This document shows, in pieces, positions 1 through 64,000 of a stretch of 64,000 bases of DNA (the stretch's first letter is position 1; each line of letters begins with the position of its first letter). The translations under genes and the position numbers were made by a program. The notes under the pieces were generated by a model that was not told the DNA's origin, ran no database searches, and worked only from the letters and a program-made list of their open reading frames with translations. This stretch comes from Nitrososphaeraceae archaeon (GTDB lineage: Archaea > Thermoproteota > Nitrososphaeria > Nitrososphaerales > Nitrososphaeraceae): positions 1-64,000 of the forward strand of contig JADDOW010000074.1 in NCBI GenBank assembly GCA_016782225.1. The letters are read 5' to 3'.

Positions 1-658
1 CGTTAAGTTAACAGTGCCTGTTTTTCTATGTCTGAATTTCATCTTAAATTTCTATTGGTAGTCATAGTTGACATTATGTGATTAATATGCTGCCATTGAA
101 TTATGTGTTGCATATCCTGTCGATGTATATATGTGTTAATTGATTTAGGTGAAACTTTTTCGGATATACTAAAAAAGGAGTGTGTTTTATCGGTGTATTA
201 TTATGAGTAACATAATTGTATTTTCGCATATTCGTTTAATTTGATATCTAGTTTATGGTAATAGTGAACATATCTTAATTAGATAATGGGTTTATATCTA
301 ATCTTGATTCTTGTAAAAAAAATATCAATCAATATTTGGGAAATAATAATAATAAATTGCTTTAGTTTTTTTTATATGTTACTGTTTAAAAGATTTAAAT
401 CACTTTTTGATATTGAAATACGATGCAGGATTGTTGAATATGCCTATAAATTAAAGATGTAATACCAAAGCAAAAGAAACAATATCTAAACATTAAAAAT
501 ATCCATGATATAATTTTATAATCGAAATTGGAGTTGTGATCTTGACAGTCTATGGCGTCATAAAAACCTGAATATTTGTGTAAGAAACTGCAATATGGTA
601 AAACATAATTTTATCGGTACTTTCATTGAAAAAATCAATCATATAATTTTTATAATGC
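1..658. other. AT-rich stretch without a recognisable gene
   Basis: Very AT-rich with frequent stops in every frame. The only open frame (550-741, minus) has no protein-like character. I see no RNA gene, repeat array or mobile element. Confidence 0.5.
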
Positions 659-862
659 ATGGAGGCATATAATAAATATATGAAAAAATTCATAGAGACG
701 TTTGATAAAAGAAAGGGATCATCTAATCCGGAAAATGGCACGAGAAGGATACAAAGAGAGACAGACGGAGTAAATCATCTTCAAATATTTTATAATGGTA
801 GTTGGAGACATGATATAAAATGTAAATTAAAGACCAATAAGGACTGTACAATTGAAATATAG
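659..862 (+). CDS. possible small hydrophilic protein (67 aa), unrecognised
   Basis: Open frame from ATG with a basic, polar composition and no hydrophobic segment. The residues are varied rather than poly-Lys/Asn/Ile, which mildly favours coding, but no family is recognised. A short stem-loop (ATGCC at 882-886 pairing with GGCAT at 893-897) lies just downstream. It has no close neighbour. It may be a chance frame in AT-rich DNA. Confidence 0.25.
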   Translation: MEAYNKYMKKFIETFDKRKGSSNPENGTRRIQRETDGVNHLQIFYNGSWRHDIKCKLKTNKDCTIEI

Positions 863-1160
863 GCTTTTATCGTTTCAAAAAATGCCCCCAAAGGCATACG
901 ATTTAAAAAAACTGAGAATAATAACAAATTATGCTTTAGGCATTATATCTTAACAATAAAAAAAATCTGTATTGACCTATTTTATCTATATGGTGATAAA
1001 ATTGAATTTTTAATCATTAAGTACATTTAAAGTTATGTTATAGTCGACTTGGCTTGTGCCACATGATTTATGGTTTTATTAAAAAAATGGCTATGGCATA
1101 AATATTATTAAAAAAGAGAATATTGTATGGGCGCATATTGGTTTTGTATGATTCGTCTCT

Positions 1161-1343
1161 GTGTTTTTGATAGGAGAACTTATATGGTGTCTCTTAATTT
1201 ATAGGAATACGAAAAAAACGATTTATGGAAAGTGCCCAAATTGTAGGACGAAAGGGCAACTGGATGTAATATCTAGTAATCCTGGAAAAGAAAAATTCAA
1301 ATGTAACTCATGTTACCATAAGTTTGGTATGTCTGATCTATAA
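1161..1343 (+). CDS. small zinc-ribbon protein (60 aa)
   Basis: Begins at GTG, the first possible start after an in-frame TGA at 1149. The N-terminal ~13 residues are hydrophobic; the rest carries CPNC near residues 25-28 and CNSC near residues 48-51, a paired CxxC arrangement typical of a rubredoxin-like zinc ribbon. Function is unknown; such proteins in archaea are often nucleic-acid or protein interaction modules. It stands alone in a gene-poor stretch, so it could be a remnant of a longer gene. Confidence 0.5.
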   Translation: MFLIGELIWCLLIYRNTKKTIYGKCPNCRTKGQLDVISSNPGKEKFKCNSCYHKFGMSDL

Positions 1344-2049
1344 CTTATTTTTTTAGTGTTGGTTTTATTTATGTATTTTTAAAATGAGTTATCTTACGAA
1401 TGTAAAAAGTTTACTGTAACATAATATATGCCAGATGTATGTTGTCATGTAGATAATTTAATATTTTGAATGAAAAAATTTAATTTTTTTTTGTTTTTGT
1501 GACTGCAAATTGTTAAATGAAACTATAATTGTTTGATAATGTAATATATTTTGAGTTACCTATTTTGGTATTTTATGGTGGATTGGTTGTCTAATACTTT
1601 ATAAAATGCTTTACTTTCCAATTATGTCTTAATTTTATATACAATCTTTATTGTTGCTATTGATCATATGCAAAAAACCACGTAATCATTAATGAGCCTC
1701 TAAAAGAATGTATATTTTAAGCCGATTAATGGTTAATTTCCTTATTTGTAACAATCCCTATTTTCAAAGATATCTTTTCCTTTTATCGGGACACATGCCA
1801 CAGATATTGTTAGGTTTGATACTTTGATCATCATATGACATGGTGTATTCTTTTTCTTCTTTTTGCAATATTGTATTTTTAGGTGATTGTTTTTTTTAAT
1901 TTGCCTGTCTTTTTAATACGCCTCTTAGAGAAATGTATGACTAGAGTATATTTTATTTATTATGGCAATGAATTAAATTATTTGAGTAGTTGTTGATTTG
2001 ATATAAAACAGACAGTAAAATTTAAAATGCTATGGTTTCAATACTACAT
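1344..2049. other. intergenic, nothing recognised
   Basis: AT-rich, frequent stops in all frames, no RNA gene or repeat seen. Confidence 0.45.
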
Positions 2050-2325
2050 ATGGCTGCTACTTTTTTAGTTTTCTATAGATTTAAAACAATGACTCCTGAA
2101 GAAACAAAGAAAGCAAATGAACAATGGAAGGATATTAAAAAAAGTCTACCCCCTGGAATAGAACTAATGGGTGAGTACAACCACGCATGGGGGACAGAAT
2201 ATAATGGGTTTTTACTTTTTGAAGCCGATAGTAGTGATGATTTTATGGATTGGTGGTCCAAATTTAAAGATGGTATCAGATGGTATGTAGATCATACGCA
2301 TACAATTACAGCAAGAAGAAAATGA
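2050..2325 (+). CDS. small alpha/beta-barrel-like protein (91 aa), conserved-looking
   Basis: The frame is open from 2032, but I favour the ATG at 2050, where the protein begins with a beta-strand-like stretch (AATFLVFYRF). The mix of alternating hydrophobic strands and amphipathic helix, with a Trp-rich C-terminal half (DWWSKF, RWYVDH), resembles dimeric ferredoxin-fold proteins of the DUF3303 kind; that assignment is by overall look only. It is followed 65 nt later by another ferredoxin-fold protein gene on the same strand. Function unknown. Confidence 0.6.
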   Translation: MAATFLVFYRFKTMTPEETKKANEQWKDIKKSLPPGIELMGEYNHAWGTEYNGFLLFEADSSDDFMDWWSKFKDGIRWYVDHTHTITARRK

Positions 2326-2390
2326 TTTTGGATACTTTTTTTGGTATTTGAAGGCAACAATTTTATTTTATAATGTGTGGGAATAATGTA

Positions 2391-2624
2391 ATGGGATTTA
2401 ATGCCTTTGTTTTGATTAATTGTGGTCTTGGTTCGGAAACAAGGGTACTAGATGAAATTAGGGTTCTGAACTATGTAGAAAAAGTTTATCGAGTATATGG
2501 TGTATATGACATTATAGTCAAAGTTGTCGCAAATGACAAAGAAGATTTACAACGAAAAATTCTGCTGCTAAGAAGAATTGATGAAATTAAATCTACATTG
2601 ACCTTGTTAGAACTAAATAAGTAA
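2391..2624 (+). CDS. Lrp/AsnC ligand-binding (RAM) domain protein
   Basis: About 77 residues with the beta-alpha-beta-beta-alpha-beta pattern of the stand-alone RAM/AsnC_trans_reg domain: an N-terminal NAFVLINC strand, a central YRVYGVYDIIVKV segment and a final LTLLELNK strand. There is no DNA-binding helix-turn-helix, so it is a small-molecule-binding effector domain rather than a complete Lrp regulator. ATG at 2373 is also in frame, but a TATA-like tract at 2360-2372 would overlap it and lies about 25 nt before 2391, which fits a leaderless start there. Confidence 0.8.
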   Translation: MGFNAFVLINCGLGSETRVLDEIRVLNYVEKVYRVYGVYDIIVKVVANDKEDLQRKILLLRRIDEIKSTLTLLELNK

Positions 2625-2846
2625 ATATCTTAAACATATTTAAATTCTAAATTTGGTCAATTTGTTAATTGCTTTTTGTTTTCTATAAATAATATTATTT
2701 TTATTTGAATCAATTGGACCATTTTTAAATAACTGAATTGATTTGATGCAACCTGTTCCATTGATATAGTGGATAATTTGTTTGATGTGTGTAAAAAAAA
2801 TTTTAAGTTTATTCCAAGGCTGTGATATTATATTTCCTTGATGGTT

Positions 2847-3107
2847 TTAGGGACATCCTTCCATTTTTTGGATATAGTAGCCATTATCCCTGATACTTTT
2901 TTCAACCATAGGCGGGGCTGCCTGGATATGGCAGAATTGACATTCTTCTTGTGTCATTTTTTGTTCTCCTTGGTCAACATTTCGCAAAAATTCTTTGCCA
3001 TACTCTATCGCTTTTTCATGTGGGGTGTTTGCTTCTACAATGACATCAAAATGCATTATTCTGCCATCTTTTTTTGTAACATATGTATCATAAACTGCGC
3101 ATTCCAT
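2847..3107 (-). CDS. DUF2024 family protein (86 aa)
   Basis: Full-length match in pattern to DUF2024 proteins: N-terminal AVYDTYVTKKDG, then MHFDVIVEA, and a C-terminal CQFCHIQAAPP segment followed by an amphipathic helix. The family is small, cytosolic and uncharacterised. The gene is alone on the minus strand between two plus-strand genes, converging with none. Start at ATG 3107. Confidence 0.8.
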   Translation of the reverse strand: MECAVYDTYVTKKDGRIMHFDVIVEANTPHEKAIEYGKEFLRNVDQGEQKMTQEECQFCHIQAAPPMVEKSIRDNGYYIQKMEGCP

Positions 3108-3224
3108 AACTTTAGTTGATTGTTATTCTATTTATTTTATTTCATTGATTTATATTTTATGGGATGTTAAAAAGATAAATATGTTTAATCTTGTCATATC
3201 TCTATTAGGGAGATCTTTTCATTA

Positions 3225-4310
3225 TTGATTTTATTTTTTTCCAGTCCTATAGGTCTAGGTCATATTACTAGAGATATGGCGATTATGACTAAACTTGTAC
3301 AATTATATGGTTACAGTAATTTTGGGTTTGTTACAGGGTCTTCAGCATATGAATTTATTTTTAATGTGAATAATTCTGTAAATCATAATAAAATGTTTAT
3401 ATCGAATTTGTATAAACCCCCTAATTTTTCGATAGTAGACGGAAAATTAAACAACGGTTTTCTATGGTTATTGAAATATGTTTATTACTATGCCAATTGC
3501 AAAAAAAAACTAAAGGATTTCTTTTACTCTCATGACTTCCCCCAAATTCTAGGTGATTTGATAATAAGTGATGAGGATTTTGCTATATTATCATTCACTA
3601 AATACCATGGAATAAAAAAAATATTTATCACGGATGTGCTAAACACCAAATTTGGCAAATCTTTTCTATCGTCCAAGTTTGAAAAAATTCTTAATGATTC
3701 AATGCGCAGTTTGATTAGATCCTCTGAATGTGTTATAATTCCGGAGTTGGGTCAAGACAAAGACAATCTTTTTTATGTTGGGCCTATTGTTAGGGAAATT
3801 GGTAATACTAGGGACGAATTGAGAAAAAAATTGTCATTTGACAAGAAAACCGTTTTAGTATCTACTGGAGGAACTCATGCAGGATTGTATCTGTTGAAAA
3901 AAACCATTGAATCGTTTTCTCGTTTAAAGAATAATCATGAATATGATTTAGTTATTTTATCGTCTTATGGTGACGTGTTACCAAAATTAAGTCAAAACTG
4001 TAGATATGTTGGATTTACAGACAATGGCCATGAATACGTTAAAGCGGCAGATTTAGTTATATCCCTCGCAGGAAAATCAACAATTGATGAAAGTGTGGTT
4101 TATGGAACTCCTGGTATATTTATTCCAATAAAAGATCATTTTGAACAGGAACACCGTGCTAATTCTTTGGGATTCAAATACGATGATGTTTTTAGATTGG
4201 CTGGGTTAATGGAGGAAAAACTTTCTAGTACTAGTCATACTGAACCAAAGAAAGTTGAAAACGGTGTTTTAAGGGCTGCTAAACTAGTACATAAAATTTT
4301 AAATTATTAA
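3225..4310 (+). CDS. GT28/MurG-like glycosyltransferase
   Basis: 361 residues from a TTG start that directly precedes the conserved first strand. The N-terminal domain has a glycine loop (PIGLGHITRD) as in GT-B enzymes that use UDP-sugars. The C-terminal domain has the donor-site region (ADLVISLAGKSTIDE, then YGTPGIFIPI and EQEHRAN) typical of MurG/UDP-GlcNAc transferases. No membrane helix is obvious. It ends 7 nt before the aspartate kinase and probably shares its transcript. Substrate cannot be told from sequence; cell-surface or lipid-linked sugar transfer is the likely role. Confidence 0.8.
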   Translation: MILFFSSPIGLGHITRDMAIMTKLVQLYGYSNFGFVTGSSAYEFIFNVNNSVNHNKMFISNLYKPPNFSIVDGKLNNGFLWLLKYVYYYANCKKKLKDFFYSHDFPQILGDLIISDEDFAILSFTKYHGIKKIFITDVLNTKFGKSFLSSKFEKILNDSMRSLIRSSECVIIPELGQDKDNLFYVGPIVREIGNTRDELRKKLSFDKKTVLVSTGGTHAGLYLLKKTIESFSRLKNNHEYDLVILSSYGDVLPKLSQNCRYVGFTDNGHEYVKAADLVISLAGKSTIDESVVYGTPGIFIPIKDHFEQEHRANSLGFKYDDVFRLAGLMEEKLSSTSHTEPKKVENGVLRAAKLVHKILNY

Positions 4311-4317
4311 TAACTCG

Positions 4318-5751
4318 ATGATTTATTATTTTATATTGGAACAGCTGATAATAGTAAAATTTGGAGGGTCTGCTTTAGGTATCGATGGTGTAAAAATACC
4401 TATTGTAATCCGCAGGATTAAGGAATTAAAAAGGAATGCCAAGATTGTCTGTGTGTTTTCTGCCCCACTAACGCATTATGAGGGAAGAAATCTATCCATG
4501 ACTGACGTTGCTATTAGGGTATCTAGAAATTATGCTTCACTTAATCCTGTTGATATTGATATTCTTAAAGAAGTTTACCTAAAAATATCTGACAAGTATT
4601 TGCCGTATGACTACAGACAAAAGTTTGCATCCGACTTAGAAAAATTCACTGAGATTGTACTAGTTTCACTTAAACAGGTAGCTGAAAATAGGCGATTTGT
4701 GGACGTCAGTAGGTCAAGGATACTTGCCTACAGTGGTGAAATTGTTATATCTTGCCTAATGAACTATATCTTGAAAAGCAATGATGTTAATTCTGAATCT
4801 GTCTCTGTAGGTGAATGGCCTATTGTTACCGATGACAATTTTGAAGCTGCCAATTTTATGTTGGATGAATCCAAAAAGCATCTAAGCTCTTTGGTTGATT
4901 TATTGGAATGCCATGATGTTTTGTGTATTGGCGGATTTATTGGGAAAACGATTGATGGTTTAGAAACTACGTATGAAAGAGGTGGTTCTGATAGAACAGC
5001 TGCAGATCTAGGCATTTTACTTTCTTCTAGTTATGATGTCCTTATTGATTTTGAAAAAGATAATGCAGTATTAAGTGCGGACCCTCGAATTATTTCAGAT
5101 AATTTGCAATACGTAGAATCTCTTTCATACAATGAGGCTAAACTAGCTGGAATGTTTGGTATGAAAATACTGGACCCTGTAGCTATAAAAGATATTGATG
5201 ATAATAACCTGGATATACCAATTGTAATAACAAATATTTCCGACCCTGGCCGTTTTACAAAAATTAAAAAACAAATATCCTTTGAGGAGATGGAACGTGA
5301 ATCTAAAATTAAAATAGTCACTGGAAAAAGAAACTGCGTTATAGTCCGAATGGAGTCTATTGCCGCATCTCATCTGGTAGCATTATTGGAAAAACAACGA
5401 CAATACCATGATTTTGTAAAATTGTCGCCTTATAGGCAAGATAATTATGAAATCACCAGGTTTTTGTTTTTAGATGCTGATTATGTTAAAAGGCATGAAA
5501 AGGTTTTTCGGTCTTTTTATTCTAAAGCGGAAATGGTGTATGCAAGAGGTGTTGTTACTCTCATAGGTGATTCGATGTGGAAAGTTCCAAAAATTGTATC
5601 TGAAACAAGCAGTATAGTTAGTCAACAAGATATCAACATACTAAACATAGATGCACAAGAGGAAACCTCGAGAATCCTTATAGTTGTTGAAGATAACAGT
5701 GTCGAGGATGTAATAAAATCTATACATTCAAAAGGCACAATTATAAACTAA
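4318..5751 (+). CDS. lysC: aspartate kinase
   Basis: Phosphorylates aspartate in the first step toward lysine, threonine and methionine. The N-terminus has the amino-acid kinase signature KFGGSAL (residues 14-20), and the mid-region has ERGGSDRTAADLG, which binds ATP/aspartate in this family. The C-terminal third contains two ACT-like regulatory segments, suggesting allosteric control. At 477 residues it is usual for archaeal aspartokinases. ATG at 4318 is used here; TTG at 4336 would also start just before the kinase domain. It sits 24 nt before the aminotransferase gene, so an amino-acid biosynthesis operon is likely. Confidence 0.9.
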   Translation: MIYYFILEQLIIVKFGGSALGIDGVKIPIVIRRIKELKRNAKIVCVFSAPLTHYEGRNLSMTDVAIRVSRNYASLNPVDIDILKEVYLKISDKYLPYDYRQKFASDLEKFTEIVLVSLKQVAENRRFVDVSRSRILAYSGEIVISCLMNYILKSNDVNSESVSVGEWPIVTDDNFEAANFMLDESKKHLSSLVDLLECHDVLCIGGFIGKTIDGLETTYERGGSDRTAADLGILLSSSYDVLIDFEKDNAVLSADPRIISDNLQYVESLSYNEAKLAGMFGMKILDPVAIKDIDDNNLDIPIVITNISDPGRFTKIKKQISFEEMERESKIKIVTGKRNCVIVRMESIAASHLVALLEKQRQYHDFVKLSPYRQDNYEITRFLFLDADYVKRHEKVFRSFYSKAEMVYARGVVTLIGDSMWKVPKIVSETSSIVSQQDINILNIDAQEETSRILIVVEDNSVEDVIKSIHSKGTIIN

Positions 5752-5774
5752 TTGAATTTATCTAATGAAAACTA

Positions 5775-6692
5775 ATGTTGGAAAGTAAAAAAATATGGAT
5801 TAACGGGGAGTTGATAGATTATGATGAAGCCAAAGTACATGTATTAACTCATGGATTACATTATGGAACAGGAGTATTTGAGGGAATAAGATCTTACGCT
5901 ACTGATGATGGCGCTGCAATTTTTAGGCTTGATGATCACATAAAAAGATTGTTTAATAGTGGCAAAGCTTACTTTATGAATTTTGGGTGCAGCAAAGATG
6001 AACTTGGACAATCTATAATAGACACTGTAAAAGCCAATAGCGCCGATGAATGCTATATTAGAATAATTGCATTTTATGGCTATGGTAAACTAGGTGTTAA
6101 TCCTTTACCAAACAAGGTTTCTATTGTTATCGCTGTTTTGAATTGGAGTGAGCATATAAAAAAAGAAAACAGGGAAGAAGGGATTACAACTATAGTCTCA
6201 TCTTGGATGAAGTTGGATGCAAGAACAATGCCAACTCATGCTAAAGGTGTTGCAAATTATGCTAATTCTGCATTAGCTAGGATGGAGGCCATAAAGTCGG
6301 GTTGTGATGAGGCATTAATGGTAAATTCCAATGGGTTTGTTGTAGAGGCCAGTGCAGAAAATATCTTTTTGGTAAAAGACGGTGTACTATATACTCCACC
6401 GATTTCTACTGGTGCTTTAGAAGGAATAACCCGTGATACTGTTATTGAAATAACAAAGCAAAATAACATTCCTTTACGGGTGGATAATATGACTAGGGAT
6501 GAATTGTATTATTTTGATGAAGCCTTTTTAACTGGTACTGCATCTGAGATTGTACCAATAGGTAAAATTGATCACCGAATTATTGGTGATGGAAATATAG
6601 GGCCAATAACAAGAAAAATTCAAAATCATTATGGGCAGATCGTAAGAGGTAAATGCAAAATCAATTCTTCTTGGTTGACCTTTGTTACATAA
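5775..6692 (+). CDS. ilvE: branched-chain amino acid aminotransferase
   Basis: PLP-dependent fold-type IV transaminase that makes valine, leucine and isoleucine from their keto acids with glutamate. GLHYGTGVFEGIR (27-39) is the family signature; K157 in THAKGVANYANS is the expected PLP lysine, and the C-terminal part has ALEGITRD and EAFLTGTASEIVP. At 305 residues the length is normal. It is the last of three closely spaced plus-strand genes with the glycosyltransferase and lysC. Confidence 0.92.
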   Translation: MLESKKIWINGELIDYDEAKVHVLTHGLHYGTGVFEGIRSYATDDGAAIFRLDDHIKRLFNSGKAYFMNFGCSKDELGQSIIDTVKANSADECYIRIIAFYGYGKLGVNPLPNKVSIVIAVLNWSEHIKKENREEGITTIVSSWMKLDARTMPTHAKGVANYANSALARMEAIKSGCDEALMVNSNGFVVEASAENIFLVKDGVLYTPPISTGALEGITRDTVIEITKQNNIPLRVDNMTRDELYYFDEAFLTGTASEIVPIGKIDHRIIGDGNIGPITRKIQNHYGQIVRGKCKINSSWLTFVT

Positions 6693-6896
6693 ACAATCAA
6701 TTCCTGAATACAGAAATGATTTTTGATTAATCGAATAACCTTGGATTTTTATTTTTAGTTATGCTGAGAGCAAATCTTGCAAATTATGTGCTATTTGTAT
6801 TATTTTGTTGCGATTGTATCTATTCTGTAACCGATCAAGTTTTTAATAGGTGAGGTATCAAAATAGATATATGCATATATATACTTAACATATGGG

Positions 6897-7889
6897 TTAT
6901 GAAATAGATTTGTATATTTTTGATAAAGATGTTGCATACCTAAAACTCGTATTGAAATGCCCGCCATCATATTGAAGGTATTCGTGTTTTATTCCAAATC
7001 TTTTGCATTTTTCACTAAAAACCTTTGTTCCAATGAATAGATTGAATTCGTCATCTTTTCCACAATCAAAATATAACAAGTCTATGCTTTTTAAATTATT
7101 TTTGAAATTGTCAATCATATTTATAGGGTCTTTGTTTTTCCATTCACGCCATACTTGTTCGTCTATTTCTCCTGTTTTTAGATCAAATGGGAGATTAAGT
7201 CCTGCTCTGGTGCCATTGGTTTTTTTTGGAGAATAATGAGCTGCCATGGATAATATATTTAGAGTGGTGAGATCACTTTTTTCATTTTTATTTTCTTTGT
7301 TCCAAAAATTTGTTAACCATTTATTTGGACCTCCAGCTTTTTTCAGCACCTTAAATGCTAGGGGAAAATCTGGTAAATAACAATACTCAAATGCTGAATC
7401 AAATGAGTGAGCAGCTATTGCTTTAAACATCTTTGGATATTCCATGCCAATTGTAACTGCTCCATATCCACCAGAAGATTTTCCTAACAAACTTTTATTG
7501 GCGATGTTGTATTTGGAGTCTACGAAAGGTATGATTTCCTCAAGGATGTAGTCTTTATAATGGCCAATTGCACTTGAGTTTATGTATTGACTGCCTCCAA
7601 ATTTATTAAAGCAATCCACAACAACAATTATCATTTCACCACATTTGCTTTCGCTAATTAGGTTTTCTAGTGTCTGAAAAATTGTTAAAGAAAAGGGGTT
7701 TTTATTGATGGATGAATAGTTGTTATTTCCAAATGCTGGCAACAAAAAGACTGTTGGATAACCTTTTGAAAAACTCTTTGAATACTTCTCAGGAAGATAA
7801 ATTATTATGTCTCTTATATGTGGGTCCTTTAGCGGATTGTTTTTTAATACCATGCTATGGAATTTATCTATTTTTATTTGCCCTTTCAA
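6897..7889 (-). CDS. esterase-D/enterochelin-esterase-like alpha/beta hydrolase
   Basis: 330 residues. NPLKDPHIRDIIIYLP near residues 18-33 is the usual opening of the putative-esterase family; GKSSG (136-140) holds the nucleophile Ser138, KDDEF a likely acid residue, and GGHFN the C-terminal His. No signal peptide, so it is cytosolic. The start is TTG: the upstream gene stops with TAA three bases before it, in the same frame, so translation is probably coupled. The N-terminus at TTG matches where family members normally begin, which argues against one split protein. Substrate unknown. Confidence 0.8.
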   Translation of the reverse strand: MKGQIKIDKFHSMVLKNNPLKDPHIRDIIIYLPEKYSKSFSKGYPTVFLLPAFGNNNYSSINKNPFSLTIFQTLENLISESKCGEMIIVVVDCFNKFGGSQYINSSAIGHYKDYILEEIIPFVDSKYNIANKSLLGKSSGGYGAVTIGMEYPKMFKAIAAHSFDSAFEYCYLPDFPLAFKVLKKAGGPNKWLTNFWNKENKNEKSDLTTLNILSMAAHYSPKKTNGTRAGLNLPFDLKTGEIDEQVWREWKNKDPINMIDNFKNNLKSIDLLYFDCGKDDEFNLFIGTKVFSEKCKRFGIKHEYLQYDGGHFNTSFRYATSLSKIYKSIS

Positions 7890-7892
7890 TTT

Positions 7893-8441
7893 TTATCCAT
7901 AACTAGGATATCTGTCCTTAATCTTTTTCTTTAGATTTGTTGCTAATTTTTCTGATATGTTTTTATGATACGGATTATTCTCTATGATGTTTTTATTTGT
8001 AAATAGAAATGGACCATACAGATAATCAATACCTTTTTCTGGGACTGTTGGTTCAAGTGAACCTAAAAATGAATTTAGTTCATTATTTACATAGTCCATA
8101 TCTTTTCTTGCAATCATTTCTTGTTCCTGGGATATTTTTTTAAACAAGTTCATTATCATTGGTGGGTCTATTTTTCTATATCCAAATGGAGCCATATCTT
8201 TATTAAACATTTTTTTCATTTTTGATGATTCTATATCTAATTTTGTTCCCGTAATTATTGGTAGGGGTTTGTATAAAGAATCAATTTTTAACTGCCATGC
8301 TTCATCAGGACTTGTTATAGTGGCATCAAAAAAACCGTCATGAATTGATGTTGTAGAAATTATGAAATTCCAATTCTTTGGATTGACGGTATATTTTTGG
8401 AATATGTTTTTAGCTAAAATTTTATCATCAAGTATTTCCAT
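7893..8441 (-). CDS. unknown protein (182 aa) coupled to the esterase
   Basis: Soluble mixed alpha/beta composition with no signal peptide or membrane helix and no motif I recognise. The first ~60 residues look strand-rich; the rest is helical and charged. It ends with TAA one codon before the esterase start, in the same frame. It lies in a minus-strand cluster with a winged-helix protein and two nucleotide kinases. The tight coupling suggests a common task with the esterase, but nothing shows what it is. Confidence 0.65.
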   Translation of the reverse strand: MEILDDKILAKNIFQKYTVNPKNWNFIISTTSIHDGFFDATITSPDEAWQLKIDSLYKPLPIITGTKLDIESSKMKKMFNKDMAPFGYRKIDPPMIMNLFKKISQEQEMIARKDMDYVNNELNSFLGSLEPTVPEKGIDYLYGPFLFTNKNIIENNPYHKNISEKLATNLKKKIKDRYPSYG

Positions 8442-8498
8442 ATCTTATAGTGATAGATAATTTAATAATAGGTTTGCGATTATGGCGTATGTAGATTA

Positions 8499-9233
8499 TC
8501 ATGTGTTGATTAACTTGTCCAGTGTAGTAAACGGTGGATTTTTTCCGGTTAATCTAAAAGATGTTGAATTACCTTTTCTACCGTTCTCTTTAATATACCC
8601 TAATTTTTTAAATATCGCTAAAGATATCTTTCCACGTTGTCTGTTATTTCCACAGGCCTTTCTTTCTTTATCTTGTAAATCTTGCAAAATGAAGTCTCCT
8701 TTTTTTGTTGTTTGGGATAGTTGCTGACAAGCTTTCCATAACTTTGAAATGTTGGAATCATTTTGTCTTAGCGATCCCATGTGTAATATTCGTGAATGTC
8801 TTTGAGTTATTATTTGGGCTGAAAAATCTAAATCGTCTGTTTTCTTGTAATATAGATTGTATATGCTTTTTTTTTGGCGTGGATTTTCTTCTATATTGAA
8901 CCAAAAGTTGTATCCTTCTGGTTCAGCAAAATACTGATTTACGCTCTTGTTTTCTTTATCATTATGTCTCTTATATGTCCAGTTTCTGTTATCATTTAAT
9001 ATTTTCTGAGCATCATTCAATCTTTCATAATTGACAATAAACTTTTTTCTTTTATTAGTTTCTAATTTTAGCAGTATGCCACTGTCCACTAAAATGTTTA
9101 GAGCAATTGTTAGATTATTTTCGTAGTGCCTTCCTGATAGTTTTTTTATCTGATCCTCAAACAATACGTTATGAATTCCCTCTCCAATTAAATTATACAA
9201 TATCCATCTTTTCCATTCAGAAATGGAGGTCAC
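8499..9233 (-). CDS. probable winged-helix protein (244 aa), unknown function
   Basis: GTG start. Residues ~5-75 look like a helix-turn-helix followed by a beta wing (helical start, KKLSGRHYENNLTIALNILVD, then KRKKFIVNYERL). The C-terminal ~40 residues (FKKLGYIKENGRKGNSTSF) resemble the recognition helix and wing of a second module. The middle is polar and Asn/Lys-rich. DNA binding is therefore an inference. It sits between the kinase genes and the unknown/esterase pair on the same strand. Confidence 0.6.
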   Translation of the reverse strand: MTSISEWKRWILYNLIGEGIHNVLFEDQIKKLSGRHYENNLTIALNILVDSGILLKLETNKRKKFIVNYERLNDAQKILNDNRNWTYKRHNDKENKSVNQYFAEPEGYNFWFNIEENPRQKKSIYNLYYKKTDDLDFSAQIITQRHSRILHMGSLRQNDSNISKLWKACQQLSQTTKKGDFILQDLQDKERKACGNNRQRGKISLAIFKKLGYIKENGRKGNSTSFRLTGKNPPFTTLDKLINT

Positions 9234-9271
9234 ACTATTTTATCTACCAAAAAAGATATTCTTGTCAATGT

Positions 9272-9580
9272 TTAGGAGCATTTTATATTCCCAAGATATG
9301 ACAAAAAGGATGTCAAAGAATCGCATTTTTCACTTCCAGTTATTGTTGTATTGCATTCACCCAACTTTATCTCCTCGTCATTTATGCTTGTGCTTTCATT
9401 CTTTATTTTTTGAAATGTGTCATTTCCGTTATCTGCTTTAAAATACAAAATATCTTGAGAGTTGTCATGATGCGTAATGTATGCATTGACAAGAACTGTT
9501 ACTGATGGTAATATGGATACTGAGCCTTTTTTTATTCTATTTGCAGCCAATCTTTATTTTACTAGTGTATCGTTAGGCAT
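9272..9580 (-). pseudogene. small ORF interrupted by an in-frame stop
   Basis: An open frame of 92 codons begins at TTG 9550, but directly upstream in the same frame lies ATG 9580 followed by seven sense codons, then TAA (9554-9556), then AGA and the TTG. The arrangement looks like an original ATG-started protein of about 102 residues cut by a nonsense codon at position 9, or a gene now restarting at TTG. The product is polar, Thr/Asn-rich and unrecognised. It follows the kinase gene by 60 nt. Confidence 0.35.
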
Positions 9581-9640
9581 GATGGATTTTAAGTCTATCT
9601 CTTTCTTTTATTTTGAAACAAGTGTAACTTATTTTTCATG

Positions 9641-10381
9641 TCATTTTATCACTGTATCTTTATTGTCTGACGTCAAAAAATCATCTACTTTTGTTTGAAT
9701 TTGTTGAAATACTTGTTCAATATTTTTATTTCCATCTATGTTAATTAAGCTGTATCTTGATCTCATCTTTTCAAATTCTTTTTTTAATGCATATTGATAT
9801 TTTATAAAAGAATCATAAATGTCGTTGGAAATCCCAAGATCTGCTCCTGATTCATAGTAATCCAGAGAGTAGTTTTTTTGAAAAACTCTATGTATCAAAT
9901 TGTGTGAATCAACATCTAAATAAAACACCAGATCTGGTTCTATGGCAAAGCTAAACAAATTATGAAGCCAGTTTTTGTTTATTCCTCTAACAGAACTTCT
10001 TGCTATGAGTGTATAGATATACCTATCAGAAATTACAATAAAACCCGATTTTAGCGCTGGAATGATTTTGTTCTCTAGTTGGTCTGCAAAATCTGCAGCA
10101 TAATAGAGAGCCATGGTTCTTTTTCCCAACAAAAAATTTCTTTTTGCTTCTATGATTCCTTTGGAAATAAGGTCTGATCTTCTCAGCCCTGCATTTATTA
10201 CTGCGTGCCCATCACCTTCAAGTTTTGTTGTTATTTTTTGTATCTGGGTGCTTCTCCCCGAAGCGTCGGGACCCTCTACCACAATAAAAGACCCTTTTAT
10301 TTCTATGTCTTTGAGATATTTTATGCCCGATTTTATAAATTTTATTTTATTTTTCTTTTCAGTTGATTTTTTTAATATCAT
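9641..10381 (-). CDS. thymidylate-kinase-like P-loop kinase with altered Walker A
   Basis: 246 residues with the dTMP kinase layout: P-loop GPDASGRSTQ near residues 38-47, ISDRYIYT after the second strand, and EPDLVFYLDVD. The Walker A lysine is replaced by arginine (SGRST instead of SGKST), while the paralogue next door keeps lysine. A long basic N-terminal extension precedes the P-loop. The Lys-to-Arg change may weaken or alter catalysis, or the protein may be a non-catalytic partner of the neighbour. It lies 33 nt downstream of that paralogue. Confidence 0.75.
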   Translation of the reverse strand: MILKKSTEKKNKIKFIKSGIKYLKDIEIKGSFIVVEGPDASGRSTQIQKITTKLEGDGHAVINAGLRRSDLISKGIIEAKRNFLLGKRTMALYYAADFADQLENKIIPALKSGFIVISDRYIYTLIARSSVRGINKNWLHNLFSFAIEPDLVFYLDVDSHNLIHRVFQKNYSLDYYESGADLGISNDIYDSFIKYQYALKKEFEKMRSRYSLINIDGNKNIEQVFQQIQTKVDDFLTSDNKDTVIK

Positions 10382-10414
10382 TCTGTAATTTCACATCTTT
10401 ATGGTTAACTGTTT

Positions 10415-11104
10415 TTACTCCAACTTTTTTTTGTTATTTAATATCTTTAGAATGTGTTTTCTTGTTATGTTTTGTTGTTTTTCGATATCCATTGTCGCAT
10501 CAATTACCGTAAATTTTTCTGAGTCTACCATTGATTCATATTCATCAACAATTCTACCTTGAAATATTCTATAGCTTTCAAATGGATCTTTGCTTATATT
10601 TAAATCCATACCTGCTTCATAATGTTTTAACTTTGGCCTTCCTGAGATGATTCTATCAACCGCTATTTCAATTGGTATTCGAAAATAAAATACTATATCC
10701 GGTTGGATGGCATAATTATAGATGTTTTCCACCCATTTCCTGTCACATCCTCTTACAATGTCTCTTGCTAATGCAGTATAGACGTACCTGTCCGCAAGTA
10801 CAATGTATCCACCTCTTAATAGTGGGTAGACGTTTCTTTCATATCTATCTGCAAAATCTGTGGCATGAAGGAGGGAAAAAGTTGTGGGTGTCAATAAAGC
10901 CTTTTTCTTACCCTTGGAGGTGATTTCTTTAACAGATGCAGAAGAGTTCCATTCAGTAAGAAAAACATTATATCCCTTTGACCTTAACCATTTCTCTAAT
11001 AAATGTATTTGAGTTGACTTTCCTGAGCCGTCAATACCTTCAACTACTATAAGACTTCCAAAATCTTTCCTATCATTAATTTTGTATCTATTAGAAAAAT
11101 GCAA
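10415..11104 (-). CDS. thymidylate-kinase-like P-loop kinase
   Basis: 229 residues with a canonical P-loop GIDGSGKSTQ (residues ~23-32), ADRYVYTALARD and QPDIVFYFRIP, then a lid-like segment (GRPKLKHYEAGMDL). The general family phosphorylates dTMP to dTDP. The pair of unequal paralogues in tandem makes the exact substrate uncertain. It is the first gene of the minus-strand cluster running down to 6897, so its promoter should lie in the 430 nt gap above. Confidence 0.8.
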   Translation of the reverse strand: MHFSNRYKINDRKDFGSLIVVEGIDGSGKSTQIHLLEKWLRSKGYNVFLTEWNSSASVKEITSKGKKKALLTPTTFSLLHATDFADRYERNVYPLLRGGYIVLADRYVYTALARDIVRGCDRKWVENIYNYAIQPDIVFYFRIPIEIAVDRIISGRPKLKHYEAGMDLNISKDPFESYRIFQGRIVDEYESMVDSEKFTVIDATMDIEKQQNITRKHILKILNNKKKLE

Positions 11105-11537
11105 TAAAATACCTCTATATTCATAATATGTGTTATATTTACCAAAAATACTTTTCCCTTTGGCCCATTTCTAATCCTGACACTCTTTTGGCCAGTAATC
11201 GACCATTTCTTTGTCTTATGATGCGTAATACTTGTATATGTTTTTGTTAATTGTGTGCGTCATGTGTTACTTATCGGCTCTGTTCGCTTAAGGTTTTGTT
11301 TGTTAGTTTCTCTCCTCAGCATCGGTTGATTTTGTTGTGTTGAAAACGGTTATGTCGTTAAAATAACATTGATTTTTTACATAGTTTTTTTTTGTTTGCA
11401 TTTTTATCATTACTGACGATGAATTTTTTCCTTCATTTTTGCTGTTATTTTTTCTAGTATATCCATTAGAATCATAATAATAGCACTATCAAAGGAAATG
11501 CAATTATAATTTATTCTTTTAGATAAAGCAATCGGAT
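11105..11537. other. intergenic, divergent promoter region
   Basis: No coding frame with protein-like composition. The stretch separates the minus-strand kinase cluster from a plus-strand small gene and should contain promoters for both; I cannot single out one TATA box. Confidence 0.4.
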
Positions 11538-11834
11538 ATGAACTTGATATTTAAGTCTATTGCTATTTCATCTATTGTCTTTGTGATGATCCTATCCGCC
11601 GATAACCACTATATTAAATATATTTTCTCAGAGTCATTTTCAAGTCATAATCCTGCTTCTTTTTATTCAAATAGTTTTAAATCAAACCAAACTTCTTTAG
11701 ATACCGGTTGTGATTTCTTAAATCTTTGTGGAAAAAACATTGATAATAAATTAAGTGCGGTTAGTTTGCCTTTTAATAATAAAATTGTTGATATCTCTTA
11801 TCTCAATTCCTATCTGCAATTGCCATTTCCATAA
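11538..11834 (+). CDS. possible small secreted or anchored protein (98 aa)
   Basis: The first ~20 residues (IFKSIAISSIVFVMILSA) look like a signal peptide or membrane anchor. The rest is Ser/Asn-rich with two cysteines (CDFLNLC) and no known motif. It is isolated, converging on the DtxR-type regulator. Composition fits a short exported protein, but no family supports it. Confidence 0.4.
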   Translation: MNLIFKSIAISSIVFVMILSADNHYIKYIFSESFSSHNPASFYSNSFKSNQTSLDTGCDFLNLCGKNIDNKLSAVSLPFNNKIVDISYLNSYLQLPFP

Positions 11835-11902
11835 CTGTTTATACCTTTTAATAACAAACAACTATAGGATTAGGTTTTATTCTTATTGCTGTAAGTCGTC
11901 TA

Positions 11903-12268
11903 TCAGTTTTGGATCCTTTTTTTTAGTATCATTATAAATCTTTCAAGTTTTTTTATGGTTTGAGGATGAAGGTGGTGTTCTATTCCTTCGGCGTCTAAAT
12001 GCGCAGTTTCATTATCCACTCCGATCATCTTTAAAAACTCTACAAATAAACTGTGTTTTTCCTGGATGTTTTTTGCAATGTGAATGCCTTGAGATGTCAA
12101 TCTTAATCCCCTGTATTTCTCATAAATTAGATAGCTGTTCTCATCCAGTTTTTTTACCATCTTGGTTACACTTGGGGAACTGACGTTGAGATATTTGGAA
12201 ATGTCTGCAGTTGTAGCATATCCTTTTTGTTGAATCAGTTCATAGATTACTTCGAGATAGTCTTCCAT
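11903..12268 (-). CDS. DtxR/MntR-type metal-dependent transcription regulator
   Basis: 121 residues. Winged helix-turn-helix at residues ~1-60 (EDYLEVIYELIQ, TTADISKYLNVSSPSVTKMVKKL), then the dimerisation/metal region with AEGIEHHLHPQT, whose Glu and His residues match the metal ligands of MntR/DtxR proteins. It lacks the C-terminal SH3-like domain of full DtxR. These proteins sense Mn(II) or Fe(II) and repress metal uptake genes. A ruined ZIP-type metal transporter gene lies about 1 kb away on the same strand and may once have been a target. Confidence 0.85.
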   Translation of the reverse strand: MEDYLEVIYELIQQKGYATTADISKYLNVSSPSVTKMVKKLDENSYLIYEKYRGLRLTSQGIHIAKNIQEKHSLFVEFLKMIGVDNETAHLDAEGIEHHLHPQTIKKLERFIMILKKRIQN

Positions 12269-13239
12269 CCTATCTGTTCTAATTTAATTATCTTTTTTTT
12301 CGTTATGAGCACTACGAATACAGTCCAATCTTTTTTCAAATTGATTGTTCTTTATCCTTTGTGATTCGTCTATTGACAAACCATTTTGTTTAACTTTTCG
12401 TACAACATAATCCTTTCCCTTTTATGGGTCTAAAAAATGACCCAAGAATATCCATTTTAGATAGTTGTGAAATTAACTCAATTATAAACAGGCTCTGTTA
12501 TTTATTAGTGCAATAGGCGATAATCAATAAACTTTCTTTAGTGTTTCTTTGTACTTGTAATTATCTATGCCAGTTTATACTGTAGGACCTGTAGGTAAAT
12601 AACATGAATGCATGTTATGTAAAAGAAACTAGGATAATTTTGGTTATTGCTTCTACTGCGCGGGCTTTAAACAAAATCATAACACTAGATCTGTCTATTT
12701 TTTTAGTAATATCTCTGTCAAATTATGGGCTGTTTACTTCTCCTTCTTTGAATGAAAGGTCATTTTTTTATAAAAGTAAAAAAGAAATGACTAAGAAGAA
12801 AAAGTTAAACATGTTGTGATTGGGTATAATTTAGAATAAATGGATTGACGATACATGACAGACATATAAAATTTTTAATCGAAAGATTGTTTAATCCATG
12901 CATTTGGTTTCTTTTATTGGGGATTTTTCAAAAGTATTGATTGATTGATTTTGACGGTCTCAAATAGCTATAAAATAAAAAGCGATAACACCGTCACCAA
13001 CATCGACAAGAAAAGATGGGATTTATATTACCTTGGGGTAATCTTCTGCTGAATCCGTAACATATGTTCACCCTGCTAACCATTCTCTTCTTTCGTTTTT
13101 ATGAACATTCCGATCAGTTTCAAGGCGATTGTTACTGTTTACATTTAGTTTACCATCTGTTATTTTAACAATGCATTGCTTCTCTGAAAATATTTTACAA
13201 GTGCTTTTAGTTGATTTAACGTATACATGCATATCACCC
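12269..13239. other. intergenic between metalloregulator and ruined transporter gene
   Basis: Nearly 1 kb without a convincing gene. An open frame at 12604-12819 (plus) is low-complexity and Lys-rich at its end, so I do not accept it. Part of this stretch may be decayed sequence linked to the pseudogene at 13240-15880. Confidence 0.4.
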
Positions 13240-15880
13240 TCAGGATGGTATCGGCAATGATGTGGGGTACATAATTGCCATCACTATTACGAATCCTGAA
13301 ATAACGGGAGCACTTAGGAAAGATCGCTTCTTATTGTTCTCATTGTTGTTTTGATCATTGTTTTTATTGCTGTCTTTTACCATCATTGAGGCAATGGGGA
13401 ATACCACTTGAAATATCGCACCGGCGCCTATTGCCAAAAATATTATGGCAGCTAAAGGGGAATACATAAACCCACCAATCCATGCTCCTATAATCGTAGG
13501 GACTCCGGCTATTAATCCCATTAGCAATAGTTTTCGTATCTTGACTTTACCTGCCTTGGCCATTGGGGCTACTATAGCCAAACCCTAGGTGGTGTTGTGT
13601 AGTGTGAATCCAATTATTAAAAAAGTGCTAAATGCGACTTGACCTAACAGCACTGCAGCACCTATCGCCAAACCCTCACCGAAGTTGTGTAATCCTATGT
13701 CTATTGCTATCATCAAAGATATTGCTAGGGGCTTTGCCATCATTTCTTTTTCAGAGACTGGGTTAGGGGCAGGCAATAGTGTTGGTGTTGGTGACGGTGT
13801 TGTTACATTGGCATAGTGTGAATTTTTTATAGCCGTAGCGCGTTCAACGAGTTTTTCGGATATGTACAACAATGACAAAAATGAAATGATTGTAACCATT
13901 GCAATCAACACCTGGCCGTTAAAGGCTCCAGCAACATTTTCTCCCGAAATTTCATTTCCCTCCACTAGGGCATCTATACCCAAAAACACCAGCAGGCCGG
14001 CAGTAAGACTTAGGAAGAAACTGTACTTGTTTGTGCTCAGCCTTTTTATGAATGGGTACCACAAAAGACCTATCAATACGGGAATAACCCCAACATAAGT
14101 ACCAATGACTGCAAAAAAAGATGCTTGTTGTATATTTGGGGTAGGAGCCAGAGCCGCAGCTTCCACGCCCTTGCTAAATCTCGTGCCATCAGAAGTTGTA
14201 ATTCCAATATCATGAGGAACTCCTTCATTCCAATTGAAGGGTATTATGACTTTAGCTTCTGCTAGCCTTGGCAAAGTTTTACTTGGTTCAATTGCAGCTG
14301 CCGTTATTCTGTCATTCACGTCCGCCTGTGATATTTCAATTGTCTCAGGCCCTGTGTTTCTAATTAATGATATGATTTTACCCTCGTGAAATTCTTGTCT
14401 TTCAATGGTTAGATCAGGTAGTGGTGTTCCTGTTTAAGGATTGACTGTCCAGGACCAAAAAGAAAAACAATCATTCCTGCTAATACCACTAAAGGAATTA
14501 ATGCAATGACAACTGTTTTTGTTTTGCTAAACCTATTGTCGCTTTTATCATCATCACCAAAAGTATTTTCTTTTATTTTCTTTGCAGTATATACTACCTT
14601 CCCTTATTGCTCCATTAGCTAGGTTGGCCTTGCCGAGTAATGAATGCCACCTTTAAAATTAGAGGAGTTTGTTTCAATTTCATCTTTAGCATAAGAAGTA
14701 GTAGCATTATTATTAATCTCAGCTGGGTGGGGTGACTTTTCTCCACTATTCAGTGCCACGATATCTTGTTGACTTTTGGATTTTTTCACCAAAAACGAGC
14801 CTATCCAGCCTTTTTCTGCAAACTCTGTCTTGTGAGCCGAAACAAATAGGGGCCGGGATATTTATATGTAAATTCCAATATTCCCCTTTCACGCTGACTC
14901 ATTGTCACTATATCGGTGTACTCGTTAGGGGTTAGGCTGGTTCCACTGCTATAAAAGTTAAACATATTGGCATGCAAATGAAAATTGTTTATTTGGTCAA
15001 ACTCAAGCATGTTTGCCAAATATATCCGTATTAATCTGTCCTTTTCTATTTCAATGGGTTGGTGTATATAGTAATTGAAAATTCCTTTAACGGTGTAAAA
15101 GTTGTTTTCAGTGTCAAAATCCGTATCATATCCATTCATTACCATAACCATTTCGTCAGCCGGGGGCCTTGTTGTGTTTTTGGGGTCAACAATATACACT
15201 CCATAAAGACCTCATTGAATATGTTCTTCTAAAGGTTGTATGTGGCAATGATATGGAAAAACCCCAAAAAGGTTCGGCAATAAATTCATATACAAACTTC
15301 CCACCTGGTGCAACACCATTAAACACTCCGTCCATTTCTGATTTGTGTAATCCGTGGAAATGCATTGTGTGGGCATGTGAACCATTGTTTATGAAATTTA
15401 TTCTAACTATGTCTCCTTCTGTTGCTCTAATGGTTGGACCTGGGATCGTTCCGTTAAAAGTCCATGTATAAAAAAAACGCCAGGCTATATCTCCAGGTTC
15501 TTGTCTTGTGCAACTATTGTGAAATCTCTCACCGTTGTTCCATTTTCATTTGCAGAGACCCGCCCATAGTTAAACTCCCTTAGATATTCCGTAGGCTCTA
15601 TATCAGCTTTAGATCTAGAGTCTTGGTTCATAGAATCTAAAACATCGCCAGAGGTGTCAATAGAGCCATATCCACTCCCGTGCCCGCCAGCAACAACTTT
15701 TACATTTTTTTCCCCTTTCTCTTCATCCGAGCCATTTTGTGCAATGACATGAATCTGATTAACTGAAGACACAACAAGTGTTATGGTTATTACGGATAAT
15801 GCAAAAATTGAAATCAACAGTATTTCTGTCTTTGACAATAATGGATAATTGTTAAGGGAGATTATAAATGTTAGTCTCAT
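13240..15880 (-). pseudogene. decayed multicopper oxidase joined to a ZIP metal transporter
   Basis: Reading across frames gives one chain: signal/anchor helix (~15800-15880), two-domain copper oxidase with HTMHFHGLH, YHCHIQ and NNFHLHANMF, then, without a clear new start, a linker, a membrane helix near 14480, a short beta domain and a ZIP permease with HNFGEG and HNTT-stop-G. Disruptions: TAG 15485, frameshift in a T8 run ~15471-15478, inserted base ~15268, TGA 15212, deletion in the HAH copper motif ~14838, shifts ~14640, ~14592 and ~14433, and TAG 13585 at the glutamate of the second ZIP motif. An intact oxidase exists at 36903. The decay is real unless this stretch is badly sequenced; neighbouring genes are clean. 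Confidence 0.85.
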
Positions 15881-15902
15881 CTAAGATAATTAACTATAGT
15901 GA

Positions 15903-16274
15903 TTTAACAATAAGATTTATTTAATAAAGCCTTGTAAAATTTGTATTCGCAAAAAAAAAGTAAATAAGAAAAGAAATCTGTCTGCTTCAAATGATTTTTC
16001 AGAGTCTGATGTTGAATTTTTTTTAAGTAAAATTAAGGATGTTACACCATTTCCTAAGTTAAGGGATCTCAGAAAGATTTTAACGCCTCACTTAACATTG
16101 GATAAGATTAACGCTATATTGAGGTATTTGGAAAGATCTAATCTTATCATAATTGATTTAGATGGTAACATTGTGTGGATAAAAGAAAAAAATTTAAGGG
16201 AAGATTCTAATTTGATGGACATTGGAAAATTTTCAAATGATTTTTTGGAGTACTTTGGCAATTCTAAAAAATAA
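15903..16274 (+). pseudogene. winged-helix-like small protein without a usable start codon
   Basis: About 100 well-formed codons (e.g. SESDVEFFLSKIKDV, FPKLRDLRKILTPH, INAILRYLERSNLIIIDLDG) look like a small helix-turn-helix with a wing. In this frame, however, no ATG, GTG or TTG occurs between the upstream TGA (15900) and the conserved part. A TTG at 15941 lies in another frame just before a run of nine A (15951-15959); gain or loss of one A would join it. A TATA-like tract at about 15914-15925 suits that TTG. Either a slippage-prone gene, a sequencing slip or a recent frameshift. Confidence 0.5.
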
Positions 16275-16284
16275 ACTATTACAA

Positions 16285-16295
16285 ATATTTAAATT
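16285..16295 (+). promoter_or_regulatory. TATA-like box of the SPFH gene
   Basis: ATATTTAAATT centred about 28 nt before ATG 16318. The spacing fits a leaderless archaeal transcript and supports that ATG over upstream in-frame codons. Confidence 0.5.
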
Positions 16296-16317
16296 AAATT
16301 CAATCTATATATTACAT

Positions 16318-17325
16318 ATGGCTGGTATTTTTCGAAATAAACGAAATAGGCGTTATACTCCAGATGGCGAACCGTTAGAAGATGTTGGTGGTGGAGGGGG
16401 GTCCGGTTTATCCAGCCCTCTCCGAATAGCAATTCCTGCAATAATTGCAGTAATAGTTATCTTTGTTATTTTATCATCCAGCATAAAAATTGTTGATGCT
16501 GGTCACCGAGGTGTGTTGCTTAAGTTTGGTGCAGTAGACCCAGGTGTCTCATTAAGTGAGGGCCTTCATTTCGTTCTTCCTTTTAGAGATTCGATTCTCC
16601 AATTCGAAGTTAGAACACTAAAGATAGTTGAAAGTACAACCTCCGCATCAAAAGATCTTCAAAATGTAGCTACAGAAGTTGCGTTAAACTATCATGTAGA
16701 TCCTGACACGGTTCCTGCATTGTATAAACAGCTTGGATTTGATTATTCTAGCAGAGTTATAGTTCCTACTATTCAGGAATCAGTTAAGCAAGTTACCGCT
16801 CAATTCAATGCTGAAGAATTAATTACCAAAAGGGAACTCGTAAAAGATGAAATTGAAACCCAGATAACGGCTAGATTGTCTCCATATAACATAATTCTTG
16901 ATGCCATTTCAATCACTGATTTCGCATTCTCTGATCAGTTTGTCAGGGCTGTAGAGTCTAAAGTGGAAGCTGAGCAACGCGCATTACAAGCTCAAAACGA
17001 ACTTCGAAGAATACAAATTGAGGCGCAACAGGCTGAAGCCAGGGCCATAGGAGAACAAAGGGCAAATATTGCACAATCTGAAGGATTAAGGCAATCTAAC
17101 ATACTAAAGGCGCAAGGTGAATCCGAAGCTATTAGCATCATTGATAGACAACTTAGAAATAGCACCGGATACCTTGATTGGCTTAAATCTCAAAAATGGG
17201 ATGGACAGCTTCCATTAGTAACTGGCAATTCCGGTGGCGGCGGCGAAGGCGGTGGCGCAGGTAACGCGGGTGCAGTTCCATTTATAAATATCCCACTAGG
17301 AGAGAGAGCCAATTCCACTCGATAG
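16318..17325 (+). CDS. SPFH/band 7 (prohibitin/stomatin-like) membrane protein
   Basis: 335 residues. A basic N-terminus with a Gly-rich patch is followed by one membrane helix (~33-53), the band-7 domain (~55-240, with GHRGVLLKFG near its start), a long Ala/Glu/Gln-rich coiled coil (~220-290) and a Gly-rich C-terminal tail. Such proteins form ring-shaped scaffolds on the membrane and organise proteases or lipid domains. The frame is open from 16222, but the conserved part and the TATA spacing support ATG 16318. No partner protease gene is adjacent. Confidence 0.88.
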   Translation: MAGIFRNKRNRRYTPDGEPLEDVGGGGGSGLSSPLRIAIPAIIAVIVIFVILSSSIKIVDAGHRGVLLKFGAVDPGVSLSEGLHFVLPFRDSILQFEVRTLKIVESTTSASKDLQNVATEVALNYHVDPDTVPALYKQLGFDYSSRVIVPTIQESVKQVTAQFNAEELITKRELVKDEIETQITARLSPYNIILDAISITDFAFSDQFVRAVESKVEAEQRALQAQNELRRIQIEAQQAEARAIGEQRANIAQSEGLRQSNILKAQGESEAISIIDRQLRNSTGYLDWLKSQKWDGQLPLVTGNSGGGGEGGGAGNAGAVPFINIPLGERANSTR

Positions 17326-17865
17326 TAATTTTATTTTGAGTCGAACTAGAGTGTTATTATACTAATTTTTTTATTTTTAAATTATGCTGGTTGGATGGAC
17401 TGATGGTTTTTGTTTTATTGTTAGTGTTTGTTAAATGGATTAATCTTGGCACGATTTGTACATAAAAGCCGGAGATTTTTGGGCTATTCTTATTTAGAGT
17501 GTCTTACCATCCGGATACTTATTCATTGAATTGGTCGTCCTCTTGTTGCATAAATTACAATGGAACTTGTTGTTTTCTTATGCTTTATAGATATAATTTC
17601 TGCATTTTCTTTTTTTATGTTGCATGGATCTGTAAATCTCTTTTATAGGTGGATGAACTGTTCTAGTTAAATTTGGGGGTTTTAGCACGATAAGCTCGTG
17701 TAATTGTTACTTTTTTGTTGTATTTTGTTTAATAAAGCAATTGGTAAAAAATAAATTGGTTATTCGATTAAAAAAAAGATAATGTGAACGTGAATATCGT
17801 TTTGCCCACAATGTTGTTTTATGTAACCGTAATTAAAGTTTCAGTATTATTTTTTATGGCGTAAC
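17326..17865. other. intergenic, nothing recognised
   Basis: 540 nt of T-rich sequence downstream of two converging genes; likely holds terminators for both, no coding or RNA features seen. Confidence 0.4.
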
Positions 17866-19302
17866 CTAAATTACATCAACATCATGAGGCTGACTTTCTT
17901 TGTAGCCTGCCGCGGTAATCTTGATAAACTCTGCGTTTTCTTGCATTTCGCTAATTGTTTTTGCACCGCAATAACTTAAGCCAGACCTAACACCTCCAAC
18001 TAATTGCCGAATAATTTCTATTACGCTTCCCTTATACGGAACCATTGCTTCTACTCCTTCCGGTACAATGTCGTTTAAATCATCATTATCTATACTCATT
18101 CCTGCGTTTTCCCTATATTTTCTACCTAATGATGCAGAAAATGAAGCCATCCCTCTATACATCTTATACTTTTTACCGTTTTTAGTCAAAGTTTTACCTG
18201 GACTTTCATCCGTACCGCCAAACAGGCTTCCTATCATTACCGACGATGCTCCGGCAGCTAAAGCTTTGGTTAAATCTCCCGATGTCCTGGTACCTCCGTC
18301 AGAAATTATAGGGATGTCATATTCCTTTGCCGTTTTCGCGCTATCCCCTATTGCAGTTAATTGAGGAACGCCAGAACCTGTTACTATTCTTGTAATACAT
18401 ATAGAGCCTGAACCTACTCCTACCTTTACCGCGTCTACCCCTGCCTTTATTAAATCCTCTGTTCCTTTTTCAGTAGCTACGTTTCCTGCCATGAGCTCGC
18501 AGGTTGGGAATGCTTTTTTTATCATCTTTACTGTGTTGATTGCGTTATCGCTATGTCCATGGGCTATATCAACTACGATTATATCTGCCCCATTGTTTAA
18601 CAAATCCTCTGTTCTTTCAAGATAATCTCCCTTTACCCCTACTGCCGCGCCAACCAACAACCTTCCCTTTTTATCTTTTGAAGCATTAGGGTATTTTTCA
18701 ATTTTTAGTATATCTTTGCCTGTTATTAGCCCAAAGATTTTTTTCTCTTCATCAATTATGGGCAGTTTTTCGACTTTGTATTTATGTAGTATCTCTTTTG
18801 CTTGTTCTGTTGTTGTTCCGACTTTTGCCGAAATGACGTCTTTTGTCATTAGACTTGAAACTTCTGTGTTTAAATTTTTTTCAAATACTATGTCTCTTCT
18901 TGTTAAGATCCCACAAAGTCTTTTGTTGTTATCCTCCACTAACAAACCTGAAATACCTTTTTCTGACATAATCGTGTTGGCTTCTTTTATTGTGTTATTT
19001 GGACCTATTGTGTAAGGCTGCTCTATTATAACTGATTCACTTCTCTTTACCCTTAATACCTCTTTAACTTGATCCTCTATAGTCATAAACCTATGAATTA
19101 TTCCTATGCCTCCTTCTCTTGCCAATGCACTAGCCATGTCTGATTCAGTTACAGAGTCCATATTTGCACTGATTATTGGAATATTAATTTTGATATTGGC
19201 TGATAATTTTGTTTTTAAACTAGTTTGAGATCTTGAAACAATGGGTGATCTCTTTGGAACCAGAAGAACATCATCAAAGGTCAGACCTTCTTTGAAATGC
19301 AA
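17866..19302 (-). CDS. guaB: IMP dehydrogenase
   Basis: Oxidises IMP to XMP with NAD, the committed step to GMP. 478 residues: TIM-barrel start ([11 protein letters not shown]), a pair of CBS domains (~90-205), then the barrel core with [13 protein letters not shown] carrying the catalytic Cys, and the flap and Tyr regions ([21 protein letters not shown]). All family landmarks are present. It is a single gene; GMP synthase lies at 29968 and the AMP-branch enzyme directly upstream at 19553. Confidence 0.95.
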
Positions 19303-19552
19303 TGTTACCTTTATCCTTAGTATTTGCTAGGATTATAAGCGTTTTCTTTTTGTTATGTTTTCATAAATGTATTATTGATTTTGTTATTATTGAGTTCCAA
19401 AGGGTTATTGTTAAATGCTGTGATAAAATTATGAGAATAGATAACAAGTAATATTTCAAATATGTTCTTCATTCCAATATTTATTCATTAAAAAGTTAAT
19501 AAATTAAAAAAGAATACTATATTTTAATTAATTTGTTTCTTTTCCCATGGTT

Positions 19553-20569
19553 CTATCTGTTGTGGTTTTTCCTTCTATCTATGGTATCGTTGATTTCAGC
19601 TCCGGTACCAATAATTGTAACTGGAAGGCCTGTTTCGGATTCGATATTCTCTACAAATTGCATTGCTTCCTTTGTAAGTTTTGAATAGTCTTTTATGCCT
19701 TTACATTGAGGAAAAACAATGTCTAGTTTTGTTAATGCAATCTGAGTTGCACTGTTAATTTGTATGGATTTTTTTGCAAGGTTAAAATTAAACGGCGCAG
19801 ATCTTCTTTGCCTTCCAGTCACACTACCATATTCTAACCAATTTTTTTCTTTTGCTTCTTCAGAACTTATCTCATTTGTTAGTGGACCTTCTCCCACTCT
19901 TGTAACATATGATTTAAAAACAATCAAAACCTCGTCTATTTTTTTTGGACCCACACCCACATCGGAACAAATAGCAGACGCAGTTACATCCTTTGAGGTG
20001 ACAAATGGGTATATTCCATGATATAGTGATAGAAATGTCCCTTGGGTTCCTTCTATAAGCACATTCTCTTTGTTGTCTATCGAATAGTTAATCGAATTGC
20101 TTACATCTTCTAAAAAAAGTGCAACTTCGGGGATATCTTTTGCAAGTTTTATCTTTCTTAGTGCTCTGTCGGCATTGGCAGGGCCAGTGCCGGTTCCAGT
20201 AGTGCCTATGGTATCCTTAAGATGGTTATCTTCATTGTCTTTCTCTAGATGGTGTTGTTCGATTATACCGCACTGAAAGTCAATGAATGTCCTATCTATC
20301 GCATCAAATGCATTAATTTCTCTTAAGAGTGTATTTGGTTCAACCAATACGCCCGAACCAATTAGCAATCTTGTATCTTTATTTAATACTGCACTTGGTA
20401 ACATCCTTACTTTGTATTCGTTATTGTTTTGTACAAATGTATGTCCTGCATTAGGTCCTACTCCTCCCCTGGCTGCCACATTATATTTATCATTTGTCGC
20501 TAAATAGGCTATGATTTTTCCTTTTCCCTCATCACCATAAAATCCACCTACTGTAACTAAACAAGGCAT
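19553..20569 (-). CDS. purA: adenylosuccinate synthetase
   Basis: Converts IMP plus aspartate to adenylosuccinate with GTP, the first step to AMP. 338 residues, the compact archaeal form, shorter than bacterial enzymes (~430). GGFYGDEGKGK at residues ~7-17 is the GTP/IMP-binding signature (bacteria have QWGDEGKGK), followed by GGVGPNAGHTF and GTTGTGTGPA. It lies 250 nt upstream of guaB on the same strand, so both branches from IMP are encoded side by side. Confidence 0.93.
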   Translation of the reverse strand: MPCLVTVGGFYGDEGKGKIIAYLATNDKYNVAARGGVGPNAGHTFVQNNNEYKVRMLPSAVLNKDTRLLIGSGVLVEPNTLLREINAFDAIDRTFIDFQCGIIEQHHLEKDNEDNHLKDTIGTTGTGTGPANADRALRKIKLAKDIPEVALFLEDVSNSINYSIDNKENVLIEGTQGTFLSLYHGIYPFVTSKDVTASAICSDVGVGPKKIDEVLIVFKSYVTRVGEGPLTNEISSEEAKEKNWLEYGSVTGRQRRSAPFNFNLAKKSIQINSATQIALTKLDIVFPQCKGIKDYSKLTKEAMQFVENIESETGLPVTIIGTGAEINDTIDRRKNHNR

Positions 20570-21193
20570 ATTGTTTTTATAAAAATTATATAATATTTAA
20601 TCTTAATAGTTCTATTTTATCCTGATGCATTTTGCTTACCATTATGTTTTTTCATGGCGTTTATCCTGTTTGACATTAGGCAACTTGACCTATCTTTTTA
20701 TATTTGGTGTTTAACTCAAAATCCGGGGACATGGTTCTATTATGTTACAAAAAGATTTTGTCTGATCTTTTGGCTGACTTTCCTATTCTTATATGCCCTA
20801 TATTGAAATTGAGCGATCGCAATTTTTTTTAATTTGGAATTCCCGGAATAATAATGTCTGGTAAAATTTTCTTTTTGACACCCTTGGTTAGGGTTATCCA
20901 TTGATTTTGCTATTTGTAAAGATGACTCACCTATTTTGCTATTTAAATTAGCCTAATTGTATTTCCAATCTTATTAGGCCTTTTTTTTTGAGCGCTATTA
21001 TCAAAAACTTGGAATAGGTGATATTTGCCCTCATAAAGCAGTGAGAAATCTGTTTTATTTGTGGATCTGAATTTATGTAATTTATAGATGTGAGGAAAAT
21101 CGAGTTTTTGGTGATAATCCATAGATGTTTTAGAGATATTTCATTAATAAGGACAATAATAGAAATTAGGAAAATCTTTATGTAATGATGATA
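20570..21193. other. intergenic, nothing recognised
   Basis: About 620 nt of AT-rich DNA with several T runs (for example near 20979-20988). It should contain the purA promoter at its left edge. No RNA gene or reading frame of note. Confidence 0.4.
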
Positions 21194-21460
21194 TCAACGG
21201 TAATTCCTGACTTCTTTCACTGCGGATAATATCCTATAGCCTTGAGTGTATTTTCCTATGCAAACACCCGATTTTCTACCTGTGACTGAAATATACCAGT
21301 CTGCAGTGGGCATTAATGTCCCATCATCCATAGATTGTATATAGGTGATACCTTGCCTATTTATATGCAAAATTAATGGCAGTCTGATGTCTTGACTTCC
21401 ATATAAGTAATTACTTGTATCACAAGCAAATAGGTTGCCTGGTTTAATACGGGCAACCAT
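21194..21460 (-). CDS. small unknown protein (88 aa)
   Basis: Beta-rich look with many aromatic and Gly residues (PLILHINRQGITYIQ, PTADWYISVTGRKSG). The frame is open from a TTG at 21481, but ATG 21460 gives a more protein-like start. No family recognised. Four TGACGG copies lie just upstream of the start and could be an operator. Confidence 0.45.
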   Translation of the reverse strand: MVARIKPGNLFACDTSNYLYGSQDIRLPLILHINRQGITYIQSMDDGTLMPTADWYISVTGRKSGVCIGKYTQGYRILSAVKEVRNYR

Positions 21461-21505
21461 TCTTACATTTGTGTATAGCAAAATGAAAATAGAGAAAATT
21501 CAAAA

Positions 21506-21541
21506 CCGTCATTTCCGTCATTTTTTCCGTCAAAACCGTCA
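21506..21541. repeat. four short direct repeats CCGTCA (TGACGG on minus)
   Basis: CCGTCA occurs at 21506, 21515, 21527 and 21536, with spacings of 9, 12 and 9 nt. The copies sit immediately upstream of the minus-strand gene starting at 21460, as expected of a multi-site operator, though chance or decayed coding repeats (Asp-Gly repeats in one frame) are possible. Confidence 0.5.
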
Positions 21542-21783
21542 AATTATTTGTCAAAAATCAAGTTGAGCGTAAATGTGGATGCAGGTTTGGTGCGGTTTGA
21601 TGTCTTGGATCTAATTAGTTATTGGTCCTAATTAACGGGTATGCCTCATTTTAGGGTATCATGAATTATGCGAAAACACACAATAGGTAAACAGGATAGA
21701 TATTTCGGTGTGTGTAAAATGCAATGTGTTGGCTATATGGCATCGTTAGTAAGAGAAAAATTATCGAATTTGTATTTTCATGT

Positions 21784-22236
21784 ATGAGCTATGACTCTAC
21801 ATCAAAATTTGTAGAAAATATTCTAATAATTTTATCAAATCTGCCTTATGGACTTAGAACTGGTATTATCAAAAATCGATTAATTGAATTTGATGGTTTT
21901 GATAAATCTGAAAAGAAAGAGATAATTAATAATATTTTGAAGAACTTTCATAAGATAGGGAGAGCCAAGGTTATGAGCCTTTTTGAATCATGGCTGAATT
22001 CGCTGTATGAGATGGATGCTTCTTCGATCAACTCAATTTTTAATTCATATCTGTTAGAGTTATATTTAAATCCAAATGACCTTGAAAATTTTGATAATCC
22101 TTTTATTTTGTCTTTGGTTAAAGTATTAAACGATTTACCTAAAAATAAAAGGGATAAACTGTGGTATTGTTTTATGGAGTCAGTATTGAATACACCTGAC
22201 CCTAAAATGTTTATAAAATTAATTCCTCAAAACTAA
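21784..22236 (+). CDS. helical unknown protein (150 aa)
   Basis: All-helical look with repeated hydrophobic patterns (VENILIILSNLPYGL, ILSLVKVLNDLPKN) and no membrane segment or catalytic motif. The frame is open from 21724, but the first 20 residues look non-coding, so ATG 21784 is chosen. It converges with the YggX-like gene. Probably a lineage-specific protein of unknown function. Confidence 0.55.
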   Translation: MSYDSTSKFVENILIILSNLPYGLRTGIIKNRLIEFDGFDKSEKKEIINNILKNFHKIGRAKVMSLFESWLNSLYEMDASSINSIFNSYLLELYLNPNDLENFDNPFILSLVKVLNDLPKNKRDKLWYCFMESVLNTPDPKMFIKLIPQN

Positions 22237-22285
22237 ATAAATAAGGCAATCTCGCCCACAAGATATTTAAATTATTAAGTAAAGT

Positions 22286-22531
22286 TTATTTGTTTTCTGG
22301 TTTTTTTTCTAATTCTCCAAGAGTTTTTTCAAAAAATCCCTTTTCATATTTTCTTAGGGCTTTTCTGTGTTCTGGAAGTGACATGTCCAGTCTCATTTCA
22401 TTCATCACCATTACAGCATAAGTGGTCCATTCTTTCCAGCAGTCTGGGCAGGACGGATATTTTTGTGATGTTGGATCTTCTACTTCGCTCTCCTCAAAGG
22501 TTCTGTTGCATTTTATACAGGTTTTAGACAT
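22286..22531 (-). CDS. YggX-like protein with N-terminal zinc ribbon
   Basis: 81 residues. CIKC near residues 5-8 and CPDC near 29-32 form a zinc-ribbon-like pair. The C-terminal half (WKEWTTYAVMVMNEMRLDM, then PEHRKALRKYEKGFF) follows the pattern of bacterial YggX (PF04362): W..W......INE..L.....EHRK.L......F. YggX helps protect Fe-S clusters and is linked to Fe(II) trafficking. Bacterial YggX lacks a ribbon, so metal handling here may differ. ATG 22531 is preferred to 22555. The match is by pattern only. Confidence 0.65.
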   Translation of the reverse strand: MSKTCIKCNRTFEESEVEDPTSQKYPSCPDCWKEWTTYAVMVMNEMRLDMSLPEHRKALRKYEKGFFEKTLGELEKKPENK

Positions 22532-22700
22532 CGTTTTATTAAAGTGAATTAACAACCTTATTATGTTTTTTTATTATGTGTTATGACGAAAACCCTAGCC
22601 AAGTTTTATTTATCAATATGTGAATATGGGCATAATCTATACCTAAGATTTTGATAGGTAAACTTAATGTAATATAAGTTTTTTTCATAATGATCCAATA

Positions 22701-22710
22701 ATATTTATTA
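22701..22710 (+). promoter_or_regulatory. TATA-like box of the plastocyanin-like gene
   Basis: ATATTTATTA centred 27 nt before ATG 22732, fitting a leaderless start. Confidence 0.5.
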
Positions 22711-22731
22711 ACTCTCTATTTAATATAAAAA

Positions 22732-23157
22732 ATGATGAAAATGGTCAATAAACCAGTTTATGTCACAGCAAGTTTGCTTGCAATTCTTAGTGTAGTAGTT
22801 ATTACATCAAGTGGAAACCTTTCTGTTTTCGCTCAAAGCCCAGCTGTCCAAGTATCTATTGTGCCTGGGGCAACCACCTTGGGAGAAACATCATGGAGCC
22901 CAAATCCTATTGAGGTATCGGTTGGCCAAAAAATTATATGGACAAATAATGATAATGCTGGCCATACAGTTACATCAGGAAACCCTGGCTCTGCAGACGT
23001 TGGTAAGCTATTTGATACTGGATTTACAAAAAGCGCAACAGGACCGGGAATACTCAATAAAGGACAAACATTTGAATTTACACCTACTACTGCAGGAGAG
23101 ATACCATACCACTGTTCATTACATCCAAACATGGTTGGCAGTATAGTAGTAAGCTAA
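22732..23157 (+). CDS. secreted plastocyanin-like cupredoxin
   Basis: 141 residues. A signal peptide covers about residues 1-35 (basic start, hydrophobic core, cleavage near VFAQS). The mature domain has a type-1 copper site: NDNAGHTVTSG supplies the first His, and YHCSLHPNMVG supplies Cys, His and Met. Blue copper proteins of this kind replace cytochrome c as extracytoplasmic electron carriers in ammonia-oxidising archaea, so likely partners are copper oxidases such as the NirK-like protein at 36903. A T8 run follows the stop. Confidence 0.93.
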   Translation: MMKMVNKPVYVTASLLAILSVVVITSSGNLSVFAQSPAVQVSIVPGATTLGETSWSPNPIEVSVGQKIIWTNNDNAGHTVTSGNPGSADVGKLFDTGFTKSATGPGILNKGQTFEFTPTTAGEIPYHCSLHPNMVGSIVVS

Positions 23158-23163
23158 ATCCTC

Positions 23164-23171
23164 TTTTTTTT
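23164..23171 (+). terminator. oligo-T terminator after the plastocyanin gene
   Basis: Eight consecutive T a few bases after the stop, the usual form of intrinsic termination in archaea. Confidence 0.4.
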
Positions 23172-23198
23172 ATTTATGTAATATAGTTACAGTCATCT

Positions 23199-23813
23199 TT
23201 GAGTATTAATTCATCGCTATTAACTTATATCCTGGATAATTTTGATTCTGGGATGGATAATTTTGGCATTGTTAATGATGACATCTTCAATGAGTTACTG
23301 TTTTTTTTGTCTCATCACAACATAAGGATAAAAAGCAACAAAATCGATGTTTCTTCTTTTAACAAACTCTCTATTGCATTGTTAGCTATTCGTAATGGCG
23401 CTGATATGGTCAAAATATGCGGCAAAATAAATTGGCATGATTTTGAATTGTTTTCGTCTGAAATAATGAAATATCATGGTTATCGTGTTTATACAAACTT
23501 TCGATTAAAAAACCCTAGGCGAGAAATTGATGTAATAGGCATAAAGTCTAATAAGGCTTTGTTAGTTGACTGCAAACATTGGAAAAAAAATTCTTTATCC
23601 AACCTTGAAGAAATCGTTGACAAACAAAAAAAACGTGGTATGCTTTTTTTACAAAAATCCAACATGAAAATAGAAAATGCTGTTCCAATTATACTGACAT
23701 TATTGCCCAATGAGTTTCAATTTGTAAATGACGTTCCGATTATAACTATCGATAAACTAAATTCTTTTTTGTTGGATTTTGATATGTACTATCAAAATAT
23801 ATTTAAAATTTAA
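23199..23813 (+). CDS. PD-(D/E)XK (Mrr/HJR-like) nuclease-fold protein
   Basis: 204 residues from a TTG start. The N-terminal ~70 residues are helical. The C-terminal domain has NWHDFELFSSEIMKYHGY, then REIDVIG and LLVDCKHWK, i.e. the E...D...CK core of restriction-endonuclease-like folds with the catalytic Lys preceded by Cys instead of Glu/Gln. Related proteins act on branched or foreign DNA. No methyltransferase gene is nearby, so repair or recombination is likelier than restriction. It converges with the Nudix gene and overlaps it by 4 nt. Confidence 0.65.
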   Translation: MSINSSLLTYILDNFDSGMDNFGIVNDDIFNELLFFLSHHNIRIKSNKIDVSSFNKLSIALLAIRNGADMVKICGKINWHDFELFSSEIMKYHGYRVYTNFRLKNPRREIDVIGIKSNKALLVDCKHWKKNSLSNLEEIVDKQKKRGMLFLQKSNMKIENAVPIILTLLPNEFQFVNDVPIITIDKLNSFLLDFDMYYQNIFKI

Positions 23814-24259
23814 TTTGTATTTATATTATTTATCTTTGACGTAATAAGAAATTCATTTGCATTTCTTAAAACCTTTTTGCTGTTATCAAATGATAATTTT
23901 TCTAACGCATGATTGAAATCTAACCACGCAAAGTTGATGTGTTCAAATGACAGTACTACTTTGTTAGTCCTTGTTTCTGCAAGATAATATATGACTGTTT
24001 TATTGACTATTTTTGACTTTTTTCTATATCTATAAGATATCTGTTGCCTAAAACCTTCTATTACTTTTATGTCTTTAATGGCGGTTTCTTCCATTACTTC
24101 TCTTTTGATGGTTTCTGTTTCGGTTTCTCCACTTTCAATGTTTCCCTTTGGAAAGTCCCAGTGGCCATAACTATAATTAAGAATGAGGTATTTAATTTCG
24201 AAATTTTCATCAACAATATACAATACTGCGCCTGCAGAAATTTCGTCATACATTGCCAT
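23810..24259 (-). CDS. Nudix hydrolase, Ap4A-hydrolase-like
   Basis: 149 residues with a complete Nudix box: GNIESGETETETIKRE then VMEETAI matches GX5EX7REUXEEXGU apart from Ala in place of the last Gly. N-terminal SAGAVLYIVDE and GHWDFPKGN are typical of diadenosine tetraphosphatases (MutT/NUDT2 group). It likely clears dinucleoside polyphosphates in the cytosol. It is followed on the opposite strand by the nuclease gene and preceded by a 45-aa gene. Confidence 0.88.
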   Translation of the reverse strand: MAMYDEISAGAVLYIVDENFEIKYLILNYSYGHWDFPKGNIESGETETETIKREVMEETAIKDIKVIEGFRQQISYRYRKKSKIVNKTVIYYLAETRTNKVVLSFEHINFAWLDFNHALEKLSFDNSKKVLRNANEFLITSKINNINTN

Positions 24260-24312
24260 GAGTGATTTCTACGCTTATAAAAATATGTCCATGATTTTTT
24301 ACTTTTTGTTCT

Positions 24313-24450
24313 CTAATCAATTTTAATGTTTAACTCTTCAAAATTTCCATTTATGCTATAATCATGTATGTCTTCCCATTCCTCAACTGTCATCCAATAC
24401 CCACAGTATATTTTTTTTGTTTCGTTATCGGTTTCTCCGTGTTTTGGCAT
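24313..24450 (-). CDS. small acidic protein (45 aa)
   Basis: ATG 24450 to TAG 24313. Sequence contains IYCGYWMTVEEWEDIHDY, a Trp- and acid-rich stretch that looks genuinely coding and is unlike chance AT-rich frames. It lies between the Nudix gene and the cis-prenyltransferase on the same strand, possibly in one transcript. No family known to me. Confidence 0.5.
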   Translation of the reverse strand: MPKHGETDNETKKIYCGYWMTVEEWEDIHDYSINGNFEELNIKID

Positions 24451-24501
24451 TATTTATGATATGAATTAATTAATAAGGTATTAATGATTTTCTTGTCTTT
24501 T

Positions 24502-25311
24502 TCATTTTCCATATCTTCTTGATCTTTTTTGATATGTTCTTATTGCTCTCATCAAATCTATTTTTCTAAATTCTGGCCAAAAAACATCCACAAAAATGAG
24601 TTCACTGTATGCACTTTGCCATAATAAAAACCCACTTAATCTTTTTTCACCAGAGGTTCTTAGTATTAGATCTGGTTCTGCTTGTGGAAGATGTGCTGTA
24701 TATAGGTTCGACTCTATTAGTTTTTCATTGATTTCATCAATGTCAATTCTTCTTTCTTGAATCGATCTTGCTATTTTCTTTATTGCGGTCAATAATTCCT
24801 GTTGCCCACCATATGCAATAGCTATATTCAAGTACATGTTCTGATAATTTTCTGTTCCTGATTCCAGCTTTTTTAAAATCTGCTGAAGTCCATCAGGTAG
24901 TTTTTTGAAGTCCCCTATCGATTTAATTCTTATTTGTTTATTGTGTATTCTCGCATCATCGTGTAATCTTGTGAGTTTCTCTTCTAACAGTGAGTAAATA
25001 TTATCTATTTCAAAAGGATCTCTTTCCAAGTTTTCATCTGAAAGTACATAAATGGTGGTTATTTTTATTCCTAAATCATAAATCCAATTCAGAAGATCTT
25101 CTGCAATGTCTGCACCAATCTTGTGACCTTTCTCTTTTTTTACCTCCTTTATCTTTGACCATCTTCTGTTGCCATCTAAAATAATTCCTATGTGTTGAGG
25201 GAATGGATATTGGATTATTTGATTTAGAAGGTGTTTCTCATATATTCTATATACTATATTTTGCCTTGAAAAATCATATAGTTTCTTTAAACACTTATCT
25301 AACACATGCAT
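24502..25311 (-). CDS. uppS: cis-prenyltransferase (undecaprenyl-diphosphate synthase family)
   Basis: Builds long-chain Z-polyprenyl diphosphate, the sugar carrier lipid for archaeal N-glycosylation. HIGIILDGNRRWSK near residues 40-53 contains the catalytic Asp46 and the diphosphate-binding Arg pair; IYVLSDENLERDP, then NIAIAYGGQQELL and DLILRTSGEKRLSGFLLWQSAY follow in the family order. 269 residues is normal. It has a 30-residue helical N-terminal extension. DUF373 lies 45 nt upstream on the same strand. Confidence 0.92.
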   Translation of the reverse strand: MHVLDKCLKKLYDFSRQNIVYRIYEKHLLNQIIQYPFPQHIGIILDGNRRWSKIKEVKKEKGHKIGADIAEDLLNWIYDLGIKITTIYVLSDENLERDPFEIDNIYSLLEEKLTRLHDDARIHNKQIRIKSIGDFKKLPDGLQQILKKLESGTENYQNMYLNIAIAYGGQQELLTAIKKIARSIQERRIDIDEINEKLIESNLYTAHLPQAEPDLILRTSGEKRLSGFLLWQSAYSELIFVDVFWPEFRKIDLMRAIRTYQKRSRRYGK

Positions 25312-25356
25312 GGTAATTTTTTTTATATTTGGTAAATTCCGACTCCTAATGAATTT

Positions 25357-26544
25357 CTATTGGTTATCGTGTTTAAGTGCTTCTCCCCCTTTTCTGTTCC
25401 TGAAGTATTGAAAAAGGAATGTTGCAACTATTAAAGTTATTGCAAGGCCTATCAACAAAGATGAAATCAAGTTGAATGGGTTTCCCCTTGCAGCTATGAG
25501 GGATGTAAACTGTAACATGGGTATATACAACAATGCCAAAACTACCAGTCTTAAGATATCGTATATTATTTTAATACTGCCCTTAAACCAATTGCTCAGT
25601 AGTATTCCTGCAAAAATTGTTGATATCCCTATCCACAATAACGTAATGATCCCAGACACAAAATTTCCCAATATTATCTTGTTTGTGATTATTGATGCAA
25701 TTCCATTCTGTGATTCTAATGCATCAGGTGGAATTTGGGAAATCCCATTCAGTATCGAAGCTAAAATAATCAATGTTCCGGCGAAGTAAGAGAATATTCT
25801 AATAAATCCTGAAGGTGTTGGTTTTGAGAACGAAACTATCGCTTTGTCTATGTCAAAGGCCCTTAGAATAAACGCCAAACCCAATATGCTTAAACCCAAG
25901 GCAAATGCTTCCCTCGAAAACCCGAAAATTATGGAAAGGCCACTAGTTATAAACAACGCACCAGGTAAACCGAGAAAAAATTTTGAATATCGTGGATCAT
26001 AAAATAATATTTTTAAATATCGGGCCAAAATGGCATAAGAGTATTCTACGCTTCTACTTTGCCTTACTATAACTCTTTGAAGCGATATTATTGGAATTTT
26101 TCCTTGAATTATGGGAATTGCCGTTTCATCGTCTTCTCCATCTGATACAACTACAGCCCCGTCTGCATTATATCCATCAAGCACCTTGTCTATTTCCTGC
26201 GCAATCTTCACATCTCCTTCTACACCTCTGTTGAATTTGCCTGCTACAATGGTAACCTCTGCGTCGTATCCTTTTGTTCTAAATTCTTCATATGACTTGA
26301 TTGCTCCAAAGATTGCATTAGAGTCCGAATCTTCAGGATCCTCTATAGCAAGCCTAGTTCCTGCTTCAATGCAATGATCTTTGCCTATTACTGGCGTTTC
26401 TATCCCGCTTTTTATGCCAATATCGTCATCTCTATCTATACAAATTATTAATATTTTTGTACCGCCCTGAAATGACTGTATTTCGTTATAGTTTTTATTG
26501 TCTGTAAAATTTACTTTGTTTTTTAATTGGCCTGCCCTAGGCAT
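25357..26544 (-). CDS. DUF373 family membrane protein
   Basis: 395 residues. A soluble N-terminal domain (~1-165) has ILIICIDRDDDIG and VVVSDGEDDETAIP, both hallmarks of the archaeal DUF373 family. The C-terminal half has about six membrane helices. Function is unknown. The gene lies upstream of uppS on the same strand, consistent with a link to lipid-carrier or envelope metabolism, though that is only context. ATG 26544. Confidence 0.85.
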   Translation of the reverse strand: MPRAGQLKNKVNFTDNKNYNEIQSFQGGTKILIICIDRDDDIGIKSGIETPVIGKDHCIEAGTRLAIEDPEDSDSNAIFGAIKSYEEFRTKGYDAEVTIVAGKFNRGVEGDVKIAQEIDKVLDGYNADGAVVVSDGEDDETAIPIIQGKIPIISLQRVIVRQSRSVEYSYAILARYLKILFYDPRYSKFFLGLPGALFITSGLSIIFGFSREAFALGLSILGLAFILRAFDIDKAIVSFSKPTPSGFIRIFSYFAGTLIILASILNGISQIPPDALESQNGIASIITNKIILGNFVSGIITLLWIGISTIFAGILLSNWFKGSIKIIYDILRLVVLALLYIPMLQFTSLIAARGNPFNLISSLLIGLAITLIVATFLFQYFRNRKGGEALKHDNQ

Positions 26545-26631
26545 TAATTATACAACAAAATAATGTATCTTCTATATAATTAAGTTACTTGAGAGTGTTT
26601 TCTGTTAGAAAAAGATGGCTTTTTTTATAAA

Positions 26632-27057
26632 CTATTGAAACAATCTTCGGTGCTCCTCTAGCATGCATCTGTTATACACAACTTTTATTCCTTTTTCTGT
26701 GGCAATCTCTTCTGCTTCTTTATTGTATATGCCCTTTTGCATCCATACCACTTTTATCTCTTTTTTGTCTATCGAGTCTTCTACCACTTTTAACACATCC
26801 TCTGATCTTCTAAATATATCCAATATGTCGATTGAGTCTGGAACCTCTGAAACTTTTCCATAGGCTTTTCTATTTAGAATTTCGGAATAGTTTGGATTAA
26901 TTGGGATTACGTTATATCCTTTTTCTATCAGGTATTTTGAGACATGGTTTGATGGTTTCCCTTCGGTAGGTGATATTCCTGCTATTGCAATGTTTTTCAA
27001 CTTATAAATCTCTCTAATCTCTTCATCTGAGAAATCATCGGTTTTCATTTCGCTCAT
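26632..27057 (-). CDS. CoA-binding (Rossmann) protein
   Basis: 141 residues, single CoA_binding domain: IAIAGISPTEGKPSN is the dinucleotide/CoA loop, followed by NVIPINPNYSEILNRKAYG and VVWMQKGIYN, then a conserved NRCMLEEH end as in YccU-type proteins. This family lacks the ligase domains of acyl-CoA synthetases, and its role is unclear. ATG 27048 is an alternative start. Confidence 0.88.
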   Translation of the reverse strand: MSEMKTDDFSDEEIREIYKLKNIAIAGISPTEGKPSNHVSKYLIEKGYNVIPINPNYSEILNRKAYGKVSEVPDSIDILDIFRRSEDVLKVVEDSIDKKEIKVVWMQKGIYNKEAEEIATEKGIKVVYNRCMLEEHRRLFQ

Positions 27058-27188
27058 AATTATTATACGTTGTTGATATTTGTTTTTTTATTAATAAATC
27101 TGGCTATGGAAAAAACAACATTTGGTCTATTTCTAAATTTAATGATGCTTGTGTATTCTGATAGATAAAAGGATAATAATATTAGAAT

Positions 27189-27950
27189 GTGATAGATTAT
27201 GTTAGGTTGAGGTTTGCTGATTGGTACCCATATTATTTGGAAATATCATCCAATTTGCACCTTGATGTAAAAAAAGACATACTATCCTCTATTATTTTAT
27301 CTAATTTGATACCCAATGAAACCTCGGATTTAAACTGCTTAAATAAATTGAACAGTAAAAAAACATTGATAATTGGTGCGGGGCCAAGCATAGAGGACTC
27401 TTCGGTACAAAAATTTATCCGTGATCGTTCAGACTTCGTTATAATATCATCTGATGGATCCACAGAACTATGCCTTCAGTTAAACATTGTTCCTGACTTT
27501 GTTGTGACTGATCTCGATGGTGATATTGACTCTTTATTATCTGCCAATAAATCTGGATCAAAGCTGGTAATCCATGCTCATGGTGATAATATCGATAAAA
27601 TTCTTAGATTTGCCCCACGTTTTAGGAATTTCTTTGGGACAACACAAGTTTTTCCACTCCGAAATGTTTTTAATTTTGGCGGATTTACTGATGGCGATAG
27701 ATGTGTGTTTCTTGCCGATGAGTTTCAGTGCGCTGAAATTTGGTTAGTTGGCATGGATTTTAGTTCCTCAATAGGCTATTTTTCAAAAAAAAGGCGGATA
27801 TGCAATTTAAACCTAAAAAGGAAGAAATTACTTGTCGGTAAGAATTTGATTGAGATGTTGGCAAAAAGATCTGACTCTATCATGATCAATGTTACAACTT
27901 TTAAATTTAACTCATTAATTAATGGTACAACTGAATATAAATTAAAATGA
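27189..27950 (+). CDS. MptE-like 6-hydroxymethylpterin diphosphokinase
   Basis: 253 residues from GTG. TLIIGAGPSIE, ISSDGSTELCL and PDFVVTDLDGD are the landmarks of archaeal MptE (DUF115), which transfers diphosphate to 6-hydroxymethyl-dihydropterin in folate/methanopterin synthesis. In this lineage the product would feed tetrahydrofolate or tetrahydromethanopterin-like cofactors. Its stop overlaps the next ATG (ATGA), so a small membrane protein is translationally coupled to it. Confidence 0.87.
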   Translation: MIDYVRLRFADWYPYYLEISSNLHLDVKKDILSSIILSNLIPNETSDLNCLNKLNSKKTLIIGAGPSIEDSSVQKFIRDRSDFVIISSDGSTELCLQLNIVPDFVVTDLDGDIDSLLSANKSGSKLVIHAHGDNIDKILRFAPRFRNFFGTTQVFPLRNVFNFGGFTDGDRCVFLADEFQCAEIWLVGMDFSSSIGYFSKKRRICNLNLKRKKLLVGKNLIEMLAKRSDSIMINVTTFKFNSLINGTTEYKLK

Positions 27951-28123
27951 ATACAAAAAAAATTCTTGGTATTACTGGCTTTGGTCTTGCTATATTGGGT
28001 GGTTATTTGTGGATGATAAACCAATATCCATTATCTTTGATAGTGTGGGGTTTAACCTTTTTGATAATTCTGCGTTTAAACCGTATGAAAAAAACCCAAA
28101 ACAACTATAAAAGAAAAAGATAA
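27947..28123 (+). CDS. small membrane protein coupled to MptE (58 aa)
   Basis: Starts inside the mptE stop (ATGA overlap at 27947-27950). Two hydrophobic segments (ILGITGFGLAILGGYLWMI and SLIVWGLTFLIIL) form a hairpin, followed by a strongly basic tail. The overlap and the membrane-hairpin pattern make it a credible gene. Function unknown. Confidence 0.65.
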   Translation: MNTKKILGITGFGLAILGGYLWMINQYPLSLIVWGLTFLIILRLNRMKKTQNNYKRKR

Positions 28124-28208
28124 TTGTTTTTGGGAAACAAAACCTTGGATTTAAACAATCCCTGTAGTAGTTTGTTTTCTATTCTTGTTTGATGACATTG
28201 AATTTGTT

Positions 28209-28587
28209 TTACCTTTTTGGTTTTAGTATATTAACTTTGGTAAATCTTGATGCTTTCCGAATAATGAACCTATTTGTATTGATGTGTTTTATAATGATGT
28301 GGATTACAAAAAGGTTTAGCCAATTCATTAAATTCTTTATTGAGTGGTACTCTTTGTACATGTGAATAAAAATTTCTAAACGTTTAACATTAGACATCTT
28401 TTACTGTGCGAAGTGCCTTGGTGATCTTTTCTGAATACTGTTGATGATTAAAATTATGTTTAATTAATGCCCAAAACCAATTGGGTTTGAAAATCTGTCT
28501 ATTTGTCCACTGTCCCGTCAGCAGCTCTCTGTATGTTTCGTAGTTTTCTTTTTCTTTGTAAAAGTCAAATTCTGCTTTTGGTTGTAT
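28209..28587 (-). pseudogene. possible gene remnant, two overlapping fragments
   Basis: From 28587 to 28390 a frame of 65 codons (YKEKENYETYRELL, FKPNWFWALIKHNFN) looks strongly coding but has no start codon after its upstream stop. At its end an ATG in another frame (28397) opens a second, Ile-rich frame to 28209. Together they resemble a decayed or frameshifted gene. No family recognised. Confidence 0.25.
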
Positions 28588-28653
28588 TCAATTTATTTTT
28601 GATATGGTGTTAATTAAAGTATGTTGCATCTAAATAGATGTGTTCTTTAAAAT

Positions 28654-29799
28654 ATGAAACTAATAAAAGCCAATCATTTGTTTGATGGCGTTAGCGAAAG
28701 AAAAGACGTTTTCATTGGTTTTGATAATGATGAGATAAAGTATGTTGATGGTAGCAAACCTGAAGAAGGTGGCGAAATAATCGCTGAAGGCAAAGATGTT
28801 GTTGTCACTCCCGCATTTATTGATCCACACAGTCATATTGGATTGCAAAGGTCCGCTGAATACAGTGGGCAATATGAAGAAAACGAGCAAATGGATTCTA
28901 CTACCCCAATGGTAAACGCACTACACAGCCTATACATGGACGATCCCTCATTCAGAGAGTCAGTTGAGCATGGCGTTCTTTATTCTGCAGCATTTCCAGG
29001 AAGTGGCAATGTAGTTGGAGGCAAAATAGTTCTGATAAGAAACTATGCCAAAGATATTGAGGAGGCCTTTATCGGTGACATTGGAATTAAGGTGGCATTA
29101 GGATATCATCCACGTGTTATGACCAGTTGGAAAGGGAAACGACCTACAACCCGAATGGGTGTAGTGTCGATATTGCGGGAAAATTTCATCAAGGCCAAAA
29201 AGATGCAAAACCTTTTAAAATCCGAAAAAAAAACATTAGATGAGGTAGATCCAAATACTGAGGTTTACATGGATATGCTTGCCCATAAGCACAGGATAAT
29301 GGTGCATCTTCACAAAGAGGACGATGTGAGGATTCTTATCCAACTGGCAAGGGAGTTCAATTTGAAAGTTGTTGCAAATCATCTCCTTGATGTGCACCGT
29401 GAAGAGATCTTTGCAGCCCTAAAAGCAAATTCAATCCCAATTATTTATGGCCCCATGGACTCTTTTTCAAATAAGGATGAACTAAGGCACAATAACTGGA
29501 GGAACGCTGGATTGCTGTTGAAGTCAGGTGCAAAATTCTCTCTTATGAGTGATCACCCAATTACTCTCCAGAGGACCATGTTTTTTACCCTAAGGCATTT
29601 ATTGCGATTTGGATTATCAAGGCCTTCTGCAATATCTAAAATTACTTCAGAGGCTGCTGGAATATTAGGGATACTGAACATAGGCCAAATAAGACCTGGG
29701 TTCAAATCGTCTTTTATAGTTTGGAATGGCGATCCTTTTTCAATCTCTAGTTATCCAATATTGGTAATTGGGGAGGGAAAAGTAGTATTTGAGGACTAA
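28654..29799 (+). CDS. amidohydrolase, imidazolonepropionase/dihydroorotase-like
   Basis: 381 residues with the amidohydrolase plan: VVTPAFIDPHSHIG (HxH metal site at the end of strand 1), HKHRIMVHLHKEDDV, VVANHL and FSLMSDHPITL, carrying later metal-binding His and Asp residues. It hydrolyses a cyclic amide or related bond on an unknown substrate. It is flanked by non-coding stretches and has no operon partner, so context gives no clue. ATG 28654. Confidence 0.82.
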   Translation: MKLIKANHLFDGVSERKDVFIGFDNDEIKYVDGSKPEEGGEIIAEGKDVVVTPAFIDPHSHIGLQRSAEYSGQYEENEQMDSTTPMVNALHSLYMDDPSFRESVEHGVLYSAAFPGSGNVVGGKIVLIRNYAKDIEEAFIGDIGIKVALGYHPRVMTSWKGKRPTTRMGVVSILRENFIKAKKMQNLLKSEKKTLDEVDPNTEVYMDMLAHKHRIMVHLHKEDDVRILIQLAREFNLKVVANHLLDVHREEIFAALKANSIPIIYGPMDSFSNKDELRHNNWRNAGLLLKSGAKFSLMSDHPITLQRTMFFTLRHLLRFGLSRPSAISKITSEAAGILGILNIGQIRPGFKSSFIVWNGDPFSISSYPILVIGEGKVVFED

Positions 29800-29967
29800 A
29801 TCTATACATTTATTTTATTGTTGAGATGAACTATAAAAATAAAATGGATCTCAAAATCTTTATTTGAGAAATTCCATTACAATAAAAATCTTGATGTTAT
29901 CCATCTATGCTGATTTTATCTTTTGTGTTTTTGTCTTCTTGTTTCTGAATTATTGCTGTGGTATTGA

Positions 29968-31503
29968 TTATTGGGGCTCAATTGTGGCTGGGGGTTTGCT
30001 GGATATTGCATAAGTAACCCATGTTACATTTTCTATTTCATTTGTTATTTTCGAACTGATTTTTTCTAGGGTGTTGTACGGAACCCTTACCCAATCTGCT
30101 GTCATGGAATCTTTTGATTGAACTATTCTTATCGTTACTATATGACCATATATTCTCCTGTCGCCTAAAATGCCAACAGCTTTGTCATCACCTACCATTG
30201 CATAGGCTTGCCAAACTTTGTTGTACATGTTGTCTTCCGATAATGCATCTTCTACAATTTTACTTGCTGCTTTTGATATCATTATCTTTTCGTCATTTAT
30301 CTCGCCTAAAATTCTTACAGCGAGTCCAGGGCCTGGAAAGGGATGTCTTGAAAGCAATTCTTTGGGTATTTGAAGTATTTTGGCGGCCTCCCTGACTTCA
30401 TCCTTATACAAATACCTCAAAGGTTCTATTACCTTTAGGTTCAGCCAGCTAGGCAATCCGCCTACATTGTGGTGTGTTTTGATGACTGTTGCTGGACCTT
30501 TGGACACACCACTCTCTATAACGTCTGGATATAGTGTTCCTTGCGCTAGCCATTGAAATGGGCCTTCTTCTTCTGCAAATTCCGTAAAAACCCTTGCAAA
30601 CTCTTCTCCGATTATCTTTCTTTTGTCTTCTGGGTCCGATACTCCTTTTAATTTTTGTAAAAACCTTTCTTGTGCCTCAATGTATTTAATGGATATGCCT
30701 AGTTTTTCATTGAAAAGTTCCCTTACAACATTTTCTTCGTTCTCTCTTAGTAATCCATGATTGACAAAAATACAGGTCAAGTTTTCTTTGATTGCCCTGT
30801 GAATTAAAACAGCTGTTGTTGTTGAATCTATTCCGCCGCTGACAGCGCACAACACTTTATCTTTACCAACTTTTGTTTTTATGTTTTCTATACTGCTTTG
30901 AATGAAATCACTCATATTCCAATCTGGTTTTGCTCCGCTGATTACATTGCAGAAATTGTTTAGTATCTGGATCCCATTTTCGGTGTGCGCCACTTCCGGA
31001 TGAAACTGTAACCCAAATACCTTTCTTTCCATGTTTCCAATGGCTGCTGAGGATGAACTATCGGTCTCCCCTAAAATATCAAATCCTTCTGGGATTATCT
31101 CGGCTGTATCGCTGTGACTCATCCAGCACTGGATGTTACTTGTTTTGATGTCTTTGAACAAATTGTTTTTATTTTTTATTTTTAATACTGCGTTCCCGTA
31201 TTCTCTATTTGTGACTCTTCTTATTCTTCCATTGAAATGATCTACTATGACCTGGTGCCCATAGCATATCCCTAAAATTGGAACACCAATGCCAAATACT
31301 TTTTCATCTGGCTTTGGGGAATTTTTTTCGTAAACACTGGCTGGTCCGCCTGAAAAAATAATTCCCTTTGGTTTGAAGTCTGAAATTGTTTTGATTGGTG
31401 TATTGTAGGGCAATAATTCACAATAAATATTGGACTCTCTTATCCTTCTGCATATTAGATGACTGTATTGCGACCCAAAATCTAAAACAATTATTTTATC
31501 CAT
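29968..31503 (-). CDS. guaA: GMP synthase (glutamine-hydrolysing)
   Basis: Amidates XMP to GMP. 511 residues: class I glutamine amidotransferase domain (~1-190) with the nucleophile Cys80 in GICYGHQ and the His-x-Glu of LQFHPEVAH; ATP pyrophosphatase domain with SGGIDSTTTA (~225-234); C-terminal dimerisation domain (RHPFPGPGLAVRILG, SKPPATIEPQ). Fused forms are usual in bacteria, while many other archaea split these subunits. ATG follows the TAA of the upstream gene with no gap, so the two are translationally coupled. Confidence 0.96.
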   Translation of the reverse strand: MDKIIVLDFGSQYSHLICRRIRESNIYCELLPYNTPIKTISDFKPKGIIFSGGPASVYEKNSPKPDEKVFGIGVPILGICYGHQVIVDHFNGRIRRVTNREYGNAVLKIKNKNNLFKDIKTSNIQCWMSHSDTAEIIPEGFDILGETDSSSSAAIGNMERKVFGLQFHPEVAHTENGIQILNNFCNVISGAKPDWNMSDFIQSSIENIKTKVGKDKVLCAVSGGIDSTTTAVLIHRAIKENLTCIFVNHGLLRENEENVVRELFNEKLGISIKYIEAQERFLQKLKGVSDPEDKRKIIGEEFARVFTEFAEEEGPFQWLAQGTLYPDVIESGVSKGPATVIKTHHNVGGLPSWLNLKVIEPLRYLYKDEVREAAKILQIPKELLSRHPFPGPGLAVRILGEINDEKIMISKAASKIVEDALSEDNMYNKVWQAYAMVGDDKAVGILGDRRIYGHIVTIRIVQSKDSMTADWVRVPYNTLEKISSKITNEIENVTWVTYAISSKPPATIEPQ

Positions 31504-32202
31504 TTATTTTTCACTTTTTTCTAACATTCTGGTAAACACCCATGCTACTGTATTGAATATTTCATTTACCCTTTCTTTATCTCTATAGTTTTTGATTTCA
31601 ATTTTTTTTATGGTGTTATCATTGTTGTCTTTAGGTATTGTATTGTAGGCAATTATGTTTGCAGTGTCTATTTGGCCTTGTTTGACTTTGTCTAAATCTT
31701 TACTTTTCATTCCCTCTAGAATTCTATTTATGAAAAATGATTTGAATGGTGGGGTGTCTATATTAAAGTTAATTGATTCCATGGGTGTTATCTCTATTTT
31801 TTCTCTTGAAACTTCTACATTTGCAATTAAGGTATTGTCTTTCATTCTTTTTATTTGCCTGGTTTCTATTGATTGTGATTGTTCGTCATGATTCCGTTGT
31901 AATTGTGGGTTCTTGTCTCTTTTAATCTCATTTTCACCACTAGATGATTTTTCGTTAGGAAATGATTTTTTGTTTAAATTAAGGTTTGCTGCGGTCCTAA
32001 AACTCCCTTGTTTTAATACAGTGTCAATTAATGATAATGTTATTTTCATTCTCTCTATCTCATCTTGTTTTTCAGAAATTAATTTGGTCAACCACTCCCT
32101 TATCTCTGCTGCATTTTTAACATCGTCTTCCGGGTAACCTGTCATAATGACATTTGGATTATTTTTCAATATTAAATGTTGTTTTCTTTTATTAAACCAC
32201 AT
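31504..32202 (-). CDS. unknown protein coupled to GMP synthase (232 aa)
   Basis: N-terminal coiled coil (REWLTKLISEKQDEIERMKITL), a polar Ser/Asn/Lys-rich linker, and a compact C-terminal domain of ~110 residues ending in VNEIFNTVAWVFTRMLEK. Its TAA abuts the guaA ATG. The first ~19 residues look poor; ATG 32145 (TGYPEDDVKNA) is a plausible alternative start. Coupling implies co-expression with GMP synthase, but no function is known. Confidence 0.65.
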   Translation of the reverse strand: MWFNKRKQHLILKNNPNVIMTGYPEDDVKNAAEIREWLTKLISEKQDEIERMKITLSLIDTVLKQGSFRTAANLNLNKKSFPNEKSSSGENEIKRDKNPQLQRNHDEQSQSIETRQIKRMKDNTLIANVEVSREKIEITPMESINFNIDTPPFKSFFINRILEGMKSKDLDKVKQGQIDTANIIAYNTIPKDNNDNTIKKIEIKNYRDKERVNEIFNTVAWVFTRMLEKSEK

Positions 32203-32726
32203 TTGAAAAATCCATTCTTAAGAATCCTTTTTTATTTAACCGCTTTTCATTCTCCTATCTACCTAATAGCTGATCACAATCTTGTTTTCTTTTCTATTCT
32301 TTTAGAATCATGAGAACATTCTTCTCTGAGTGTGTGTTTTTTTGAGTCTGCGAATATTCTAAAGATTAATGTCTTTTGTATATCCTATTTTGTGCTGTCT
32401 TTTCTTCCTTCATTTACATTGCTCCATACGATCCATAAAGTCATACCATTTTTAATTTTATCCAGGTAACCTGTTTGACTCGCCTTTATCATGTTTATTA
32501 TTTGTGTTAAATAGCCATTTTCTCCTTTAGATCGATTTTTTTTATTGTATAGTTTTGACACTTGGATCAAATCTGCATTTTGATTAGATTCCGTTGTTTA
32601 TCTTTTTTATATATGGCGCTCAAAAAACCCATGAGAATACATTGTTTTGTTAATGCTGGTTATGCTGGATTTTTTGTATAAGAATAATTATATTAGATAA
32701 AAACCACCCACTTGTTAAATCATAAC
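32203..32726. other. intergenic
   Basis: About 520 nt between divergent genes. A 61-codon frame at 32385-32570 (minus, TTG start) contains a fairly protein-like end (SQTGYLDKIKNGMTLWIVW) but lacks other support. Promoters for both neighbours should lie here. Confidence 0.4.
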
Positions 32727-33512
32727 ATGTCAAGACCGATTCCTTTTTCAGAAAGAATGGACATTTTAAGTAAAGACAAACAAAGTAATTTAATTCTGGC
32801 TATAGATCCAATATATGGTACAAATAATTTATTTAGTTATGTGTTAAACACAATTACCAAATTGGGTAAATATTTATGCGCTATCAAATTGAATTTTCAT
32901 GTAATTCTACCATTATCTTTTACCGAATTGCAAAAAATAAATCTTGTGGCGCATAGAGAACGATTGCAGGTTATAGCTGACATAAAATTAAACGACATCC
33001 CAAACACAAATGATGTGACTATTCGGTATCTACATGCAATGGGGTTTGATTCCATTACAGTTAATCCCTTTATTGGAAAAGATAACCTTAAATCCACAGT
33101 TATCTCTGCCCATTCTTTAAACTGTGGGATTATCTCGCTTGTATACATGAGCCATAGTGGCGCCAATGAGGGATTTGGCTCATCTGTATCCATTCAGTCA
33201 TTAGATGGGCTGACAAACACTACAAGTCGGTTTTATAATGTTTTTTATGAAAATTCAAAAAACTGTGATGTAGATGGTGTTATTATAGGAGGTAACAGAT
33301 TGGAAGTTTTAAGTGAACTTTCATCAAAAAACCTGAAAAAAATTCCTGTCTACTCCCCAGGATTGATTAAACAAGGCGGAGATATCAAATCTGCATTGGA
33401 GTGTGGGTCTGATTATTTGATAATTGGAAGGGCTATAATAAATTCCCCAGACCCCTTAATGGAATTGCAAAATATTTATAAATTGATTAGCCATCGTTTT
33501 GATAAAAAATGA
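32727..33512 (+). CDS. pyrF: orotidine 5'-phosphate decarboxylase
   Basis: Last step of UMP synthesis. LILAIDPIYG at the first strand and ADIKLNDIPNTND, which holds the catalytic Asp-x-Lys-x-x-Asp, identify it; YSPGLIKQGG and YLIIGRAII form the phosphate-binding end. At 261 residues it is longer than most archaeal enzymes (~215) and nearer to the ~270-aa subgroup. ATG 32727 is chosen over a TTG at 32712. Confidence 0.92.
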   Translation: MSRPIPFSERMDILSKDKQSNLILAIDPIYGTNNLFSYVLNTITKLGKYLCAIKLNFHVILPLSFTELQKINLVAHRERLQVIADIKLNDIPNTNDVTIRYLHAMGFDSITVNPFIGKDNLKSTVISAHSLNCGIISLVYMSHSGANEGFGSSVSIQSLDGLTNTTSRFYNVFYENSKNCDVDGVIIGGNRLEVLSELSSKNLKKIPVYSPGLIKQGGDIKSALECGSDYLIIGRAIINSPDPLMELQNIYKLISHRFDKK

Positions 33513-33546
33513 ATGCCGTCTTATAAATTTATTATTCTCAAGAAAA

Positions 33547-33879
33547 TTAATACATTCCGCTAAATTTGAATATCATTAGAAAAGGGACATTTTCTACTGT
33601 TTTTACACTATTTTTTTTAGCAAGATTAAGACTTAAAGCCAGGTCCACTATGTCTTTTCCAACCAGGTTTATTATGGAGGATGACTTTAAAACCTTTATG
33701 GCGTCTTCTTCTGTGATCTCTTCACTATAAAAATAGTCTTTTGAAATGCTAATATTAAAATCGCCTTGATTGATTTCTTTACCTATTAAGTTTAAATCGC
33801 ATATGTTAATCATTTGAGTTTCTTGATATTTTATTTTACGTAGAGCATAATTATAATCTTGATTGATTTCGGTCATCAT
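33547..33879 (-). CDS. DUF424 family protein
   Basis: 110 residues. The DUF424 core is clear: MINICDLNLIGKEI, ISKDYFYSEEI, INLVGKDIVDLALSLNLAKK and VPFLMIFKF. Family members are archaeal, soluble and of unsettled function. It converges with pyrF. Two ATG codons in a row (33879 and 33876) could start it. Confidence 0.85.
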   Translation of the reverse strand: MMTEINQDYNYALRKIKYQETQMINICDLNLIGKEINQGDFNISISKDYFYSEEITEEDAIKVLKSSSIINLVGKDIVDLALSLNLAKKNSVKTVENVPFLMIFKFSGMY

Positions 33880-33992
33880 AGCTCATTAGTTTATATTTTT
33901 AGGTTGTTTTTTATTTAACCTTTTCTTAAACCGATCTATATTTATGTATGATAATCAAAAAGTAATAATTATGTTTTGATTAAAAAGAACTA

Positions 33993-34514
33993 TTGTCATC
34001 GGATGGTAATAAATATAACAGTGGTAAGACAAAAAAGTACAACAAAAAGGGGATAATTTTAACTTCTTGTATAGTTGTTGGTATTATTGGGGCTAGCTTT
34101 TTAATTTGGTTTCTGCCACAAGGAAATGTAGAAAACAATACCACAAATGATACTATGATGCTTTTTTCAAATCCTAACGATACACTGGTTTCTGTCAATA
34201 ATCAATATGTGCTCTTGAGGGATGAAGTTGATAATCAGTTAAAAAACATCTCAATTACAAACAGATCCAATTTGACGCCAATTAGAAATAGCTTGGATGT
34301 TTCTATAACACAAAACAATCAACTGATGCAAACCCTGTTAAACGGAAATCCGTCTGGCTCTTTGGTCAATGAGTATGTTAAACTAATGAATACTCTTAAA
34401 AATTTTTCTTTCTATCTTGTTGATGTAAAAAACATAACCTCCTCATCCCAATCTTCATCTGACAGTTTGATGAATGATTTGGCAACTGCGAAGAAAAGGT
34501 GGTTTGGTGGCTGA
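33993..34514 (+). CDS. membrane-anchored protein, unknown (173 aa)
   Basis: TTG start. A basic cytosolic N-terminus, one membrane helix (~20-41, IILTSCIVVGIIGASFLIWF), then an Asn/Ser/Thr-rich helical domain with several N-x-S/T sites (e.g. NTTNDT, NRSNLT, NITSS), consistent with an N-glycosylated extracytoplasmic domain. It precedes sucC by 51 nt, but a separate TATA box suggests its own transcription unit. Confidence 0.6.
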   Translation: MSSDGNKYNSGKTKKYNKKGIILTSCIVVGIIGASFLIWFLPQGNVENNTTNDTMMLFSNPNDTLVSVNNQYVLLRDEVDNQLKNISITNRSNLTPIRNSLDVSITQNNQLMQTLLNGNPSGSLVNEYVKLMNTLKNFSFYLVDVKNITSSSQSSSDSLMNDLATAKKRWFGG

Positions 34515-34533
34515 TGATGATGAAATGGGATTG

Positions 34534-34543
34534 TTTATAAATA
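34534..34543 (+). promoter_or_regulatory. TATA-like box of sucCD
   Basis: TTTATAAATA centred 27 nt before ATG 34566, within the short gap after the preceding gene. Confidence 0.55.
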
Positions 34544-34565
34544 GTATTTTCAAATCTTTAGAAAG

Positions 34566-35675
34566 ATGCGATTACTTGAATATCAAGGAAAGGAGCTCTT
34601 TAATCAATATGGAATAAAAACTCCAATGTCTTTTTTAGCCTCAAATGTTGACGAGGGTAAAAAAGGCACACAAATGTTGGGTTTTCCATTTGTTTTGAAG
34701 TCTCAATTAACTGTTGGGGGGAGAGGAAAAGCTGGTGCAATACAAAAATGTAAAGAACCTTCAGAATTTGAACCAAAATTCAATGATATTTTACACAAAG
34801 AGGTAAAAGGTGAATTGCCGCGGGGTATTTTGCTTGAAAAAATGGTTGACATCTCTAAAGAGCTCTACTTGTCGATTTTTTTAAATAGGAGTAAAAGATG
34901 TTTTACTATAATTGCATCAGCAGAAGGTGGAGTGGATATTGAACAAACGGACAATAAGGTTATGCAAGATATACCACTAGATGGAATTGATTTGGAATTA
35001 GCTAACGAGATTTCAAACAAATTGAATATCTCGGATAATTCTAAAAGCGGCTTTGTTGAGCTGTTGTTTAGTCTTTTTAAATTGGTTATTGAAAAAGAGG
35101 CAGAACTTGCAGAAATTAATCCAATTGCAATTTTATCTGATGGCTCTTTAATTGCATTGGATGCCAAAGTGATTATTGATGATAATTCTTTGTTTAGACA
35201 CGATGATTTAAAAAAATATCTTTATTTAAGCGAATTAGAGATACAAGCATCAAAAAATAAGTTTTCATTTGTGGAATTAGATGGTGACATAGCTATTATA
35301 GGAAATGGGGCTGGGTTAGTAATGTCCACATTGGATATGGTTTCTGATGCTAATGGTCAAGCAGGGTCGTTTTTAGATTTTGGTGGAAAGGCTACCAGTG
35401 AAACTATTTATAAAGCCCTTGGTGTTATCAGTGAACTACCCAAAATAAAAGCAATTCTTGTAAATCTTTACGGTGGGATAGTTAGAACCGATCTTGTGGC
35501 ACAGGGTATCTTGGATGCCTACAAAAATAATATAATAAATGTACCTGTATTTGCTAGAATATCTGGTGCAGAATCAGAAAAAGCAAAACAAATGCTTCAG
35601 GGAAGTAGGGCAAAGTTATTTGATACTGTAGAGGAAGCAATAAATGCAGTAGTTTTAAACGTAAATACTACTTAA
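34566..35675 (+). CDS. sucC: succinyl-CoA synthetase beta subunit
   Basis: 369 residues. ATP-grasp N-terminus (LLEYQGKELF, PFVLKSQLTVGGRGKAG), AELAEINPIAI metal-binding strand and the C-terminal CoA-ligase domain (NGAGLVMSTLDM, LVNLYGGIVRTD). It forms a heterodimer with SucD, one base downstream. In carbon-fixing archaea of this group the enzyme activates succinate or serves the oxidative TCA branch, linking to the hydroxybutyrate cycle marked by abfD at 48481. Confidence 0.94.
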   Translation: MRLLEYQGKELFNQYGIKTPMSFLASNVDEGKKGTQMLGFPFVLKSQLTVGGRGKAGAIQKCKEPSEFEPKFNDILHKEVKGELPRGILLEKMVDISKELYLSIFLNRSKRCFTIIASAEGGVDIEQTDNKVMQDIPLDGIDLELANEISNKLNISDNSKSGFVELLFSLFKLVIEKEAELAEINPIAILSDGSLIALDAKVIIDDNSLFRHDDLKKYLYLSELEIQASKNKFSFVELDGDIAIIGNGAGLVMSTLDMVSDANGQAGSFLDFGGKATSETIYKALGVISELPKIKAILVNLYGGIVRTDLVAQGILDAYKNNIINVPVFARISGAESEKAKQMLQGSRAKLFDTVEEAINAVVLNVNTT

Positions 35676-35676
35676 A

Positions 35677-36603
35677 GTGATAGAATTGACTTCACAATTT
35701 GATATATTTAAAATACTGGTTGGCTCAACTTCAGATAAGGATTTTGGGAATAAACCCGTAATAATTCAGGGCATTACAGGATCCTTTGGTTCTACCCATA
35801 CAAAATTAATGAAAAGTTATGGAACAAATATTGCTGCAGGTGTCACTCCTGGCAAAGGCGGCTCCAAATTCGATAACGTTCCTATTTATAATACTATGCA
35901 AGAAGCAGTGCAATCAACAGGATCTTTAATTTCAGGTATTTTTGTGCCCGCTCCTTTTTTTTATGATGCGGCAAAAGAAGCACTTGACAGTGGAATAAAA
36001 TTAATTGTTGCTATACCTGAACATGTGCCGGTGTTAGATTCAATAAAGGTATTTGAATATGCAAAAAAACAAGGTGCTAAAATGATAGGGCCCAATACCC
36101 CTGGTGTTATTGTCCCTGAAGTTATGAAGGTGGGAATTATGCCTGCCCAACCATTTACAAAAGGAAACACTGTGGTATTTTCTCGAAGTGGGACTCTAAT
36201 GTACGAAGTATCTTCCTACCTTTCCGAATATGGCTTTGGTCAACGATTGGGATTAGGCATTGGCGGAGATCCAATTAATGGTTCTAATCTTATCGACTCT
36301 TTTGAGTTAATAAGAGACCGTGATGATGTTGATTCTGTAGTGGTAGTGGGTGAGATTGGAGGCGATGCAGAAGAGCAACTATCTGATTATATTATAAAAA
36401 CTAACTTTTCTAAACCCGTTGTTGCCTATATTGCTGGACGATCTGCACCGAAAGAAAAACGAATGGGACACGCCGGAGCAATTGTATACGGGAATTATGG
36501 TTCTGCAGAATCAAAAATCAATAACTATTCAAAAGCAAATGTACCTGTAGCAAAAAGCCCAAGGGAAATTCCGTTGTTACTTAAAGAACAATTAAAAAAA
36601 TAA
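35677..36603 (+). CDS. sucD: succinyl-CoA synthetase alpha subunit
   Basis: 308 residues from GTG. CoA-binding Rossmann loop QGITGSFGS (31-39), IPEHVPV, SRSGTLMYE, and the phosphorylated His265 in RMGHAGAIV. It starts one base after the sucC stop, so translation is coupled. Length fits the family (about 290-300). Confidence 0.94.
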   Translation: MIELTSQFDIFKILVGSTSDKDFGNKPVIIQGITGSFGSTHTKLMKSYGTNIAAGVTPGKGGSKFDNVPIYNTMQEAVQSTGSLISGIFVPAPFFYDAAKEALDSGIKLIVAIPEHVPVLDSIKVFEYAKKQGAKMIGPNTPGVIVPEVMKVGIMPAQPFTKGNTVVFSRSGTLMYEVSSYLSEYGFGQRLGLGIGGDPINGSNLIDSFELIRDRDDVDSVVVVGEIGGDAEEQLSDYIIKTNFSKPVVAYIAGRSAPKEKRMGHAGAIVYGNYGSAESKINNYSKANVPVAKSPREIPLLLKEQLKK

Positions 36604-36685
36604 AGATTTAGTCTAAATCAGTTTTTAGTCGAGTCTTTATTTTATTTTGTATTGTATTATATGCATGTTTATGTGATGTTTTGGA

Positions 36686-36853
36686 ATGGAGAGGAGATTT
36701 TGTACTAATTGCATGTTAAAGACATCCCATGAGTTCAATGACGAATCAGATGTTATCTATACCTATAAGAGAAAACGTTTGTACAAATGCTTAAACTGTG
36801 GTTATTTGTCAAAAAAAAGGGGATTGAGACCTTCTTCCGAATCGGTTTACTAA
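36686..36853 (+). CDS. small zinc-ribbon protein (55 aa)
   Basis: ATG 36686 to TAA 36851. FCTNC near residues 5-9 and YKCLNCGY near 33-40 give a paired CxxC ribbon in a basic protein with a Lys/Arg-rich tail, which suggests nucleic-acid binding. It lies 82 nt after sucD and converges with the NirK-like gene. No specific family recognised. Confidence 0.6.
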   Translation: MERRFCTNCMLKTSHEFNDESDVIYTYKRKRLYKCLNCGYLSKKRGLRPSSESVY

Positions 36854-36902
36854 ACAAGGAAAAAAGTTGATGGGTTAATGGTCTGAGTTACTCTTTTCTG
36901 GG

Positions 36903-38108
36903 TCATGCATCCTCATCGTCGATGTTGTTTTTTGATTCTGCTACGTTAAAAAAACCCATCCATCCTAAATCTGTAAACTCTGTTTGGTGTGCGTGAAACA
37001 TGTATTTTCCTGGAAACTCTGGTTTGAATTCGAGTATGCCTCTGTCACCTTGGGATAGGATTACTATGTCGTTTTTGTATTCAGGTTTCTCTCCTGTTCC
37101 TGATGCAATATAGTCAAACATGTTTCCGTGTAGATGAAATGAATTTATTAAATCAAATTCAAGCATATTAACCAAATATATCCTATAGTCTTCACCCTGG
37201 TTTACCTCTATGGGGTTATCCATATATTCAAATGCCTTGCCGTTTACCGTATAGATTTCGTTTTCTATCCCCGCATTTTCATCTCCTGATACAAAATTTG
37301 TAGGATCTTTTTTATCGACCACCGGTAACGTGATTGGCCCTTCCAACTCATAGTTCATATCATAACCATTCATAAGCATTGCATGCTCTTGCATTTTCTC
37401 GCGCGGTTCTTTTGGGTCTATGATGAACATGCCATATAGACCTCGGTTAATATGGTCTGCAATTGGATTAACATGGCAGTGATATGGGTACACACCGTAT
37501 GGACTGGCCATAAATGTGTATGTAAAGTTTTGTCCGGGGACTATGGTTCCACCAGGTCCTTCTACTCCATCCGATTTCCCCGGATGGATTGAATGCATAT
37601 GGAGTGAATGGGAGAAATTGTTTTTACCTGCATTTATCACTGTGATTTTTACTAAATCGTCTTCGGTCATTCTCATGGTAGGCCCTGGTATGGTTCCATT
37701 ATATGTCCATGCTTTGAATTTGTGACCTTGATTTGAAATGGGTATTGTATTGTTTTCTTCAACAACTAAAGCGAAATCCCTTGATGTTTTCTTGTTGTTG
37801 TCATCTATGTTAACATGCCCGCAATTAAAATACGTCAAGTATTCTGATGCGTCTGGTATTTTGTCCAAATCTTTGGAACAGTTCTTATCTTTGTCATATT
37901 GTATAATTTTTTCTATATTTTCTCTATTTTCCTTAATTCCATTTTTATTGTTTTTATCGTTTGATTCTTGTGCATATATCTCATTAAGGGAGTAGTTTGA
38001 TAAACTTGAGAAAACTAGTAAACTTATAAATCCAACCCCAAAAATATTTGTTTTTTGGGCCATTTTACTTATGTTATATATCTTTGTTATTCTATAAAAA
38101 ACAGTCAT
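36903..38108 (-). CDS. nirK: NirK-like two-domain copper oxidase
   Basis: Two cupredoxin domains with intact copper sites: HSLHMHSIH, YPYHCHVNP (type-1 Cys/His) in domain 1, and NSFHLHGNMFDY, YMFHAHQTEF in domain 2. A signal peptide ends near IYAQE. Homologues in ammonia-oxidising archaea are thought to reduce nitrite to NO outside the membrane, fed by small blue copper proteins. The frame is open from 38108; ATG 38063 (AQKTNIFGVG) gives a better signal peptide. A decayed relative with a fused ZIP domain lies at 13240-15880. The precise substrate is inferred. Confidence 0.88.
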   Translation of the reverse strand: MTVFYRITKIYNISKMAQKTNIFGVGFISLLVFSSLSNYSLNEIYAQESNDKNNKNGIKENRENIEKIIQYDKDKNCSKDLDKIPDASEYLTYFNCGHVNIDDNNKKTSRDFALVVEENNTIPISNQGHKFKAWTYNGTIPGPTMRMTEDDLVKITVINAGKNNFSHSLHMHSIHPGKSDGVEGPGGTIVPGQNFTYTFMASPYGVYPYHCHVNPIADHINRGLYGMFIIDPKEPREKMQEHAMLMNGYDMNYELEGPITLPVVDKKDPTNFVSGDENAGIENEIYTVNGKAFEYMDNPIEVNQGEDYRIYLVNMLEFDLINSFHLHGNMFDYIASGTGEKPEYKNDIVILSQGDRGILEFKPEFPGKYMFHAHQTEFTDLGWMGFFNVAESKNNIDDEDA

Positions 38109-38245
38109 ACATAGTTATATAACAATGTTCTAATCTTTCGATAGGTTAACAGGTAGGTTTTAAAATTTCTTAAAATTTTATTGATCTGAAATTTTAACTG
38201 TTGTTAAATTATGTTAATTAGTTGTTTTGGTTTGATACATTGTAT

Positions 38246-38848
38246 ATGGATAAAAGATATATGATTTACATAAATAATAAAAATAAAAAATATTCCCCAG
38301 AGAACTACAAATATGTATTGATGCATGTTAGGTCTTTATTGAAAGATTTTTCTGATGTTTTGGTAAGAGACGTCAGAATTTCAAGCTATTTTATTGAAAT
38401 GGATGTAAGTATATACAATACCAAAGAAATCTTTGTTTCTCCGAAAATAACGGAAAAGTTAAATTCTGTTGGCTCTCTGTTGTTGTGTGATGACCTCTCT
38501 GAACCCAAATTCTGTTTAACTAAAGATTGTATAGTAAACCATGCAATTTATTTATTTAATTTAGAGCGATTCTGGAAATCTCATGAAGTATTAGAAGAAA
38601 TATGGAAAGAATCAACGGGATCAGAAAAACGGATTTTAAATGGCATCATATTGATAGATGCCGCGTTTGTCCATTACCAAAAAAATGAATTTGATGTTTT
38701 TATTTCTATCCTAAAACGATCAATAGAAAAGTTGCGTGGAAATTTGGGCATGTTTTATAATTTAAACTTAAATGAAATAAAAGAAAATTTGAATAATATA
38801 ATTGATAAAAAAAATCATCCTTACACCTTTAGAATTTCTGTATATTAA
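38246..38848 (+). CDS. DUF309 domain protein
   Basis: 200 residues from ATG 38246. The C-terminal half has the DUF309 helical core: HAIYLFNLERFWKSHEVLEE, LNGIILIDAAFVHYQKN, and a following amphipathic helix. The N-terminal ~90 residues form a separate alpha/beta region. Function unknown; the family occurs widely in archaea. It converges with the tRNA-Cys gene. Confidence 0.8.
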   Translation: MDKRYMIYINNKNKKYSPENYKYVLMHVRSLLKDFSDVLVRDVRISSYFIEMDVSIYNTKEIFVSPKITEKLNSVGSLLLCDDLSEPKFCLTKDCIVNHAIYLFNLERFWKSHEVLEEIWKESTGSEKRILNGIILIDAAFVHYQKNEFDVFISILKRSIEKLRGNLGMFYNLNLNEIKENLNNIIDKKNHPYTFRISVY

Positions 38849-38871
38849 AATAATTAATCATCAATGAGAGA

Positions 38872-38964
38872 GGTGGGGAAGGGATTCGAACCCTTATATA
38901 TTCGCTATCTGAATGGTATTTCCAAATTCTGCAGGCGAACGCATGGCCGCTCTGCCACCCCACC
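38872..38964 (-). tRNA. tRNA-Cys (GCA) with a 22-nt anticodon-loop intron
   Basis: Acceptor GGTGGGG/CCCCACC, D-stem GCA/TGC, anticodon stem TTCGC/GCGAA, T-arm AAGGG-TTCGAAT-CCCTT. Anticodon GCA after CT in the loop. Between bases 37 and 38 lies a 22-nt intron (38907-38928), the usual archaeal position. The mature tRNA is 71 nt plus the discriminator base, which is U (38871) as in all tRNA-Cys. CCA is not encoded. Confidence 0.9.
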
Positions 38965-39037
38965 AATAAGAAATTTCAGTTATTTGAAAACTTATATTTC
39001 TTTTGCAATTGCCCGTTTTTTTAATTTATTTTTATGC

Positions 39038-39259
39038 TTATCTTTGATAGTTTTTCGCGGCGAGAATGATGTCTTCAGTTTTTATTGTTTTTCTGCCTGC
39101 ATGAAATGCAAGATCGACAGCCTGTTTTGCTATATTTTCACCTATTCTTTCTAATATTTTTCTTAATTCATTTGCTGCATCATCACTAACCCTTTCTGCA
39201 CCAAATTTTTTTATTATTCTGATTGTGGAAGCTAATGCTATTTCAGATTCGGAAGACAT
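39038..39259 (-). CDS. archaeal histone
   Basis: 73 residues with one histone fold: short helix ALASTIRIIKKFG, long helix DDAANELRKILERIGENIAKQ and final helix RKTIKTEDIILAAKNY. It dimerises and wraps DNA; no tails are present. A TATA-like ATTTAAATAA at 39281-39290 is 26 nt before ATG 39259 and supports this start over 39268. Confidence 0.95.
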   Translation of the reverse strand: MSSESEIALASTIRIIKKFGAERVSDDAANELRKILERIGENIAKQAVDLAFHAGRKTIKTEDIILAAKNYQR

Positions 39260-39280
39260 TTGATACAATTTATTTTTCTT

Positions 39281-39290
39281 ATTTAAATAA
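39281..39290 (-). promoter_or_regulatory. TATA-like box of the histone gene
   Basis: ATTTAAATAA (plus-strand reading) centred about 26 nt upstream of the histone ATG at 39259. Confidence 0.5.
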
Positions 39291-39376
39291 TTTGCTCATT
39301 GTGTTTAACTTTCTGTTATGTTTTTATTTTGAAATTTTTCCATTCATTATTATATCTATAAATTCAAAAATACATA

Positions 39377-40153
39377 ATGTGTTTTGTAGACTCTCATATT
39401 CATCTTTCTGATAGTGCATATGATGAATATTTGATGTTGATGATTGGAATTATAAATAATTTAAAAATTCGGGTATATTCGGTATCAGAGGATTTAGAAT
39501 CATCTGTCAAAAATTTAAATATAAAAAAAAAATATTTTGTAAATTCTGAATCGTTTAAAGCGTTTGTTGGCATTCACCCTCAACATGCTTCTGCTAAACT
39601 GTTGGAATCTTTCAATGATTTTTTTTTACGCAATACAGAAAGCGTAGATGGAATAGGCGAGATTGGTCTTGATCCAGCATACACCACTAACAATGGCTCG
39701 AATACAATTGAATCTCAAAGGACTGTTTTTAGTCAAATGCTATCTATAGCTGAAAAAATTAACAAACCTGTTTCAATACATTCGAGAAGATCTTTGAAAG
39801 AGGTATTGGATATCTTACCCTCCTATCGGTTAAAGAGAGTTGTTTTCCATTGGTATGACGGAAACAAAAGTTTCTTGAAGAAAATTAATGAATTTGGTTA
39901 TTATGTGTCTTTTGGTCCCTACTTGCTATATTCAGAGGATAAGAAGACTTTATTGACTAAATCGGATTTATCCTTGTTATTATTGGAAACTGATGGTCCT
40001 GTATCCTACAGGCACTGTTTTAATAATTCTGTTACATCTCCAATATTTATAATAAGCTTGCTTAATTTTGTTTCAACTGTTCTTAAAAAAAACTTCAATG
40101 ATGTGTCTGAGAAAATTTTTAGGAACTCGGTTGACTTTTTAAATACCAAATAG
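39377..40153 (+). CDS. TatD-like metal-dependent DNase/hydrolase
   Basis: 258 residues. FVDSHIHLSD carries the HxH motif at the first strand, GIHPQHA and GIGEIGLD follow, then SIHSRR, VFHWYDG and LLLETDGP, all in TatD order. Family enzymes degrade DNA or hydrolyse deoxynucleoside ester bonds with divalent metals. It diverges from the histone gene with about 115 nt between them. Confidence 0.85.
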   Translation: MCFVDSHIHLSDSAYDEYLMLMIGIINNLKIRVYSVSEDLESSVKNLNIKKKYFVNSESFKAFVGIHPQHASAKLLESFNDFFLRNTESVDGIGEIGLDPAYTTNNGSNTIESQRTVFSQMLSIAEKINKPVSIHSRRSLKEVLDILPSYRLKRVVFHWYDGNKSFLKKINEFGYYVSFGPYLLYSEDKKTLLTKSDLSLLLLETDGPVSYRHCFNNSVTSPIFIISLLNFVSTVLKKNFNDVSEKIFRNSVDFLNTK

Positions 40154-40223
40154 TATTACTTTGCTATTTCAAAAAAACTTTTCAAAATAAAAGATAAAAT
40201 ACCTTTGCTTTTTTCCTAATGTT

Positions 40224-40463
40224 GTGGATAGAGTTAAACGCATGTCTAATGAATTATTAGAACGTTTTCCAGACAAGTTTACAATTGATTTTAATGAAAA
40301 TAAGGAAGCAATTAAAAATTATGCACAGGTGCGTTCTAAAGAATTAAGAAACAAGATTGCCGGTTATATTACCTCCGTGGTTAATAGAAACTTGGCCCAA
40401 CAAAACGCTTCTATGGCTTATTCTGAAGATGTTTTAGAATCAACAAAAGAATCTAGAGAATAA
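40224..40463 (+). CDS. rps17e: ribosomal protein eS17
   Basis: 79 residues from GTG. VKRMSNELLERFPDKF followed by FNENKEAIKNYAQVRSKELR is the hallmark of the archaeal/eukaryotic small-subunit protein eS17; the C-terminal half is short as in archaea. Downstream genes follow 2 nt (ubiquitin-like modifier) and about 80 nt (KH protein) later. Confidence 0.92.
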   Translation: MDRVKRMSNELLERFPDKFTIDFNENKEAIKNYAQVRSKELRNKIAGYITSVVNRNLAQQNASMAYSEDVLESTKESRE

Positions 40464-40465
40464 TA

Positions 40466-40720
40466 TTGATAAAAATCAACTTGTTGGGTGGCATAAAAAA
40501 ATCTATAGGGCAGTCAAATTTACAAATAAATGAAGAATCCGCCAGTATAAATGGAATTATCTCTTATTTGGAAAGCAATTATTATTCAAATAACAAAATA
40601 AACGAAAGGGACATAATGGTAGCTATCAATGGGATTGAATCTTCTGTATTGGGTGGCTATAATGCAAAAGTCTCTTCAGGGGACACTGTGACTATTCTGT
40701 CAATTGTTCATGGCGGTTAA
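40466..40720 (+). CDS. MoaD/ThiS ubiquitin-like small modifier
   Basis: 84 residues from TTG, 2 nt after the eS17 stop. Beta-grasp pattern (IKINLLGGIKKS, IMVAINGIES, GDTVTILSIVHGG) with the exposed C-terminal Gly-Gly that E1-like enzymes adenylate. It may be a sulfur carrier (molybdopterin, thiamine, tRNA thiolation) or a SAMP-type protein modifier. No E1, MoaE or thiazole gene is adjacent to settle which. Confidence 0.85.
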   Translation: MIKINLLGGIKKSIGQSNLQINEESASINGIISYLESNYYSNNKINERDIMVAINGIESSVLGGYNAKVSSGDTVTILSIVHGG

Positions 40721-40800
40721 ATTAGTTTATTTGGGCATTGCTTATTAGTATTTCTTTTAGGTATTGAAATATATTTAATTTATTTTAATGATTATTTATT

Positions 40801-41385
40801 GTGACTTTTAACGGAATTTTTAAGGTAATTAAGGTTTCAAAAGATAGAGTTGGCGTTATAGTCGGTAAAAAGGGCTCTGTAAAGTCTGAAATAGAATCCA
40901 AATGTAATGTACGTCTTGAAATAGATGGTGAATCTGGTGACGTCAGTATTGGATTTAAAAATAATGCCTCATCTATTGAAATTGGAGTTTTTAAAGCCTC
41001 TGAAATAATAATGGCTATTTCAAAAGGATTTTCACCCGATAGGGCCTATAGTTTGTTAAATGAGGATAATGTACTTCAGTTGATTGATCTGCGAGAGTAT
41101 TCGGGAAAATCCACCAGTTCTCTTGATCGAATAAAATCTCGGATAATAGGACAGAGCGGAAAATCTAGGAGAAACATTGAGGACTTTACTGGTGCTTATT
41201 TATCAATATATGGTCATTTTGTAGGATTTATCGGAAATTATGAAGAAGCCTCTTTGGCCCTTGATGCTGTTACCATGCTGTGTAAGGGAAGTTCTCATAA
41301 ATCGGTTTATCATATGCTTGAAGAATATAGGAGAAAGAAAAAACTAGAAAAAATGGATCTTTGGGAAAAAAACGACATTCAATAG
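40801..41385 (+). CDS. KH-domain RNA-binding protein, Dim2/Pno1-like
   Basis: 194 residues from GTG. Two KH units: residues ~1-75 with GVIVGKKGSVKSEIE (GxxG loop) and ~95-170 with RIIGQSGKSRRNIEDFTG. The layout matches archaeal Dim2/Pno1 homologues involved in 16S rRNA maturation with aIF2/Rio1. Its position next to eS17 fits a ribosome-assembly role. Confidence 0.88.
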   Translation: MTFNGIFKVIKVSKDRVGVIVGKKGSVKSEIESKCNVRLEIDGESGDVSIGFKNNASSIEIGVFKASEIIMAISKGFSPDRAYSLLNEDNVLQLIDLREYSGKSTSSLDRIKSRIIGQSGKSRRNIEDFTGAYLSIYGHFVGFIGNYEEASLALDAVTMLCKGSSHKSVYHMLEEYRRKKKLEKMDLWEKNDIQ

Positions 41386-41486
41386 TCAAATGCATGATGA
41401 ATGGCGGACGACTAACATCCGCTTTCACTTTTTATTTTTCATCTTTTTCGCAGCTTGATTATTATGGTACTAATAATTATTAAATT

Positions 41487-41759
41487 ATGGAATTGGACAA
41501 AGATCATGAGGATTATGTCAGCAATGATTCAAAAAAGGGCAATAAAATTGATAAATCTACATTTTACTATTTGAGTACAATCGTAGCATTGGTTATGACT
41601 ATACCTGGCATCATAACCCTTATCACTATGCGATTTTATACTGATAGCCCTATTTTACAATTAAGTATAACTTCTTTTGTTTTTTTAATAAGCTTGATTT
41701 TTTCTATCAAAATAGCTAAACTATTATCTATAAGAGTTGAACACAAACAACTCAAATAA
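41487..41759 (+). CDS. small two-helix membrane protein (90 aa)
   Basis: A charged N-terminus (~25 residues) precedes two membrane segments (STIVALVMTIPGIITLITM and LQLSITSFVFLISLIFSI) and a short basic tail. It converges with ubiX. No family recognised; composition and start context are convincing for a real gene. Confidence 0.6.
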   Translation: MELDKDHEDYVSNDSKKGNKIDKSTFYYLSTIVALVMTIPGIITLITMRFYTDSPILQLSITSFVFLISLIFSIKIAKLLSIRVEHKQLK

Positions 41760-41811
41760 CGACATAACTACTTTTTTATTGATCTGTTGGTTTTCAATTG
41801 ATTTTTTAGTT

Positions 41812-42387
41812 TTATGCTTTGCTGTTGTCCCATCTTTTAAAAGCTTCATTGCTTATGTCAAATTGATCTAAAGTTTTACCTACAATGTGTAAAACTAGAT
41901 CATTTACTGTTTTTGGTCTGTGATAAAAGCCTGGCATGGCAGGCAAAATGATGACTCCTATTTTTGCAAGTTTTAGCATATTCGATAAATGAATCTGCGA
42001 TAATGGTGTTTCCCGGGGTACAATAACCAGTTTTCTATTCTCCTTAATTGTAACTGAAGCTGCTCTTGAAATTAAGTTGTCATCATATCCATTTGCTATG
42101 CTTGATAACGTTTTCATACTGCATGGAATTATTATCATTCCGCTTGTCTTAAAAGAGCCACTTGAAATTGACGCTGCCATATTGTTTTCTTCATACTCAT
42201 AGGCTGCTAATTCTTTTATTTTTGAGATATTCTCATCAGTTTCGATTTCTATGTTTTTTTCTGCCCATTTACTTAACACTACATGAGTTTCAATCTCCAA
42301 CTTATTGAGAAAGTATAGCAATTTTATCCCGTAAATTACTCCGGAACTCCCTGTAATGCCGACTACTATTTTGAGTTTTTTCTCCAT
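41812..42387 (-). CDS. ubiX: flavin prenyltransferase UbiX
   Basis: Makes prenylated FMN, the cofactor of UbiD decarboxylases. 191 residues: VGITGSSGVIYG FMN loop, GMIIIPCSMKTLSSIANGY, RKLVIVPRETPLS and ILPAMPGFYHRP. All family motifs are intact. No ubiD lies in the window, so its partner must be elsewhere. ATG 42387 starts 8 nt from the divergent kinase frame's earliest start. Confidence 0.92.
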   Translation of the reverse strand: MEKKLKIVVGITGSSGVIYGIKLLYFLNKLEIETHVVLSKWAEKNIEIETDENISKIKELAAYEYEENNMAASISSGSFKTSGMIIIPCSMKTLSSIANGYDDNLISRAASVTIKENRKLVIVPRETPLSQIHLSNMLKLAKIGVIILPAMPGFYHRPKTVNDLVLHIVGKTLDQFDISNEAFKRWDNSKA

Positions 42388-42446
42388 CTAAGTGTTTGAT
42401 ATCTCAATTCCAATATTTTATATTTAATACTTTAATTTTTTTATAT

Positions 42447-43358
42447 GTGTTAACAGTCTTTGGTTCAATAGCTCTAGATACGACTAGAACTCCATTTCAA
42501 ACAAAAGAACGTATATTGGGAGGTGCTGCTACCTATGCTTCACTGTCTGGGTCCTTTTTTGTGCCTGCATCACTCATTGGTATAGTGGGGTATGATTTTC
42601 CTCAAAGTTATCAAACTCTTTTAGAAAACAAGGTAGATACAAAGGGTTTGATAAAACATGCCGAAAAAAAGACTTTTTTTTATGACTCCTCTTTTGATTA
42701 TGATTTGTCTCATAGGACTACTAATAAAACCGAATTGAATGTAATAGAGAACTTTGAGCCTATGGTGCCTATGGAGTATGCCAATTCAAAATTTGTCTAT
42801 CTTGCTAATAATGATCCAGATCAAAATTTAAAGATATTAAAAAAATTTGATCGCCCCGAATTGGTTGTTTGTGATACTATTGAATATTGGATTCGAGAGA
42901 AAAAAAATTCTGTGATATCCATGATGGAGAAAACTCATGGTGTAATAATCAACGATCAGGAGGCGAGATTATTATGCGATTTGCCAAACCTGATTAAATG
43001 CGGAAAACAAATTCTATCATGGGGACCTAGTTTTGTTATTATAAAAAAAGGAGAACACGGTGTTCTTTTCTTTTGCAATGACGACGTTTTTCCAATTCCT
43101 GGATATCCTATAGAAGATATTGTAGACCCGACAGGCGCTGGTGACTCGTTTGCAGGCGGTTTTATGGGATATCTTATTTCCAAATACCAAAAAAACTTTT
43201 TCGATAATATTGATATGGTTAAGGAATCCATCCTGTTTGGAAATATTATGGGCACGTTTGCAATAGAGGATTTTGGAATCAATAAATTAGTTAATATTGG
43301 CATCAACGATATTATGGATAGAAATAAGAGGTATAGGAATTTGTTATCGTTGGGTTGA
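42447..43358 (+). CDS. PfkB-family sugar/nucleoside kinase
   Basis: 303 residues from GTG 42447, chosen because the conserved first strand (VFGSIALD) follows immediately and the upstream 17 codons look non-coding. RILGGAATYASLSGSFF is the substrate motif and DPTGAGDSFAGGFMGYL the ATP/anion-hole signature with catalytic Asp. Substrate cannot be assigned; adenosine, ribose or inosine kinases are all in this family. Confidence 0.85.
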   Translation: MLTVFGSIALDTTRTPFQTKERILGGAATYASLSGSFFVPASLIGIVGYDFPQSYQTLLENKVDTKGLIKHAEKKTFFYDSSFDYDLSHRTTNKTELNVIENFEPMVPMEYANSKFVYLANNDPDQNLKILKKFDRPELVVCDTIEYWIREKKNSVISMMEKTHGVIINDQEARLLCDLPNLIKCGKQILSWGPSFVIIKKGEHGVLFFCNDDVFPIPGYPIEDIVDPTGAGDSFAGGFMGYLISKYQKNFFDNIDMVKESILFGNIMGTFAIEDFGINKLVNIGINDIMDRNKRYRNLLSLG

Positions 43359-43416
43359 TTTTTTATTTGGAAGATATATAATCATCTTTATGCTAATAGA
43401 TATGATCTCAAAATAA

Positions 43417-44007
43417 ATGAAAATTTTGATCATTGATAATTATGATTCATTTGTTTACAATATTGCCCAAATGATGGGCCTTCTTAATACAACTCCTTTT
43501 GTAGAAAGAAATGATAAGATTACTTTAAAAGATATTTTGAAGATGAATCCAGATGCAATTGTTATATCGCCTGGACCTGGACACCCAAAGTTTAAAAAGG
43601 ATTTTGGAATTTGCAGTAACGTAATAACACAATTAGGACCTAAATTTCCAATCTTAGGAATTTGTTTAGGCCATCAAGGAATAGTTCATGCGTATGGCGG
43701 AAAAGTTAAAAGGGCAATAAAAATTAAACATGGTAAGACTAGTGTGATTGAATATTACTCAAACTCTAGTTTATTTGAAAACGTCAATAATCCATTTACT
43801 GCTACTAGGTATCATTCTCTGGTAGCAGATAATGAGACTCTCCCTAAATGCTTAAAGATAACGTCAAAATCTTTAGATGATGCTGAAATAATGGGGATTA
43901 GACATGAAAAGTACATGATAGAGGGGATTCAATTTCATCCCGAATCCATCTTAACTGGAGAAGGAAAAAAAATTTTATCGAATTTTATCAACGTGATAAA
44001 AAAATGA
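43417..44007 (+). CDS. trpG: anthranilate synthase glutamine amidotransferase subunit
   Basis: 196 residues. DNYDSFVYNIAQ start, SPGPGHP oxyanion region, catalytic Cys in GICLGHQG, and the GIQFHPESILT His/Glu. TrpG/PabA family; the overlap (ATGA) with trpD supports tryptophan over folate synthesis. The TrpE partner is not in this window. Confidence 0.92.
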   Translation: MKILIIDNYDSFVYNIAQMMGLLNTTPFVERNDKITLKDILKMNPDAIVISPGPGHPKFKKDFGICSNVITQLGPKFPILGICLGHQGIVHAYGGKVKRAIKIKHGKTSVIEYYSNSSLFENVNNPFTATRYHSLVADNETLPKCLKITSKSLDDAEIMGIRHEKYMIEGIQFHPESILTGEGKKILSNFINVIKK

Positions 44008-45122
44008 ACACAAACAATCAAAGCTTCGGTTACCCTGACCGATACCAAAATCAAAATCACTACATATTGAAAAAATTATCGGAAAAAAAGAATCTAACTA
44101 TCAAAGAAGTTTTTGATGTCGTTTCTGATATTCTCGATGGTAGTTGTTCTGATGTGTTTATTTCGGCTTTTTTGATGTCCTTATTGTTAAAAGGCGAAAG
44201 TCTGGATGAGATTAGTGGAACGGTAAAAGCTATAAAATCTAAATCCATTAAAATTTCGCCATCTGTCAATCTACCTATTATAGACAATTGTGGAACTGGG
44301 GGAGATTTTTTAAACACTTTTAATATAAGCACTGCCTCGGCCCTTGTAGCCAGTTCCTGTAGTGGAGTTGCAGTTGCTAAGCATGGTAATCGATCTTCTT
44401 CAAGCTTGTGCGGAAGTGCAGATTTTTTTGATCATCTCGGTTATGATCTGGATATCGAACCTACATCGATTGCTCAATCTGTCGATACACTTGGTTTTGG
44501 TTTTATCTTTGCCCCAAAGTTTAATCCCGGTTTGAGAAATGCCTCAAAGGTGAGGAAGGAACTGGGTTTACGTACAATTTTCAATAAGGTAGGTCCATTG
44601 TGCAATCCATGTACAAATTTATATGGTCAAATTATAGGAGTCTCCGACCCTAGTCTATTGGATATAATCCCACAGGTGATTCCTATTTTGGGTTTGAAAA
44701 ATGCTATGATTGTTCATTCGCATGACGGGATGGATGAATTATCTACTAGCAGTAAAAATACTGTGATTTGTGTGTCTTTGCAGGACGGGGACTATTCTTT
44801 TAACAAAACTGTTGTTGAGCCCTCTGATTTTGGAATGCCAAAATCTACTCTGAATGAACTTGCTGTAAAAGATAAATTGCAGTCCATAACGGAAACAATG
44901 CGTGTAATATATGGGATTAGATCAAACAAATCCAGAGAAAACATTGTGTTGCTAAATAGTGCTGCAATATTGTTAATTGGGAACATAGTTGATTCATTTA
45001 AAGATGGCCTGTCCATTGTAAAGCAGTCTTTAGATGATGGTGGTCCCCAAAAAAAACTAAGGAGTCTTATAAATAAATATGGTGATATTTCCAAACTTGA
45101 TGAAGCAGAGAGATTACTCTAA
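44004..45122 (+). CDS. trpD: anthranilate phosphoribosyltransferase
   Basis: Joins anthranilate to PRPP. 372 residues: helical N-terminal domain, NCGTGGDFLNTFNISTA PRPP loop, KHGNRSSSSLCGSADFF, and FAPKFNPGLRNASKVRKELGLRTIFNKVGPLCNP split across the active site. It overlaps trpG by 4 nt. The 3' end overlaps the convergent rlmE gene by 9 nt. Confidence 0.94.
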   Translation: MNTNNQSFGYPDRYQNQNHYILKKLSEKKNLTIKEVFDVVSDILDGSCSDVFISAFLMSLLLKGESLDEISGTVKAIKSKSIKISPSVNLPIIDNCGTGGDFLNTFNISTASALVASSCSGVAVAKHGNRSSSSLCGSADFFDHLGYDLDIEPTSIAQSVDTLGFGFIFAPKFNPGLRNASKVRKELGLRTIFNKVGPLCNPCTNLYGQIIGVSDPSLLDIIPQVIPILGLKNAMIVHSHDGMDELSTSSKNTVICVSLQDGDYSFNKTVVEPSDFGMPKSTLNELAVKDKLQSITETMRVIYGIRSNKSRENIVLLNSAAILLIGNIVDSFKDGLSIVKQSLDDGGPQKKLRSLINKYGDISKLDEAERLL

Positions 45123-45764
45123 TGCTTTATAGTTTGAATTTAGGTATTGGTTATTCTGATTTGTAGTTGTTCTTTTTTTGTATCTTTTACATAGCACGTA
45201 TATTTCACTGCTTTGTTTTCTGCTTGCATCGGGTTTTGTTATGATTACGTTTAGAAAAAATTCTTTTAGATAGTTTATAAATTCTGCAGTGTCTTCCCCC
45301 TGAAATACCTTGTACAGCGCATAACCGTTTTCTTTCAATACTGTTTTTGTGAATTCTAGTGCTTTTCTAGTCAAATCTATTTGTTTTATGTGATCCATCT
45401 CCCACAGGCCCGATACGTTTGGGGCTAAATCTGAAAGCACTACATCTGCATTTCCACCTATCAGGTTGATTAATTTGGATATATCTTTTTCTTCTTCTAT
45501 GCTTCCAACAATTGTAATTACATTTGGAATCGGTTCGATTTCTTTCAGATCTATTCCAATAACTGTTCCCTTTGGACCGGTTATTTTTGAGGCAAGCTGC
45601 AGCCATCCGCCTGGGGCTGCGCCTATATCTATAACTTTCATTCCTTCTTTTAGAAAATGATGTGATTTGTTTAACTGAGATAATTTGTATACCGCACGAC
45701 TTCTATACATATTTTCTTTTGCAAGTTTTCTATATTGATCTCTACGTGCATCGGATAATTTCAT
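45114..45764 (-). CDS. RlmE/FtsJ-type 2'-O-methyltransferase
   Basis: 216 residues. Methylates ribose 2'-O of rRNA (or tRNA) with SAM. SRAVYKLSQLNKSHHFL start, IDIGAAPGGWLQLAS SAM loop, VVLSDLAPNVSG and a late Lys (ALYKVFQGE) give the K-D-K-E tetrad. The C-terminal ~15 residues are basic and Asn-rich. Convergent overlap with trpD suggests tight packing rather than functional linkage. Confidence 0.9.
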   Translation of the reverse strand: MKLSDARRDQYRKLAKENMYRSRAVYKLSQLNKSHHFLKEGMKVIDIGAAPGGWLQLASKITGPKGTVIGIDLKEIEPIPNVITIVGSIEEEKDISKLINLIGGNADVVLSDLAPNVSGLWEMDHIKQIDLTRKALEFTKTVLKENGYALYKVFQGEDTAEFINYLKEFFLNVIITKPDASRKQSSEIYVLCKRYKKRTTTNQNNQYLNSNYKALE

Positions 45765-45859
45765 CTAGACTCTCTTTGTTTGGTTATTGCATAATCTAAA
45801 TAATATTGTTTATGTTATTTGGTTGTTCTAGAAATGTTTTTTATGGGCATGAAAAATTT

Positions 45860-46393
45860 ATGGATATGGATAAAGGTCGTATTCAAAGCCTTATTAAAGA
45901 TTATCCTGATTTTCCAAAACAAGGTATTCTATTTAGAGATCTCACTCCTGTATTTAGGGATGGCCACTCACTAGCCTTTTTAGGCGAATATTTCTATGAA
46001 AATTTTAAAAATACCAATATGGATTATGTGGCTGGAATCGAAGCTCGTGGATTTGTTTTGTCTACAGTCTTAGGTTTGAAATTTAACCGTGGTGTACTTA
46101 TGATAAGAAAAGCAGGAAAACTACCTGGTAATACAGTAAAACAAACATATGAGATAGAATACGGTAACGCAGTAATGGAGTTACAGCATGAATCCATTAA
46201 AAAAAACGACGATATATTGATTGCTGATGATTTGTTGGCTACCGGCGGAACAGCCTTTGCTGCAGCAAAACTGATTGAAGAACTAGGTGGTAATGTAATT
46301 GGATTTGCATTTGTCGTGGAGTTATCTGCACTTGGGGGCGGAAAATTATTGCGAGAGAAAGGCTATTCTGTGCATTCAATGGTGGTTTATTAA
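45860..46393 (+). CDS. apt: adenine phosphoribosyltransferase
   Basis: Salvages adenine to AMP with PRPP. From ATG 45860: YPDFPKQGILFRDLTPVF, VAGIEARGFVLSTVLG and the PRPP loop DILIADDLLATGGTAFAA. About 177 residues, normal for Apt. An upstream in-frame start at 45806 adds poor sequence. The TAA touches the ATG of the MTA phosphorylase gene; that enzyme releases adenine, Apt's substrate. Confidence 0.92.
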   Translation: MDMDKGRIQSLIKDYPDFPKQGILFRDLTPVFRDGHSLAFLGEYFYENFKNTNMDYVAGIEARGFVLSTVLGLKFNRGVLMIRKAGKLPGNTVKQTYEIEYGNAVMELQHESIKKNDDILIADDLLATGGTAFAAAKLIEELGGNVIGFAFVVELSALGGGKLLREKGYSVHSMVVY

Positions 46394-47206
46394 ATGTATA
46401 AAAAGGAAGATAATGGCGCAGTCGAGATTGCAATAATCGGTGGAACTGGGATATATGATAATGATTTATTTCGGGAGGAAAAAACAATTAAATCTCATAC
46501 ACCTTATGGCCCTCCATCGGATTCTATAACTGTGGGTATGTTCGGTGAAAGAAAAATCGCATTTCTTCCGCGACATGGAAAAGGCCATAGAATCCCTCCC
46601 CATATGATAAATTATCGAGCTAATATATGGGCTTTAAAGGATTTGGGCGTAAGAAGAATAATTGCACCTTCTGCGGTAGGTAGCCTAAACTATAGTTATG
46701 CTCCTGGAGATATAATGTTGCCTGATCAATTTATTGATTTTACAAAGAATCGAAATTATTCATTCTTTGATGGTTCCCAAGCATGTCACATATCAATGGC
46801 CGATCCTTTTTGTAATGATTTAAGAAGAACTGCTAATAAATGCATAAATGATCTTGGCATTAAATTTCATGATAAAGGAACCTATGTTTGTATTGAAGGA
46901 CCACGATTTTCAACCCGATCGGAATCTAAAATGTTTAGGGATGTCTATCATGCAGATATTATAGGAATGACTTTGATTCCAGAATGTATTCTTGCACGAG
47001 AAAGTGAAATTTGTTATTTGTCTATTTCAACAATAACTGATTATGATGTTTGGGCAGAACAACCTGTATCCTCCAAAGATGTTATTGAAATATTGCAAAA
47101 GAATGCAGACACTACCAGAACAATAATCTCCAAATTAATACCGTTGATCTCTAATGACAGAAATGATTGTTCCTGTGGTTCTGCATTGGATGAGGCATTA
47201 CTATAA
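46394..47206 (+). CDS. mtnP: S-methyl-5'-thioadenosine phosphorylase
   Basis: Cleaves methylthioadenosine (from polyamine synthesis) to adenine plus methylthioribose-1-phosphate. 270 residues: IIGGTGIYD, FLPRHGKGHRIPPHMINYRAN (phosphate and substrate loop), then IEGPRFSTRSES and GMTLIPECILARE. Start codon directly follows the apt stop, so the two enzymes form one salvage unit that returns adenine to AMP. Confidence 0.93.
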   Translation: MYKKEDNGAVEIAIIGGTGIYDNDLFREEKTIKSHTPYGPPSDSITVGMFGERKIAFLPRHGKGHRIPPHMINYRANIWALKDLGVRRIIAPSAVGSLNYSYAPGDIMLPDQFIDFTKNRNYSFFDGSQACHISMADPFCNDLRRTANKCINDLGIKFHDKGTYVCIEGPRFSTRSESKMFRDVYHADIIGMTLIPECILARESEICYLSISTITDYDVWAEQPVSSKDVIEILQKNADTTRTIISKLIPLISNDRNDCSCGSALDEALL

Positions 47207-47219
47207 TCAGTGATGTCAT

Positions 47220-47537
47220 CTATTCCATAGCTGTTCTTCTTTTCAAATCCTTTTCATCAAAGGCTATATCGCCTTCAATTATCTTTTTCTGGATTAAACT
47301 TAAGACTATTTCTGGATCCATGCCCATTTTTTTAATTTGATTGTATTTTGTTTCAGAAATTTTTATGTTGATGTTCTGCCCTCCTATGCGTCCAAATGCC
47401 ACTGCCTTAAAATTAACCGTATTATTGCCAATTGAAAAAAACCCCGATATCTTACTTGCCACTGCCCCTTCTACAACGTTCTTGACATGTATTTTAAAAT
47501 CAATCTTGTCGTATTCTTCGGGAATATTGGATTTCAT
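47220..47537 (-). CDS. unknown protein, third gene of cassette (105 aa)
   Basis: From ATG 47537, which overlaps the stop of the upstream gene (ATGA). Beta-rich middle (GAVASKISGFFSIGNN, VNFKAVAFGRIGG), helical C-terminus. No family recognised. The frame is open further upstream (47603), but the overlap supports 47537. Confidence 0.6.
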   Translation of the reverse strand: MKSNIPEEYDKIDFKIHVKNVVEGAVASKISGFFSIGNNTVNFKAVAFGRIGGQNINIKISETKYNQIKKMGMDPEIVLSLIQKKIIEGDIAFDEKDLKRRTAME

Positions 47538-47962
47538 TTTTGTATTATTTCCTTTGATATTTCTACGCTTCTGTTGATGTTCTTGGAAACTAAAAAGCTC
47601 CACCAGTCTGGATCTATTATTCTTAAGTTTTCTATTATTACGGAAATCTTTGTCTCGTCGTCAGTATCTAAAAAATCAACTTTGCCGTTTTCTGGTATTT
47701 TTATTAGTTTCCATCTGTCTTTTCCTTTTCTGTGCTTGTTTACTGCTAATGCCCATGTTTCTTTATCGCTAATGGTTGGCATTCCAATATCTTCAGATAT
47801 ATCTAGAATTCCTGGTCTTTTTTCTTCACATAAAATTTTTTTTGTAATTGCACTTCTCCATATATCGATTGCACCTATGTTTTTACCATTTTCATTAATG
47901 TTTATTACACCAAAGTAAACAATCTTGTCTTGGTTTTTCTTAGAGGAATCTGAAGATTGCAT
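47534..47962 (-). CDS. unknown protein, second gene of cassette (142 aa)
   Basis: Mixed alpha/beta, soluble. Strand-rich start (IVYFGVININENG), WALAVNKHRKGKDRWKLI in the middle, and a Trp near the end (DPDWWSFLVSKN). Not recognised. Coupled to the downstream gene by a 4-nt overlap and 50 nt after a helix-turn-helix gene on the same strand. Confidence 0.6.
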   Translation of the reverse strand: MQSSDSSKKNQDKIVYFGVININENGKNIGAIDIWRSAITKKILCEEKRPGILDISEDIGMPTISDKETWALAVNKHRKGKDRWKLIKIPENGKVDFLDTDDETKISVIIENLRIIDPDWWSFLVSKNINRSVEISKEIIQK

Positions 47963-48012
47963 GATAGGTAATGATTTGATGTTTTTCCCCTATTTAGGCC
48001 TTGCACTCATCG

Positions 48013-48360
48013 CTATTGTTTATCCTGATAATTTTCTAGCATTATTCCTATGTTGTCAATTTTGATATTTTTTTTGAAATGAATATTTTTCTCTGCGCAT
48101 AACCTCCTATATCTGTTTACGATTGCAAATCTTGGATGAAGGACCTGAAATTCATTCTCGTTTATCTCTATTATCATTCCTTTTTGCTCAAGCTTTTTAC
48201 AGTTTTCAATCATTTTTTCCGCATTCCAGTCGAAATGTTTTTTAAAGTTTGTTGATGATGTTTTCTCCTCTTTTATCAATGCTAAAAAAATTTCCGCCTC
48301 TTCTTCACATAATTCCAGATCATTGACAATATTTTTTTTAAGCTGATTGAATTGGTTCAT
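48013..48360 (-). CDS. TrmB-like winged-helix protein, first gene of cassette (115 aa)
   Basis: Residues ~10-75 form a helix-turn-helix with wing (LELCEEEAEIFLALIKEEKT, NAEKMIENCKKLEQKGMI), the usual TrmB/archaeal regulator layout without a sugar-binding domain. A C-terminal helix follows. It is the first of three same-strand genes and could regulate the cassette or the divergent abfD gene 120 nt away. Confidence 0.65.
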   Translation of the reverse strand: MNQFNQLKKNIVNDLELCEEEAEIFLALIKEEKTSSTNFKKHFDWNAEKMIENCKKLEQKGMIIEINENEFQVLHPRFAIVNRYRRLCAEKNIHFKKNIKIDNIGIMLENYQDKQ

Positions 48361-48480
48361 ATGTGTTTTTGGTTCTAAATCCTTTAGATAAGTTTTTTAC
48401 TACTTGGTATTTGTTGTCTGAGGTGATTTTTTTTACCCTCTTATGCGAATATTCAAATATCATCCATTGTTAGCTATAGT

Positions 48481-49998
48481 ATGCCTATTAGAAATGGGTC
48501 TGAATATATAGAAAGTTTAAGAAATAGGAATTTACAAGTTTATCTTTTTGGAGAGTTGGTGAAAGAGCCAGTTGATCACCCTATGATTAGACCGTCAATT
48601 AATGCCCTTGCTGCTACTTATGATTTGGCAGTCGATGATCCGGATTTGGGTTCCACAACGTCCTCTTTGACGGGATTAAAGGTTAACCGATTTTTACACA
48701 TTGTAGAAAGCGCTGAGGATTTGGTGAATCAAAATCGGATGCAAAGAAAATTGGGTCAAAAAACAGGCACCTGTTTCCAGCGCTGTGTTGGGATGGATGC
48801 ACTAAATGCTTTGTATTCTACGACTTTTGATATTGATAAAAAACACAATGCAAGGTACCATGAGCGTTTAGTTGATTTTATCAAAAAGATACAATATGAA
48901 AATGTTGTTATAGGAGGAACGATGACCGATGTAAAAGGTGATCGTAGCCTATCTCCGTCTCAACAAGACGACCCGGATATGTTTGTGCATGTTGTAAAAA
49001 GAGACGATAAGGGGGTTTACATTAAAGGGGCAAAAGCACATCAAACAGGTTGCATAAATTCCCACTGGCTAATAGTAATGCCTACAATGCGTTTAAAACC
49101 CGAAGACAAAGACTATGCTATAGTAGGAGCAATTCCTGTTGATGCAAAAGGCATTACCTATATCTATGGGCGACAATCCTGTGACACTAGGAGCATGGAA
49201 CCAGGTGATCTTGATTCGGGTAATGCTCAGTTTGGAGGCCAAGAGGCATTAATTATTTTTGATAATGTCTTTATTCCAAACGAGTTAATTTTTATGGACG
49301 GTGAGGTGGACTTTGCGGCTTCTTTAGTTGAGAGGTTTACCTGTTATCATAGACGAAGTTATGTATGCAAGACTGGGCTTGGAGATGTGATAATTGGCGC
49401 TGCGGCATCAGCTGCCGAGTACAATGGAATTACAAATGCTTCCCATATAAAAGATAAATTAGTTGAGATGACTCATCTGAATGAAACTATTTTTGCAACT
49501 GCAATTGCCTCTTCCCATCAGGCCTATAAAACTGCCTCTGGTAATTATATTAACGATGAGATGCTTTCAAATGTTTGTAAACACAATGTGACTCGTTTTC
49601 CATACGAGATTGGACGCCTTGCCCAAGATATAGCCGGAGCCTTAATGGTTACTATGCCATCAGAACAAGACTTTCGAAGCCCTGTGACCGGCCCTCTTTT
49701 AGAAAAATACCTGAAAGGTAAAAAGGGAGTCGCTACTGAAGATAAAGTTAGAATGATGAGGCTTATTGAAGACATGACCATGGGACGTAATGCTGTGGGT
49801 TACCTTACCGAGTCTATGCATGGTGCTGGATCACCACAAGCTCAGCGTATTCAAATTGCAAGGCAAATGCAATTGGAATACAAGAAAAAACTTGCGAGAA
49901 ATTTGGCTAACATAAAAGAAGGCGAGAATACTCCTATGGGATTATTATCCGAACCATCTGATTATTTTGATCGTATATTTGGCACAAAAAATAACTAA
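48481..49998 (+). CDS. abfD: 4-hydroxybutyryl-CoA dehydratase
   Basis: Converts 4-hydroxybutyryl-CoA to crotonyl-CoA by radical chemistry on FAD and a [4Fe-4S] cluster; the key step of the 3HP/4HB carbon-fixation cycle. 505 residues, same length class as known enzymes. Cluster ligands by position: C98 and C102 in TGTCFQRCVG, H290 and C296 in YHRRSYVCKTG. The last two are 6 apart, against 7 (H292/C299) recalled for Clostridium aminobutyricum. Single gene with its own upstream region. Confidence 0.95.
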   Translation: MPIRNGSEYIESLRNRNLQVYLFGELVKEPVDHPMIRPSINALAATYDLAVDDPDLGSTTSSLTGLKVNRFLHIVESAEDLVNQNRMQRKLGQKTGTCFQRCVGMDALNALYSTTFDIDKKHNARYHERLVDFIKKIQYENVVIGGTMTDVKGDRSLSPSQQDDPDMFVHVVKRDDKGVYIKGAKAHQTGCINSHWLIVMPTMRLKPEDKDYAIVGAIPVDAKGITYIYGRQSCDTRSMEPGDLDSGNAQFGGQEALIIFDNVFIPNELIFMDGEVDFAASLVERFTCYHRRSYVCKTGLGDVIIGAAASAAEYNGITNASHIKDKLVEMTHLNETIFATAIASSHQAYKTASGNYINDEMLSNVCKHNVTRFPYEIGRLAQDIAGALMVTMPSEQDFRSPVTGPLLEKYLKGKKGVATEDKVRMMRLIEDMTMGRNAVGYLTESMHGAGSPQAQRIQIARQMQLEYKKKLARNLANIKEGENTPMGLLSEPSDYFDRIFGTKNN

Positions 49999-50329
49999 AA
50001 ACTATATCAGACCCTTATTTTTTTTTGTTTTGTTGATTAGCAATAGGTAAAATATTATTGTAATATGCACCTTTATGTGGTTAATGTACATAATAAATGG
50101 GTTAAACTTGATTTTTCTCTATTGAAATTTCAGATACTAATTTTCGGTATTGCATAGTTGTTGTTTTTTTAATTAGATTAGGTATGTCTTATGTCGTTTG
50201 GTATTGTATTATTTTAAATGCCTTGTTATGGATGCATTAAACTGTAAAATTGAAGATGATTTGTATAACTGCTATAAGTATCTAAATTGAAGAATGTTTA
50301 TTATTTGTTTAAAATAATCGCAATGGTGT
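49999..50329. other. intergenic with oligo-T terminator
   Basis: A T-rich run at 50015-50031 follows the abfD stop and likely ends its transcript. The rest is AT-rich without recognisable features, between converging genes. Confidence 0.45.
50015..50031 (+). terminator. oligo-T terminator after abfD
   Basis: A nearly unbroken T stretch 17 nt past the stop, typical of archaeal intrinsic termination. Confidence 0.45.
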
Positions 50330-51370
50330 TTAAAATTCTTCTTCCAATATTTTTCTTTTCTTTTTTATGCCGAATATTTTTTCTGTTTGTTTTAGCGCTT
50401 CTGCTTTGGATTTTTTTAAAACCATTGATTGTATGAGCATATAGTTCTCTGGTATCACCATCCCCGTTTGATCATCTGAATACGATATCTTCACAACATC
50501 ATCTTGAATTTTTAAAATTTCTTTATGGATATGAATCATGCCTGTATCACCATGTTCGAATTTTAATTCAATGGCTTTGTTTCGTATGTCTGCAGTGCCT
50601 TTTGCTTTGTCGATCACAGCAACACCATATTCTTTATCAAATATTTCTAGAATTTTGTCTTTGGAAGGTGGTTTATCTTTAAACCTTATTGCCATTTGAT
50701 GTAGATGCATCATCCGAGAAGGAACTTTTAATGAATCAACATACAAATTTATGGATGGAATAAAGTCTTTGACATCGTCCTGGTGATGAGGTTGCCTGTC
50801 CCACTCGATAGTGTCTTTGATTTCTTTTGCATCTTCTAAATCCGCCCATCTTCTGACCAAATTGACATCATACCTTTTGATTGATTCGCCATAGTTTTCC
50901 AAAAGTGGCTGAATAATCCTGCCCATTCCAGTTACATTGCAGCTTCCTTGAATTACATACTCTTTCTCATATGTTTTGTTATAATTTACTCGTGAATTGT
51001 GAATAATATCAGCTACAGAAAACCTTCCGTTTCTGTCTTCCCCACCTTGAAAGATGGCTTTTTTCTTTAATGGGGAATAATATTTATTTTTGTTTTGAAA
51101 ACCTTTGCCTTCTTTTGCAGCATCGATAATGATGTCTGCTTGATTAATTGCATCTTCAACTGTGCCGCTAATCTTAAAGTTTTTGTTTTGAAAACCCTCC
51201 TTCATCTCACTGGGAACAAAAACGTTATATCCTTTGTCTAAAGCGTTTTGAGTTTCTCCATCTGGTGAATATTTTGCGACACCAATTAATTCAATTGATT
51301 TATCTTTTGATAGAGCAGTAGCTAAACGCCTTCCAATATTTCCATATCCATTAATGAAAATCCGAACCAA
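50330..51370 (-). CDS. gap: archaeal (type II) glyceraldehyde-3-phosphate dehydrogenase
   Basis: 346 residues with NGYGNIGRRLA nucleotide loop (8-18) and the catalytic Cys144 in QGSCNVTGMGR, both typical of the NAD(P)-dependent archaeal enzyme. With PEP carboxykinase at 56382 it serves gluconeogenesis from fixed carbon. It ends in a basic tail (KKKRKILEEEF). Alone on its strand. Confidence 0.93.
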   Translation of the reverse strand: MVRIFINGYGNIGRRLATALSKDKSIELIGVAKYSPDGETQNALDKGYNVFVPSEMKEGFQNKNFKISGTVEDAINQADIIIDAAKEGKGFQNKNKYYSPLKKKAIFQGGEDRNGRFSVADIIHNSRVNYNKTYEKEYVIQGSCNVTGMGRIIQPLLENYGESIKRYDVNLVRRWADLEDAKEIKDTIEWDRQPHHQDDVKDFIPSINLYVDSLKVPSRMMHLHQMAIRFKDKPPSKDKILEIFDKEYGVAVIDKAKGTADIRNKAIELKFEHGDTGMIHIHKEILKIQDDVVKISYSDDQTGMVIPENYMLIQSMVLKKSKAEALKQTEKIFGIKKKRKILEEEF

Positions 51371-51666
51371 TAATGGGATTTACTTTTTTACAATATTAAT
51401 ATATTATTGTTTTCTGTTTTTTCCATTATACATATCCAATAAATTTGGAATTGACATGTGCTGAAATATCCGGTTTATTTTGTTATTGTTGTTATAGATA
51501 AAATTGCCGATATGTTTTGTTTTATGTTAATTCTGATATGTGACTGGTATTTTTATTGTAAGTGGCAAAACTAGAAACAGATTTGTTAAACCAAAAAGGT
51601 TTAATTATACTTTTTTCTGATAAAAAGAAACATATTGTATTTAAATATTAACAATTAGCAAAATAC

Positions 51667-51831
51667 ATGAATCCAAAAAAATCCGAAAAATCAGATAGTG
51701 ATAAAAAAGAACAATCTGCAATGAATGATATTAAAAAAATTGAAGAGAAACTTAAAGATTTGACACTAAATGTAAACAAACTAAAAACTCTGTTTAAACC
51801 AAAAAGTGATACAAAAAAGAAAAACGAATAA
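51667..51831 (+). CDS. small charged coiled-coil protein (54 aa)
   Basis: ATG 51667 to TAA 51829. Lys/Ser/Glu-rich N-terminus, a heptad-like helix (IEEKLKDLTLNVNKLKTLF) and a Lys-rich tail. The composition is low-complexity, so coding status is uncertain, but the heptad helix and TATA-like sequence upstream (TATTTAAATATTAA near 51637-51650) favour a gene. Confidence 0.5.
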   Translation: MNPKKSEKSDSDKKEQSAMNDIKKIEEKLKDLTLNVNKLKTLFKPKSDTKKKNE

Positions 51832-52014
51832 TTGTCATATGGGTATAAAAACCCGAACTAGAACACGACAATATGTTTGACTTTCTTTTTGCATGTTGAT
51901 ATGCTCTCCAATAAAATTTTTAAATCGGCGAAATATCCCAAACTTTATTCATAACGTACGGACAGTGGATTTTGAGGTCAAAGTTATAATATGGTACAGT
52001 AAATTATATATATT

Positions 52015-52506
52015 ATGGCAATAACTGGTGCAGAAAATAATCGCAATATGGCAGAGCATTCAATCAACGAGATGATCCAAGAATCCAAATTATTGGAATC
52101 GTATTATAACGATATCCTATCCAAAGAGTCGATGTTGCATAGACTTTTAGAGGAGTCTCATAATTCATTTGAAGCAATAAAAAATTTATCTCTAGATGTG
52201 GAAACTTCGTCATTGATTCCCCTTGGCATAGGGATATATGTTAAAAGCGCCATTTATCCTATAAATAAGGTTCTTGTTAATGTCGGGGGCGGAGTAGTAA
52301 TTGAAAAGAAAAAAGAGGATGCAGTTAATTTTATTGAGCAACGAATCAAGGAGTTTGAAACAGCATCAAAGCAATTATCCTCGCAAAAACAAAAAATATC
52401 TTATCGAATGATGGAAATTCAAAATACTGTTAACTCTTATGTGGGTCAAATGCAAGGGCAAAACTATAATCAATCGGATCATTCTGGTCATCACCATCCC
52501 CATTAA
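52015..52506 (+). CDS. pfdA: prefoldin alpha subunit-like protein
   Basis: 163 residues. Two long coiled-coil helices (~10-65 and ~100-145) flank the beta hairpins (SLIPLGIGIYVKSAI, VLVNVGGGVVIEKKKEDA) that assemble the hexamer. Prefoldin hands unfolded proteins to the thermosome. The C-terminal tail is His-rich (HSGHHHPH). FtsY follows 60 nt later, as in many archaea. Confidence 0.88.
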   Translation: MAITGAENNRNMAEHSINEMIQESKLLESYYNDILSKESMLHRLLEESHNSFEAIKNLSLDVETSSLIPLGIGIYVKSAIYPINKVLVNVGGGVVIEKKKEDAVNFIEQRIKEFETASKQLSSQKQKISYRMMEIQNTVNSYVGQMQGQNYNQSDHSGHHHPH

Positions 52507-52568
52507 TTTAATTTATCTATGCTGAATTTTTTGTTGATGCCTGATATTTTAATAGTAAGTGAATTTGT

Positions 52569-53942
52569 ATGTTTGATAAATTAAAAAGAGCGTTTTCTAA
52601 TGCTGCCAAGAGTATTAGTCAAAAAGAACTTTCTGAAAAAGAATTGGACGAAAGCCTTTTTGATTTACAAGTTGCCCTTTTAGAAAGTGATGTTTCACAA
52701 GAAGTTATTGATGACCTTTCCATTCAAATAAAAAACAATTTAGTTGGCATGAAAATTCAAAAAAACGAAACAGCGGAGCAGATTATCGCGTCTACGTTAA
52801 AAAATAACTTTAGGGAAATATTGTCTAAAGCTGGATCAATTGATTTATTGGGTCTGATTCAGGAAAAGAAACAGAAAAAAGGGGGACCTTTTGTAATTGT
52901 TTTCCTTGGTATTAATGGAACTGGTAAAACTACTACCGTTGCTAAAGTCGCAAATTTATTAAAAAAAAATGGCCTTTCTGTGGTTATTGCTGCAGCAGAC
53001 ACTCATAGGGCTGGCGCAATAGAGCAAATAACTGCTCATGCTGAAAACCTTTCCATAAAGATTATATCTCAAAGATATGGTGCTGACCCATCTGCTGTAG
53101 CTCGAGATGCATTAGAATACGCTAAAAAACATTATGTTGATGCTGTATTGATTGATACAGCGGGGAGAATGCAGACTGCAAAAAATCTCATGTTTGAGAT
53201 AGGTAAAATTGTCAAGGTCATAAAGCCCGATATGAAATTATTTGTTGGGGATTCGCTTTCTGGTAACGACACTATAAATCAAGCAAGAGAGTTTTTTTCT
53301 TATACTGAATTTGACGGTGCAATTTTAACAAAATCTGATGCTGACGCAAAGGGGGGTGCTGCAATATCTATATCGTATATTACATCTAAACCTATAATGT
53401 ATCTTGGTATGGGGCAAGGGTATGATGATTTGGTTTTATTCAATAAAGAAAAATTTATTAATACTGTATTCAGTCACGATTCTTTATACAGCTCTGATGA
53501 TGAATTGTCTTTAACTGGTTCCTATAAAACAGAGCAACATTTTGACTCTCGTGATGCTGCAGAAGAAACACAAACAATAAAGTCATTTTCAAAGTCTAGT
53601 GCGGGAATTGGCTCAAGCGATGATAAAAGTACAGCGGTGGATCCGATTTCTTTGGATAGCATTATAAAAAACCAGCAAAAAAGTGCCATTGAAATAACTG
53701 ACTTGACGCCAGAAATTAACGCACAACCGGAATCCAAAGCACTTGACAATTCGCATTCTGATTTCAATGCCAATTCTATGAAAGATGCTGTATCAGAATC
53801 TATACCAAAAGATACTGATATTACTACTGGAGATGGTGGTAAATTGAAAGTTGGAGAAGAAATTAATTCAAATGTTGAGAACAAATCTGATTCTAGTGAT
53901 AAGAGGGGCTTGTTTGGATGGTTTAAGAAAAAAAAACCCTAG
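52569..53942 (+). CDS. ftsY: SRP receptor FtsY with long C-terminal tail
   Basis: NG domain (1-~302): GINGTGKTTT P-loop (114-123), DTHRAGA, DTAGRMQT, TKSDADAKGG and GMGQGYDDL. It docks the signal recognition particle at the membrane. A ~155-residue tail follows: acidic and Ser/Asp/Glu-rich, low complexity, ending in KRGLFGWFKKKKP, a short amphipathic/basic segment. FtsY usually carries its extra acidic domain at the N-terminus; here it lies at the C-terminus. The N-terminal helix before the NG domain is short. Confidence 0.95.
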   Translation: MFDKLKRAFSNAAKSISQKELSEKELDESLFDLQVALLESDVSQEVIDDLSIQIKNNLVGMKIQKNETAEQIIASTLKNNFREILSKAGSIDLLGLIQEKKQKKGGPFVIVFLGINGTGKTTTVAKVANLLKKNGLSVVIAAADTHRAGAIEQITAHAENLSIKIISQRYGADPSAVARDALEYAKKHYVDAVLIDTAGRMQTAKNLMFEIGKIVKVIKPDMKLFVGDSLSGNDTINQAREFFSYTEFDGAILTKSDADAKGGAAISISYITSKPIMYLGMGQGYDDLVLFNKEKFINTVFSHDSLYSSDDELSLTGSYKTEQHFDSRDAAEETQTIKSFSKSSAGIGSSDDKSTAVDPISLDSIIKNQQKSAIEITDLTPEINAQPESKALDNSHSDFNANSMKDAVSESIPKDTDITTGDGGKLKVGEEINSNVENKSDSSDKRGLFGWFKKKKP

Positions 53943-54018
53943 ATGTCCGCTACCTTTTATTTACCCTTTCTCCTCACTTTTGAAAACATTAAATTAAAGA
54001 ATTTTTTCATTTTTAATA

Positions 54019-54969
54019 TTGAATAAAAATGTTTTAAGTATTTGTGATTTGTCAAAAGAACAAATTATTTCTGTTATTGATGTTGCTAATTATTTAAAAA
54101 ATCCATTAAATGCCCGTGGTTCAAAAACTCCAATATTAAGGGGTAAAATATTGGGCATGATTTTCCAAAAACCCTCCACAAGGACAAGGATTAGCTTTGA
54201 AACTGCGATATTGCAGTTAGGGGGAAATGCCATTAACCTCGCTTATAATGATTTGCAAATGTCTAGAGGCGAGTCCATAGAGGATACTGCAAGAACACTT
54301 TCGTTATATCTTGATTGCATTGTAGCAAGGGTGTATGCTCATGGCGACCTGGAGAAACTGTCTTTACACTCAAACATACCTGTCATAAATGGTTTATCTG
54401 ATCTATTTCATCCATGTCAGATATTGTCTGATTTGATGACTATTTATGAATACAAAAAGAAACTTGATGGCATTACACTGGCATTTGTCGGTGATGGTAA
54501 TAATATCTGCAATGATTTGTTATTAGGGTGTTCAAAACTGGGAATTAATGTAAAAATATCGACCCCTCCAGGTTTTGAACCTTTGAAATGGGTAATTAAT
54601 ACTGCAATAGAGGAGAGCAAAAAAAACGGTAGTTATGTTCTGATAACTAATGATCCTGTTGAAGCTGTTAAAGAAGCGGATATAGTAACTACAGATACTT
54701 TTATATCAATTGGAAAAGAGGATGAAAAAGAAAAAAGGGATACCATTTTTTTACCGTTATACCAAGTTAACAAGAATTTAATTCAGAATGCAAAAAAGGA
54801 TTTCATTTTTATGCATTGTCTACCCGCTAAAAGAGGCAAAGAGGTGACATCTGAGATAATTGATGGCCCTCATTCTGTTGTTTGGGCCGAAGCAGAAAAT
54901 AGGTTACATGTACAAAAAGCACTGTTAATAAAGTTGCTTAACCCTGAATTTGACTATAAAGAATTTTAA
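54019..54969 (+). CDS. argF: ornithine carbamoyltransferase
   Basis: Makes citrulline from ornithine and carbamoyl phosphate. TTG start. FQKPSTRTRISFE (carbamoyl-phosphate site), HPCQILSDLMTIYE, FVGDGNNICND, and the ornithine-side FMHCLPAKRGKEV. 316 residues, normal. Single gene between ftsY and the Rieske gene; no other arginine genes here. Confidence 0.95.
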   Translation: MNKNVLSICDLSKEQIISVIDVANYLKNPLNARGSKTPILRGKILGMIFQKPSTRTRISFETAILQLGGNAINLAYNDLQMSRGESIEDTARTLSLYLDCIVARVYAHGDLEKLSLHSNIPVINGLSDLFHPCQILSDLMTIYEYKKKLDGITLAFVGDGNNICNDLLLGCSKLGINVKISTPPGFEPLKWVINTAIEESKKNGSYVLITNDPVEAVKEADIVTTDTFISIGKEDEKEKRDTIFLPLYQVNKNLIQNAKKDFIFMHCLPAKRGKEVTSEIIDGPHSVVWAEAENRLHVQKALLIKLLNPEFDYKEF

Positions 54970-55012
54970 CAATTGTATATAGTTTAAAATACTTATTTTA
55001 TTATAAATTTTT

Positions 55013-55324
55013 ATGACAAAGTTTTTAGTAGATACCGCCGAAAATCTTCCTCAGGGCTATTTGAAAAATATTACTGCAGGTGGGAAAGAAATTTTAGTTG
55101 TAAATATTGACGGAAATTATTACGGCATAAATAATATTTGTAATCACGCAGGAGCTAAACTGCATGAGGGATCTATTCTTAATCATAAAGAATTGGTCTG
55201 TCCTTGGCATGCCGCAAAGTGGAACATTAAAAACGGTGAACTTATTTGGTTTCCCCAAAAATTAAAGAAACAAGAGACCTATCAAATTGTTATTGAAAAC
55301 AATAATGTGTATGTGGAAATCTGA
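55013..55324 (+). CDS. Rieske-type [2Fe-2S] ferredoxin
   Basis: 103 residues, cytosolic. Cluster ligands C43 and H45 in CNHAGAKL and C63 and H66 in CPWHAAKW. No signal peptide or membrane helix, so a soluble electron carrier rather than a bc1 subunit. Such proteins often serve oxygenases; no oxygenase gene is adjacent. Confidence 0.92.
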   Translation: MTKFLVDTAENLPQGYLKNITAGGKEILVVNIDGNYYGINNICNHAGAKLHEGSILNHKELVCPWHAAKWNIKNGELIWFPQKLKKQETYQIVIENNNVYVEI

Positions 55325-55392
55325 TTTCGTTAACCTTGACCAATGACTAAAATTTTATCTGTCTATTTCCATATTAAAATTAATTTTTATAG

Positions 55393-56181
55393 GTGATAAA
55401 AAAAATAGTATTATTGAAAATAGGTGATTTTATTGCAACTCTTCCCTCATCTGTAATATCGGGTGATGATGTTGTGATTCCCGATAATTTTTTTAGAAAA
55501 ATGTTCTCTTTTTGCGAATTAAATCAGAATGATGTATTTTATCATTTGGGTGTTGGTAAAAATTTTTCATCACTTTTGATTGCAAGCAGAGAATATGGTG
55601 TTAGAAAATCTGTTGGTATAGAAATCGATCCGAATACTATTAGTCATATAAAGTCCAAAATAAATCCATCTGTTGATCAGATAGATATTATAAATGAGGA
55701 TGTAGTTAAATCGTCACTGGCTGAGGCCACGGTTATATTTTCTTGGTTTACTGATGAAAAAATCAATGAGAGATTACTTGATAAATTCAAATATGATGTC
55801 AGAGATGGTACAAGGATAATATCTATTTGGTCTCCACCTGGTTTGTTTATCCCTGATAAAGTCGATTTCCCACTTATTTTGTGTAAGAAGCCATTTACTT
55901 TTGGAGTTGATATCAGAGACCAATTAAAAAAACTTTATGGTACCAAATGTATTGATTTCACAGCATCATGGCTTTTATCTGAAAAATATATTCAATCATT
56001 TGGGATTGTTGAAAGCCAGTATGTTCGATTCCTTAATATTTTACAAAGTGTTATGATATGGTTTAACGCCAGGGATTTGGACCTCGTTTGTGAAGATGAA
56101 ATTCCACCACCAATTAAAAGCTATGTTGGAATTCTTAAGTATTTCTTTAATATTGATTTATCTGATCTTTTAGTTAAATAG
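55393..56181 (+). CDS. SAM-dependent methyltransferase, class I
   Basis: 262 residues from GTG. FYHLGVGKNFSSLLIASR replaces the usual DLGxGxG SAM loop, followed by SVGIEIDPNTISHIK (acidic end of strand 2) and INEDVVKSSL. A DOT1-like layout (glycine loop then IEID) is possible. The C-terminal ~90 residues are unrecognised. The substrate is unknown. Confidence 0.7.
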   Translation: MIKKIVLLKIGDFIATLPSSVISGDDVVIPDNFFRKMFSFCELNQNDVFYHLGVGKNFSSLLIASREYGVRKSVGIEIDPNTISHIKSKINPSVDQIDIINEDVVKSSLAEATVIFSWFTDEKINERLLDKFKYDVRDGTRIISIWSPPGLFIPDKVDFPLILCKKPFTFGVDIRDQLKKLYGTKCIDFTASWLLSEKYIQSFGIVESQYVRFLNILQSVMIWFNARDLDLVCEDEIPPPIKSYVGILKYFFNIDLSDLLVK

Positions 56182-56381
56182 CGAATTTTAGTGCTTTTCT
56201 ACTTTTAGTATATTTTTATACCGAGAACCTTTGTTATATTTTTTAAGTAATTTAATTTGTTTTGTAATAAATTATAAAAATATTCTAACAAAAATAAATT
56301 TTTATAATTTATTACATGTATCTTTAATAACAATCTACCCCAAAGATTATAACCATTGGTATCATGAAGCAAATCTAGAAG

Positions 56382-57941
56382 ATGGAATTGACAATTAATC
56401 AGGGGCGAAAGAATTTATCGGTTCCTCTATTAGTTGAATCAGCTATTTTAAATCATGAAGGTGAACTGTCTTTTACAGGTTCCTTGTCTGTAAAAACTGG
56501 AAAATTTACCGGTCGATCCCCTGAAGATAAATTTATTGTACGTGATGAGATCACTGCAAATTCTGTTGATTGGGGAAAGGTCAATCATCCAATATCGGAG
56601 GAGAACTTTGACAAAATTTTTGATAAAATGATGAAGTTTATTGAGGAAAATAAATTGAAAGATAAACTGTATGTTTTTGATGGATTCGTTGGAGCAGACT
56701 CATTTTCTCGTTTAGCTGTCAGGGTTATAACTGATAAAGCTTGGCATAGCCTATTTGCAAATCAGATTTTTATAAAACCATCAAAAGATGAGATATCAAA
56801 TTTTATTCCTGAATTTACACTTTTGTCTATCAATGATTTTACCGCCGTACCTGAAGTCGATGGAACGAAATCTGAGACATTTATAATAATGAATTTTAAA
56901 AAGAAGCTAGTCCTTATGGGTTCCACCTCTTATGCTGGTGAGATAAAAAAGTCCATGTTTTCAATAATGAATTTTATTTTACCTACCAAAGGGATTTTTC
57001 CTATGCATTGTTCTGCAAATTTAGGGGATGATGGTAATTCTACGTTATTTTTTGGTCTTTCAGGAACCGGAAAAACGACTCTTTCAGCAGACGAAAACCG
57101 TAGGTTAGTCGGTGATGATGAGCATGGGTGGTCTGATAGCGGTGTCTTTAATTTTGAGGGCGGATGTTATGCTAAATGTATAAACCTAAATAGAAATAAA
57201 GAACCCCAGATTTGGGATGCAATTAAATTTGGATCTGTGATGGAAAATGTAGTAATTGATCCCGTATCCCGTGAACCTGATTTTTCAGACGGCAGCCTAA
57301 CTGAAAACACTAGAGTCGTTTATCCTCTTAATTTTATACCTCGTTCAGTAATACCCAGCATTTGTGGTCATCCTTCTGTTATTATTTTTTTAACTGCTGA
57401 TGCCTTTGGGGTTCTGCCACCAATATCAAAGTTATCAAAAGAAGGGGCTATGTATCATTTTATGTCTGGCTATACTAGTAAATTAGCAGGGACTGAAAGA
57501 GGCATTACCGAACCAAAGGAGACTTTTTCACAATGTTTTGGCGCTCCTTTTATGCCTCGTAGGGCAACAGAGTATGCAAAACTATTGGGTGACAAAATTA
57601 CTAAACATAATTCCAAAGTCTATCTTATCAATACTGGCTGGTCTGGAGGCCCATATGGTATTGGGAAAAGAATAGATCTAAAATATACTCGTCTGATGGT
57701 TTCTTCTGCTATAAATGGGAATTTGAATGATGTTGATTATCATCACCATGAAATTTTTAATCTTGATTATCCTAATACCTGCCCCAACGTGCCTTCAGAG
57801 ATATTAGACCCGAAGAACACCTGGCATGATAAAGAAAAATATGATTTCTCAGCAAAAAGATTATCCAATCTCTTTGTTACGAACTTTAAAAAATTCAAAT
57901 CTGTTCCTGAGGAGATACTCAATGCAGGACCATATATATAA
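56382..57941 (+). CDS. pckA: phosphoenolpyruvate carboxykinase (ATP)
   Basis: Converts oxaloacetate to PEP with ATP, the entry to gluconeogenesis. 519 residues: KTGKFTGRSPEDKF (39-52), the P-loop GLSGTGKTT (225-233), DDEHGW metal/ATP motif, and NTGWSGGPYGIGKRI. All landmarks of the ATP-dependent family are intact. The long upstream gap (200 nt) suggests its own promoter. Confidence 0.95.
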   Translation: MELTINQGRKNLSVPLLVESAILNHEGELSFTGSLSVKTGKFTGRSPEDKFIVRDEITANSVDWGKVNHPISEENFDKIFDKMMKFIEENKLKDKLYVFDGFVGADSFSRLAVRVITDKAWHSLFANQIFIKPSKDEISNFIPEFTLLSINDFTAVPEVDGTKSETFIIMNFKKKLVLMGSTSYAGEIKKSMFSIMNFILPTKGIFPMHCSANLGDDGNSTLFFGLSGTGKTTLSADENRRLVGDDEHGWSDSGVFNFEGGCYAKCINLNRNKEPQIWDAIKFGSVMENVVIDPVSREPDFSDGSLTENTRVVYPLNFIPRSVIPSICGHPSVIIFLTADAFGVLPPISKLSKEGAMYHFMSGYTSKLAGTERGITEPKETFSQCFGAPFMPRRATEYAKLLGDKITKHNSKVYLINTGWSGGPYGIGKRIDLKYTRLMVSSAINGNLNDVDYHHHEIFNLDYPNTCPNVPSEILDPKNTWHDKEKYDFSAKRLSNLFVTNFKKFKSVPEEILNAGPYI

Positions 57942-58034
57942 TTCTAACAATATGTGGCCATTTCATATTTTTATATAAATTGGTCAATACGGAAATTTAA
58001 CAGGCCTGTTATTTTGTAATTGATTATTTTCAAG

Positions 58035-58171
58035 TAGCCCGGAGCAGATTCGAACTGCTGTCTCCAGGTGTCTTTTCTACTATGAGATTCAGAGCCTGGA
58101 ATCCTTAGTCCCTTGGAGTTTGACCGCTAGATTCGGCACCAATGTTGTAGTTTTATTGGTTCGACCGGGCT
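58035..58171 (-). tRNA. tRNA-Gln (CTG), unusually long, probably three introns
   Basis: Acceptor AGCCCGG/CCGGGCT with discriminator A, T-arm AGCAG-TTCGAAT-CTGCT, anticodon stem CCAGG/CCTGG. Loop CTCTGA gives anticodon CTG; a 19-nt intron (58070-58088) follows base 37. The 5' part is too long: about 30 extra nt between acceptor and D-arm (58133-58164, with an ACCAAT/ATTGGT hairpin) and about 14 extra in the D-loop (58105-58128). Removing all three gives a normal ~73-nt tRNA. Exact splice sites are not fixed. Confidence 0.7.
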
Positions 58172-58259
58172 TCACGAGCTACCACTATCATAAAACTTTT
58201 CCACTATTTTATTTTATCTTTGACTAAAAATCAGAATACCTGTCTTTGAGTTATAATAT

Positions 58260-58664
58260 CTATTTTTTTGTGTTTACTTCTCGTATCACAGTACCATAAT
58301 CCAAATTAACCTTTTTTCTCATATATGGTATAAGCTTATAATGGATAGAATAGATGTTTTTCTCGCGAATTAAAATTCCTTTAACTAATAGTGATACAAA
58401 CCCACCAGCAACCTTTGATGGAAAAATATTTCTCTCCTTGCAAATTGTATCCCTTTGTATGTGATATTCTTTTAATGTAAAATAGTTTCTATTGACATCA
58501 AGCACCAGTGGCCAAATAACATATTCCCATACTAATCGACGATTTTCTGTTGAAGACGCATGTTTTCCTTTTTTTCTTTCTTTGGATATGGAGTTTTCTA
58601 ATGACATTTTCTTTTTATTTGGTTCATTATCTTTTTGAGTGATATCATAGTCACATTTAAACAA
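58260..58664 (-). CDS. unknown basic protein, winged-helix-like (134 aa)
   Basis: A Lys-rich polar N-terminus (~40 residues) precedes a helical region (YVIWPLVLDVNRNYFTLKEY) and a likely wing (LLVKGILIREKNIYSIHYKL). ATG 58607 (SLENS) is an alternative start that drops part of the polar stretch. DNA binding is possible but unproven. It diverges from the YkgJ-like gene by only 20 nt. Confidence 0.55.
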   Translation of the reverse strand: MFKCDYDITQKDNEPNKKKMSLENSISKERKKGKHASSTENRRLVWEYVIWPLVLDVNRNYFTLKEYHIQRDTICKERNIFPSKVAGGFVSLLVKGILIREKNIYSIHYKLIPYMRKKVNLDYGTVIREVNTKK

Positions 58665-58684
58665 CGGGTTTTATAATCTTACAT

Positions 58685-59434
58685 ATGATGACTATTTCCA
58701 ATACTGGATCTGATGAAACCAGTCTCATTTCTTTATCCCTTGATATGCTTTCTAAAAAATGGGATATAGATCCGATTGTGAGGGAATTACACTTAGGAAA
58801 AAGGATGGATTTACAAGACTATCAAATAAAGATAAATCAAGTTACTTTTCACATTCCATATATAACAGATCCATCTCTTTTCCTTTTATGGGATTGTTTA
58901 TGGCCTGATTGTCATAATTGTTGTAATCGGCAGGGCCGTTTACCATTAACTGTTGATGATATTGCAAAGATTTCTCAAGGTTTGGGTTATAAAAATAAAT
59001 CTGATTTCATAACAAATGAAACATACGTTGCATCATGGGATACCAATTCTGCCACCAATTCCGATAATTCCAATCTTATAACCACATTAACGATGATCAA
59101 TTTAAAAAGAAAAAGTGATGAAAATGAGGTTGATAACGGAAACCCCATCTCTTGTAGATTTTTAGACGATCATGGTTCCTGTGATCTTCATCCCGATAAA
59201 CCGGGAGTTTGTTGGCTGTATCCTTTTTTTTCATGGAGCCAATATGAAAATAACCGTATGTCCGTTCATGCTTCTTTTCAACTTACTGGCGATTGCCCTG
59301 GTTTTTATATGAGCAAAAACATCGATGATAAAATGATGACCATCCTGAATGACTATTCAATAAAGATCTATGACTATACTATGAATGTCAATACCACAGT
59401 TAGGGAGGGATTTGGACGAATTGACTTTAATTAA
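58685..59434 (+). CDS. YkgJ-like cysteine-cluster protein
   Basis: 249 residues. WPDCHNCCNRQGRLPLT, then CRFLDDHGSCDLHPDKPGVC followed by WLYPFF form the metal-cluster-binding set of CxxCxxCC proteins (YkgJ). Family members bind Zn or Fe-S and their role is unsettled. About 50 extra residues precede the cluster and a Ser/Asn-rich insert lies near residues 110-150. Confidence 0.82.
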   Translation: MMTISNTGSDETSLISLSLDMLSKKWDIDPIVRELHLGKRMDLQDYQIKINQVTFHIPYITDPSLFLLWDCLWPDCHNCCNRQGRLPLTVDDIAKISQGLGYKNKSDFITNETYVASWDTNSATNSDNSNLITTLTMINLKRKSDENEVDNGNPISCRFLDDHGSCDLHPDKPGVCWLYPFFSWSQYENNRMSVHASFQLTGDCPGFYMSKNIDDKMMTILNDYSIKIYDYTMNVNTTVREGFGRIDFN

Positions 59435-59486
59435 CGGTGTTATTGATTGGTAAAAGAGTCTGGGGTTAAAATAAATAAATAATTGG

Positions 59487-60110
59487 TTAGCTTCTTACTT
59501 TATCAAACCTGCTACTTACATCATCCCAGTTAATCAGATTCCACCATGCATTAACATAGTCGGGTCTCTTGTTTTGATATTTTAGATAGTATGCATGTTC
59601 CCATACATCACATCCTAAAAGAGGCACTAACCCTTCTGTTCTTGGGCTTGTTTGATTTGGCATCGATTTGTATTCCACCTTTCTGCTTGATGGATTATAT
59701 ACTAACCATCCCCATCCACTGCCTTGAATGGCTATTGTTGCAGCCGAGAATTTTTCCTTAAAATTCTCAAAGCTTTCAAATGATGAATTTATTGCATCTG
59801 AAATTGAACCACTTGGTTCTCCACCTCCATTTGGGGATAAGTTGTTCCAAAATATGCGGTGGTTATCAAATCCACCTCCATTAAAATTAATTGCACCTCT
59901 TAATTCGGCTGGTACTTGATCAAGGTTGGATAAAATTTCTGTTACATCTTTATTTTGAATGTCATTTGAACATTTTTCAATAGCTGCATTAAGATTGTTG
60001 GTATATGTTTGATGGTGTTTTGTATGGTGGATTTCCATAGTTTTTGCATCAATATGTGGCTCTAAGGCATCATAACTATAAGGGACAGATGGTAATTCGT
60101 ATTTATTCAT
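59487..60110 (-). CDS. sod: Fe/Mn superoxide dismutase
   Basis: 207 residues. Metal ligands: the first His in the MEIHHTKHHQTY helix region, the second in GGGFDNHRIFWNNL, and Asp/His in GCDVWEHAYYLKYQNKRP, which is the family signature. N-terminal YELPSVPYSYDALEPHID is typical. Cytosolic. A TATA-like AT-rich stretch lies near 60137. Protects against superoxide from ammonia oxidation. Confidence 0.95.
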   Translation of the reverse strand: MNKYELPSVPYSYDALEPHIDAKTMEIHHTKHHQTYTNNLNAAIEKCSNDIQNKDVTEILSNLDQVPAELRGAINFNGGGFDNHRIFWNNLSPNGGGEPSGSISDAINSSFESFENFKEKFSAATIAIQGSGWGWLVYNPSSRKVEYKSMPNQTSPRTEGLVPLLGCDVWEHAYYLKYQNKRPDYVNAWWNLINWDDVSSRFDKVRS

Positions 60111-60256
60111 TAAATTACCATTATTTCTAAAACCTTTTATCCTTTTCTTTTTTTGTCAATATTTTAAAGTTTTATCTATATACTTTTAATAATGAGCCTT
60201 ATAATGCTTCTCTAGATTATTACTATTGATTTAGTTTTATTATTTGATTTCGGAAA

Positions 60257-60270
60257 CATATTTATTTATT
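60257..60270 (+). promoter_or_regulatory. TATA-like box of the eL32-eL19 operon
   Basis: CATATTTATTTATT centred about 30 nt before ATG 60293. Confidence 0.45.
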
Positions 60271-60292
60271 CAAGGAAAAATAAAAAGTTATT

Positions 60293-60736
60293 ATGGTAAT
60301 CAATAGCGAGCTCCTTGAACAACGCAAAAAGATTTCCGACCGACGTCCAAAATTTAAACGACAAGAAAGCTGGAGGTATAAAAGATTAGCGACCAATTGG
60401 AGAAAACCAGATGGCATTGATAATAAAATGCGTAAACAATACTCTGGAGTTCCACCACTAGTCAAGATTGGCTACGGTGGTCCAAAACTAGCTCGTGGGT
60501 TACATCCTTCAGGTTTTGTAGATAATTTGGTTTATAATGTTAATGATTTGTCCCTATTGGATAAAAACAAAGATGCAGCACGCATTGCTCATACTGTAGG
60601 GAATAAAAAACGATTGGAAATAATCGAAAAAGCTAAATCATTGGGAATCAAATTGCTTAATGGAACAAAAGGCAAAACAAAAACGGAAACATCATCTGAA
60701 ATAAAGGATTCTGATAAAAAAGAACAAAAGGTGTAA
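60293..60736 (+). CDS. rpl32e: ribosomal protein eL32
   Basis: 147 residues. RRPKFKRQESWRYKRL, WRKPDGIDNKMR and GYGGPKLARGLHPSGF are the classic eL32 landmarks. Highly basic, with a Lys/Glu-rich C-terminal tail. eL19 follows 5 nt later. In other archaea both belong to the large ribosomal spc-type operon, here apparently only this pair. Confidence 0.95.
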   Translation: MVINSELLEQRKKISDRRPKFKRQESWRYKRLATNWRKPDGIDNKMRKQYSGVPPLVKIGYGGPKLARGLHPSGFVDNLVYNVNDLSLLDKNKDAARIAHTVGNKKRLEIIEKAKSLGIKLLNGTKGKTKTETSSEIKDSDKKEQKV

Positions 60737-60741
60737 TAATT

Positions 60742-61188
60742 ATGGTTGTTAACATTCGTAAAAAAAGAGAATTGGTTTCTAGAATCCTTGGAGTGGGTAT
60801 TAATCGTGTTAGATTTGAACCTGATAAGTTAGATGATGTCGCAGATTCAATCACCCGCGAAAACATTAAATCTTTAGTAAAAAATGGGTCTATTTGGACT
60901 GCAAAGATCAAAGGTACTTCTAGAGGTAGAACAAGAACAAAACTGCAAATAAAAAAGAAACATGGAACTGGTCCTGGATCGAAGAAAGGAAAAAAAACCG
61001 CCAGAGTGGGTAAAAAAGAAGTTTATGTTATAAAAGTGCGTTCTATGAGACGCCATTTGAAAATACTAAAAGAAAGAAAAGACCTAACAAATGAACAGTT
61101 TTGGAGTCTTTACAAAAAGGTAAATGGTGCACAGGTGAGGTCCTTATCACATCTGCGGGAGTTAGTTAAAGTTGCCAGAACACATTAG
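60742..61188 (+). CDS. rpl19e: ribosomal protein eL19
   Basis: 148 residues, very basic. IRKKRELVSRILGVG start, TSRGRTRTKLQIKKKHGTG and GSKKGKKTARVGKK middle, and a helical C-terminus. Typical archaeal size. 5 nt downstream of eL32; co-transcribed. Confidence 0.95.
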   Translation: MVVNIRKKRELVSRILGVGINRVRFEPDKLDDVADSITRENIKSLVKNGSIWTAKIKGTSRGRTRTKLQIKKKHGTGPGSKKGKKTARVGKKEVYVIKVRSMRRHLKILKERKDLTNEQFWSLYKKVNGAQVRSLSHLRELVKVARTH

Positions 61189-61649
61189 TAATTCCCATTT
61201 CTTTTGATTTTTAACATAATTTTTGCTTTAATTCTTACAATTAACTGTTTGTTTTTCTAAGTCTCTGGTTATTCTTTTTTTAGCCTATTTCGATTGTGAG
61301 TACTCTTTAAGGAAATTGTTTTTTTTTTGGTTGGTAAGATTATGCCGTATCTGATTTTGCTGAAACCATCCGTGTTGTTAAAACAGTTGTTTGATTTCTT
61401 CAGCTGATTTGTTTTTTTTTTGGTGCTCAGAATGGTTGTTGAAAAAACATCATGGAAAGACTCCGTCGATTCAAATGCCCATCAAGTAATACTAAATTAT
61501 ATATAATTTCATAGTATTATGATAGTGTTACATTTGCATTGGAAAACGCCTGTAGCTCTAGGTATACCGGACTTATAAGAATTCACCTTAAATATATCTA
61601 TCGCTGAATCTTATTTAAATGTCATATAATTCTACAACGTAGTGTACGA

Positions 61650-62298
61650 CATAGTCTGATGGAAAGTTTTTTACTTGCCTTTGTTTTGCTGCAAAAGAAA
61701 AGGACAACCAGAAAAAATATTGAAAATATTGAAAACTTTGGAGACAGTAACAATGTTTGATGAACTAGCAAAAGAGTTTTTGGCTAAACCAGACTCTACT
61801 ACTCCAAACAAAGAACAAATAGTTATGTCCTGATTCACCAAAAGAATGGTTTTGTGTGCGTGAAGCTACATTATACAAGAAATACAAGATTTTTGATGAC
61901 ACAGAAGAAGGAAATGGGAAACATGCGATCCGTTAGAATCCAAAATGTTAAACTCAATTCAATTCAATTCAATGGTATGGGCTGCAAAACCTGAAATATT
62001 TCAATGATACTGAAACAATGGCACAAGGGGAAGGATAAAAAAATTGAATTCAGGGAATCCGATAGCAGACGACATTTTAAAAACTGAGGATTAAATGAGC
62101 AGTGTTTAGACACCTCACAATCTTTTATCAAGACTTGTTTATTAGAAGATGCAAGGAAATGATATCTCTACTGATGATGATACAATTGCCCTAGTTGCCG
62201 AAGTTAGAAAAATACGTGGATTGATTCACAACCTACCGCCGAAAAATGAAACCCCTTTTTCGACACCCGATGGGGATGCAGAACCCAATTTTATATAA
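61650..62298 (+). pseudogene. decayed coding region of unknown origin
   Basis: Fragments in different frames look coding but are broken: FDELAKEFLAKPDSTTPN (near 61754), then after a frame change PDSPKEWFCVREATLYKKYK and DDTEEGNGKHAIR ending at a TAG, and an open ATG frame at 62149-62298 (STDDDTIALVAEVRKIRGLI). Base composition here is richer in purines and C than the flanks. Likely remnants of an accessory or mobile gene. No family recognised. Confidence 0.5.
61955..61973. repeat. CAATT tandem repeat (about 4 copies)
   Basis: Three full CAATT units plus CAAT in a row inside the decayed region; a short microsatellite, likely neutral. Confidence 0.6.
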
Positions 62299-62614
62299 TG
62301 ATATTTTTCACCCATTCTTAAACACCCAAAAATAACGCCAAATGATTGGACAGAACACCTGTTTCTCACAAATTTATTTACTCTATCCTCTTTGTGTTTA
62401 GATCTGTATTTTTTCTTCTCTTGAATTAATATTCAATTTCATTTTCATTAATTGATAATAACCATATTGCCTGTAATTACTATCCTCATCATTTCTTATT
62501 TTAACAAAATTTATCTTGGATTTTTCAATTCTTATATTTTTTAATATTTTAAAATGTTTAATTCTGTTTCTTAAATATTTGATGAGGGATGCTTTTATGG
62601 AAATGGTTTGCCTA

Positions 62615-63490
62615 TCAAATAAAAATGATCTCTAAATCTTGAGAGTTCAAAATGTTTAATACTTTCTCTTTATCTTTGCCTAATCCTTTATCATCGACAT
62701 ATATGTGATTTATTTTTTCGATGCTTTTTCCTTTGACTTGTTTCATTATTTGTTCATTTATGAAAGCAAGATTGTACTTGCTGATTACGGGCCCAAAGGC
62801 TACATTGGAGAAAAGAATCAGTTCATTATATTTTTGTGGATAGTGATTACCACCAATTCCTATACCTATGGTTGTGTTGTTATTCTCAATGTATTTTTCA
62901 ATATCTATTATAGATTCCAATACACTTTTACATACTATTGACGCAGTTGTTTTGTTTACCCATTGATTTTCTGAGGAACCTATTTCTATAAATAGGATTG
63001 GATTTACCAATGAGGTGGGTCCATGATGAGTGGCCTCTATTGTCAAATCATAGCCAAAAAGTTCTTGCCTTTTTTCATATATCTTTTTCATATAGACTTT
63101 TTGAAAGGATGGAAATGTGTTTCCAATTTCCTTTGGCTTCCCACCTGATAAAACGATGTCTGAAAAATTTCCAGTGCTATGAGAAGTCAAAGTTGGGGTT
63201 TTACTTTTAGACGCATGTTTTGATAAAAATATTACCATGTTTTCTTTTGGTATTATCCCATCTAGATTATTGATATTAATTAAATCTCGATTTGTAATGA
63301 CTAGTGCAGTATTTAAATGCTTTAAAGAACCCAATACTTTAAAATCTGTATTTGTATTGTTATGATTATTCTGATTTTCTATGATGCCTTTGTTTGTTAT
63401 TTCAAATTCTTCGTTATCTAATAGATAATTTATCATTGTATTACTTGCTGGATCTTTTGTGGATGTTAGTATTGTAAAATTCTTTATCAA
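62615..63490 (-). CDS. dtdA: D-aminoacyl-tRNA deacylase, archaeal type
   Basis: Removes D-amino acids from mischarged tRNA. 291 residues: FLSKHASKSKTPTLTSHSTGN is the archaeal/plant GEK1 signature split over two strands, IEATHHGPTSL and GIGIGGNHYPQKYNE supply metal-binding His residues. About 15 residues near the N-terminus are Asn-rich. Starts at ATG 63490, diverging from spt5. Confidence 0.9.
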   Translation of the reverse strand: MIKNFTILTSTKDPASNTMINYLLDNEEFEITNKGIIENQNNHNNTNTDFKVLGSLKHLNTALVITNRDLININNLDGIIPKENMVIFLSKHASKSKTPTLTSHSTGNFSDIVLSGGKPKEIGNTFPSFQKVYMKKIYEKRQELFGYDLTIEATHHGPTSLVNPILFIEIGSSENQWVNKTTASIVCKSVLESIIDIEKYIENNNTTIGIGIGGNHYPQKYNELILFSNVAFGPVISKYNLAFINEQIMKQVKGKSIEKINHIYVDDKGLGKDKEKVLNILNSQDLEIIFI

Positions 63491-63608
63491 TAAAATAAAA
63501 TCTGTATTTATTATTTTATCTTTTATATTAAAATATATTGGTATTCGACATCAAATGCATTATAAACTTATAAATTCCAAATAACTAAGTTTAATGATTT
63601 CAATAAAT

Positions 63609-64000
63609 ATGCCAAAAAAGCTCACTGATGGTGATGGAGACTTGGACTTGATGGATATTGATTCCGATAATACTGATGTTGTTGATGATGACATCGACAA
63701 TGATGATGATGCTCTTGGGGTAAATACTGATAAATTGTCTCAAAATAAAAATAAAAATAAAAGTAAATCCCTCTCCATTTTACAAGAAGATACGAAAAAG
63801 GGTAAAAAAAACAACAAACAGGAAAACCAAAAATTGGTAAAGAGTGACATAGAAACTGAATCGTCACATTCAGAAGAAGGGGATGATGATTCGGATTCTA
63901 AATTTTTTGTCGTTAGGGTTTCTGGTGGTCAAGAGAGTTTGATAGCTTCTACGCTTTATAGTAGATTATCGTCAAAAAAGATTGAAGGCATTTACTCTAT
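63609..64000 (+). CDS. spt5: transcription elongation factor Spt5, 5' part with acidic extension
   Basis: Runs off the window end. From residue ~98 the NGN domain begins (KFFVVRVSGGQESLIAS, YSRLSSKKIEGIYS), which binds RNA polymerase with Spt4 to aid processivity. It is preceded by ~95 residues rich in Asp, Asn, Lys and Ser (e.g. DNTDVVDDDIDNDDD), unlike most archaeal Spt5, which start at the NGN domain. The KOW domain should follow outside the window. Confidence 0.88.
   Translation, partial: MPKKLTDGDGDLDLMDIDSDNTDVVDDDIDNDDDALGVNTDKLSQNKNKNKSKSLSILQEDTKKGKKNNKQENQKLVKSDIETESSHSEEGDDDSDSKFFVVRVSGGQESLIASTLYSRLSSKKIEGIYS

Follow-up and report, generated by a model that had tools for sequence, protein, structure and literature searches.

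The bulge-helix-bulge (BHB) motif consists of a 4-bp helix between two 3-nt bulges, with each cut falling after the second bulge nucleotide. Caldiarchaeum subterraneum, which we take to be a relative of the Nitrososphaerota, offers a close comparison for the gene described here. It has 13 intron-containing tRNA genes, three of them with several introns, and the available text of its description mentions no leader element for these tRNAs (PMC3293823). Multi-intron tRNAs, noncanonical introns in Thaumarchaeota and a loop-bearing two-subunit splicing endonuclease (EndA) are already known from the accessible parts of the literature (PMC8450103, PMC4090602, PMC3218864, PMC6379350, PMC12397907). The multi-intron tRNAs of Thermoproteales, such as those of Pyrobaculum and Thermofilum, are similar to the present gene in holding up to three EndA-type introns, canonical and noncanonical, at relaxed BHB sites, as far as the available text of PMC4090602 and PMC3218864 goes. 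The present gene, on the other hand, belongs to a soil ammonia-oxidising member of the Nitrososphaeraceae; its intron at position 10/11 is missing from the positions given in the accessible part of PMC4090602, a list that closes with 'etc.', and a leader element of the kind reported below is unmentioned for Thermoproteales in the available text of PMC4090602 and PMC3218864.

Within the same phylum, introns of the same type are covered by the Thaumarchaeota-specific model of tRNAscan-SE 2.0, for which 107 noncanonical introns are reported, and the main text of that paper describes no gene like the present one (PMC8450103). The suggestion of the preliminary description that a multi-intron tRNA would be out of place in Nitrososphaerota is therefore not supported and, since such tRNAs are already described in the phylum, the three-intron gene is not in itself a new kind of finding. 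The split tRNAs of Nanoarchaeum and Caldivirga are similar in that flanking leaders pair so that the BHB site can form (available text of PMC3293823); in those genes the pairing joins the leaders of two separate transcripts, whereas here the leader of one transcript would pair with its own 3' acceptor strand. Neither such a leader element nor a tRNA gene with four introns was found described in the freely accessible main texts of the literature searched, and the novelty of both is provisional.

The tRNA-Gln(CUG) gene and its three introns

The window, the whole stretch of 64,000 nt that was analysed, carries on its minus strand a 137-nt precursor gene of tRNA-Gln(CUG) at 58035-58171, exactly where the preliminary description had placed it, with the anticodon at 58092-58090 and a mature form of 73 nt. 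Read from 58171 to 58035, the precursor is laid out as AGCCCGGTCG-(30 nt)-TCTAGCGGTCAA-(15 nt)-GGATTCCAGGCTCTGA-(19 nt)-ACCTGGAGACAGCAGTTCGAATCTGCTCCGGGCTA. Intron 1 (30 nt, 58161-58132, minus strand) lies at position 10/11, between acceptor and D-arm, and contains the perfect 6-bp hairpin ACCAAT/ATTGGT already noticed there; its splice helix is CGGU(5-8)/GCCG, with bulges CG^A and AA^U. Intron 2 (15 nt, 58119-58105, minus strand) is the previously proposed D-loop insert and lies at position 21/22, at the 3' end of that loop, with the splice helix GGUC/GACU and bulges AA^A and AA^G, and intron 3 (19 nt, 58088-58070, minus strand) occupies the expected canonical 37/38 site, with a splice helix that, read from the sequence, contains one C-A mismatch. 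The earlier count of three introns was upheld by BHB folds at all three sites, including the two extra inserts on which it had been made to depend, by the spliced cloverleaf and by conservation.

Introns 1 and 2 are placed at 10/11 and 21/22 on the basis of outgroup genes that lack both, in agreement with the cut sites that follow from the BHB rule. The outgroup CTG genes L151 (family f12) and L148 (f19) have the anticodon intron only and an uninterrupted D-arm, and orthologues of genus g6 without intron 1 read straight through as AGCCCGGTCG|TCTAG; the canonical intron is present in the compared CTG orthologues except in the uninterrupted genes L150 and L156. In the collected forms, both introns show the 4-bp helix with 3-nt bulges. 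All 133 distinct forms of intron 1 keep a CGGT/RCCG helix with 3-nt bulges, this helix being the search condition, whereas the intron stem was left unconstrained and averages 4.5 contiguous pairs, as against 1.6 when the 3' halves are swapped between species, where none of 200 trials exceeded 1.86. The intron-2 helix occurs as GGUC/GACU, GGUC/GGCU, GGCC/GGCU and GGCC/GGUU. As judged from these compared genes, introns 1 and 2 covary, and the inserts of relatives differ in sequence yet retain the structure, which argues against chance. No outer exon-exon helix was found by eye beside intron 1, so that its motif is a relaxed one. In the minimum-free-energy fold of the window gene before splicing, the acceptor stem is retained and the intron-1 BHB does not appear.

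Removal of all three inserts leaves 73 nt that ARAGORN recognises as a full cloverleaf tRNA-Gln(ctg), and from such sequence evidence we infer that the introns are actually excised, the locus being almost certainly a functional tRNA-Gln(CUG) gene with three introns. A tRNA pseudogene with degenerate inserts would suit the failure of ARAGORN to detect anything in the unspliced gene and the score of the Rfam tRNA model on the unspliced locus, which falls below its cut-off, but it is highly improbable given the perfect cloverleaf after splicing, the covarying inserts, the conservation of the exons, with a tRNA-Gln(CUG) gene detected in 64 of the 70 family genomes, and the fact that 58171-58035 is the one CTG gene detected in a Nitrosocosmicus-type genome of 2.62 Mb in 118 contigs that is rated 99.8% complete, where the second, normal tRNA-Gln(CTG) gene contemplated in the preliminary description was not found. 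A split or permuted tRNA was ruled out, as all exons are contiguous and in order. The self-splicing core of group I introns in tRNAs takes up at least about 200 nt, and this class was likewise ruled out for introns of 15-30 nt, the Rfam scan of the gene region having returned sub-threshold snoRNA noise only and no match at the gene. The window also contains a tRNA-Cys(GCA) gene with a canonical 22-nt intron at 38870-38964, on the minus strand.

Splicing endonuclease and intron load of the genome

The idea that the introns would call for an endonuclease tolerating relaxed sites gained support at the level of sequence, since the genome encodes two EndA paralogues, alpha (P0001, 183 aa) and beta (P0002, 229 aa). 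EndA alpha has Y120, H128 and K158, resembles 2cv8 and the Aeropyrum pernix structure 3p1z, and carries the Crenarchaea-specific Lys-Pro-Lys/Arg loop, its K38-P39-K40 aligning with K44-P45-R46 of A. pernix, a loop that has been shown to be important for broad EndA specificity. EndA beta aligns across the domain and lacks the catalytic histidine, so that separate catalytic and structural subunits are present, and a two-subunit EndA is also what is attributed to Thaumarchaeota in reviews (PMC4090602). At the level of sequence, these features support a putative (alpha-beta)2 EndA of broad specificity, which would tolerate relaxed splice sites.

Among the 40 tRNA genes recognised, 32 introns were counted (about 0.8 per gene), 17 of them at noncanonical sites, and each of eight genes contains at least two. 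The count was in part manual, with BHB search and ARAGORN applied as a check to 15 genes, and it belongs to an incomplete candidate list in which the His, initiator Met, Lys-CTT and Ala-GGC genes are unrecognised. In the available text of the tRNAscan-SE 2.0 paper, archaea as a whole are put at 0.21 introns per gene and Thermoproteales at 0.84 (PMC8450103). For the soil ammonia-oxidisers of this family, dense tRNA introns at multiple positions are the norm. In addition, tRNA-like 3' fragments were observed in the source genome (L033, L039, L040 and L045), which are possibly marks of integrated elements.

The leader element and its association with the 10/11 intron

An intron that consumes part of the acceptor stem poses a folding problem, as the tRNA end cannot form while the splice site is folded: the intron-1 helix takes the 5' acceptor strand, so that splice site and acceptor stem are mutually exclusive. 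Just upstream of the gene, the leader contains a candidate acceptor-strand decoy, GTAGCTCG (58182-58175, minus strand), which is an 8-bp complement, with one G-U pair, of CGGGCTAC, the 3' acceptor strand together with A73 and C74 (58041-58034, minus strand), and which grows to 9 bp with a further G-U at 58183. Both the mature 5' strand (58171-58165) and the leader can thus pair with this 3' strand. The complement is conserved through the family alongside intron 1 and is absent in the g6 genes without intron 1.

With the leader helix scored as present when it has at least five G-C pairs, it was observed in a phylum-wide sample in 29/30 tRNA-Gln genes with the 10/11 intron and 2/30 without it (Fisher p = 2e-13, which overstates the independence of these related sequences), and in all genes collected in 137/147 with the intron and 2/52 without. 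As for the ten exceptions with the intron, five still have a helix of 9-10 bp and one is a double count; the family member L090, whose intron 1 has a long stem and whose leader lacks a decoy, is a clear exception, and L070, L074 and L321 have weak leader decoys. The contrast between genes with and without the intron also holds within families (6/6 versus 0/4 in f43; 1/1 versus 0/2 in f57), and the helix was found in 0/28 other tRNAs of the source genome. Covariation of the leader was observed at nucleotide 74, where 42/57 are paired against 36.8 expected, a value reached by 0/1000 shuffles; it is limited to this nucleotide because the 3' acceptor strand hardly varies. A separate case is L278, a tRNA-Gln gene without the 10/11 intron and with other introns, whose leader complement TAGCCTGG is possibly a remnant.

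In the mechanism proposed, the leader of the precursor would base-pair with the 3' acceptor strand, leaving CGGU(5-8) of the 5' strand available for splice-helix formation with intron 1; the heteromeric EndA (alpha P0001, beta P0002) would remove the three BHB-type introns and the exons would then be ligated; and, with intron 1 out, the 5' strand would retake its place and RNase P would cut off the leader. As the leader would be removed only after the 5' strand has returned, intron 1 is proposed to be spliced before 5'-end trimming, a processing order that is predicted by the decoy reading and is testable. Taken as a whole, a three-intron gene with removal by EndA and a decoy leader is very probably the right explanation. 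The narrower claim, that the leader is a cis-acting decoy enabling the 10/11 splice site and enforcing splicing before 5'-end maturation, kept with the intron across Nitrososphaeria, Bathyarchaeia and Brockarchaeota, is favoured with less assurance; as an association the decoy is well supported, and as a mechanism moderately so.

Folding predictions point in the direction of a decoy for the collection of 147 precursors: when shuffled leaders replace the native one, the splice helix falls from a mean probability of 0.45 to 0.15, and the acceptor stem rises from 0.25 to 0.72. A separate folding run gave a similar result for the splice helix. For the window gene, the probability of the splice helix is 0.064 with the native and 0.075 with a shuffled leader, and another measure of the same helix gives 0.068 for the native leader versus 0.016, a small or absent effect, so that the effect of the decoy is seen on the collection and not on the window gene. 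The folding model does not predict that the normal acceptor stem fully re-forms after excision (mean 0.28, or 0.42 without the trailer). The lack of a clear folding effect for the window gene would fit real introns accompanied by a leader repeat without any splicing role, either a DNA-level element, such as a promoter or start-site motif, or a duplication scar from the origin of the intron, and many leaders are indeed a direct copy of the acceptor strand, GCCCGG, as a duplication would leave. This explanation is possible and the less probable one, because the leader-to-gene spacing ranges from 0 to 19 nt, unlike that of a promoter element; the Nitrososphaeraceae CTG copies, GTAGCTCG or TATAGCTCG, still pair, also with a changed trailer; and the copy is missing together with the intron in g6 and sister genes.

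That the leader copy is itself the mature 5' acceptor strand, with a longer intron removing the adjacent AGCCCGG, accords with the pairing of both copies to the same 3' strand but is very unlikely, as T8-N9-G10 follows the second copy only, the leader copy lies at varying distances from the gene and in the window has a G-U pair and no proper position 7, the cuts fall at 10/11 by the BHB rule, and intronless orthologues retain AGCCCGGTNG. With the leader read as a decoy, its association with the 10/11 intron suggests how archaea tolerate introns in the acceptor stem and would assign a function to such leaders.

Distribution of the introns among relatives

Differential intron patterns were observed among the relatives. 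In the family alignment, the g6 members shown have two introns, with exceptions including L089 and L093, which have three, and nearly all genera other than g6 have three. Introns at 10/11, 24/25 and 37/38 were observed in f11 and f14; introns at 21/22 and 37/38 in some genera of f12; and the tRNA-Gln(CUG) gene L144 of f5 carries, besides introns at 21/22 and 37/38, a further D-arm intron at another position, which suggests independent gains. In a phylum-wide draw of 397 genomes, the with-intron pattern was found in 24 and the uninterrupted pattern in 214, and the reversed control pattern was absent among the matches listed for the same draw.

The 10/11 intron also occurs in Bathyarchaeota and Brockarchaeota and in tRNA-Gln(UUG), including that of the source genome (L034, G000:C22:32041-32130), where a 17-nt 10/11 intron is accompanied by the leader decoy GCCCGG. 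Four introns per gene were observed in tRNA-Gln(UUG) of three different records, L206 (1882-2032, Bathyarchaeota DVMM_2), L310 and L311, at sites 10/11, 24/25, 37/38 and 53/54, and all three genes splice to a normal 73-nt tRNA; tRNA genes with four introns therefore occur, above the maximum of three per gene stated in the accessible parts of papers on archaeal tRNA introns (PMC4090602, PMC3218864). One further candidate, L318, was set aside as a three-intron gene, being a likely artefact of the splicing script. Moreover, an archaeal-type tRNA-Gln with the 10/11 intron was observed in a record titled Deltaproteobacteria (L236, CP070692.1), which is probably misbinned or mislabelled.
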